Shown here: positions 1-36,777 of the stretch, piece after piece
How positions within the stretch are numbered: position 1 is the first letter of the stretch
How the letters are laid out: every line of letters starts with the position of its first letter
Virus record (IMG/VR): IMGVR_UViG_3300046171_000158
Span: 1 to 36,777 of that record
Origin: a virus
DNA length: 36,777 nt
Reading direction: 5' to 3' (one strand)
Translations under genes and position numbers: made by a program
Notes under the pieces: generated by a model
Told to the model about the DNA's origin: nothing
What the model saw: the letters and a program-made list of their open reading frames with translations, nothing else
Database searches by the model: none

Positions 1-1
1 C

Positions 2-172
2 AGCGCCAGCGCTGCAAAGACGCTGGGATTCACCTGGAACAACCTCGTTCCGAAGATGTGGGCCAAAAAGATGACAGAGCATGAAGCCGCTGGCGCTGGG
101 TTTCTCCGTCTCCATTGCCGAGTAGTCGAAACAGTGATACCATTCGTCTTGCAAACATCGTTGCGTTTTTGC
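2..172 (+). other. Left-edge stretch, probable 3' end of an upstream gene
   Basis: Reading from base 2, one frame stays open and continues without a stop into the next small protein. Its first 35 or so codons (SASAAKTLGFTWNNLVPKMW...) look coding, whereas codons around 105-170 look less natural. A second frame is open over about 110-230. The likeliest reading is the truncated end of a plus-strand gene cut by the window edge, perhaps with an indel near 100-120. I cannot assign a function or fix its stop. Confidence 0.3.
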
Positions 173-364
173 ATGACAAGCAATGCTGTACCGGTGGCGG
201 TCAAGGTGCGAGCCTTGGCCGCATCCGCCCAAGACGGTAGCTGGTGCGTGATTGGCTACCCAGGCGCAACCGACGAAGAGTTGGTTGAAGAAGCACGCCT
301 TCTAGTTGGTGACGGCGAGATGCGTCATCACTGGATTGAAATGGAACTTGAACTACCAAACTAG
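173..364 (+). CDS. Small hypothetical phage protein (63 aa)
   Basis: The residues after the internal ATG at 173 read like a compact beta-alpha phage protein: a strand (AVPVAVKVRAL), a WCVIGYPGATDEEL turn-helix and an acidic C-terminus. The same frame is open further upstream with an ATG at 56, but the sequence between is less protein-like, so the ATG at 173 is preferred; no strong ribosome binding site decides it. The gene ends 6 bases before the next start at 371, consistent with the packed early operon. Function is unknown. I recall similar short proteins with a GYP-x-ATDEEL-like pattern from cyanophages, but that is memory, not a search. Confidence 0.5.
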   Translation: MTSNAVPVAVKVRALAASAQDGSWCVIGYPGATDEELVEEARLLVGDGEMRHHWIEMELELPN

Positions 365-370
365 AAACTA

Positions 371-1202
371 ATGAATTATCACGATCATCCCGCCTTGTCA
401 GCCAGCAAGCTCAAGAAATACGCTTGCGGCACAGCAGCTTGATTACTGGGCTGCTCACCAAGATCCAGACCGCATGCCGATGGTCCCATCTGACCCGATG
501 CGTCAGGGCTCATTGGTGGACTGTTTGATCACAGAGCCTGAAAAATTCAGCCGTAAATATGTGGTTGCTCCAAGAGCAGACCGTCGCACAAAAGCTGGTA
601 AGGAAATCTGGGCAGAGGCCCAAGAACTCGCCCGATCCAAGTGCGCGGACTTGATCAGTGAAGACTGGCACCACACTGCTCAGTTGATCGTTAGCAAGCT
701 CAAGAACGATCCAATCGCTTCTGAGTTCTTGCAGGGTTCAGGGCAAGTGCCTCATTTCTGGCACGATGCAGAGAATGATGTTGAGTGCCGCTATCTGCCT
801 GACTTGGAGCAGCCAGAGGACGGCCTGCTGGTGGATCTGAAAAAAGCTCGGAGTGCTAACCCACGCGATTTTGCTAGGCAGTCATTTGCATTGGCCTATG
901 AGATTCAAGTCGCTCATTACGCAGAAGGGTTCCTTGACCGCCACGGTGCTTACCCCAAGCAGATTGTTTTGCTGGCTTACGAGTGGGCTTATCCGTTCAA
1001 CTGTTCGGTGAACGTCATCAGCGACGAGCTGTTAGAGGTTGGCCGTCAGCGTCGTAACGATGCTATCGCCGGTATCAAAGCTTGCCGTGGCACCAATGAA
1101 TGGCCGTCATGGGGCATCAATACGATGGAAGCTCCACGCTGGTTCCAGGTTGACGATCCAGCCAATGACACTGACGTTTCTGACTTGCTGGAAGGGATCT
1201 GA
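371..1202 (+). CDS. PD-(D/E)XK exonuclease, RecE/Cas4-like (frame broken near 437)
   Basis: This is probably the 5'-3' exonuclease of a phage recombination pair. The best start is ATG 371, reading MNYHDHPALSASKLKKYA, the usual N-terminus of the PDDEXK-like family that includes the RecE C-terminal domain. That frame stops at 440, and the family sequence resumes as LDYWAAHQDPDR in the next frame. Removing one base near 437 (about GCAGCTT to GCACTT) restores a 276-aa protein. Nuclease features are visible: a mid-protein acidic CRYLPDLEQPEDG stretch, then GLLVDLKKAR as the D...(D/E)xK core, then a helix with Q and Y (YEIQVAHYAEGF) as the QxxxY element. The stop overlaps the next start (TGATG at 1200-1204). 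Family membership is fairly certain. Whether the break is natural is not known; if real, translation from internal ATG 474 would lose the first 34 residues. Confidence 0.75.
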
Positions 1203-1759
1203 TGGATTTTGTAGGTGATTTGATGGACGAGCCTTGGCTCAAGGCTTTCATGTTCCCCGCTTCGGGTCGCATGACGCTGACCGTTAAGGGCGTTCGCAAG
1301 GCTGAAGTTGCTTTTGATGATCAGGAGCCAAAACTCCAGACGATCATGTCATTTCAAGAGATTAATCCTGAACTGACATTGGCCAAAATCAATGTCATTC
1401 CATTGATCAAGCTTTTGGGCAACGATGTTGCGCTATGGCCTGGACGGCGTGTCACTTTTTACACGACCAATCAGGTCATGCCTTATCCGCTCCGCAAGGA
1501 CGAGCCCTGCATCCGAGTCTATGGCTCCCCTGAAATCGACAAAGAGATCAGCTGGGAGTGGACGCCGCCCAAAAGACGCAAAATCGTACAGAAGTTGCAC
1601 CCTACAGGTGTATTCAAGCCTGCAATGTACAAGATCAAAGAGGCTGACCCATCACAGCTTGATTCGATCCGTCAGCGCATTTCGGAGCTAAGAGCTTCAA
1701 ATGATCTTTCGGAGGAGGAGCACAGTCAGCTTATTGCTAAAATCGCAAGCTTGAGCTAA
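1202..1759 (+). CDS. Conserved phage protein next to the exonuclease (185 aa)
   Basis: The start overlaps the exonuclease stop by one base, so the two are translationally coupled. The N-terminal half looks like a beta-rich OB-type fold: LTVKGVRKAEVAFDD, then LGNDVALWPGRRVTFYTT, then a CIRVYGSPE strand. The C-terminus (about residues 150-185) is a charged helical tail. The pattern of a short FMFPAS start, a TLTVKGV strand and a W-x-GRRVTFY segment matches a family of unnamed proteins that I recall as common beside phage RecE-like nucleases and single-strand binding proteins. A role in recombination or replication is inferred from position only. No catalytic motif is visible. Confidence 0.7.
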   Translation: MDFVGDLMDEPWLKAFMFPASGRMTLTVKGVRKAEVAFDDQEPKLQTIMSFQEINPELTLAKINVIPLIKLLGNDVALWPGRRVTFYTTNQVMPYPLRKDEPCIRVYGSPEIDKEISWEWTPPKRRKIVQKLHPTGVFKPAMYKIKEADPSQLDSIRQRISELRASNDLSEEEHSQLIAKIASLS

Positions 1760-1762
1760 AAT
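1734..1762 (+). promoter_or_regulatory. Candidate sigma70-type promoter
   Basis: TTGCTA at 1734-1739 and TAAAAT at 1757-1762 are separated by exactly 17 bases, with 4/6 and 5/6 matches to the -35 and -10 consensus. It would start transcription near 1769, just before the gene at 1787. A terminator follows at 2437, so 1787-2427 may be a separate transcript. The -35 box lies inside the preceding gene. This is an eye match only. Confidence 0.35.
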
Positions 1763-1786
1763 ATTTATCGCAAGCCAACACCTTCC

Positions 1787-2062
1787 ATGTCTTCTATTAA
1801 GGTTGTCAGTGCTGCTGAAATTCCAGCACGCACAAGCCGACACATCAAAACAGGCCCATTGCGAGAAAAAATTGCTTCTTTGACTCCTGAAACCAGCCTT
1901 TTTGTTTCTTATTACAGCGATGAGAGCAATGAAGGCTATAGGGCTAGCACCATCGCTCAGATCACTGGTCGCATGACCAAGGAATCCAATCAGTACAAGT
2001 ATTCAGTTCAGTCCGAGCCAACCAAAAACGGTTGCTACATCATCTGCAAAGCAAAATCATGA
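1787..2062 (+). CDS. Hypothetical protein (91 aa)
   Basis: This is a short basic protein with no family that I recognise. It starts 27 bases after the previous gene, behind an AT-rich stretch with a promoter-like pattern, and its stop overlaps the next start as ATGA (2059-2062). The composition (many K, S and T; a central SLFVSYYSDESNEGYR segment; a strand-like C-terminus ending CYIICKAKS) suggests a small beta-containing domain. Placement between the exonuclease companion and the putative single-strand binding protein suggests a recombination or replication accessory role. That is inference only. Confidence 0.6.
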   Translation: MSSIKVVSAAEIPARTSRHIKTGPLREKIASLTPETSLFVSYYSDESNEGYRASTIAQITGRMTKESNQYKYSVQSEPTKNGCYIICKAKS

Positions 2063-2427
2063 CCGATTCTTTTTCCGTAAACGGAGCATTATTTCCTCAG
2101 CCTGTTGAGGAAGTAAAAGCTCGGATGGGCTCCAAATTCGATCCCTCTAAGTCGTACCCAACCGCCGAGGGAGTGATCAATATTCCTGCTGGCCAGGCTT
2201 ACGCTTTGGCGGAGTACATCATGCAGGGCAAGCCTATTGGTGAGCGCAATGAAATTCCACTCGCTATTAGCGGTTGGAAGAAGCAATCAGCGAGCGGCAA
2301 GACTTACATCAGCCTGTCCTTCAAGCCTCACTATAAGTACGAGAAAAACGCTGAAGGCGCTGTCAGCGAAGCTGCCCAATCTGTGGCCAAAGCCACTGAC
2401 GGCAACGTCATAGACGACATCTTCTGA
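2059..2427 (+). CDS. Possible single-stranded DNA binding protein (122 aa)
   Basis: The start is ATG 2059, which overlaps the previous stop in an ATGA pair. The in-frame ATG at 2032 would overlap by 31 bases and is less likely. The middle has alternating hydrophobic residues (IPLAISGWKKQSASGKTYISLSFKP) typical of an OB fold, followed by a low-complexity linker and an acidic, aromatic end, VIDDIF. Such a tip is characteristic of single-strand binding proteins, which recruit partners through it. The neighbours (RecE-like nuclease) fit. I see no decisive SSB core signature, so the call rests on length, fold pattern, tail and context. A terminator hairpin follows 9 bases after the stop. Confidence 0.5.
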   Translation: MTDSFSVNGALFPQPVEEVKARMGSKFDPSKSYPTAEGVINIPAGQAYALAEYIMQGKPIGERNEIPLAISGWKKQSASGKTYISLSFKPHYKYEKNAEGAVSEAAQSVAKATDGNVIDDIF

Positions 2428-2436
2428 ACCCTACTC

Positions 2437-2464
2437 AGGGCAGAGTTACTCTGCCCTTATTTTT
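2437..2464 (+). terminator. Rho-independent terminator
   Basis: A perfect 9-bp stem, AGGGCAGAG (2437-2445) with CTCTGCCCT (2449-2457), closes a 3-base TTA loop and is followed by TATTTTT. It lies directly after the putative single-strand binding protein gene and only 3 bases before the next ATG at 2468. It should end or reduce transcripts of the recombination genes; the next genes must depend on readthrough or another promoter. Confidence 0.85.
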
Positions 2465-2467
2465 AAA

Positions 2468-2857
2468 ATGGCAATTTACAACAGCAGTTCTCTCGGAAGG
2501 CCAGTTCTAACAACTGAACTCCCAAATTTGGAGACCACCGAATTACAAATTTTTTATCAGGAGCTTATTGAATGTATCAATGAAATCGCAACTCAACTTG
2601 AAGAGGTTTCAGCTTTTGAAAAAAAGCACGGCCACGCCCCTGACAGTGCATGGGAGTACCGGGCCAAGAAAAAGTTACGGATTTCGATGCAGTTTGCGAC
2701 TAAAATTGAGACCATAAAGAAACCTCTACCTAAAAGCTACGACCAGCGATACCAGGATCACTTTATACGCATACTTTTAGAAGAGCTTGGTCCTACTGCA
2801 CTCAAGAAAATCCAATCCGAAGCTTCAACAATCGCTCGCTCAGAATCCAATGAATGA
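2468..2857 (+). CDS. Hypothetical helical protein (129 aa)
   Basis: The ATG is 3 bases after the terminator U-tract, with no obvious Shine-Dalgarno sequence. Translation predicts an almost entirely helical, charged protein: residues about 20-55 (LETTELQIFYQELIECINEI onward) look like a coiled coil, and the C-terminal half is basic amphipathic helix. No family is recognised. Its last codons overlap the next gene, whose ATG at 2850 is out of frame (AATGAATGA). A role in regulation or DNA metabolism would be a guess from position. Confidence 0.6.
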   Translation: MAIYNSSSLGRPVLTTELPNLETTELQIFYQELIECINEIATQLEEVSAFEKKHGHAPDSAWEYRAKKKLRISMQFATKIETIKKPLPKSYDQRYQDHFIRILLEELGPTALKKIQSEASTIARSESNE

Positions 2858-3014
2858 AAAGCTACTTGAAGTCAGCATTGAATCAGTCAAAGGCTTGCTT
2901 ATTGAAGGTTACAACAACTATGAAAAAAGCCTTCAACACCGTCAAGGTGATTCCCGGTATTGGGATGGCTACATTCGCGGCATTCAACACGTTTTGGAGA
3001 TGCACGATCAGTGA
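2850..3014 (+). CDS. Small hypothetical protein (54 aa)
   Basis: It starts at ATG 2850, inside the last codons of the previous gene. A longer open frame exists back to 2787, but that would overlap the upstream gene by 71 bases. The product MNEKLLEVSIESVKGLLIEG... is acidic and helical with a YWDGYIRGIQHVLEM C-terminus, resembling small phage proteins in which a short amphipathic helix ends in a W/Y-rich turn. Its TGA overlaps a GTG at 3011, in keeping with the coupled arrangement of this operon. No function is assigned. Confidence 0.6.
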   Translation: MNEKLLEVSIESVKGLLIEGYNNYEKSLQHRQGDSRYWDGYIRGIQHVLEMHDQ

Positions 3015-3184
3015 CTAACCACCCACTGACTGACCAAAAACAAAGAATCAATTACACCCGCATAAGAATCGGATGGGGGACTTTCCCTATTCATCGCATC
3101 ATGTCTGTCATCATTTCTCTGGTTAAGTATTGTCAAACTCTCCTACACACTTCACCAATCTTTTCAATCATCGGAGCAGGCTAA
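3011..3184 (+). CDS. Possible small protein with a hydrophobic C-terminus (57 aa)
   Basis: A GTG at 3011 overlaps the previous stop (GTGA), and the frame ends with TAATG at 3182-3186, coupled to the next ATG. These junctions at both ends match the other genes here and are the main support. The first half is polar and basic. The second half (MSVIISLVKYCQTLLHTSPIF) is hydrophobic and could insert in a membrane. An alternative is a shorter product from ATG 3101. No family is recognised. Confidence 0.4.
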   Translation: MTNHPLTDQKQRINYTRIRIGWGTFPIHRIMSVIISLVKYCQTLLHTSPIFSIIGAG

Positions 3185-3864
3185 TGCTTACTAAAAACTT
3201 TCAAAAACTCAAAGCCGAAGTAGCAGCTCACGTAGCAGCTGATCGCGTTGCTCAAGGTAGCTACAAAACCTGTTTCATAGGTTGCCTCGCCAACGGTACA
3301 AACAACCCTGGATTTATTGAGACCGAATATGGTATCCCGTTGATAGTCACCCTCATCGCTGAATCCATTTTTGAAGGGCTTTGTTCTAATGAAGCGGCGG
3401 ATTTCTTCGCTGCGCTGCCTGAAGCTGTTGGCTCTGACGGTAAAGATTTAACGCGAGTTAGCTGGCAATTCCTAGCTGCAGAACTGCGAGCGTTGCCGCC
3501 CGTCCCTGATGATATTCAAGCCTGTATTGACTCAGTCATTGAAGGGATGGATTTACTGGCAGATGGCAAAGAGTGGTCTGAAGCAGTTGCCGCTGCCCGG
3601 TCCGCCGCCCGCGCCGCCGCCGCTGCCCGGTCCGCCGCCCGCGCCGCCCGCGCCGCCGACGCCGCCACCTTCGCCGCCTTCGCCGCCGCCTTCGGTGCCG
3701 ACGCCGCCGCCGCCTTCGCCGCCGACGCCGCCGCTGCCTTCGCCGCCGACGCCGCCGACGCCGACGCCGCCGACGCCGCCGACGCCGCAGCCCGTCTCCG
3801 TCAACGCAACACTCTGCTACAGCTAATCAAAGAAGCTCCAGTTAACACCCAAGAGGAAAACTAA
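3184..3864 (+). CDS. Protein with a long alanine-rich repeat tail (226 aa)
   Basis: ATG 3184 has GGAGCAGG just upstream, so it is preferred over the in-frame ATG at 3130. Residues 1-130 form an ordinary globular domain (FIGCLANGTNNPGFIETEYG, then helices). Residues about 135-210 are almost only Ala with Arg, Asp and Phe in short repeats (SAARAAA, then AAFAADA, then DAADADA), made from GCC/GAC codons. The tail should form a long helix; charge shifts from basic to acidic along it. The end (LRQRNTLLQLIKEAPVNTQ) is normal again. Alanine-repeat tails like this occur, from memory, in uncharacterised cyanophage and cyanobacterial proteins. Function is unknown. SD-like AAGAGG near the stop serves the next gene. 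Confidence 0.7.
   Translation: MLTKNFQKLKAEVAAHVAADRVAQGSYKTCFIGCLANGTNNPGFIETEYGIPLIVTLIAESIFEGLCSNEAADFFAALPEAVGSDGKDLTRVSWQFLAAELRALPPVPDDIQACIDSVIEGMDLLADGKEWSEAVAAARSAARAAAAARSAARAARAADAATFAAFAAAFGADAAAAFAADAAAAFAADAADADAADAADAAARLRQRNTLLQLIKEAPVNTQEEN
3586..3800 (+). repeat. GCC/GAC-rich short tandem repeat inside the alanine-rich gene
   Basis: About 215 bases consist almost entirely of imperfect GCCGCC, GCCGAC and CGCC units, far more GC-rich than the surroundings. Longer units also repeat, for example CCGCTGCCCGGTCCGCCG twice near 3590-3640 and GCCTTCGCCGCC several times. It is coding sequence, probably spread by slippage. Confidence 0.8.
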
Positions 3865-4034
3865 TGACTAGGGTCAAATTCAGCCTTTTTACTCGCTTGC
3901 AGTTTGCCTTACTGGCTGTCATCAGCCCTCAACGCCTGGTTACAGCAATCACAGCTGGATTCTTGTCAGCCGTTGATTCATTAGATGATGATGAACTGAG
4001 AATGTTCGTAAAGGATATCAGCAATGAAAATTGA
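3864..4034 (+). CDS. Small hypothetical protein, possibly membrane-associated (56 aa)
   Basis: The start overlaps the preceding stop (TAATG), with AAGAGG eight bases upstream. The product begins MTRVKFSLFTRLQFALLAVI and has two moderately hydrophobic segments (about residues 12-34) followed by an acidic end (SLDDDELRMFVKDISNEN). It overlaps thyX by 11 bases. No family is recognised; a short amphipathic peptide is as likely as a true membrane protein. Confidence 0.55.
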   Translation: MTRVKFSLFTRLQFALLAVISPQRLVTAITAGFLSAVDSLDDDELRMFVKDISNEN

Positions 4035-4748
4035 CCCACGTTTTCAGGTTGGCGTTCTAAGCCAAACCAAGGATCCCGCCACGCTCTGCTGGCAGGCCAT
4101 GCACCAGGATTACTGTGAGGGCTGGGTCTTCATGACGAGCCCCTAAGCGAGCCAGATGCGGGTGATCGAATTGTCAAGCACCTACTGCTGGGAGGTCGCG
4201 GCCATTATGGCCCACTCGAACACGCAAGCATCACGTTCGCTGTTGGCTATTTTCCCCACTCGGTGATCCAACAGGCACGAACGCACCGGGTAGGCACCAG
4301 CTGGGATGTCCAGTCGATGCGTTACACCGGCCAGCGCATTGCTGCCGTGGCTGAGGGCATTGTTGATGTTGAAGAGGCTTTTTATCTGCGTCCCGTAGGT
4401 GATTACACTAATCGCCAGGGTAAGCGATACACATACGACGAGAGACTACGAGCTAAGGATCTGCAGCACTGTGAAGATTCTGCGCTCCGGTACAAGCAAG
4501 CTTTGGATGCCGGTATCTCTGAGGAGCACGCCAGAGGAGTGCTGCCGTTTGACTACCGCCAACATTTTGTCGTAACGTTCAACCTGCGCTCCCTTATGCA
4601 CTTCCTTGACTTGCGGGGCAAAGCCGATGCACAGATAGAAATTCATCAGATGTGCCAGCTTATGGTTCCACATTTTGAGCAGTGGTTTCCATCAGTTCAC
4701 GCCTGGTACATGAAAAATCGCTGGGGCAAGGCCCGTTTAGCACCGTGA
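4024..4748 (+). CDS. thyX: Flavin-dependent thymidylate synthase ThyX (frame broken near 4131)
   Basis: ThyX makes dTMP from dUMP using FAD and methylenetetrahydrofolate, in the cytoplasm. The second part carries the signature in the form THRVGTSWDVQSMRY (the RHRxxSxxxxSxRY-type motif) and the fold-typical RGHYGPLEH and FDYRQHFVV segments. The N-terminus MKIDPRFQVGVLSQTKDP continues to EGWVFMTSP and then stops at 4144; from about 4131 the next frame reads DEPLSEPDAGDRIVKHLL. One missing base near 4131-4132 explains it (VFxDEP). Repaired length is 241 aa. It resembles the marine Synechococcus/cyanophage type of ThyX. The start overlaps the upstream gene by 11 bases, and the stop overlaps the next GTG. 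Confidence 0.88.
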
Positions 4749-5041
4749 CAAAAGAATCGCGCCGCACTCCGTTTAAGTTTGCCGTTGGTGATCGAGTTGC
4801 TGAAAAGCCTCGTATCCACTTAGGGCTTGCTGTTAAGCAGGAGAATCAACGCCGTTACTCGTCGCGGCTTGGCACAGTAACAGAGCTTAGGATCAAGGCC
4901 AGAAAAGACGGTCATCAGCGCAAGTATCTTGCTGTTCGCTGGGATGGCTTTACCACCCCGTCAGAGCATGAACAGATGCGAATTTGCGCTGCTGAAGAGC
5001 TGCAGACCTTGGAGCAAGACGTGATCTTAAATCACGATTGA
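4745..5041 (+). CDS. Hypothetical protein with an SH3/KOW-like pattern (98 aa)
   Basis: GTG 4745 overlaps the thyX stop (GTGA) and is preferred over ATG 4682, which would overlap thyX by 67 bases. The core FKFAVGDRVAEKP, then RLGTVTELRIK, then YLAVRWDGFTTPSEH looks like a small five-strand barrel (a GDRV start, GTV turn and VRWDG strand, as in KOW/Tudor/SH3-like domains), ending in an acidic helix. Related unnamed proteins are common in cyanophages as I recall. It may bind nucleic acid or protein; no function is known. It is the last gene of this plus-strand run. Confidence 0.65.
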   Translation: MTKESRRTPFKFAVGDRVAEKPRIHLGLAVKQENQRRYSSRLGTVTELRIKARKDGHQRKYLAVRWDGFTTPSEHEQMRICAAEELQTLEQDVILNHD

Positions 5042-5157
5042 AGTAAAGGGGGGACGCCACCGGCTCTCGCGCCTGCGTGGCTTGGTTCAGGCGATCCCCA
5101 TGCACCTCAGGACAAGCCAACCCTGAGATTGGTTTGAAGAAAAATTATATCAGGCTG
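5042..5157. other. Intergenic region with a small hairpin
   Basis: I see no gene here. CTCAGG and CCTGAG (about 5105-5126) form a 6-bp stem around a 10-base loop, but no U-tract follows on either strand. It separates the end of the plus-strand early run from a minus-strand small gene, so a transcription end is expected, though not proven. Confidence 0.4.
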
Positions 5158-5358
5158 TCAACTGCGATCTAACAACAAATCCATTGATGCCGCAAAAAGC
5201 ACACTCTTGAGGCGTATCAACTCTTCTTGCTCTGCAGGATCACCCCCAGGCCATTTTTCTAGCTTGAGAGTGACAGATTCAAGTAAAAGTTTCACTATGT
5301 ACTCTGACGCTAAAATTTGGACGACTGGCTCATTGGTGTTGCTTGCGTCCGCTGTCAT
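5158..5358 (-). CDS. Small hypothetical protein, minus strand (66 aa)
   Basis: The reading MTADASNTNEPVVQILASEY... gives an acidic, helical protein with regular leucine spacing (VKLLLESVTLKLEKW, then EELIRLKSVLFAASMDLLLD) and reads more naturally than the open plus-strand frame across the same bases. It would be transcribed away from the plus-strand gene at 5401; the 42-base AT-rich gap between them would hold both control regions. No clear ribosome binding site is present. Function is unknown. Confidence 0.5.
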   Translation of the reverse strand: MTADASNTNEPVVQILASEYIVKLLLESVTLKLEKWPGGDPAEQEELIRLKSVLFAASMDLLLDRS

Positions 5359-5400
5359 CTCAAACCAATCTCATTTTAATGTTTTTACGGTTTTATTTTA

Positions 5401-5574
5401 ATGAACACTTCCGAAACAGGCGTAAAATTAATCGCACACGGGGTAGAACCCTACTTCAATCCCTGGTATTTTGATGGAAAAGTTGTTTATTGGGGCAACC
5501 CGGAGCAAACTGAGTCAGACGCACAGGCAGCAGCTCAAGAACTAAAAGCTTTTTTTCTCAATCGCCCCGAATGA
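5401..5574 (+). CDS. Small hypothetical protein (57 aa)
   Basis: The product MNTSETGVKLIAHGVEPYFN... reads as a compact domain with aromatic strands (PWYFDGKVVYWGNPE) and an alanine-rich C-terminal helix (DAQAAAQELKAFF). The stop overlaps the next ATG (AATGA). Upstream, TTTTAATG occurs twice in the AT-rich gap with the divergent gene. No family is recognised. The overlap with a more convincing gene downstream supports it being real. Confidence 0.6.
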   Translation: MNTSETGVKLIAHGVEPYFNPWYFDGKVVYWGNPEQTESDAQAAAQELKAFFLNRPE

Positions 5575-5879
5575 CCAGTCATCGCTCGCATTCTGGAAAG
5601 TTAAACGTTTCTGACAACAGCGGCGAGTGGATAGCCACTATAAAAACAAACGCCGATATTTTCGAGATAGCTCTTAATGCTGTAACAGCTGAAAGCGCGA
5701 TACTGCAGGGTGAGCAACTTTTTGCTGATTTGCGAGCAGTTGCTGATCCAAAACCGCGTTGCTGGCAGTGCTTGCACTGGAAGCTTGTAAAATCAGAGTG
5801 CAGTCTTGGTTTTGCCGAGGGTAAATCAAGTGGCGGAAGATTTGCCGGCCAATGCTCGGCGTTCTGGTTCGACGACTGA
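5571..5879 (+). CDS. Putative zinc-binding small protein (102 aa)
   Basis: The C-terminal third contains CWQC, then KSECSLGF, then FAGQCSAF: four cysteines spaced C-x2-C-x9-C-x16-C, suggesting one zinc site with a short treble-clef or ribbon-like fold. The first 70 residues are a separate, probably alpha-beta region (GEWIATIKTNADIFEIALNA). ATG 5571 overlaps the previous stop. Zinc binding is inferred from cysteine spacing; DNA or protein binding is possible. I recall similar cysteine-tailed small proteins in cyanophages. Confidence 0.6.
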   Translation: MTSHRSHSGKLNVSDNSGEWIATIKTNADIFEIALNAVTAESAILQGEQLFADLRAVADPKPRCWQCLHWKLVKSECSLGFAEGKSSGGRFAGQCSAFWFDD

Positions 5880-6048
5880 CGTACCCAGCTGGGCAATAAA
5901 TTTTGGCAATGGGTTTTACATTGAAATTTTGCACGATAGCAAGCAAGGCGTTTATTACAGGTCTTGCAGTCCAGGCGGAGCTACCTGCAGGTATTCAGAT
6001 GATTTTTGGCGTGCAAAAACTTACCTGTATCACATGATGGAGCCCTAA
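5806..6048 (+). CDS. Small hypothetical protein, start uncertain (about 72-80 aa)
   Basis: The frame opens at ATG 5806 or GTG 5830, both inside the preceding gene in another frame. The convincing part begins around 5875: SWAINFGNGFYIEILHDSKQ, then GVYYRSCSPGGATCRYSDDF, then AKTYLYHMM. This is a strand-rich small domain with two cysteines. It ends at TAA 6048 and meets the minus-strand HNH gene tail-to-tail with a 4-base overlap. A start within the last codons of the upstream gene, or an indel there, would fit the usual packing better. Function is unknown. Confidence 0.5.
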   Translation: MVLPRVNQVAEDLPANARRSGSTTDVPSWAINFGNGFYIEILHDSKQGVYYRSCSPGGATCRYSDDFWRAKTYLYHMMEP

Positions 6049-6677
6049 AGCCCGTCCAGTGTTCCATGTTCCATCCAGTAGCTGATAAGGTCTTCCTGCT
6101 CTTGGGTCCAGAATGGTTGCTCACGAAACCATTTCTTCATTGGTCGGTCAGATTTTGATCCATTGCAGAATTTGCAGCAACAAACAAGGTTGTTTACAAC
6201 GCTCATGCTGCCTCCCTTAGATCTAGCGAGAATGTGATCCAGCGTGTCACCGGGCTGGCCACAGTAGGCGCAGCGATTGTCCCACTCGTCAAGTATTTGA
6301 CGCCTAAACCTATGCTTGCTTACTTTTTTGGGTACAAGCTCTGACCCTATGATTTCATGGCCAACGAATCCACCACTTAGTGGAACGACTTGCATATCGA
6401 AACTTACTATTTCTTCCGTAAGTTCCTCTAATCTTGATGCGAAGATTTCACTGAACTCTTCGGGATCCTGGTCTTCCTTTGCTGAGGTCAGGAACATGAT
6501 TGTTGCAGTCGTTAGGTAGCGTTTTTCTACTTGATAAGAGACGCCATTCTCGGCTGATCTCATGGGACACTTTCTGGGATCACACACCCATCCGTTTTTC
6601 CCGTGAGTCATCTGGTCTATAGGCAGATATTCTCTGCACAGACTGCTCCTTCTGCATTGCCTGAACTCAGCTGCCAC
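6045..6677 (-). CDS. HNH endonuclease (210 aa)
   Basis: The HNH core is clear: CAYCGQPGDTLDHILARSKG with the DH pair, then NNLVCCCKFCNGSKSDR, giving the N of HNH and two CxxC zinc pairs. The N-terminal 40 residues carry further cysteines (QCRRSSLCREY, then CDPRKC) that may form a second zinc site; the middle (about 50-125) is unassigned. The start is GTG 6677, directly preceded by an in-frame TGA. HNH nucleases often assist terminase cutting in cos-type phages, but this one lies far from terL in the linear order, next to dcd. It may instead be a homing-type or recombination nuclease. It ends tail-to-tail with plus-strand genes. Confidence 0.85.
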   Translation of the reverse strand: MAAEFRQCRRSSLCREYLPIDQMTHGKNGWVCDPRKCPMRSAENGVSYQVEKRYLTTATIMFLTSAKEDQDPEEFSEIFASRLEELTEEIVSFDMQVVPLSGGFVGHEIIGSELVPKKVSKHRFRRQILDEWDNRCAYCGQPGDTLDHILARSKGGSMSVVNNLVCCCKFCNGSKSDRPMKKWFREQPFWTQEQEDLISYWMEHGTLDGL

Positions 6678-6722
6678 TCACTGCTGCCATCAGGCTTCTT
6701 AATGCTAGCCAAGGGGTTTGCT

Positions 6723-7241
6723 TTAACCTTTACTGCCCTGAACCGCTGCGTCACCGTTGTAGCGACCCGTTTTTGAATAACTATTTACAGGAACCTCGCT
6801 CATTCTCATAAACACAATCTGCCCGATCTTCAGCCCAGGGTATAGCGGAAGATCGTAATGACGCCTTACGTTTACCAATTCGAGGGTAAGTTTACTGTTA
6901 CAGAAACCTGGGTCGATCCACCCAGCAAGCAGATTTTCGTATCCCTCCCTAGCCCTACTTGATTTCAGCGCAAACTGAGCGCAAATGTGATCAGGTATTT
7001 GTTTAAAGGTTTCATGCGTCTCGGCCAAGACAAACTCTCCTGGGGTCAACCGATAAGGGTTTTTTTCTGTTCTGTTGGAAATGTCAACATGAAGCAGGTC
7101 TTTTTGCCCAGCGACTTCAATCATCAGCCCACTGCCAAGCCTCACGTCAAGCGAGGCCGGGTTGATCAGGTCTTCTGACCAGTCTTCCATTGCTCCGCCG
7201 TGGCAAAGCGATACAATCTCGAAATCACAAAGAACAGTCAA
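6723..7241 (-). CDS. dcd: dCTP deaminase / dUTPase-fold enzyme
   Basis: This is the trimeric dUTPase-fold family that converts dCTP to dUTP, or in bifunctional members to dUMP. Visible family marks are NPASLDVRLG near the N-terminus, then FALKSSRAREG, then GWIDPGFCNSKLTLELVN with the catalytic Glu in LEL, then PLYPGLKIGQIVF, and the C-terminal YNGDAAVQGSKG loop that closes over the nucleotide. The C-terminus ending in Q-G-S-K-G resembles the bifunctional DCD-DUT type more than the E. coli type. No ATG fits; TTG 7241 gives MTVLCDFEI, matching the usual family start, while TTG 7247 adds two residues. Product would be dUTP or dUMP feeding ThyX. It lies 12 bases after the endolysin stop. Confidence 0.85.
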   Translation of the reverse strand: MTVLCDFEIVSLCHGGAMEDWSEDLINPASLDVRLGSGLMIEVAGQKDLLHVDISNRTEKNPYRLTPGEFVLAETHETFKQIPDHICAQFALKSSRAREGYENLLAGWIDPGFCNSKLTLELVNVRRHYDLPLYPGLKIGQIVFMRMSEVPVNSYSKTGRYNGDAAVQGSKG

Positions 7242-7253
7242 AAACAAATCAAA

Positions 7254-8322
7254 TTAGTAGTTCCAGCGTACCTTAGGACCGCCCTCTCGAATGCCTAGAT
7301 GGACGAATCCCTTGCTAGAGCCATAGCCAAGGCTGTGCGGCCAATTTTGGTCACACCATTCTTGTACTGCATAAATGTCAGCGCCTTGCACATAGAAATC
7401 AACAGCGCCCTCTCCCGGCACTGGGTAGAGGTGCTCTGACCCGCTAGCACCACCAACCGATCTGTTTATCTCTGGCGGCCTGTACCCAGACGTGATGATG
7501 ATTGGCTTGCTTCCAAATTTGACGCGAACACGCTCTAAGGAATGCCGCCAGCTCAGCGGCCATGTCCACTTGGTATTGATGCTCGAAACGCCTTGCCTCT
7601 TGGCCAAGCGCAAACTCACCTAGCGTGATGTGTGGTGTCAGCCGGGTGCTAAATGGTGACTCAGGCCGGATCTTGGCGGGTTCTGGTGCTGCAGCTTGTT
7701 CACCAGCCCATAGCTGGCCTTCTGCTTTGCGCCTGCGGGTTAGGCCAGCTTCAAACGTGCTGCCCGGATTACAGTAGAGCAGCAATGCCGCCGGCACGCT
7801 TTTGTAAGTCCGCTCACGCAAGCAACGGCTGATCGTCTCGAAGCCGTCTTGGCCGTAAAAGTAGCTTCCCAGATTAAATGCAAAACTGATCAGCGCCGAT
7901 TGCTGATGCTCCTTCATGGCTGACCAGTAAGGGATGGATCTAGCCAGGTTTACGATGATGCCATCAATCGTTTTTTGTAGCAGCGCATCCCCGTCTTCTT
8001 GGCTGATCCGGTCGCCAGGAACTACCGGTGAACCGTCAGCCTTCGTCGTATTCCCCCAGCCCAGTGACCACACCCCGGCAGGACATATGTATGCGTCATG
8101 GTGAAACGATTCAAAGTGCTTTATAAGCTCAATTCCAGCTTGATAGTTGCGTTGTTTGCCGGACTGGCTCCAAACCGCGAACCACGGCCTGTCTCGCCGC
8201 ATTGCAACGTCGTACCCGTTCTCTTTAATATCAGCTTCCAAAAGCTGAATTGCCGCCATTTGATGGGGCAAGCCTCTGTAATATCTGAAAAGTTGATCAA
8301 ATGTGATCGGTTTACTGTTCAT
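7254..8322 (-). CDS. Two-domain endolysin: GH24 muramidase plus M15 peptidase (frame broken near 7538)
   Basis: This wall-degrading enzyme acts at lysis. After an N-terminal region (1-60), residues about 61-205 are a GH24 lysozyme domain: KHFESFHHDAY, then PAGVWSLGWGNT. The usual E-x8-D/C-x5-T triad appears as E71, C80, S86. The C-terminal domain is an M15A-type D-Ala peptidase: ITSGYRPPEINRSVGG, GSEHLYPV, GAVDFYVQG and GFVHLG supply the zinc His/Asp/His. The frame stops at 7444 because of an extra base near 7538 (family AAFLERVRVKFG is read as AAFL, then RVRVKFG in the next frame). Repair gives 355 aa. ATG 8322 (or 8325) overlaps the upstream gene by 11-14 bases; a longer start at 8439 is rejected for overlap. 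Confidence 0.85.
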
Positions 8323-8686
8323 CATTCCAGGGCGATTTGATATGCAGGTCGTCGATTTTGGCGGGTGGCATGACTGGCGGCTGTGATTCATGCCATCGCT
8401 TAACCTCAGCATCGATTCGAGGCTGTAATGTTGCCTCAAACTTGCGACGTTGAATCTCGCGCTTCAATCCTTCAAGCGGCGATCTTGTCGAGAATCTCAG
8501 CAACCACCGCCCGTCAGAAGGGATCAGCCCTTTTTTCCCTTCAAAGCTCGCAGCGCATGAAAAATAAGCCTGGATCACGCTGTTGTCGCGCATCGGGGAT
8601 AGCGCAATAACTTCTGAAGCAGCAGCGATTACGATCCAAGTGATCGGCGATGCCAGAATTTCTTCAATGCTCATCGGTCGCTCCAT
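8312..8686 (-). CDS. Lysis-cassette membrane protein, possible holin (124 aa)
   Basis: It sits directly before the endolysin and overlaps its start, a usual holin position. Residues about 14-32 (PITWIVIAAASEVIALSPM) could form one membrane segment, preceded by the acidic SIEEIL. The rest is soluble and charged: FEGKKGLIPSDGRW, a helical region and a proline-rich acidic tail. It is longer than most single-span holins and has an internal acidic residue in the membrane segment, so holin is only a positional guess. The start is ATG 8686 or 8674. Confidence 0.5.
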   Translation of the reverse strand: MERPMSIEEILASPITWIVIAAASEVIALSPMRDNSVIQAYFSCAASFEGKKGLIPSDGRWLLRFSTRSPLEGLKREIQRRKFEATLQPRIDAEVKRWHESQPPVMPPAKIDDLHIKSPWNDEQ

Positions 8687-8701
8687 CAGTTCAGATAAAT
8701 T

Positions 8702-8980
8702 CTAATCCTTCCCCGCTTCTAGAGCCGTAATTCGGTTGCCTTGCTCGTTCAGTAATTTGTAGATCGCGGCACGGTCAGCCTTCATGTCCAGATGTAGCTC
8801 TTGAAGAGCAGTGCCAATCTGTTCGACAGCGCCAGTAAGTTTGGCCAGCGCAATCATCGTTTCTCTCAGCTCATCACGAGACCGTTGAGCGTTGTCCTGC
8901 CGCCGGTTTTGACGGCTTAGAGCCCGATCCCCGAAAATCGCCAGTGACGCTGCAGCCAGCGGAGCAACAATGTCAATCAC
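8702..8980 (-). CDS. Small N-anchored coiled-coil protein of the lysis region (92 aa)
   Basis: An N-terminal hydrophobic stretch (IDIVAPLAAASLAIFGDRAL, residues 2-21) is followed by a basic switch (RQNRRQDNAQRSRDE) and a long heptad-like helix ending NRITALEAGKD. The layout, one short membrane anchor with a cytoplasmic or periplasmic coiled coil, is seen in small holins and inner-membrane spanins. The location between tail and endolysin genes supports a lysis role. No lipoprotein partner is visible. I cannot decide between holin and spanin. Confidence 0.6.
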   Translation of the reverse strand: MIDIVAPLAAASLAIFGDRALSRQNRRQDNAQRSRDELRETMIALAKLTGAVEQIGTALQELHLDMKADRAAIYKLLNEQGNRITALEAGKD

Positions 8981-9003
8981 AGTTTAAAGCGCTCCTGGCT
9001 TTG

Positions 9004-9132
9004 TCATTTTAGGGGGTCCGGCCTGCCAGCAACAATCGCGACTGCACGGCGGTAAAACATGCAGTCGGTTTTGCCAGCCTCTCGGAGAGCTTTTTCAATC
9101 GCTCTCCAGTTTTCAAGTGTGCGCGGATCCAT
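9004..9132 (-). CDS. Small hypothetical protein (42 aa)
   Basis: An ATG follows the previous stop directly (TAAATGG) and the frame reads MDPRTLENWRAIEKALREAG, then CMFYRRAVAIVAGRPDPLK. The product looks like a helix-turn with a conserved-looking YRRAVAIVAG segment. I recall very short proteins of this type downstream of tail genes in cyanophages. It is below the usual ORF size cut-off; the start-stop junction and natural composition support it. Confidence 0.65.
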   Translation of the reverse strand: MDPRTLENWRAIEKALREAGKTDCMFYRRAVAIVAGRPDPLK

Positions 9133-10207
9133 TTAGCTGAAACGACCGTTTCCACGCGCCCAGTCGGCGGCCCAAACCTGTTCGGGAGTACGGCCTGAGC
9201 GGGTGTTGTCTTCGATGTAAAGACGGTACAGCTTGTGATCGCTTCCCCACCATCCACTTTCAGATGAGCTGAAAGCATCGCCGCCAAAACCCATGACGGC
9301 GTAAGGGGTTCTCACGCCTTGAGCACTGCCATTATTCGAGACCCCTTGGCCTAGATCAATACCGTGGGCCTGCTGATCCCATGCGGCAACAGTTTTTGTG
9401 CCAACTGTTCCATCATCAATTAACCACTTTTCACGCCATAGGGACGCTGAGGCATCCCAGTACCAGGCGTAACCAATGCGATAAATCGTGGCAGTTGATG
9501 GACTCGCGAGGACTGTTTGCGAGTTGGTGACATAGCTGTTACTCGAACCGCTGGTGCGGAAATCGGCAAACGCTCCTGTTTGGTCCCGCTTGACGCTAAT
9601 CCCAGCAGAACTAGCCGCGAGCCCAAAACCTGGATAACCCGAACCGCCTGGGACGGTGTTGGTCAAATTTCGATTAAATAGCTCTTTTTTGCTGCTGGTT
9701 CCTAATTTTATCCATACGCTCACGGTGTAACCGTGGGAGGGGTCATCAATAGGATAACGACCATCTCGCTCTGACTCGATGTAGCGTAGCCGCTTGGAGC
9801 CGTCTGTAATTGCATTTAGCCCGTTAAATGTCCCAGCGGGGTGATCAGGCTGGTCAGGAAACCAGAAATAAGGCGCAGCTCCACCTGCATAACCGATGCC
9901 TGCGCGATAGATGACCAGCCGCATCCTCCATATCAGTCGGCACCCCGCTTGCTCCAGGCCCCTTCTCGCGCAGCACATGATTCCCAATCAGAACCCCAGT
10001 CGTGGCGATGCCATTGTCTGTCAGTGAATAGAGTGCAGCGTTGTATGCGCTGGCAGTTGCAGCATTATTGGTGAGACCAGAAACGCTGTAGCTGTTCGCA
10101 GCATCGATCAGATACCTACCGCCAACATCAGGTAGCACTGGATCACGCTTCAGGAGCGGTAGCGTGGTATCAGTAAACGCGGTGCTCAGACGAGTGATAA
10201 GGGTCAT
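9133..10207 (-). CDS. Tail-associated protein with a LamG-like domain (frame broken near 9924)
   Basis: The N-terminus (MTLITRLSTAFTDTTLPLLK, then GRYLIDAANSYSVSGLTNN) is read from ATG 10207 and stops at 9854. From about 9925 the next frame continues with LVIYRAGIGYAGG and runs to 9133. An extra G near 9924 (GCGGCTGG) explains it; repaired length is 357 aa. The second part has concanavalin/LamG features: YTVSVWIKLGTSS, KKELFNR, a strand-rich middle and DHKLYRLYIEDNTRSG. Such beta-sandwich proteins lie on tails and may bind host polysaccharide. It is placed between a hydrolase fibre and the lysis genes. Confidence 0.65.
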
Positions 10208-10213
10208 TGAGGA

Positions 10214-13200
10214 TTACCAGCCTTGAGTGAGGATGAAATTGGCGACCAAAAACCGGACAAATTCCTTCCCATAGGTCGAAAGATGAACATTATCGGCGAA
10301 CATTGCCCTTGGCATGTAACCATTGCCAACGTCCCACTCATTATAGGCATTGGCTACGTCAATGCTTCCGTCCTGGTTAAACACATCGTTGCCAGGAGTG
10401 GCGCTACCAATGGAGCCAACAGTGGCTGTGATCGCCGCGCTGTTGCCGATTGCTCCGGCTGGGATCGTCACGGTGTCAGAGGCCGCATAATTATGGCCGG
10501 GCTCCCTGATCCAGATAGCGGTTGCAACGCCTCCTGATGCAACAACGCCTAGGCGCAGAGCAACGCCACTGCCATCAGTGGTCGTGTCAACGCTGGCAGT
10601 GTTCTGGGTGCCGCTGGTGCCATTATTAACTAGCGTGACGGCAGTGACGCCTGAAGTCGTTGTTTGACGAAAGCTGGCATTAGCGCCAAGCCCATCCCAC
10701 GCGTACGGAGATGTTGAACTCGAATAAATAGCAGGATAGTTGCTGTTAAACCAAGCCTTAAAGCTGCTAACTGACAATGAAGAATTGCCGTTCAAAGAAG
10801 CATCGATAATGCTTAAATAGCGGTCACTGTAGTTATTAATATAAGCTTGCTCTACCACATCAGTAGTTTTAACAACGGTTCCATAATCATTTATATTGCT
10901 GATAGCTTTTGTGCTGCTGGCTACTGCATTTAGCATCACATACTTTTTGCTTAATGCCGTTAAGCCTTGATTAATTATGGCGTCAAGAACGATCATTTCC
11001 ATCGTCGCTGGGTCGTCTCCGCCTGAACCGTGTGGGCCAAAGGGCCAAAGGATTTGAATGGAGTTAAGTAGATCTTCCATATTAGTTTGCGGATAACTTT
11101 GATCCGTCCCAAAGCCGTTATTAGTAATTGGCACGACTTTTTGGGGACCGTTCACAGTCACTGCATCACCTGCAGTTTCTCTTTCAAAGTAATAACCACT
11201 ATTGACGTAAAAATCAAGCGAAACAGATGACAGCGCAGACACATTGCTGGCGCTTAAGGTTAATGCTGTGCCCGAAATACCAGTAACCGTAGTGCCTAAT
11301 ATTATTTTGTCTTCATTGCCATCTGTTTGCTTGACCAACATTCCGATTGCTATTCCTGTTGCGTCTGCCACTGCAATAGTGGGTGCGTCTGCGCTACCTG
11401 TTCCCGTGGTCGTTACTGATGACGCTGTTTGGCGTTTAATTTTGCCAATCACACCCCCCACCCGCTGGCGTGGCATCTTGGCAATAAAGTTACTGTACTC
11501 AAACGGATCAAGATTTAACCCTTTTTCAGTTGCAAAATCTGTATAGATTGCAGCTCGCATATTATTGACTGTTGTATTCCCAGATGCGTTAATTTGCCCT
11601 CCTGGCACTTCAACAGTCCAGCCTGCAGCTCCCATCTGCATGGCGATAACAATTGAGCTGAGACCCCCGCTGCCTTGGTTGCGGAATGCGCGGCTATACC
11701 CCGTTTCGCCTGCATCTATAAATGACTGCTCAGTGGTACTCACTCCAAATGTTCCCGACATCGAGTCACCCCAAAGCGTCAGATCACTGGTGCCAAGCGC
11801 CGGAGCTGAACGACTGCCGTCTGCGTCCATAACATACCGTTCTGATGCCCCATTTCGGGTGGTAAAAAATAATATTCGCTTTTGAGTTTCATCAGTAAGC
11901 GAGATGCCGAAGTTGTCGCCTTGTGTTGTCAGCTGACTTTCGATGCCATTGTAGTAACGATAAATTTGATGGTTTGTACCGTCAGAACGTGACTCAAACA
12001 ACCCTAGCGACCCACCCGCTATGCTGTTAGAAGTTACAGCTAACCGCTCCCCCCTAATCGTCAATTCATCAAAATCAGCCTTGGGAAAATAATGTTTACC
12101 TGATGTAAGAATAGCGCGGGAAATTCGATTGTTATCGTCTAACTCAACTTCTGCATAAGCTTCATAGCCTAGTTCTGTTTTCGTGGCAACTGCTCCGTTA
12201 ACATCAAACGATCCATCAGATTTAAGGCCATATCCAACACGCCCCGCAGAATCTAAAACTACTTTATAATACCCCGATCCATCCGTGTAAGATAAATCTT
12301 CTTCTGAAGATGAGCTGCCAACAAACGCAGATGAATTGGTCCTAATTGATTCTTCTGCAATCCATACCTGACCTGCTTCATTCCATTCAAATTTGACGTT
12401 ATCTGCCGCACCTCGATCAACTTCAATGCCTGCGCTGCCTAATGAAACTCCATTGCCTGATTCTCCCTTGTTCAGGAGAATTGTATTGTCTTCAATAGTA
12501 AGGTTAGTTACTTCAATAGTAACGGTTTCGCCTTGGACCAATAAATCACCCTCAATAGTGACATCACTTTTAAAAGTGCTATCGCCTTGAAAAGTGCTAT
12601 CGTTTTCAAATAAAGCTTTTATGATCGCAACGGTTCCATCATTTTTGATTCCCCAAGCAATACGACCGAAAGTGTCAACTTCAACCCGCGCATAGTCAGA
12701 TCCATCTGCAAGACTAACATCTTCTTGAACTTTTGCGGCGTCCAAGTTAATGTTGCCACTTGGCACATCAAACGATCCATCATCCTTAAGACCATATCCA
12801 ATTTGACCTGCAGAATCAACAACGGCATGGCTGTATCCTGAACCATCCGTGTAACTGTCGTCATCTTCAACCTCGGCGCTGCCAATCCGTAGCGGGTTAA
12901 ATGTGTCGTTTAAAAATGCAGCTGCAAATCGTGTTCCAGTCGCAAAAGTAACATCACTTGTATAGCTTTGATTTGAAACAAATGAATATGTGGTGCCGCT
13001 ACGGCTAAGTGTTCCGTAGACCGTACCGAGCACGCCTGTGATGCTGGTACCGTCTGTCAGATAGGACGAATCAGCAACGCTGACAGTCAGTGGGCCAGTG
13101 CTGCCTGCGGTAAGCGTTGCCGGTGCTGTCAGTAAAACAGACGCGGTGCCTTCAACCAGCGCAAAAACTCGTTGAACTTCGGCGACAACTTCCGCCCACG

Positions 13201-13474
13201 GCGTTCCGCTCATCTCTGACCAATTGTTGCCGTCATAAATGCTTAATACCTGTGTGCTCGGCCTAAACCATAGTGTTTGCTTTGCTGGTGTAGATGGAGC
13301 AGTCTCAGCAATCTTGACGCCACCAACCCGCTGAATGTTGCCCGCTGAATCCTTACAAGAAAGAAACGCACCTTCTTCGTTGTAGTTAAGTGCTAGCTCG
13401 CCATCAGCAAGTTGTGCAGCAGTAGGGCGCTTGTCCTCTACGTTGCTGTTCTTAAGAATTAGCTGTACTGCCAT
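10214..13474 (-). CDS. Tail fibre with C-terminal SGNH/GDSL hydrolase (1086 aa)
   Basis: The N-terminus (QLILKNSNVEDKRPTAAQLA, then NYNEEGAFLSCKD) resembles the particle-attachment start of cyanophage fibres. Residues about 100-470 are repeat-rich beta structure with a recurring YTDGSGY...VVDSAG...GYGLK.DGSFDV unit. From about 560 a SGNH hydrolase begins: LWGDSMSG has the nucleophile S571, and the closing block ADNVHLSTYG near the C-terminus supplies D1061 and H1064. About 490 residues lie between; two segments look like inserted beta domains (roughly 690-760 and 940-1020, the latter rich in TTSGVTAVTLVNNG-like sequence). The enzyme probably deacylates a surface glycan of the host. It lies downstream of the 1305-aa tail protein. 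Confidence 0.75.
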   Translation of the reverse strand: MAVQLILKNSNVEDKRPTAAQLADGELALNYNEEGAFLSCKDSAGNIQRVGGVKIAETAPSTPAKQTLWFRPSTQVLSIYDGNNWSEMSGTPWAEVVAEVQRVFALVEGTASVLLTAPATLTAGSTGPLTVSVADSSYLTDGTSITGVLGTVYGTLSRSGTTYSFVSNQSYTSDVTFATGTRFAAAFLNDTFNPLRIGSAEVEDDDSYTDGSGYSHAVVDSAGQIGYGLKDDGSFDVPSGNINLDAAKVQEDVSLADGSDYARVEVDTFGRIAWGIKNDGTVAIIKALFENDSTFQGDSTFKSDVTIEGDLLVQGETVTIEVTNLTIEDNTILLNKGESGNGVSLGSAGIEVDRGAADNVKFEWNEAGQVWIAEESIRTNSSAFVGSSSSEEDLSYTDGSGYYKVVLDSAGRVGYGLKSDGSFDVNGAVATKTELGYEAYAEVELDDNNRISRAILTSGKHYFPKADFDELTIRGERLAVTSNSIAGGSLGLFESRSDGTNHQIYRYYNGIESQLTTQGDNFGISLTDETQKRILFFTTRNGASERYVMDADGSRSAPALGTSDLTLWGDSMSGTFGVSTTEQSFIDAGETGYSRAFRNQGSGGLSSIVIAMQMGAAGWTVEVPGGQINASGNTTVNNMRAAIYTDFATEKGLNLDPFEYSNFIAKMPRQRVGGVIGKIKRQTASSVTTTGTGSADAPTIAVADATGIAIGMLVKQTDGNEDKIILGTTVTGISGTALTLSASNVSALSSVSLDFYVNSGYYFERETAGDAVTVNGPQKVVPITNNGFGTDQSYPQTNMEDLLNSIQILWPFGPHGSGGDDPATMEMIVLDAIINQGLTALSKKYVMLNAVASSTKAISNINDYGTVVKTTDVVEQAYINNYSDRYLSIIDASLNGNSSLSVSSFKAWFNSNYPAIYSSSTSPYAWDGLGANASFRQTTTSGVTAVTLVNNGTSGTQNTASVDTTTDGSGVALRLGVVASGGVATAIWIREPGHNYAASDTVTIPAGAIGNSAAITATVGSIGSATPGNDVFNQDGSIDVANAYNEWDVGNGYMPRAMFADNVHLSTYGKEFVRFLVANFILTQGW
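12209..12870 (-). repeat. Direct repeats in the tail fibre gene
   Basis: A block of about 90-100 bases encoding YTDGSGY through GYGLKxDGSFDV occurs near 12209-12300 and again near 12766-12870. Both share stretches such as ACATCAAACGATCCATCA on the plus strand. A more diverged third unit (SLADGSDYARVEVDTFGR) lies between. They encode successive fibre-shaft repeats. Confidence 0.7.
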
Positions 13475-13490
13475 GACTATCCAGTCGAGG

Positions 13491-13513
13491 GGACACGGAC
13501 ATTCGCCGTGTCC
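13491..13513. other. Inverted repeat upstream of the hydrolase fibre gene
   Basis: GGACACGG (13491-13498) and CCGTGTCC (13506-13513) make a perfect 8-bp stem with a 7-base loop, 17 bases before the fibre ATG on the minus strand. No U-tract follows on that strand. It could be an RNA processing or translation-control hairpin. Confidence 0.6.
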
Positions 13514-13522
13514 TTATTGTAG

Positions 13523-13690
13523 TCAAGCTTCGGTAACTGTTCCGCCAGCAGCAACAAACTCTTCCAGCAAGTCGTGCAGGTAATTGTGAGCTTCATTTAG
13601 TGAATCTGGATAGGTTGCCCATCCAGTGCCATCATCAAACTGTACGCGGATAAGGCCCGTTTGATCAGATTCTGCTGAAACAACTTTCAT
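13523..13690 (-). CDS. Small hypothetical protein (55 aa)
   Basis: It lies between two large fibre genes and starts at ATG 13690 with AAGGGG eight bases upstream, a good ribosome binding site. The product MKVVSAESDQTGLIRVQFDD, then GWATYPDSLNEAHNYLHDLL, then a small acidic end, reads as a strand pair followed by a helix. It is too short for an ORF cut-off but has natural composition. It may be a tail-fibre chaperone given its neighbours; that is a guess. Confidence 0.65.
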   Translation of the reverse strand: MKVVSAESDQTGLIRVQFDDGTGWATYPDSLNEAHNYLHDLLEEFVAAGGTVTEA

Positions 13691-13721
13691 AGCGATGCCC
13701 CTTACTAAGTCTCTATTGTAA

Positions 13722-16700
13722 TCAGGCTTTAGTCGTAATTATCAGGCCGTGGGCAGCGTGCTGGTTGATCTCGTTAGAAGCTACACCACCATTAAGCCGC
13801 ATTTTGTATAAATAGTAAATATCGTGCACACCTGAACCCAAAGTCCTTGCCCATTGCGAACCAGCGGTATCATTCATGCCTATCGTTTCACCGTAAAAAG
13901 CATCATCTGGTGGTGATGAAACTGAGTCAATGCCTGGTGCTACATAGCAAAATGAATAATCAGTTGGCCAATTGCTTCCCTGATAATTTGAATAGATGTC
14001 CAGGAAAGCCGTTACCAGTGTTTCGCTAGCTTGCACAAATGAGCAGCGAGGGGTTGTTGGATAAACACTGGCTGGCACTGTACTCCAGGCTGAACTCACA
14101 ACACCCCAAGAGTTGCCAAAGAAGTAACGGCTACTTACGTCATAGAGGTTATACAGGTTTGCGATATACACCCTTGGGTAATTAGCTGAATTTGCGCCTG
14201 TAATTACTCCCCCTAAACTAACAATGCTGTTTCCTGCTGATGTAGTGCGTATCACGCCGATCAGTCGTTTGGTTGCCTCGCCATTTTTAACCAGGATTCC
14301 ATCTTGATTGCCTCTTGCAGGCGGTGTTCGGTCACCGGACCACGCCGTATACTCCAACGCAAATGTTCCGTTGAGGGAATCAGTTGGATTTGTGTCGTAG
14401 AGATAAACGTCGTAATTTGTATTGGCTACATTTGCCGTCGCCAAGCTAAACGAAAGTACGCTGCTAAAGCGTCGGACGCGCCACCGCCCGGTGATGTTGT
14501 CGTACAACGCAAGTTCATTTCCGCTGTATGGGTGCAGGTAAACCGTGCTACCGCTTTGATTGCTATCCAGGATTGCGCTGGTGGAGCTAAGACTGATCCG
14601 GCAGTTGACTACAGATTTAACTGCATCCCCCAGCGCTTCAATCAACGTGGCGGGGCTGATTGCTAGGTCATTACGCACAAAAGCTTGAGCTTCTGATGCT
14701 GTAGCGAGACGAATCACGCCCTCTTGCGTTTGGGTGGAAAGCGGCAATTCAGGTAACGGTCCACCAAATGGCCCCATGCTGATTTTATCTACAGTGGCTA
14801 GATAGGGCTTAGAACCGCTCTCTTGCCATGTGGGCCTGCCAACGACTTCAGCACTGGTTAGATTTAACTGGGAATTAACAGCTAAATTGTCAACAGAAAG
14901 GTTTTCGTAATAGGTAGGAAAATCAATCGTGTACTCATCACTTCCTAGCTGATCAACACTTAAAACTGATCCAGTTGCTAGATCTTCTAAGCCACGGTTA
15001 TTAACGAGGAATCCCTCTTGGTTGAAACCAGATGCGTAAACTCGTCCGCCGTTTTGATGCGTGAAGTAATAGGTGAAGCGGTTGATGTTGCCCAGCTCTT
15101 GCTGGTACTGAGGCATTGCCTTCGTGTAGTTCAGGTATCCGGCCCATTCCCAGGCATGGCCAAACAATCTGATAATGCTGGGGCGACGGAACTCCAGCGG
15201 CCAATTTGTCCAAGTAGTAGCAGCTCCGCTTGGCGGGGCAATACCATCTAGCTGCGTTCCAGGGTTCCGGTCGCGGTCGTCAAATGCTCTTGGCAGTAGA
15301 ATTGTGTGTGCATCGCTAGCACTAAAACCTATGCTCACAAGAAACGAATGTATCCCTAAATAATCAGTGGCTGTGCGGTATTGGTTAATGACAAGCGAGT
15401 CAGTGCTCCATACAGTCGCTAGGTCGTAGCCACAAGTTACGGATGTTCCACTGCCATCAGTGTCATTGTCAAAAGTAATTTCTGGCTGTGCATTAGGCAG
15501 GAAATCTTCGTTGTTATAAGTTTCTTCCATGTGGACAAATGATTCTTGCCATTCGGTCTCTAGGAATGAGGTATCAGTTGTTTCCTTGACGCACATATAA
15601 TGTTTTCCGTCTGCCGTAGCATTGTCACCAGGACGGTAATACCGGCCAGGAGTCCACGGTGCCGCAGGGTTTTGACGCCGTAGCACGACACTTGCTGTTC
15701 TTTTTACACCAGCTCCGCTGGCTGGCTCACCGCCGACTTGCAGGACTGTAAGAATTTCGGTATTTGGAATACCTGATGTTGGCGTTTGTGCTACATAATC
15801 ACGGACAGGCAACCGGCACTGGTTGTTTGTGTTGTTCAGAACTACACTGAAGCGTTTTGCCTCGCTGGAACGGTTATCCCGCAAACGACGAATGTAAACT
15901 CGACGGCCTGCAAGTGATGGGTAATATTGACCAGTTTGTACTCCCGAAGGTGCCAAAATAGCCTGACCAGGCTGAATGCCGTCTTCGTTTTCTACTGTTC
16001 CCAAGAAATTTAATTTATCAGGATCAGTTACGTCCCAAGTGTTAGCAGGCAGTTGTACCCTGTAATCAGCGCCTATAGGATTTTCAATCCATAACCAAGA
16101 CCCTTGGCGGAACGTATAATCCCGTTCTTGTAAAATACGGGGTTCGCCAGGTGTTACAACACTTTCTTCTAAAGACTCACCCAAGTTGAACCAATTTTGG
16201 CTTTGGATTGCAGCATCGGTTTGACCGTCAGCAATATCACCAACATAGATTTTAACTACGTTTCCTCTTTTTTCTGCGAGGTTGCTTGCAACACGTAAAC
16301 GTCCCGTCGTCCAGTCCTGGTCATTATTAAACGCATATGTTCTATAGTCTTCGGATAAAGCCGCACAGCCACCGAAATTACTATTGCTGTTAGTAATAGT
16401 CAATTCACCGCCTGATTGAGTCCAATGGTGAACCCCTTGTCCGATAGCGAATACACTTACCTCTTGAATAACAGCGTTATTAATTGCACGAATATGAAAC
16501 GATTTGCGGTCGGGGTTCATCCTGACGTTGTCAGGTGATGCGTTGATATACGTCGTGTAGTCAGCAACTGTTCCCCATGCCCCACTGGAATACAGCTGCC
16601 AGCAGCCCATGTCCTGCTGGAGGGACACAGATGTGAACTGAGCAATCACCATGCTGCGGAAGCCTTCTGGCTTGTTCCCGTTCGCAAAAACACCGCCCAT

Positions 16701-17639
16701 GCCCCACACCGAGCGGACACTTGTGTTGTAGATATATGGGCTCGCAGAACCTACGGTGTCTGTGGCTGACGTAGGGGTGCTGGGTAACGGTCCAACAATT
16801 TGATATTCCGTTTCGCTTGAAACCGTATTGCTTGCAGATAGGTCAGCAGCCGCAAAACTTGCCAGAATTTTTTGATAAAACAAATCAAGTTCGGCTTGGC
16901 TGCAAAATTCAAAACAATGCAGCAAATGGTGACTGTGGGTAGCGTTTAACTGGTCCTTGAACGTAAAACCATAGTAGTAACCTGTTCCACTGACTTTAAA
17001 AATTGATCTTCGGTTGCTGTAATCTGCTGCTTCGTTAGCAGATGCTGGTACAGCATTGGGGCGTAACAGTGTTTTACGTAGATCCAGGCTGACGACGCTG
17101 CACCCTCTGGGCAGTATCACCCCGCCCGATGGATCGTTAAAGCTAATCAGATCTGCATCAGTTGGTTCATAGGAACTGCTCCTTGCCGGGAAGTCGGCAG
17201 GGCTAAATGTCTTACCATCGTCGTTCAGGACAATATACTCACCCGGCGCAACAACAATTGAAACCAGGGCACGGTCTTTCTGGCGTTGTGTAGTGAACCA
17301 GTCGCGGCTGGTGATAATGGCTGCTTCAATCGCCGCGCGGTTAATGGTTTTAAATGGCCGCGCCTCGGAATATCCGCATTCAAGTTTTTGCAGGCTTATA
17401 CGCCGCTCGATTTCAACTTCGGTTGCTTGGTACGCTCCACCAACAAAGGTATCTTGTCCGGTATACCCATTTACATAAAGAACATATGGAGCAGACAGTG
17501 GGTCTGACGGCAAATCCGCGTTACCAGCTAACTGCCTCAGTTCATCTGCGACTAGATCCACCTGCCCACGAAACTGAGCCTGGGTCGTGTCAATATGCCC
17601 TAGAGAGCCAGTCTGGCCAGCGCGATTTATTTCAGTCAC
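13722..17639 (-). CDS. Large tail fibre / tailspike-like structural protein (1305 aa)
   Basis: The N-terminus (MTEINRAGQTGSLGHIDTTQ, then VADELRQLAGNADLPSD) is followed by a domain that looks like the start of a right-handed beta-helix: GYTGQDTFVGGAY, ARPFKTINRAAIEAA, ALVSIVVAPGEYIV, then LRKTLLRPNAVPAS. Similar SARPFKTIxxA-like patterns open pectate-lyase-type tail proteins. Residues about 400-900 are further beta-rich repeats, and the C-terminal 350 residues include a possible receptor-binding region (FALEYTAWSGDRTPPARG, then RLIGVIRTTSAG). No enzymatic triad is recognised. It starts 11 bases after the upstream gene and is separated from the next fibre by a small gene. The exact adsorption role is unknown. 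Confidence 0.7.
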   Translation of the reverse strand: MTEINRAGQTGSLGHIDTTQAQFRGQVDLVADELRQLAGNADLPSDPLSAPYVLYVNGYTGQDTFVGGAYQATEVEIERRISLQKLECGYSEARPFKTINRAAIEAAIITSRDWFTTQRQKDRALVSIVVAPGEYIVLNDDGKTFSPADFPARSSSYEPTDADLISFNDPSGGVILPRGCSVVSLDLRKTLLRPNAVPASANEAADYSNRRSIFKVSGTGYYYGFTFKDQLNATHSHHLLHCFEFCSQAELDLFYQKILASFAAADLSASNTVSSETEYQIVGPLPSTPTSATDTVGSASPYIYNTSVRSVWGMGGVFANGNKPEGFRSMVIAQFTSVSLQQDMGCWQLYSSGAWGTVADYTTYINASPDNVRMNPDRKSFHIRAINNAVIQEVSVFAIGQGVHHWTQSGGELTITNSNSNFGGCAALSEDYRTYAFNNDQDWTTGRLRVASNLAEKRGNVVKIYVGDIADGQTDAAIQSQNWFNLGESLEESVVTPGEPRILQERDYTFRQGSWLWIENPIGADYRVQLPANTWDVTDPDKLNFLGTVENEDGIQPGQAILAPSGVQTGQYYPSLAGRRVYIRRLRDNRSSEAKRFSVVLNNTNNQCRLPVRDYVAQTPTSGIPNTEILTVLQVGGEPASGAGVKRTASVVLRRQNPAAPWTPGRYYRPGDNATADGKHYMCVKETTDTSFLETEWQESFVHMEETYNNEDFLPNAQPEITFDNDTDGSGTSVTCGYDLATVWSTDSLVINQYRTATDYLGIHSFLVSIGFSASDAHTILLPRAFDDRDRNPGTQLDGIAPPSGAATTWTNWPLEFRRPSIIRLFGHAWEWAGYLNYTKAMPQYQQELGNINRFTYYFTHQNGGRVYASGFNQEGFLVNNRGLEDLATGSVLSVDQLGSDEYTIDFPTYYENLSVDNLAVNSQLNLTSAEVVGRPTWQESGSKPYLATVDKISMGPFGGPLPELPLSTQTQEGVIRLATASEAQAFVRNDLAISPATLIEALGDAVKSVVNCRISLSSTSAILDSNQSGSTVYLHPYSGNELALYDNITGRWRVRRFSSVLSFSLATANVANTNYDVYLYDTNPTDSLNGTFALEYTAWSGDRTPPARGNQDGILVKNGEATKRLIGVIRTTSAGNSIVSLGGVITGANSANYPRVYIANLYNLYDVSSRYFFGNSWGVVSSAWSTVPASVYPTTPRCSFVQASETLVTAFLDIYSNYQGSNWPTDYSFCYVAPGIDSVSSPPDDAFYGETIGMNDTAGSQWARTLGSGVHDIYYLYKMRLNGGVASNEINQHAAHGLIITTKA

Positions 17640-17649
17640 GTTCTTAAAA

Positions 17650-18792
17650 TCATGATGATACCAATAGTTTAATGTCTTCTGTCGTCACGAACTGCACCGT
17701 CCCCGCAACGATTTCAGCCGGACGTAAATTCACGGCGCTTGCAGTGACCAAAATATTTGCCTCGTAATACAGGCCGCCTTGAATGGATCCATTATAACCG
17801 GCAGAGCTGGCTTCTCGGTCAACCATCCAAAACTGTGCAGTGGCTTCGCATCCTTTTTCCGTCATCATAAGAAGTTGCAGCAGCGCAAGTCCGTTGTCCT
17901 TGTCATCGGCGTAACACTTTCGGTCGATAAGAAACTCAGCAGATCCGCCACCTGTGACCAATGACTTAACCGCATTGCCGAATTTTTCTGATACTGATGT
18001 GGTCTCTACACTTGGGGCGTTAAGTTCAAGCGACCATTGAGCAATATCGCAAAGCTGTTGCCAAAATGGCGCTGCTTGTCTTCCTGCATCTCTGGTTACA
18101 ATATTGGCGTTGTTGTACGAAAAAGTTTCGTTGTTTATATTCCCTTCGGGTATCTGGTAAGCGGGAGCGTCTGCACAGATACTGATTAACGTCACGGTGT
18201 CTTGTGCATCGCTGAATCTATACTCACCCAGCGAACTTAGGCAATCCCACACTGCGTTTGAGTAGTCAACAGTTCCGTAAGGTGCAACGGCAGTAGTTCC
18301 AGCAATAGAGAATAGGTTGATTCGATTAGTTATACGTCCTGCAAGGGCTGCACATCGATCATGGTAAAAGCTTAAGTGGCCCAGAGTGTCAATATGTATG
18401 TAATAGTCTTCAGGAAAACAAACCGGGATAGCGTCGCCGCCAGACACGTCGCCTTCGCGTGAATAGAACTGTGAAGCATCTCCTAGATCACCGTCTGGAT
18501 AAGATTCCGAGGCAGTTTTATAAAAGCTGTCTGCATTGCGGCTTATTTGCGATCTGTTTGGCCCTAGAAACCAATTGCCCCCGAAATAACTTGCATACCC
18601 GCCAACTCTTGGAGGAAACGAACCAGTTGATGTCGGTAAGCAATTGACAGTTACACGATCCCCATTCCAGTAACCTGGCTCGGACGCAGTGTAAAGATTA
18701 TTCCCGGCATCTAGAGTCGAGTCCGCAATAAGGAATGGCTCTGGTGCTGCTCGTTTTAAAAGCAGCTTCCCGCCAACACCGAGTACAGCCAT
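17650..18792 (-). CDS. Tail tip/baseplate structural protein (380 aa)
   Basis: It begins MAVLGVGGKLLLKRAAPEPF, typical of a tail protein starting with a beta strand, and its start overlaps the previous gene's stop by one base. The first 250 residues are unfamiliar (GDRVTVNCLP, then GGNWFLGPNRSQISR). The last 130 (WSLELNAPSVETTSVSEKFG, then TGGGSAEFLIDRKC, then YYEANILVTASAVNLRPAEI) follow the tail-tube/lambda gpV-like scheme, in which a sandwich domain is built from such strands, and they echo the next protein. It probably forms a ring near the tail tip. Function is inferred from place and fold pattern. Confidence 0.6.
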   Translation of the reverse strand: MAVLGVGGKLLLKRAAPEPFLIADSTLDAGNNLYTASEPGYWNGDRVTVNCLPTSTGSFPPRVGGYASYFGGNWFLGPNRSQISRNADSFYKTASESYPDGDLGDASQFYSREGDVSGGDAIPVCFPEDYYIHIDTLGHLSFYHDRCAALAGRITNRINLFSIAGTTAVAPYGTVDYSNAVWDCLSSLGEYRFSDAQDTVTLISICADAPAYQIPEGNINNETFSYNNANIVTRDAGRQAAPFWQQLCDIAQWSLELNAPSVETTSVSEKFGNAVKSLVTGGGSAEFLIDRKCYADDKDNGLALLQLLMMTEKGCEATAQFWMVDREASSAGYNGSIQGGLYYEANILVTASAVNLRPAEIVAGTVQFVTTEDIKLLVSS

Positions 18793-19187
18793 TAGAAATT
18801 CCCGACAGGCTTCCCATTCACTTGAAAGCTAACAGATACGGCTTGGACCGCACCAACCGCAACACTTGGGCTGATGTTAGTTACGAAGGCATCGCAATTA
18901 AGGCTTGTTCCGTCCTGACGGCGAAGCACGAAATCTACTTGAGAATTTGCTTGCTCATTGCTGAAAACAGAATTGAGCAACGATGCCGCAGTTCGGTTGC
19001 TTGGGTCATACAAAACAGTTGCTGATCCGGTTGTGCCCCTCATGCCTTCAACATACGTCCTGTCGTAGCTACCGATAGATGTGTCCTCTAAAGCATCTTT
19101 TGAAACATTGAGGCTCCACTCTCGGCACTTACCCACAGCACTGCCGTTAAATCTTAATTGGCCATCGCTTCCTGTTAAGACTCCCAT
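18792..19187 (-). CDS. Tail tube-like protein (131 aa)
   Basis: The pattern GQLRFNGSAVGKCREWSLNV, then KDALEDTSIGSYDRTYVEGM, then GSATVLYDPSNRTAASLLNS, ending VQAVSVSFQVNGKPVGNF, is that of small phage tail-tube folds: an initial strand pair, a D-T loop, then GSATV and a final pair. It overlaps both neighbours by one base, so it belongs to the tip operon. Because the main tube protein is encoded elsewhere (27206-28144), this is more likely a tip or tube-initiation ring. Confidence 0.65.
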   Translation of the reverse strand: MGVLTGSDGQLRFNGSAVGKCREWSLNVSKDALEDTSIGSYDRTYVEGMRGTTGSATVLYDPSNRTAASLLNSVFSNEQANSQVDFVLRRQDGTSLNCDAFVTNISPSVAVGAVQAVSVSFQVNGKPVGNF

Positions 19188-19561
19188 CAGCCGTCCAGTG
19201 TTGCTACCAACGTCACTCGTATTCTAGATCGACCAGGCACTAAAGACTCGACGTTTGGCATTTCTGCCCATCTCCAATTCAAATAACTCGGTATTTGATT
19301 TTCTGGTCCGTTCATGCCTTCAAATACTGTCGCCGGTAACGTCAAGATTTTTGCTCCGCCCAAACTTTCGTGCCAGCTTTGAAGGACTGCTGCAGTCTCT
19401 GTATCGTCGAGCAAAAACTCTAGATTTAGACTTGCATTTGATGCCTTGCTGCCATACAGCCGTGTTGTCCCCGCGCCGCTAATACTGTCAAAACGCTTGG
19501 TGGGATATTCGCCTGGGGTAAAACTGCGCCGTGTCGGACTTACTGCTGGAAAATTGATCAT
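19187..19561 (-). CDS. Minor tail protein (124 aa)
   Basis: The product begins INFPAVSPTRRSFTPGEYPT and continues with ISGAGTTRLYGSKASNASLN and LSWRWAEMPNVESLVPG-like residues, ending RIRVTLVATLDG. It is a beta-rich protein that lies between the J-like gene and the tube-like gene, overlapping both by a few bases (ATGA type). Proteins of this type recur next to J-like genes in cyanophage and cyanobacterial prophage tails as far as I recall. A tip-ring role is inferred. Confidence 0.6.
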   Translation of the reverse strand: MINFPAVSPTRRSFTPGEYPTKRFDSISGAGTTRLYGSKASNASLNLEFLLDDTETAAVLQSWHESLGGAKILTLPATVFEGMNGPENQIPSYLNWRWAEMPNVESLVPGRSRIRVTLVATLDG

Positions 19562-22500
19562 GGCTGCGTCCCCTCGATTACAAAGTTGCTGTCGTCAAAT
19601 TCGACCACCATTTGCGAGTAGCCACTGTCAGCAGTGGGGTAGTAGGTCGCTACTACATCTATGTTACCGTCTTCGTCAAATGACAATGACTGGGTTTTAT
19701 AGCTTTGAATATTGCTGATTGAATTTTTTAAACAGAACACGGCAGAACTCTGGCTGCATTTTCCGCCAGCAACTGTCAGCGATGCCTCCTTAATTACATT
19801 GTCCTTCCCGTCCCAAAGCAACACGTCGTAAGTGCCATCTGCGATTTCAGGCCATGCCGTTACTGTGCCATCATCTGCAATTGCTCCGTTTTGTGGCTGG
19901 TTGTAGCTGATGGTTTCTATGCCCAACTTGAATACAGAGCCAATATCCAAGGCAGCTTCTGTAGGTGTGGTCTTAAATGTCACGCTGTGCGTCACAAGTC
20001 GCCGCGTCAAGCATTCCCACTTGGCGCGATCTATGGCATGACGCTGGCTAGTACAGTAATCACTTAAATCAATCTTCTCCAGCGGAGCGTCTTCAGGTGT
20101 ATTAGTTTCCCTGACTGTTACTTCCCGCGATACCGGGAAAAGCCCCTTACTGACAGTTCCGCTTGTTTCGCGCTCTTCACGCCAGATCACAGAAATCCTT
20201 GGAGGGATCCGATCTTGATCATCAGAAAATGAAAGTGAAAATGAATCTTCGAGAATATTGCCACTCGTAAACAACTGCGTAATAGGCTCAGGAGCGTCGA
20301 AGCTTGCTACAGGCTCCAACGCAAACTTACCATTGCGGATCACAAGGTCAAGTAAATAGTTCGCAGCTGTCTGCGCTCCCCATGACCTGATATTGATCTT
20401 GTCACTGACCGCGCCATCAAAGAAATATCGGCGGCTGTAAGTAAACGTGGACGCAGCGGCAAAACTAGCCTGATCAACTTGAGCAGAACTTAAAACCTGC
20501 CCGGTCCCGTACCTATCATTTGTCAACAGGTCAAGCAGCACTTCGGGGAAACTTGACGTGGCATTAATGCCACTGTTCACATAAACGCTAAATTGATTCA
20601 GTGTTTTAATCTCTTTACTGCTGCGAATATTCATTCCAACAATTGCCATGTTTTCATAATTTGGTGTGCTTGTATTGGCAGTAATCGTATTGATATAAAC
20701 AACCTGATGCTCAGGCTGACTGGTACTTGCACTGATTTCGTTATATATAAAGCTTTCGGCTAAACGTGCGTAAGCGTCTGCATAAAAGTCACCATCATCA
20801 AACCCCGTCCCAAGATCTTTTTTAATGACGCTTGTGACGTTAATTTGGAATACTGGGCTTATCGCAACCGCTGGGTCTATCAACCCAGACACACTAAGTG
20901 GATCACGAATCTGTAGCGTGTTACCTACTTGGAACAAACTGCCGCCGTCTGTGAGAGTGAAGCTTGTGATGCTGCCGCCTGCGGGATCAGGCGATCCCCC
21001 AATTAACGGCACTGTCACCACAATCGTGGCTTGTGCGTTTCGACCAGAACCACTCGTGGCATCAAGAGTTACGTTATACGTGCCAGCTTGATAGCCCTTG
21101 CCGACAGTCATTCCCGCTGTATCAACACCAGAAATCTCGGTCTCTAGTGGGGACAAACTTTGAATAGCAAATGTGTCCTGGCTACGCGCCACCTGTTCGC
21201 CTGTATAGGACACGTTGACGCTGCCACTCGTTACAGTCCTGAGATTGCCAAGGTGCGGATCTAATACCTCAAGATCACCTGTTGCGATATTGTTTCGTAC
21301 TTCCCATCCGCTGATCGGGGTAATGCGAATCTCCCAGCGGCGAACGTCAGCAAACTCGAAACGCAGGTAGTTATACACTGCGACTCCTGTTGTGCTTCGT
21401 ACCCCAAATAGCTGACTTAGATCGGTATAGGAGTCATTGGATCCTGCAATCCGGTAACTGACACGAAAGAATGAATAACGTGTCTCAAATGTGCTGTATT
21501 GACCGCTGATAAAATTAGTTAGGTTTGCATCCTCAATGTCTTTGCCATCATCTTTATCGCAAGCATCAAAATCAATGCGCTCGTAGCCCCTAGCGTCTTT
21601 GAAATTACAAAGCCCTGAAATGTTTACCTGAAGATTGCTGCGGATCCCGACTTCAACTACACGTCCCTGACGTTCAGTTGAAAAGATTGCTTCTGCCGCC
21701 TGCATAATGTGGCTGCTCTGTGTGGCGTTATAACCACCAGCTGCCTGCACCGTCCCAGCGGTCCACAAGTTCGCCTGACCAGCACGAATAACTTCAAATA
21801 TTGCAGTGGTTGTCGTCCCACCACCGACAGGATCATTATCTGCATCAGAAACGAAAACTTCATCTGACCTTTGCTTGCATATTGCTAATGCGCTGCCGAT
21901 TCGGTAAAGGTCTCCGTAGTTAATCTGTTCGTCATTGGATCTTTGACGAGAAGCGACAGCTTGACCTACGTCGCCGCAACTAGCCTCGCCTTCATCGCCA
22001 CCTTGCTGAAATACTCGCTGTATGTCGGAGCTTGAGTAAATTGTTACAGTTACATCATCACCGACAGCCAGACTGGTCAGAGTGTCTGAGCCACCAATAG
22101 CGCCAACACGCCCTGGGAAAATGTAATTCTGTTTATTGCGCTCGGCCCTTTGCTGCCAGTCTGCGGCGCAGTTAAGTTCACCATCGGATCTAGTTTCGGC
22201 TTTACGAGCGGTACGGAATGACGGGTTTACCCTAAATGAAAAGTTGTTTCCAATAAATCCATAAACCCCAAATGCCGTTTGGTTGCTTGGGGTGGAGACA
22301 TAACAGAAATCAGTTGTCCAAGCATTACCTAAACCGCGAACCTGAAACACGTCACCACCGCCAGCATTTTGAGCGTTGCCTGTATCGTTTGCAGCGAGTT
22401 GCCCAGCAATGCGATCAGAAGACGAAAGACGCCCCCCATCAGGGCTCGAATAAATTGTTATTCGCCCAAAGTCACTGTTCAAGTCATAACCGTTGATCAA

Positions 22501-23043
22501 GTTGTTACCAATGGCAAACTGCTCTGCATCCAAATTTGTGATACTGGCTTCACCTATTAAAAACACTGCTCTTAATAGTTGGCCGCCACCAATGCTGTAA
22601 ATTTGCGACCAAATTAAATTCGTATTAACTCTTACTCCGCCGTAAGCGATGCCGTCGATAAACTGCCTATTTGCATATACAAGTGGTACAACAGAGCCCA
22701 GCTCAACTACGTTTTGAACAGAGTCAAAACCGCTTTTAGGCGTAAAACGTGAGCCATTGACTAGATTCTGACCCTGGACCGTCTTGGAATCGAGGTTTTG
22801 CGCTTCTGGTGCTTTTGGTTTTGGGGCCAATAATGTCGCTAAATAAGTTAAGGCAATGCCAATGACTAGCTGAATCAGAATTGACACTGGGTCAACAAAT
22901 GCTGTTGGCTCTCCAGGTCGCAACTTGGAATGCAGAATTGCTTGCCGCATGAAAAAGCGGTAATCCTTTTCGCTCATCCCCGTGAGCTGCATGATCTGCC
23001 GATCCTGCGGCAGTAAAGCAATTTGGCGGTTTGGATTCAGCAT
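19558..23043 (-). CDS. Tail tip attachment protein, lambda gpJ-like (1161 aa)
   Basis: It is close to lambda gpJ in length (1132 aa) and position, after the tape measure and gpL-like genes. Residues about 50-75 (VSILIQLVIGIALTYLATLL) are a strongly hydrophobic segment, and LGSVVPLVYANRQFIDGIAY around 115-135 matches the VPLVYG-type start of gpJ. Beta-rich repeats follow (fibronectin- and Ig-like stretches), and a later section (ISVIWREERETSGTVSKGLF) resembles the central-tip part. It should form the tip trimer and bind the host receptor. The ATG overlaps the previous stop by one base. Confidence 0.75.
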   Translation of the reverse strand: MLNPNRQIALLPQDRQIMQLTGMSEKDYRFFMRQAILHSKLRPGEPTAFVDPVSILIQLVIGIALTYLATLLAPKPKAPEAQNLDSKTVQGQNLVNGSRFTPKSGFDSVQNVVELGSVVPLVYANRQFIDGIAYGGVRVNTNLIWSQIYSIGGGQLLRAVFLIGEASITNLDAEQFAIGNNLINGYDLNSDFGRITIYSSPDGGRLSSSDRIAGQLAANDTGNAQNAGGGDVFQVRGLGNAWTTDFCYVSTPSNQTAFGVYGFIGNNFSFRVNPSFRTARKAETRSDGELNCAADWQQRAERNKQNYIFPGRVGAIGGSDTLTSLAVGDDVTVTIYSSSDIQRVFQQGGDEGEASCGDVGQAVASRQRSNDEQINYGDLYRIGSALAICKQRSDEVFVSDADNDPVGGGTTTTAIFEVIRAGQANLWTAGTVQAAGGYNATQSSHIMQAAEAIFSTERQGRVVEVGIRSNLQVNISGLCNFKDARGYERIDFDACDKDDGKDIEDANLTNFISGQYSTFETRYSFFRVSYRIAGSNDSYTDLSQLFGVRSTTGVAVYNYLRFEFADVRRWEIRITPISGWEVRNNIATGDLEVLDPHLGNLRTVTSGSVNVSYTGEQVARSQDTFAIQSLSPLETEISGVDTAGMTVGKGYQAGTYNVTLDATSGSGRNAQATIVVTVPLIGGSPDPAGGSITSFTLTDGGSLFQVGNTLQIRDPLSVSGLIDPAVAISPVFQINVTSVIKKDLGTGFDDGDFYADAYARLAESFIYNEISASTSQPEHQVVYINTITANTSTPNYENMAIVGMNIRSSKEIKTLNQFSVYVNSGINATSSFPEVLLDLLTNDRYGTGQVLSSAQVDQASFAAASTFTYSRRYFFDGAVSDKINIRSWGAQTAANYLLDLVIRNGKFALEPVASFDAPEPITQLFTSGNILEDSFSLSFSDDQDRIPPRISVIWREERETSGTVSKGLFPVSREVTVRETNTPEDAPLEKIDLSDYCTSQRHAIDRAKWECLTRRLVTHSVTFKTTPTEAALDIGSVFKLGIETISYNQPQNGAIADDGTVTAWPEIADGTYDVLLWDGKDNVIKEASLTVAGGKCSQSSAVFCLKNSISNIQSYKTQSLSFDEDGNIDVVATYYPTADSGYSQMVVEFDDSNFVIEGTQP

Positions 23044-23513
23044 TACTGGAGGTTTATATTGCCTGTAGAGGGAAGACTCCCGACAAGAGCTTGTGTCAAC
23101 AGTCTGCGCGGTGCGTTCTGGCTTACCGCATCCAATGGGCTGCCAAGTCGAATCGATAAGCGGCTTGAGTCATGTTCTAAGCCTGTAACTGCATATACTT
23201 CTTCTCCGTAAGTGCTCCCTTCATCCAACGTATCAGGGTCAAGCCATACCGTGCGGATTTGAATCAACCATCGATTTTGGGCTGCTTGCTGAAAAACTAA
23301 TAGGTCAAGCTGATTAACAGCAAAGACAAGGCTGGCACTGATATTTCCAGCTTGCAAGTCAACCGTCCCACCGCTAAACCCGAAGGCCCCAAAGATATAA
23401 CTTTCGCCGTTATAAGTCCTTGTTTCGCCATGATGAAAATTCTGGAATCCATATCCGGCTGAAGCGCCAGCGTGATCCAGCAGCTTTATGTAGGTTCCAA
23501 TTGCAATAGTCAT
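23043..23513 (-). CDS. Minor tail protein, gpL/DUF1833-like (156 aa)
   Basis: The sequence contains a surface pattern seen in small tail proteins of the gpL or DUF1833 type: SASLVFAVNQLDLLVFQQAA, then WLIQIRTVWLDPDTLD, then SRLSIRLGSPLDAVSQNAP. The strands alternate with short turns. It lies between the tape measure and the gpJ-like gene, as gpL does in lambda, with a 4-base overlap with the tape measure stop. It lacks the zinc or iron-sulphur cysteines of lambda gpL, so only its position is comparable. Confidence 0.65.
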   Translation of the reverse strand: MTIAIGTYIKLLDHAGASAGYGFQNFHHGETRTYNGESYIFGAFGFSGGTVDLQAGNISASLVFAVNQLDLLVFQQAAQNRWLIQIRTVWLDPDTLDEGSTYGEEVYAVTGLEHDSSRLSIRLGSPLDAVSQNAPRRLLTQALVGSLPSTGNINLQ

Positions 23514-26362
23514 CTGATACCCACCTGTGCGCGAGTGGCAGGACGATTGCGAAGATCACTCAGAACTTTTGCTTGTGCATCGCGAGCTGTCGATTTCATG
23601 CCCTGTGAAAACTGCTCGACGGTGACATACTCAACGTTATTGATAACAGTAGTTTCAGTCCTGACATCAATCGGGTTGCTGTTTATTGAAGCGATGCGTT
23701 CACGCTCCATAACTTTTTCCTTAGTGTAAGAGGTTGAGGTGCCGATGGCCTCAGCGTTCTCGGCAAAGGCGTTATTAGAGCTGTTTTTCGCGCCGCCCAT
23801 TGCTTTACGAGCAGCCTCAAACTGTTCATTGTTAGTGACGACTCCGCTTTGGCGTGGAATAAAAAGCTCTCTCCCACGCTCTCCAACGATGTAAGGCGTG
23901 TTTGCGGTTACTGGGCCGCCGTTGGCTCTAAACGCTCCAGCAAAGGGCGTACCGCCACCAAAGTCGCCTAGGGAGTTGCCTGTAATGCTCGGTGCGTTGG
24001 GATTAAACCCACCGCCGCCGCTGCTACCAGGCAGCAAACCAACAACAGCATTTAAAATCGCCATTGTCACCATCTTTGCAATAATCTGCCCCGCCATATC
24101 CAAGAAATAACTGCCAACACTTTTAAAGAAATCAGATAATGCCTGCTTGGCGCTAGTTGCGCCAGTGATTGCATTTGTGAACGACTGCGAAAAAGCACTG
24201 CCAATAGCGTTTGCTGCGCCAGTGATTTGGTTGATTGGATTAATTAAATCTTCGAGGTCTTTTTTCAAACTGCGAATGTTTTGACTTAAACCTTCAATCA
24301 ACGTGGGATCTATTGTTTGACGGTACTGATCAAGACCTCTAGCTTGCTGCTCAGGACTTAAGCCAAGCTTCGGATCCGCAAGTCTCTCCTTTTCCCTCCC
24401 AAGCAGCACTTTGTTGTAATCGCTTGACGAGATTAAACCAAGCTCCTTCTGCCTGTCTAGGAACTGATCCTCGAAAGACTTTCTTTGTTTCTCCAGCTCA
24501 GCTGTTATTTCTCTATTGAAAATCAGCCTTCCCAATTCTTGCTCTTTCAAAAGCGTATTTTTTTCCAACATCGCAAGCTGCAGATTGTTTAAATCGTCTA
24601 ATTGCTTACTTTGAGCTCTTGTGACATCCATTCCTTTTGCTTGAGCATTTGCTATCTGCATTGCTCTTTGTCTTGTCAGTTCTTTAAGGCTTACGATGAT
24701 TTGATTTACTTTTAACCTTTCTTGCTCTTGCTTTAAAGCAAAGATCTGTGCCCTGTTCCCCTCAGCCTCTGCTTTTGACATCTTGATCCTAAGTGCTGCA
24801 GTTTCCCCCGCCACTCTTAATGCTGCATCGCGAGCAAAAGCGCCCTCTAACATGCTGAAATCAGCTCGGCCTGGTCCTTTGGTTTTGCCGCCTCCAAGTG
24901 GAGTCTTGGTTGTTTCGGTTATACCAGGAAGACCTGTACCTTCATCTGGCCTCGCAATATCAACGCTGCCAGACGTTAGAGAGTTAATTTCATCCCTAAG
25001 ACTTTGCCTTCTGTCGGTTATTGATTTTATGTCTAAATTAATATCTCTGAGCCTTGCAGACCTTACACCCAACGGGTCGCCGCCTTCTTCTATCTCTTTT
25101 TGCATATCTGCCCTTTGAGCCCTTAGCCGCACTAAGCTCTTATTCGCGGCCTGTATGAGAACAGTATTTTTATTAATTTTAGCATCATCTGTAACGCCAA
25201 AAAACTTATTAAGTGCGTTTGTGGCTTTTGTTATGACATCTGAAATGGTTATAAAAGTTTCCTGAAAGGCCGATCCTATTGGAGCAAGTAACGCGCCAAC
25301 GCTTTCACTTAATTTGCTGAGTGAAACTTGCAACCTATCCCCAGCAGATTCAGGCCCAGATGCAATTATTTTTGCGTTTTCTCCATAACGCTCAAGCAAT
25401 GCTGCAGAGAATGTTTGGAAGTCTTGTAAGCTAACCTTTCCACCTTCAAGTGCCTTGTCTAATTCTTGAGGAGTTTTGCCAATGCTTTCAGCGAAAATAC
25501 TGAAAGCGCCTGGCAGTCTTTCACCAATCTGTTGCCTCAGCTCTTCAGCTGATACCTTGCCTTTACTAAAGACCTGAGCAGTTGCTGTAAGCGCAGAATC
25601 AACATCTTGCAGCGATCCGCCAGTTGCTCGAACAGCTGCAACAATTCCATTAAATGCAAGTTTAGTGTCGTCTAGGTTTCCGCCAGCACCCTGAACAGAA
25701 GCCTGTAACTTAGTGAATTGTCTGGTAAGAATTTCTTGAGGAATTGCGTAGTCTTCTGTGCCTTGCTCGATAGCCTGCAAAGACCTTGCGTACTCCTCAT
25801 TGCTTGTAGTCACACCTAAGAGAGCAATCCTGAGCTTCTTCAGGTTTGCCGCGTATTCAGCCGTTGCGCCTAAAGCCTTTCTTATCCCTCCAACCTGAGC
25901 GCCGATAGCCCCACCAACGATTGCACCAGCAGGACCGCCAAAAGCTGCACCAGCTAAAGAGCCAATAGCCCCTTCAGCTCCACCGAATACTCCAGCGCCA
26001 GCAACCGTACCCGCAATTTGCGCTGCACCTCTCAATCGACCACCCCCCTTCTTGCGGCCTTCTGCCTTAGCAAGTTTTTTGTCTAGCTTCTCAAGCTCTA
26101 TACCTGCTTGCTTAAACTCATCACCAGTTACGTCAACAGAACGCCTGAGAGCTTCAAATGCTTTCTTTTGCGCTTCCAGTGAATTTATTGAATTTCCGGT
26201 CTTTTGAGCGAATTTTGCGATTTCAGCCGTATAGCCTTTTAGCGTGTTTTCAGCATTTACAGATTCAGTCCCCAACTTTCGCAAAGAAGACTTGAGCTGA
26301 TTTAGCCCCTTTAGGCCACTAATTTTGGCCTTGATCTCTAATACAGTTGGATTTACAGCCAT
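23510..26362 (-). CDS. Tail tape measure protein, gpH-like (950 aa)
   Basis: It sets tail length and is packed inside the tube. Residues 1-105 are coiled helices (EIAKFAQKTGNSINSLEAQK). Residues about 108-160 are a glycine/alanine-rich membrane-active segment (VAGAGVFGGAEGAIGSLAGA). Residues about 165-330 match the tape-measure N-terminal domain (TSNEEYARSLQAIEQGTEDY, then SKGKVSAEELRQQIGERLPG). Long coiled coils fill 380-740. A second hydrophobic stretch and the motif FRANGGPVTANTPYIVGERG lie near 840-865. The start overlaps the G-T stop (TAATG). It is the third-longest gene of the window. Confidence 0.92.
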   Translation of the reverse strand: MAVNPTVLEIKAKISGLKGLNQLKSSLRKLGTESVNAENTLKGYTAEIAKFAQKTGNSINSLEAQKKAFEALRRSVDVTGDEFKQAGIELEKLDKKLAKAEGRKKGGGRLRGAAQIAGTVAGAGVFGGAEGAIGSLAGAAFGGPAGAIVGGAIGAQVGGIRKALGATAEYAANLKKLRIALLGVTTSNEEYARSLQAIEQGTEDYAIPQEILTRQFTKLQASVQGAGGNLDDTKLAFNGIVAAVRATGGSLQDVDSALTATAQVFSKGKVSAEELRQQIGERLPGAFSIFAESIGKTPQELDKALEGGKVSLQDFQTFSAALLERYGENAKIIASGPESAGDRLQVSLSKLSESVGALLAPIGSAFQETFITISDVITKATNALNKFFGVTDDAKINKNTVLIQAANKSLVRLRAQRADMQKEIEEGGDPLGVRSARLRDINLDIKSITDRRQSLRDEINSLTSGSVDIARPDEGTGLPGITETTKTPLGGGKTKGPGRADFSMLEGAFARDAALRVAGETAALRIKMSKAEAEGNRAQIFALKQEQERLKVNQIIVSLKELTRQRAMQIANAQAKGMDVTRAQSKQLDDLNNLQLAMLEKNTLLKEQELGRLIFNREITAELEKQRKSFEDQFLDRQKELGLISSSDYNKVLLGREKERLADPKLGLSPEQQARGLDQYRQTIDPTLIEGLSQNIRSLKKDLEDLINPINQITGAANAIGSAFSQSFTNAITGATSAKQALSDFFKSVGSYFLDMAGQIIAKMVTMAILNAVVGLLPGSSGGGGFNPNAPSITGNSLGDFGGGTPFAGAFRANGGPVTANTPYIVGERGRELFIPRQSGVVTNNEQFEAARKAMGGAKNSSNNAFAENAEAIGTSTSYTKEKVMERERIASINSNPIDVRTETTVINNVEYVTVEQFSQGMKSTARDAQAKVLSDLRNRPATRAQVGIR

Positions 26363-27020
26363 TACTTATCCGACTTGTTTAGCTCTAAGAGCGCTGCGGC
26401 TTCCATCACTCGAAGGCCCTCCAGCATCTCACGGGGATTGTCTACATCATAAAGGGACATCAGTCCTGACGCACCCAGCAGAACCTCATATTTCAAACCA
26501 ACGTAACCTCCCATCGTGACGTTCCACTGAGTCTGCATACGCAAAAACATCATCACAGTATCCCAGTTCTCGTCCCAAACCTCAAACTCGTCATTTTTCG
26601 GCTTTTCCTTTTCAGGTACTTTTATTCCAAACGCAGCAGCGTCATTATTGGTCTTGTCTTCAACTCTCTTCCCGCCATTAAGCCAGTGCTTAACAGCGCC
26701 TTTTAGTTTCCCTCTTGTGCCCCTGCCATTGACTCAATATATGCGTTCGTTATTCCCCTGACAAAGCAGGTGTCTTCAGAGAACTCTTTTAAATTCTCCT
26801 GAGAAAATTTTACGGGCTTGCCGTCTTCGTCTTCAATACCTTCCCATCCACAAACGACTTGGGCTAAAAGCTCAAAATCGCCCTTCTCTTTAAATTCAGA
26901 AGTTGGCACCCGCTTAAACACCGCATCAAAAGTCGAAGTCTCAAACACTCCACCATCGGCAGGCTCCTCGACTTTTACAGGCCACTTAAAAGTTTTGACC
27001 TTTTTCCGAACGAATGCCAT
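26362..27020 (-). CDS. Tail assembly chaperone fusion G-T, made by -1 frameshift
   Basis: Ribosomes that slip at G GGA AAC (26706-26712) continue into the -1 frame, which is open from there to 26362 and reads GKLKGAVKHWLNG, then EFEVWDENWDTVMMFLRMQT, then EAAALLELNKSDK. The fusion is about 219 aa. The T part begins only 3 bases upstream of the G stop and has no start codon of its own nearby; an internal ATG at 26556 would give only 64 aa. The W-x-ENW...QTQW pattern resembles the gpT-like proteins next to tape measure genes. G-T binds the tape measure and recruits tube subunits in lambda. The fusion ratio is unknown. Confidence 0.85.
26703..27020 (-). CDS. Tail assembly chaperone G (105 aa)
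   Basis: The product MAFVRKKVKTFKWPVKVEEP, then a beta-rich centre, then helices (ENLKEFSEDTCFVRGITNAY) ends SMAGAQEGN. It is the size and type of the tail chaperones encoded between tube and tape measure in siphoviruses. Most ribosomes stop at TAA 26703-26705; a fraction slip on the adjacent heptamer. ATG 27020 is preceded by the terminator-like region 27054-27133. Confidence 0.8.
   Translation of the reverse strand: MAFVRKKVKTFKWPVKVEEPADGGVFETSTFDAVFKRVPTSEFKEKGDFELLAQVVCGWEGIEDEDGKPVKFSQENLKEFSEDTCFVRGITNAYIESMAGAQEGN
26706..26712 (-). promoter_or_regulatory. -1 programmed ribosomal frameshift slippery site GGGAAAC
   Basis: On the minus strand the 0-frame reads GAG GGA AAC TAA. G GGA AAC fits X XXY YYZ, so both tRNAs can re-pair on GGG AAA after a one-base backward slip. 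The next codon in the 0 frame is a stop. Lambda uses GGGAAAG at the same gene boundary. Confidence 0.88.
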
Positions 27021-27053
27021 TGAGTGAATTTAACTGCAATTAGCTTACAACAA

Positions 27054-27099
27054 TAAAAAAGGCCGTGCTGCAGGACCAGAAAGATCGTTTATACAGCAC
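27054..27099 (-). terminator. Probable terminator after the tail tube gene
   Basis: On the minus strand GTGCTG (27094-27099) pairs with CAGCAC (27065-27070), extended by two G-U pairs, across a 23-base loop. GGCC and then TTTTTTATTG follow. The loop is long for a classic terminator, so efficiency is unclear. It would separate tail tube transcripts from the chaperone and tape measure genes. Confidence 0.5.
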
Positions 27100-27133
27100 A
27101 AGACCCTCGCTGCATGAAACACCGAGGGTCTTG
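27099..27133. repeat. Perfect 11-bp inverted repeat
   Basis: CAAGACCCTCG at 27099-27109 and CGAGGGTCTTG at 27123-27133 flank a 13-base loop. It lacks a U-tract on either strand and lies just upstream of the terminator on the minus strand. Possible roles are an mRNA 3'-end stabiliser or a binding site. Confidence 0.75.
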
Positions 27134-27205
27134 GCGGGTGCGGCCCCTTCGGGGATTGCAAGAACAGATGAAACCCCTAGCGTCCTAGGGCAGAGCTGCG
27201 ACAGA

Positions 27206-28144
27206 TCAAGTGTACGTTAAACTGAACTCGTCATTACCCGCTGTTGATGGAATCGCGGTGTATGGGATGTTCAGCATCGCAATGCCGTCTTGGTCGCCAT
27301 AACTCACATCTCCGATGTCGATGCTAGTGCTAGCAAAATCAACAATATTTCCAGCCGTGGTGCCGTGCTGGAACGTCAAGTTACCCAGCGTGCCGTCAGT
27401 CAATGCGGCGGTGAAGTAGTCCTTCGTAGCGATTGAAATCATTTCAATACTCACAGAACCGCTTGCGTTGCGATCAGTAATGATCACTTCCTTGTCGCAG
27501 CCAATCAACTCGCGATACACGACCGTGTTGCCGATGTCCATGCTCACCGACTGCAAGCAGCCAGAGTAAGAAAGCAAGGAGAAGGTGTCTGTGTTGCCGT
27601 TCTTGAAGATCAGCGGTGTTGCCTGGTTTGCGTAAGTAACGCTAGGCAGTGCTGAATCATCAGGAGCGTTATAGATGCCAGTGAAGGTGAAGTCAATCGT
27701 AGGAATTTCACCCACGCTTCCGTTCAAGGTAAACGTCCCTCTAGCACCAGTCACCTTATGGCGAACACCATCAATGTTGTAGTGAATGGTGACTGAACTG
27801 AAAGATGCGCTCACTGGCGCATACGTCACCGAAGTACCAGCAGCAACAGTTTCACTAAGGCCACAAGCCTGTAGTGCTTTGCCGTACTGAGGAGCAGTTC
27901 CAGCAGTACCAGAACCCGCCAGCTCAACGCTAAAGGTGCATTCAACGCGAGTGTTAGCCAACAGCTGCTCAGAAGCACCTAGATAGGGACGAATCAGATC
28001 GCGACTGACAACATCACTCTGCTGAGGAGTGATGTTCAGATCCCTCACCAAAACCGCGTCGGTTCCGGTTGGAGTCGGATCGACTCCGTAGCTGGACTCT
28101 AGTTCCACCAGGATTAGTCGTTTCCGTAGAAGAAGTGGTGCCAT
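27206..28144 (-). CDS. Major tail tube protein, gpV-like (312 aa)
   Basis: The product begins MAPLLLRKRLILVELESSYG and continues with DLNITPQQSDVVSRDLIRPY, then VECTFSVELAGSGTAG, the pattern of the large tail tube family in these phages. The C-terminus (SLTYT) is preceded by GDQDGIAMLNIPYTAIPSTA, a conserved final strand set. Its place before G and after the terminator-type protein is that of gpV. A long uncoded region with a terminator follows, as expected for a highly expressed protein. The start lies 106 bases inside a small overlapping frame. Confidence 0.82.
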   Translation of the reverse strand: MAPLLLRKRLILVELESSYGVDPTPTGTDAVLVRDLNITPQQSDVVSRDLIRPYLGASEQLLANTRVECTFSVELAGSGTAGTAPQYGKALQACGLSETVAAGTSVTYAPVSASFSSVTIHYNIDGVRHKVTGARGTFTLNGSVGEIPTIDFTFTGIYNAPDDSALPSVTYANQATPLIFKNGNTDTFSLLSYSGCLQSVSMDIGNTVVYRELIGCDKEVIITDRNASGSVSIEMISIATKDYFTAALTDGTLGNLTFQHGTTAGNIVDFASTSIDIGDVSYGDQDGIAMLNIPYTAIPSTAGNDEFSLTYT

Positions 28145-28250
28145 TTTCTTGTGGGGGGTCGGCGGGAAGTGTTCGCTTGATCAGAGTGCGTTTTCCGGTT
28201 TCTGGATCGATTAAATACGACCCACCTTGACCGCTGTACTCGTCTTTCAT
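28014..28250 (-). CDS. Small protein overlapping the tail tube start (78 aa as read)
   Basis: ATG 28250 starts MKDEYSGQGGSYLIDPETGK, then RTLIKRTLPADPPQENGTT, a basic and proline-containing small protein of the kind found upstream of tube genes. The last 40 codons overlap the tube gene out of frame and look forced (NRRGFGEGSEHHSSAE). Either the true end is near 28140 and an indel hides it, or the overlap is real. Only the first 38 residues are credible. Confidence 0.45.
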   Translation of the reverse strand: MKDEYSGQGGSYLIDPETGKRTLIKRTLPADPPQENGTTSSTETTNPGGTRVQLRSRSDSNRNRRGFGEGSEHHSSAE

Positions 28251-28275
28251 CGTAATCCTTGCAACTGCTTAAACC

Positions 28276-28704
28276 TTAGTAAGAAGTAAGGTCTGCCACT
28301 TGTGTTCGATAAAGCACTTCGTAATCGCAAGAAAAAACTCCTGCAGGCTGATCCGCATCAAAAAAATCAAAGTTAGTGATAACAGGCTGAATATCAATAG
28401 CCAGCCCACCTAGTGTTAAATCTGCCATTAGCAGTGAATGCAATGATTCAATTACGGGGTCAGCATCCGTATAAGCATTAGGGGATCGAATAGTAACGAT
28501 GACTCTGACCCTCATCGTCCAGTCAAGCTTTGGCAAGCTTGTGTTCTGCTGACAAGTGTCAGTTGTGGGTTCTACGATGATCGCAGGAGATTCAGCCCTT
28601 GCTAACGCTGTCACCCGCGACCGATACACCCTCCCATTAACACCAACCGTACTGGCCAGTGTCGTGGCAATTTGAGCCAGAATTTGTTCGCGCCTGGTAG
28701 TCAT
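28276..28704 (-). CDS. Tail terminator, gpU/Z-like (142 aa)
   Basis: The pattern MTTRREQILAQIATTLAST, then RSRVTALARAESPAIIVEPT, then a strand WTMRVRVIVTIRS, a helix with ADPVIESLHSLLMADL and a closing FSCDYEVLYRTQVADL is typical of small tail-completion proteins that cap the tube. It starts by an ATGA overlap with the connector gene. In lambda order, Z and U come here; length and fold pattern favour the gpU-like terminator. Confidence 0.7.
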   Translation of the reverse strand: MTTRREQILAQIATTLASTVGVNGRVYRSRVTALARAESPAIIVEPTTDTCQQNTSLPKLDWTMRVRVIVTIRSPNAYTDADPVIESLHSLLMADLTLGGLAIDIQPVITNFDFFDADQPAGVFSCDYEVLYRTQVADLTSY

Positions 28705-28989
28705 GAGTTCTTCATCAGCATTAACTCAACGAATTTCCCGTCGTCGATGAGGTTAGCGCTTCTGACAGTGTAGTTCACTCCATCAACCGATACTGCATCG
28801 CTGTGCAACAAGCTTCCAAATTTTGACGACTCACAAGTCACCTTGTAATCAGTCGTCAGCACTACTCCATCAGCGATAATCTCGCTTGGCATGTCCAATA
28901 CGCCTAGCCCTGTAGTGGACCCAGCCTGTAACAGGAACAGCAAAATCAGCACTGCTTAAAAAAACGCTTAAATCTTCTGTAAATGCCAT
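28701..28989 (-). CDS. Head-tail connector, gpFII-like (frame broken near 28926)
   Basis: ATG 28989 reads MAFTEDLSVFLSSADFAVPV, a common start for small head-tail joining proteins, then runs out of frame; the rest (GSTTGLGVLDMPSEI, then SVDGVNYTVRSANLI) is in the next frame, ending at 28701. An extra G in ACAGGCT near 28926 explains it, giving VPVTAGSTTG and 95 aa in total. Lambda gpFII is 117 aa with a similar final VxG..YxVR strand set. The upstream part of the downstream frame (MLILLFLLQAG) is an artefact and not a signal peptide. Confidence 0.65.
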
Positions 28990-29024
28990 GAGAAAAGCCC
29001 GGACAAACCGGGCATGTACGGCTA

Positions 29025-29396
29025 TCAGGCGTACTTCAAAGCACCAAAAGCATTGACGCTATAAGTGTGAGTTGAAGTGGATACTGTTGAAACAGCTTTG
29101 ACGAAACGCTTGGCGCTTCCTTTATCGAAAACCAACGTTTGCTTGCTTGCGCTTGTGCTCACTTGAGTGAACGAGGCGTCAGAAACATCAGAATAAGTTC
29201 CACCAGAGGTGTCCGCAGACTGAATTTTGACATCCAAAGTTGAAGTTCCGCCATTCTCGACATCGAGAATTACGCAAATGTCACCTTCATAGCCATTCAA
29301 GTCAACAGCAGTGCCGTTAAGAGCAGAAGTGCGTGAAGCCGTTGGAGCTAACGCAAAATGTGAGAGCTTTTCGAGCCCTACAGAAAGAATTGTCAT
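29025..29396 (-). CDS. Putative head decoration or fibre protein (123 aa)
   Basis: The product MTILSVGLEKLSHFALAPTA, then GYEGDICVILDVENGGTSTL, then QTLVFDKGSAKRFVKAVSTV, ending YSVNAFGALKYA is an all-beta sandwich pattern. I recall similar proteins following capsid genes of other phages, where a GYEGD...DV...Q motif and an RFV(K/R)AV strand recur. A head decoration role is inferred from that and from its place after the capsid gene. The start overlaps the previous stop by one base. Confidence 0.6.
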   Translation of the reverse strand: MTILSVGLEKLSHFALAPTASRTSALNGTAVDLNGYEGDICVILDVENGGTSTLDVKIQSADTSGGTYSDVSDASFTQVSTSASKQTLVFDKGSAKRFVKAVSTVSTSTHTYSVNAFGALKYA

Positions 29397-29635
29397 CAGT
29401 CTTCTCCAGACGATTGTTTGGTGCGGCCACGCTTTGCAGGAGGCTTCGGTGGACAGGCCGGTGCCTCAGGGGGACAAGATGGAGCAGCCTCAACGACAGG
29501 CTTAAGGTCCGAAGCAGCCTTCGCCTTGTTACTGCCAATCAGCAGTGTTGCAATGCCTTGCTCGACTTCAACAAAGGAGCCTGCTTTCACAGACTCCCCG
29601 TTGATCATCACATTGCGTGTGATTTCAACTCTCAT
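29396..29635 (-). CDS. Small protein after the capsid gene, gpFI position (79 aa)
   Basis: An ordered beta N-terminus (MRVEITRNVMINGESVKAGS, then FVEVEQGIATLLIGSNKAKA) is followed by a proline- and cysteine-containing linker (CPPEAPACPPKPP) and a basic end (AKRGRTKQS). The location between coat and connector genes is that of lambda FI, but no gpFI motif is seen. The first 45 residues resemble small G-S-F-V-E-V domains common in phage head operons. Function is unknown. Confidence 0.55.
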   Translation of the reverse strand: MRVEITRNVMINGESVKAGSFVEVEQGIATLLIGSNKAKAASDLKPVVEAAPSCPPEAPACPPKPPAKRGRTKQSSGED

Positions 29636-29640
29636 AAACT

Positions 29641-32109
29641 TCAGCTAGCGAAGCAGAAGGCAGAAGGCTGCTTGACAGCAAAGTCAACATCCTGAAGAGC
29701 AATGACGCGAACGGTGCCAGCAGTAGCGCCAGCATAAGGATCAACAGTCAGATCCAAGCCGGACCACATGCCCATGATGAACATGGAGAAGTCACCGAAC
29801 AGTGCATCGTTGGCGGCAAGCTGGTTGGAAACGATCACCGGATAACCGTTGATCTCATTGTTGTCAAAAAGGAATTCGCCGCTGCCAGCGTCCTTCTTGG
29901 TTCCCTTCAAGCCGCCACGGGTGGTGGCGTTGACGATGTAACGGAGTGCGCCAGCATCAGCGTTAGCCGCAGCAACGTCGGTCTCCATCGCGATGTACTC
30001 AGTGAAGGTGCCGGTGCCCGTAAGGGTCTCGGAGCCAATACCGCTCACGTTGGTCAAGCCTTGAGGCTGGTTGGAAGAGCCGGTGCCGTAAATGGCAGCG
30101 CGGTCGATTTCCAATGCGATCACACGGGCAAGGTCGTTGCGAACCATGCCTTCAACGTCAATGCTGCTTTGAAGCAGAAGACGACGTGAGTAGTCAACAA
30201 AAGCACCCACGGTCTTGGGTGTCATGTTCACCTGATCGATGGCCTGCTGGGACTCGGTGGGAGAAGCGTTCTCACCAACCCAGTAAGCAGTGGCAGCCGA
30301 AGTCTGGCGAGGAATTGACACATTGCCCTGAAGGCCGGTCAGCATCGTTGCGCCAGCTTGAGCAATTGCCAAGCGGTTACGAAGCAGGTCGATGAAGGAT
30401 CCAGCCAAGAGCACGTCGTCAACCAAGTCACCACCAGCTGTAGGTGTGCCTACAACCAAGTCGCGACGGAGGACTTCGTTAGGAATGACGATGCCGTTTG
30501 AAGAACGCTCGTACTGCTTGGCAGCAGCCTCGCCAACTTCGATTTCAAATGCTGCATCGCGACGAGCCTGAGCATCACCCTGGTTAGAGAGATAGTTCAG
30601 AGCTTTGACGAAGCTGAAGCTACGGGTCTCCTTATCGGAGAGGCCGATGTCGTTGGCGGTGATACTGTGTTCCACGGGTTGAGTTCCGATTTTTTCGAGG
30701 ACAGCAGCGCGAGCCTCATCGACGGACTGTCCGCCAGAGATTAATTCGCGTGCAAGATCGGAGAGGTTGTGACGCTCACCGAGTTTGTTGATGGATGCAA
30801 TCCGGGTACGCTCGGCCTCTACGGCCTCGGACCGGATCACCTCCACATCAGTAGTGGTGCTTTCCATGACTTCAGTCACTGTGTTTACGGGGGATACGGT
30901 CGAAGCCGCAGTATCGGTGTCAAAGTCAACGTTCTCTAAAGAACGCTCAACTTCAACGTTTGTGTCAGCATTGGGTTCTATTAAAGAACGTCCAATTCCG
31001 ACAGTGGGATCAGCTGGTAAACTAACCAAGCTGATTTCGTAACCTCGCCAATTGGTGGCTACGAACTCACTTTCGCGCTCTTCCATTTTATCAATGGAAT
31101 AACCGAAAGAAACGCCGCGAAGTATTCCATCGCGAACGTCGTCGAGCATTTCTTGCGCAAGTTTATTGCGCGAAAAACGCACTTTGGCATAACCACGCTT
31201 TTTGTCCCCATCAATCCACGCACGTTCGACAACGCCGATCATGCGATCTGGATCATGGTTATAAAGAAGCGGTGCGCCATCATTAAGCCGCTCAAGGTTG
31301 GCGGCTGCCATTTCATGGCTCAGGACTTCGTTTCCAAAGTAACGAGCCACGGGATACTCAGAGCTGAATGGAAATTCCATGCTCCTTTCATCAACCATCC
31401 TGAAACTTGTAGCTTCAGAACGCTGGAAGGTTTTACCTTCAAGGTCGCGAGACAATTCTTCTTTAGAACTCTCTTCTGCGACGACATCTGGCACCTCCGA
31501 AGTAAGTTCCATTGCGCGTAATGCTTCGATCTTTTTCAGTGTACTGAATCTATGCCCTACATAAACATCAGTACCCTCCCATCCATCATTACCTTCGCGA
31601 TAAATTTGAATTAATGCTGCTGGATTGTCTTCTTCGCCCTTAACAACAACTTCGCTGTCAGGTACGTCAATCTGACCGTCACGAACGACTTTCGTGATCT
31701 TGCCTTGTGCGCTGCCGCCAGACGAACTCCAGCGAACAAAGTCGCCAACCTTTAGGCCATCAGGCTCGGCACGAAGTTCTTCCTGTTCCGTTGAGCGATC
31801 CATGGATTCAACAATTCGGTCTGACCATGTTTTACCAGCATCGCCGCCCCAGGCAGCCCAGGCGACACGGCCAGGAGAAGGATAACCTTCCTCGCCGGAG
31901 CTAAACCCCTCAGCCTTTTTATCCACTTCATGCCGCGCAAACCATGCGCTCATTGCAATAATCACATCGTCGCTCAATTCATTACCACTCAAAATCTGAG
32001 TAGCGCGACGAGCGGCAACTTCAGTGCCGCCTTTTTCTCCTTCTGATTTCCAATCCTTGTAACGTTGCGCCTCTTCGCGCATACCTTCAGTTGGCATTGC
32101 AGGCATCAC
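29641..32109 (-). CDS. Fused prohead protease and HK97-type major capsid protein (822 aa)
   Basis: One unbroken frame carries five parts. Residues about 1-100 include the phage-protein segment SAWFARHEVDKKAEG and GRVAWAAWGGDAGK. About 115-195 is a small barrel like the hypervirulence-associated TUDOR domain (KVGDFVRWSSSGGSAQGKI). About 225-375 is a U35-type prohead protease with LLYNHDPDRMIG (H285) and GVSFGYSID (S334). About 375-530 is an acidic, helical linker that could serve as scaffold. About 535-822 is the HK97-fold coat (IVIPNEVLRRD, GGDLVDDVLLAGSF, AYWVGENASPTES). Self-cleavage should release the coat, perhaps near 400-540, but the cut site is unknown. The start overlaps the portal stop by 4 bases. 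Confidence 0.9.
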   Translation of the reverse strand: MMPAMPTEGMREEAQRYKDWKSEGEKGGTEVAARRATQILSGNELSDDVIIAMSAWFARHEVDKKAEGFSSGEEGYPSPGRVAWAAWGGDAGKTWSDRIVESMDRSTEQEELRAEPDGLKVGDFVRWSSSGGSAQGKITKVVRDGQIDVPDSEVVVKGEEDNPAALIQIYREGNDGWEGTDVYVGHRFSTLKKIEALRAMELTSEVPDVVAEESSKEELSRDLEGKTFQRSEATSFRMVDERSMEFPFSSEYPVARYFGNEVLSHEMAAANLERLNDGAPLLYNHDPDRMIGVVERAWIDGDKKRGYAKVRFSRNKLAQEMLDDVRDGILRGVSFGYSIDKMEERESEFVATNWRGYEISLVSLPADPTVGIGRSLIEPNADTNVEVERSLENVDFDTDTAASTVSPVNTVTEVMESTTTDVEVIRSEAVEAERTRIASINKLGERHNLSDLARELISGGQSVDEARAAVLEKIGTQPVEHSITANDIGLSDKETRSFSFVKALNYLSNQGDAQARRDAAFEIEVGEAAAKQYERSSNGIVIPNEVLRRDLVVGTPTAGGDLVDDVLLAGSFIDLLRNRLAIAQAGATMLTGLQGNVSIPRQTSAATAYWVGENASPTESQQAIDQVNMTPKTVGAFVDYSRRLLLQSSIDVEGMVRNDLARVIALEIDRAAIYGTGSSNQPQGLTNVSGIGSETLTGTGTFTEYIAMETDVAAANADAGALRYIVNATTRGGLKGTKKDAGSGEFLFDNNEINGYPVIVSNQLAANDALFGDFSMFIMGMWSGLDLTVDPYAGATAGTVRVIALQDVDFAVKQPSAFCFAS

Positions 32110-33590
32110 TCAACCTCCTCTGGGAGTTCATCAATAATGTCACGATCAAGCTCAACACTAAGCTCTTCGGCTGCTTGCTGTTCGCGAGAGAACTCCGTGA
32201 GGTTGTCAAAGAAGTCTCCGCCAAGCTTCGCGACGATCTGTGCCTTGGTCATATAACCAGCTTGTTCCATCTGGCGGTAAGCCTTCGCCTCCTTCAACGG
32301 ATCAACCCAATCCCAGCCGCGAGCCATCCATCGTGGAGTGTCGTAACGCTCAGGACGTGAATCGTAATCATCGAACGGAAGCTCACCAGCTAATACAGCA
32401 AGGTCAAGCCATTCGCGAAACACACGATTATGGAAATTTTCAATCAAATAAGACTGAATAACCTTCCAGTGCTCGCGATCTTCAAGCAAACTCAGCCTGC
32501 TGCTGCTGTAGTTCGTCTCGCTGAAGTCACGCGATAACGTCTCATAGCTGCAGCCAAAACCTGAGGCAAAACGCCGAACCTTGTTTTTAACAAACATCTC
32601 GTATTGCTGATCAGGTGAACTGATGTTCGGCACGCTTACGTTCTGACCAGGCTCCAGATACTTCCACATCCCAGGCTCAAATTCACTAATCCTGCGATCA
32701 GCCTCGACATCATCACCTTCAAGCTCGCCTTCTGGGCTCGTAACGAATCCCATCACAGAAGCGCCCGCACGGGCGCGGATCACAGCGGCCTCTTCGTAGC
32801 CCTGCAACTGATGGGCATCAGCCATCACTGAATGGAACCACGGCACACCGCGATGCTGTTGCGGACGCTCTGGAATAAACAGATGGATTACATCCGCTGC
32901 AGGCAGGAAGACATGCTTATCTCCTTTCTGGGGTGCATTTTGGAACCAATAATCACCAGGATGACGAGTTAAGAACGCATAACGGACAGGACGACCCCAT
33001 TCGTTGATCTCAACGCCCATCCTCCACTCATTGAGCTTTGCAAGCGTTGGACCTTGATACTCCTCGTCAAGCACGTCCGATTCGATCATCTCAAGTGCCA
33101 ATGGCACTCTGCTCCCCCCAAACGGACGGCGAATGATCCGAAACAACGCTTCGCCTGACTCAGGCAAAGCACCAGTTGCCAGCCATTCCATCATGTGGAA
33201 ACTGTGCCGACCCGCAACGTCGCAATACTGAGCACGGGTCCATAAATGCCACTTTTCTTCAATGAGGCGATTAATCGCTTCACTAGGCTTCCGGCCTCGA
33301 ACCTGCTGCACCTGAGACTGAAGCTTGATCCCACTGCCAACAACGTTGACCTGGGTCGTGCGTTTCGCTTGCTTTGCGTACGGATTGTTCCGTACCATCT
33401 CACGGGATCTATCCCGTAATTTCTTGATACTTGTCCGAATTTCAGCGTCAGCACTTGCTTGAGTGCTCATCCAGTCGCTAGTAAGACGCGAAATAATGGC
33501 ACCCGCGTAATTGCGACGACGACGACGAGGCTGATCGCGAGGGACTCGTTGCAATCCGAGTGTTCTTAGAAATCGTGTACGAAGTCCCAT
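32106..33590 (-). CDS. Portal protein, lambda gpB family (494 aa)
   Basis: The portal forms the ring through which DNA enters. The N-terminus is basic (RFLRTLGLQRVPRDQPRRRR), then DAEIRTSIKKLRDRSREMVR, then NPYAKQAKRTTQVNVVGSGI, which is the gpB-type start. Middle sections include FRIIRRPFGGSRVPLALEMI and PAADVIHLFIPERPQQHRGV, and the C-terminal region DFSETNYSSSRLSLLEDREH is diagnostic for the lambda portal family. Length fits (lambda gpB 533 aa). It starts one base into the previous gene and ends overlapping the polyprotein start. Some gpB is C-terminally trimmed in lambda; that cannot be judged here. Confidence 0.92.
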   Translation of the reverse strand: MGLRTRFLRTLGLQRVPRDQPRRRRRNYAGAIISRLTSDWMSTQASADAEIRTSIKKLRDRSREMVRNNPYAKQAKRTTQVNVVGSGIKLQSQVQQVRGRKPSEAINRLIEEKWHLWTRAQYCDVAGRHSFHMMEWLATGALPESGEALFRIIRRPFGGSRVPLALEMIESDVLDEEYQGPTLAKLNEWRMGVEINEWGRPVRYAFLTRHPGDYWFQNAPQKGDKHVFLPAADVIHLFIPERPQQHRGVPWFHSVMADAHQLQGYEEAAVIRARAGASVMGFVTSPEGELEGDDVEADRRISEFEPGMWKYLEPGQNVSVPNISSPDQQYEMFVKNKVRRFASGFGCSYETLSRDFSETNYSSSRLSLLEDREHWKVIQSYLIENFHNRVFREWLDLAVLAGELPFDDYDSRPERYDTPRWMARGWDWVDPLKEAKAYRQMEQAGYMTKAQIVAKLGGDFFDNLTEFSREQQAAEELSVELDRDIIDELPEEVE

Positions 33591-34177
33591 CAGCTTCCGT
33601 TAAATCGAACGTAGAGATTATGTGGATCGCCAAGCCCAGAGGCAATCAGTTTGGCTTTATTCTCCTTCGCCACAATAGACTTCAATCTCGACTCAAGTTC
33701 AATCAATTCCGAGAGATCATATCGCTTTAAATTTCTGCTCCCGATCTTGTACTCGGAAACAGCGCCGCCAGAGACAATAGACCTGATAGCCGCTTTTACC
33801 GCATCTAAGTCCTGTTGAGCCTGAGTCCTGCCGTCGAATGCTTCAGGCATGCCCGTATAAGCCAAAGACGGGCGAATCTCAATCTGGCCTCGGCTGTATT
33901 CCTGAACAGTGATATCACCGATTTTCGTAAGGACAGCCTGGAAAAACCAGTTAGGGCTCGGATCTGCAGCAGCAGTTGCAGCAGCAGTCAACGTAGTCTT
34001 CCAGCCGCTGTTGTAAGCAACCGATGTTGCCGTTAAGCCCTGCGAGTTGGTGTTAAGGCGAAAGTAATAGACCAGAGAGTGAGTCGAGCTAGTGACAGCA
34101 TCACCAAACACGTCAACAGTCTCGGCATCAACCCATACCGCATCCACGCCGCTTGTTATGGATGGAGGGATCGCCAT
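33590..34177 (-). CDS. gpW-like head-tail joining protein with N-terminal domain (195 aa)
   Basis: The C-terminal part (TQAQQDLDAVKAAIRSIVSG, then EYKIGSRNLKRYDLSELIEL, then LKSIVAKENKAKLIASG) matches the helix-hairpin-helix pattern of lambda gpW, a 68-aa protein that seals the portal. The first 110 residues are a beta-rich domain (VDVFGDAVTSSTHSLVYYFR, then VQEYSRGQIEIRPSL) not present in gpW. The gene lies between terL and portal, exactly where lambda W lies. The overlap with the portal start is one base. The extension is unusual and may attach to the vertex or assist assembly. Confidence 0.65.
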   Translation of the reverse strand: MAIPPSITSGVDAVWVDAETVDVFGDAVTSSTHSLVYYFRLNTNSQGLTATSVAYNSGWKTTLTAAATAAADPSPNWFFQAVLTKIGDITVQEYSRGQIEIRPSLAYTGMPEAFDGRTQAQQDLDAVKAAIRSIVSGGAVSEYKIGSRNLKRYDLSELIELESRLKSIVAKENKAKLIASGLGDPHNLYVRFNGS

Positions 34178-34212
34178 CTACATAAGTCACTTGATACTGA
34201 GCAGTCTAACTC

Positions 34213-36074
34213 TTACCACTGATTGACGAAACTTTTCTGGGTTCGTTTAGCCGGAATTGCACGCTTAGACTCTTTTCGCTCTTCAGGTGTTCTTTCCATC
34301 TGATCCCATAGCGTTCGACGATCTTTAATCTGATACACGCGATTCAATGCCGCGTAAGCGTAAACAAGCTCGTCTAACGCTTCGTTTCTTGCACTGCTCT
34401 TTTTTACCCAAATTCGTTCAGGGAATCCGTTCCTGAAGCGAAGGATTTGTTTTTCTGCAGTTAATTCCTCGAAATAACCCTTATCAACTGTTGGATAAAA
34501 ATGCAAATACCCTGGGCCGACATCGTTGTGCTTCAACCTTCCGAACAACAATGACTTGATCGTGTCAGATCCAACCGGGAACACCTGAGCGCCTTTCTTA
34601 AGAGTCTTGCCCTTTGCGTTCAGGTCAACCTTGCTCGCCTTGCCAATTGGCGGCTTGTTCTTGGTTGACATACCCTTGATCGCAATAACGCCCAGACTCT
34701 GCCGCTCTCTTGCGTACTGATACACCTCACTGGTGTGGTGTCCACCAGAGTCAATCGCCACCGCCATTGGCTTCAACTCACGTCCGTCTTCGGACTCATA
34801 CGGGGTTTGCACAATCTCATCCAACTGCTTCCATACCTCTTTCCGTGACGGATCGCCATAAATTTTCACCCTGTCGATCAACCAGCCCTGCTCCTCACGG
34901 CCCCATCCCCAAACACTGAGCGACAAGCGATCATCCTGCGTATCACAGCCGACAGTGAGCAACAATGCCCCTGAAGGCAGCACACCCTGCTTGTAATTTT
35001 CTTCAGCTGAACGTTCGCTAAGAGCATCTGCGCCCACCTTGGACGCATATTCGTCCTCCCACGTTTCTCCGAGGACAGTGTTGACGAATGTCTTTAACTG
35101 CTCTGCGTCGTTCTTCGCATCAAGAAACTCCTCGACCAGCGTTGACCAGCTTGCGTTTGGGCTGTAGCTGTACGCCGCCCAGATATGAAACGAGACGTGC
35201 TTACCATTGCCAGGCGCGGTGGGCCGCCACTCACCGCGTTCAACCATCCAACGCTTCTTCGCTGCTGGGATCCATACGCCACAGCCTTCGCAGCAGTAAC
35301 TAGCTGTGTCAGGGTCGTTGTCGTGCCACTTCATGTTTGCCCATTTCAAATACTGCATATGTCCGCAGTCAGGGCACGGCACGAAATAGCGCCTTTGATC
35401 ACCCTGTAGAAACATTCGCTCGACACGGCTGAAATCTTTAACCGTTGGCGTTGACCCCGCCACGATTTTCTGTTCCAGTAATACTCAGTACGCCTAATGC
35501 CCAAGCTTGATCTGATCGCCCTCGGTGCCAGCTGAGGGTGGATAGCCATCAACCTCATCAAATAGCACCACTCGCCTGCTCACGCGCCTGAATCCACGCG
35601 GACTGTTAGCGCCAACCAAGCTCAAGCTCCCGCCAGGGAACTGCTTCTGCAGGATCGTGTTGGCTCCGTCTTTTGACTTGGCCTCGCTCACTACACCTTT
35701 AAGGCAAGGGCGTGTCGCGCAACATCGGCGCGATCTCTTCCTTTGAATAGCCCTGTGCATCCTCAATCGTGGGCTGCACGATCATGATCGGACATGGATC
35801 CTGGTGAATATGAAAAGCCGCGACGTGATTAAGGAATTTTGCTGTACCCGACACGGGCACTTTTCATCACGCTGATCTGCTCGATCTTCGGATTAGTGAT
35901 TGCATCCATTATTCCTTTCTGATAAGGCAGGGTGTGCCATCTTCCGCCTTCTGCGCTTGATTCTGCGCTTAAGTAGGCATAAGAGTCAGCCCACTCGCTT
36001 AAAGTCATCTTCTTTGGCGGTTTGAAGGCTAAAGCGGCTGACTTTCTTAGTTTTTGTACGTTATTCGCTGTCAC
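34213..36074 (-). CDS. terL: Terminase large subunit, GpA family (frame broken four times)
   Basis: TerL pumps and cuts DNA. From ATG 36074: MTLSEWADSYAYLSAESSAE and VMKSARVGYSK (Walker A), then a stop at 35829. The next frame reads ILNHVAAFHIHQDPCPIMIV down to RDTP, and a third reads CLKGVVSEAKSKDGA, then VVLFDEVDGYPPSAGTEGD (Walker B). After IRRTEYYWNRK in yet another frame, the last part (STPTVKDFSRVERMF to the end) returns and includes VGCDTQDDRLSLSVWGWG and AIDSGGHHTSEVY of the nuclease. Breaks: extra C near 35835, extra T near 35708, extra C near 35498 and a missing A near 35465. Repaired length is 619 aa, close to lambda gpA (641). It overlaps terS by 14 bases. Confidence 0.9.
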
Positions 36075-36619
36075 CAGCTAAATCTTCTAAGGCTTCGCGC
36101 ACAATATCATCTAAAACACCAATAGCGTCTGTATCTAAGTCTGGTATCCGCTGTTTCGCCTTAGTTGGTATCCCTAATAGCTTTGTTCTTGCGCGAGTGA
36201 TAATTTCTGACCACTCCAATGCAATGTCTTCCGCTTTGACCAATAACCCCTCTTTTTGTTGTCGATCAAGTTCGAGCAGTTCTGCTTTTAAGTGCTCTGT
36301 TCGGGCGCGAGATTCGTCGTAGTCAGGGATTGACTCTTGGGTCTTGCTGATCCTCGGCTGCTCTGCTCCAGAAGACATTCTCTCCTCACGGCTTCGCAAA
36401 GGCTTCTTCTCCTTGCCTGGCCCAGCAGCTTTAGGGCCGACTCCGATTCTTGTCTGCGTGTTCCTGGCCCATTCCTCTCGCATTGTTTCGCTATCGACAA
36501 CAGGCTTGCCCAGATGAGTCTTTCTTGACCGATAATCTTCCGCTTTTCACTGCTGCATAGACAGCTTCAGGTGATACGCCCAATGCGCGTGCGGCTTCGG
36601 ATCTGCTTATTAACGCCAT
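36061..36619 (-). CDS. terS: Terminase small subunit, gpNu1-like (frame broken near 36513)
   Basis: The N-terminus from ATG 36619 reads MALISRSEAARALGVSPEAV, then YAAVKSGRLSVKKDSSG, a winged helix-turn-helix as in lambda gpNu1. It stops just after 36513 (GGGCAAG); with one G removed it continues as KPVVDSETMREEWARNTQ and runs to 36061. The repaired protein is 185 aa (Nu1 is 181). A basic linker and an acidic coiled-coil helix (LKAELLELDRQQKEGLL) follow, then a C-terminal TerL-contact region (LDDIVREALEDLA). It binds the packaging start site; that site is not visible here. Confidence 0.72.
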
Positions 36620-36639
36620 GATGTAAATACGTTGAAGAA

Positions 36640-36669
36640 AATATAGCGCACACTAAAAAAAGATGCTAA
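36640..36669 (-). promoter_or_regulatory. Candidate promoter for the packaging operon
   Basis: On the minus strand TTAGCA (36664-36669) and TATATT (36640-36645) are 18 bases apart, with 4/6 and 5/6 matches to consensus, and lie about 20 bases before the terS ATG. The region is AT-rich and lies between divergent genes. Only an eye match supports it. Confidence 0.3.
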
Positions 36670-36745
36670 GATGTCCGGTTTCGTTTTTTCGATCCTTGGG
36701 CGAAGTGTGTTTTCTTTTACTTATTCAAAACAACTTTCGTGGGCG

Positions 36746-36777
36746 ATGCCTAGGAAAATAGTGCGAGTCGAAATAAC
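36746..36777 (+). CDS. Partial plus-strand gene start at the right edge
   Basis: An ATG at 36746 opens a frame MPRKIVRVEI that runs off the window. A short basic start with alternating V and I residues looks like a DNA-binding or small enzyme N-terminus, but ten residues cannot identify it. It is divergent from terS and probably belongs to the early plus-strand genes. Confidence 0.35.
   Translation, partial: MPRKIVRVEI

Follow-up and report, generated by a model that had tools for sequence, protein, structure and literature searches.

A phage tail-fibre tip read as an SGNH-type esterase interrupted by inserted beta modules

Introduction

The window analysed here, that is, the whole 36,777-nucleotide stretch of a viral record (IMG/VR IMGVR_UViG_3300046171_000158), encodes a tail fibre in which a GDS motif with S571 and a D1061-x2-H1064 block lie 490 residues apart. 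An initial annotation took the two motifs to bracket one SGNH hydrolase domain, for which 200-250 residues would be expected, and ascribed the excess to two beta-domain insertions. The locus thus raises the question of whether the two ends belong to one enzyme, what lies between them, and what such an enzyme might do at the end of a fibre.

Results

The tail-fibre gene and its neighbourhood

The tail-fibre open reading frame occupies positions 10214-13474 on the minus strand, begins with ATG and encodes 1086 aa, while the plus strand of the same interval is stop-rich. Both motifs were found in it as described, S571 within SDLTLWGDSM and D1061/H1064 within FADNVHLSTYG. Residues 389-690 match PHROG 11419, annotated as 'tail fiber protein', at E 1.9e-11. 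In the reading direction, the genes preceding the fibre match PHROGs for terminase, portal, a fused protease/major head protein and tail terminator, followed by tape measure, J-like protein and a second fibre; a Phage_lysozyme gene comes after it. The terminases most similar to that of the window are from Roseobacter and Synechococcus phages, at about 38-46%. The features to which we refer below are as follows.

10214..13474, minus strand: tail-fibre gene, 1086 aa (open reading frame; PHROG 11419 match; downstream of the tape-measure and J-like genes)
13199..13474, minus strand: N-terminal segment, residues 1-92 (alignments; unlike that of relative L002)
11840..13198, minus strand: shaft, residues 93-545 (common to relatives with quite different tips)
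10217..11821, minus strand: predicted SGNH-type esterase tip including insertions, residues 552-1086 (profile, blastp, alignment, model)
11762..11764, minus strand: S571, putative Block I nucleophile, in WGDSM (20-tip comparison)
11654..11683, minus strand: Block II (Gly), residues 598-607, RNQGSGGLSS (alignment; stretch 97-149 of PDB 9sij)
11102..11611, minus strand: beta insert A, residues ~622-791, separating Block II from Block III and enclosing module B (approximate bounds)
11204..11434, minus strand: module B, nested in A, residues ~681-757 (approximate bounds; comparison of relatives)
11030..11053, minus strand: Block III position, residues 808-815, ILWPFGPH (Asn absent, His815 conserved)
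10355..10720, minus strand: insert C, residues ~919-1040 (its compact beta domain spans 942-1023, numbered 403-484 in the model)
10283..10294, minus strand: Block V, D1061-N-V-H1064 (20-tip comparison)

Two other genes of the window deserve mention. The fused protease/capsid gene (29641-32109, minus strand) is a single 822-aa open reading frame matching both the head maturation protease and the major head protein families. In the gene that follows the fibre (9133-10207, minus strand), the frame is broken in the window into overlapping open reading frames of 117 and 284 aa; its homologues are intact in two related contigs (357 aa in L004 and 316 aa in L010), and the break probably reflects either an error in the sequence or a frameshift of recent origin. 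The downstream gene of a further contig (L012:6334-7404) appears, from a translation judged by eye, to encode a phage lysozyme-like domain joined to a second, peptidase-like one.

A common shaft with different tips

Relatives of the fibre, here given L numbers, were collected from IMG/VR scans and show several kinds of tip on one shaft; scans of genome contigs yielded no relative. Closest are the tips of L002 (99% identity), L003 and L004 (90-91%) and L009 (79%, truncated by the contig end), followed by the distant L010-L013 (~34%). The L041 tip matches that of the window by blastp (1e-50) over tip residues 6-119 and 219-547, which flank module B, and L031 matches it collinearly in an N-terminal (2e-7) and a C-terminal part (1e-6). 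More remote SGNH tips are those of L039 and of L005/L040; against a tip profile, that of L005 reaches 52.9 bits, compared with 4.4 for the best of 500 shuffles. L033-L036 carry on the same shaft a tip of the SASA type, the match to Pfam SASA having an E of 5e-10 in the L035 tip and of 4.8e-10 in L034, while Pfam finds no family for the L037 tip, and L032 and L038 are truncated before the tip. That one shaft bears such differing tips indicates that the fibre exchanges them, mostly for other esterases.

When the window is compared with L002 (start of L002:4989-8225), the first 92 residues are strongly different and the tips 99% identical, so that this pair, judged from the alignment, represents an exchange at both fibre ends. 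In the shafts of L005, L009 and L010, short repeats of the VQGNST/VEGNST type vary in number, and their number possibly tunes shaft length.

Catalytic blocks and their link to solved tail spikes

In a comparison of 20 tips, which excludes L009 and L040 as their contigs stop short of Block V, the Block I Ser is aligned in every tip and the D-x-x-H of Block V in 19, the exception being phage Wocket. The Ser-to-Asp distance is 490 residues in the window, L002, L003 and L004, 443 in L010-L013, 431 in L041 and L042, 399 in L039, 555 in L005, and 285 in the two marine tips L031 and L044. It amounts to 248 in PEAT2, 247 in Bestiario and ReqiPoco6, 250 in CN1A and 252 in Mooshroom; for Wocket the same column gives 251, although the residue aligned there is not the Asp of a D-x-x-H. 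The expectation of 200-250 residues for an uninterrupted domain was thus borne out, five of the six named-phage tips, all five with the D-x-x-H, falling at 247-252, and the uninterrupted family is about 250 residues long with insert A included. The spacings observed (247-252, 285, 399, 431, 443, 490 and 555) track the inserted modules. An alignment of 14 tips has all blocks in register, and codon comparison with L003 and L004 gives a dN/dS of ~0.07 over the tip; the recurrence of the Ser and of the D-x-x-H block in homologues, together with this value, shows that the motif pair is not due to chance.

A profile built from seven tips (window, L003, L010, L012, L041, L031 and L039) reaches PDB entry 9sij, a 371-aa 'Tail spike protein', with an E of 1.4e-13 and 9sim with one of 2.4e-12. 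Both matches consist of three collinear stretches, corresponding to Block II, to insert A with Block III (IVWGGRN), and to Block V (LREDNLH); in Block II, RNQGSGGLSS is aligned with NFARGGAS of 9sij, the Gly being kept. As single sequences, L031 reaches 9sij at 4.5e-5 and L041 at 0.03, while a profile of the window clade alone finds no 9sij match and only chance PDB matches, e.g. to proteasome subunits, so that the link from the window to 9sij goes through L041 and L031. The proteins of Klebsiella phage Bestiario and Pectobacterium phage PEAT2 match the whole enzyme part of 9sij (E 9.5e-82 and 2.1e-53, respectively), with its GHS, GGRN and DNLH blocks visible in these full-length matches, and the ReqiPoco6 homologue is annotated in its record as an SGNH hydrolase tail fibre.

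The spikes 9sij/9sik/9sil and 9sim/9sin and the Bestiario and PEAT2 tips share with the window Blocks I, II and V, insert A and the order in which these follow one another, and in the 9sij-type spikes, as in the window, the enzyme is the C-terminal tip of a tail spike. They differ in that Bestiario and PEAT2 have a Ser-Asp distance of 247-248 without B or C, and in that the 9sij-type spikes have GHS in Block I and retain the Asn of Block III. Insert A and the collinear blocks place the window among the 9sij-type tail-spike esterases (PHROG 11419-like tips). A search of the open-access literature found no paper on the 9sij, 9sik, 9sil, 9sim and 9sin entries.

Inserts A, B and C

The beta insertions proposed in the initial annotation exist in part as described: extra beta domains do lie within the enzyme, but there are three rather than two, and A is a normal feature of the family. 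Its pattern, GGxIPASG...GVxGT...FxRxxAGxxVxV, can be followed through the 14 aligned tips, though a few of them break it in places, and is also present in 9sij. Module B was seen only in the window, L002, L003, L004 and L009, being absent from L010-L013, L041, L042, L031, L044 and the six named phages, and tblastn against 50,697 phage records returned no match to it at E<=10. We also considered whether B is the same module as two found inside the L005/L040 tips, an identification that was dropped, the scores lying within the range of shuffles. Insert C is shared by the window type, L010-L013 and L041/L042 (46-50% identity), and is absent from L031/L044 and the named phages; at E<=0.1, C-like stretches are found in 97 phage records, almost exclusively from cyanophages, where they belong to virion proteins. 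In L039, insert A holds an 80-residue copy of that fibre's own shaft domain (37.7%, E 6e-11; L039:5560-6888). Another copy of the shaft domain, 84% identical to that of the window, is found in the upstream open reading frame of L039 (frame 1, 991 aa).

Against L003, the core before C has a dN/dS of 0.03-0.04, B one of 0.10, C one of 0.11 and the last 46 residues one of 0.18; the inserts are thus maintained by selection, if somewhat more loosely. Along the tip (10217-11821), dS against L003 is uneven, at ~0.4 in B and the C-terminal end and 0.9-1.4 in the core, a pattern that may reflect recombination within the tip.

What B and C do can be read in two ways. The tip could be an active esterase in which they are passive spacers or trimer contacts, as the resemblance of C to modules of cyanophage virion proteins and the shaft-domain copy within the L039 enzyme would suggest. 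On the other side stand two precedents: the inserted domains of CE20 enzymes form the substrate cleft (PMC12313940), and NmApe1 carries a carbohydrate-binding module (CBM) within its SGNH domain (PMC9487903). We hold passive inserts to be somewhat short of an even chance, on the understanding that this is a variant of our preferred explanation, with which its confidence overlaps, and not a separate account of the enzyme.

The Block III position

The Block III Asn that characterizes SGNH enzymes is lacking in the window; among the 14 aligned tips it is found in 9 and absent from the 5 of the window type. The position reads ILWPFGPH in the window, L002, L003 and L004, ILWPFGAH in L010-L013, ILWPNGPH in L041 and L042, and IWWPNQHH in L005, the last being placed by blastp to L010/L012. 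All 11 window-type tips thus have no Asn at W+4 and a His at W+5 (W-P-x3-H), and L041 and L042 in addition have WSDS for WGDS in Block I. Since this Asn is missing, we file the tip not as a textbook SGNH hydrolase but as an SGNH-fold protein homologous to the 9sij-type tail-spike esterases. Nor does it belong with SASA/CE6, which has HQGE in Block III and a Gln next to the Ser: the window fibre has neither such a motif nor a Pfam SASA match. The SASA (CE6) tips of L033-L036 resemble that of the window in having the same shaft, an esterase tip and a D-x-x-H, and differ from it in their GQSN Block I, QGE Block III and Pfam SASA match (E 5e-10).

These substitutions, the Asn missing in 11 of 11 window-type tips and the WSDS of L041/L042, could mean that catalysis was lost along with the Asn and that the SGNH fold was kept as a glycan-binding lectin. 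We consider this unlikely: all window-type tips preserve the Ser, Asp and His, purifying selection is strong, and several accepted SGNH groups, such as SASA and PatB1, work without a Block III Asn by using different oxyanion donors (PMC9487903). A role for His815 in the oxyanion hole is our working hypothesis.

A probable single interrupted domain

No Pfam family matches the window tip, even at E 10, which counts against an SGNH reading. AlphaFold2, run on residues 540-1086 as the initial annotation had proposed, gave a pLDDT of 28 from seven close sequences and a modest 52 (pTM 0.50) from ten diverse ones; in the latter model, Block III (model 274-281) and the surroundings of Block V (504-527) stay below a pLDDT of 50, and the beta domain of C is the best-predicted part (942-1023, block means of 68-91). 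Aligned with VIA, the model matched SGNH/GDSL-type esterases or relatives in all 50 matches listed, counting BT4096 and DltD, which we take to be of this kind. The best match, 1yzf, has a Z of 10.3 and 3.5 A over 170 residues and pairs model 23-546 with chain 1-190; best Z values of 7-8 are common without a clear match, and the top matches exceed this, belong to one superfamily and cover whole domains. An alpha/beta/alpha fold that includes both ends is thereby supported, at a pLDDT of only 52. PpCE20_II (9ega), of the CE20 family with its GH2-like ancillary insert and water-mediated triad, was among the matches listed (Z 7.2, rmsd 7.4) and 9sij was not, an absence that excludes nothing. Foldseek returned no match at E<=0.001 against the PDB and 15 against predicted viral proteins (BFVD), including the tail fibres of ReqiPoco6, ReqiPepy6 and CN1A, the first and last of which are also in the 14-tip alignment.

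The outcome in which S571 and D1061/H1064 fall into unrelated domains was not seen. Given the collinear relatives, the three stretches of 9sij and a model whose alignment to SGNH esterases extends along almost all of its length, it is very likely, on sequence and model, that residues 552-1086 are one SGNH domain interrupted by insertions. That the two motifs are coincidental parts of two unrelated domains, as the 490-residue gap, the missing Pfam match and the weak local model confidence might suggest, is most improbable, because the two ends are collinear with those of L031, only 285 apart, and with 9sij, and because model 23-546 aligns to single SGNH chains.

Discussion

The blocks, the link to 9sij and the fold match together support the view, put forward in the initial annotation, of an SGNH-type enzyme in this tail fibre, of which it would form the tip, and the explanation that we favour, with good confidence, is an interrupted SGNH esterase tip that is glycan-specific and sits on an exchangeable fibre. 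The C-terminal 535 residues would form one SGNH-type hydrolase domain from two sequence ends held apart by beta modules: A, standard in the family, between Blocks II and III; B, some 75 residues within A itself; and C, of about 120 with its linkers, just before Block V. S571, D1061 and H1064 would make up the catalytic triad, and the oxyanion would be held by the backbone of S571 together with the Gly of Block II, His815 or backbone groups probably helping in place of the Asn. By analogy with known fibres, the tip should have esterase activity on a host-surface glycan, most likely as an O-deacetylase acting on acetyl esters, and the inserted modules may contribute to the form of the cleft or bind the sugar chain; attachment would then be reversible and specific for the glycan.

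The analogy draws on tail fibres that include two SGNH fibres of Klebsiella prophages that hydrolysed p-nitrophenyl acetate and G7C gp63.1, which strips an O-acetyl group from lipopolysaccharide (PMC13123978). Going by their descriptions in PMC13123978 and PMC13082707, gp63.1 and the Klebsiella prophage fibres 164_08-KL2 and 174_38-KL55 resemble the window in having an SGNH esterase at the receptor-binding tip; unlike it, gp63.1 carries a pair of CBM-like domains next to the esterase one. A split architecture is also seen in the CE20 enzymes Fl8CE20_II and PpCE20_II, in which a beta-sandwich ancillary domain divides the SGNH domain and leaves Ser112 about 400 residues from Asp513/His515 (PMC12313940); they differ in having one GH2-like insert and flanking beta-sandwiches, and in being carbohydrate-degrading bacterial enzymes rather than virion tips. 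As described in PMC9487903, the CBM of NmApe1 is likewise inserted in the SGNH domain, and the viral hemagglutinin-esterases HE/HEF have a similarly non-continuous SGNH domain, but with the canonical Block III Asn.

With inserted domains documented in CE20 (PMC12313940) and NmApe1 (PMC9487903), the general design is precedented; new with respect to it are the nested arrangement, the additional modules and the altered Block III. Our search of the open-access literature found no paper on nested insertions in SGNH tail fibres. The marine phage tip looks like a known kind of enzyme in which the layered build and the missing active-site residue are unusual. More tentatively, and with the odds rather against it, the lineage may have fixed a conserved His (W-P-x3-H) in place of the Block III Asn in the oxyanion hole and used the enzyme as a platform for virion modules, receptor specificity being changed by insertion and not only by tip swap. 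If true, modules would be landing inside the enzyme, some of them nested in others, and one relative would have received there a duplicate of the shaft domain of its own fibre.

As motif tools miss such tips, the window finding no Pfam match, esterase tips of environmental phages are probably under-counted. The marine contigs offer a natural series in which one fibre carries a varying number of extra modules in its enzyme, and the window-type tips a case in which to test how an SGNH enzyme might work when the Block III Asn is lacking.
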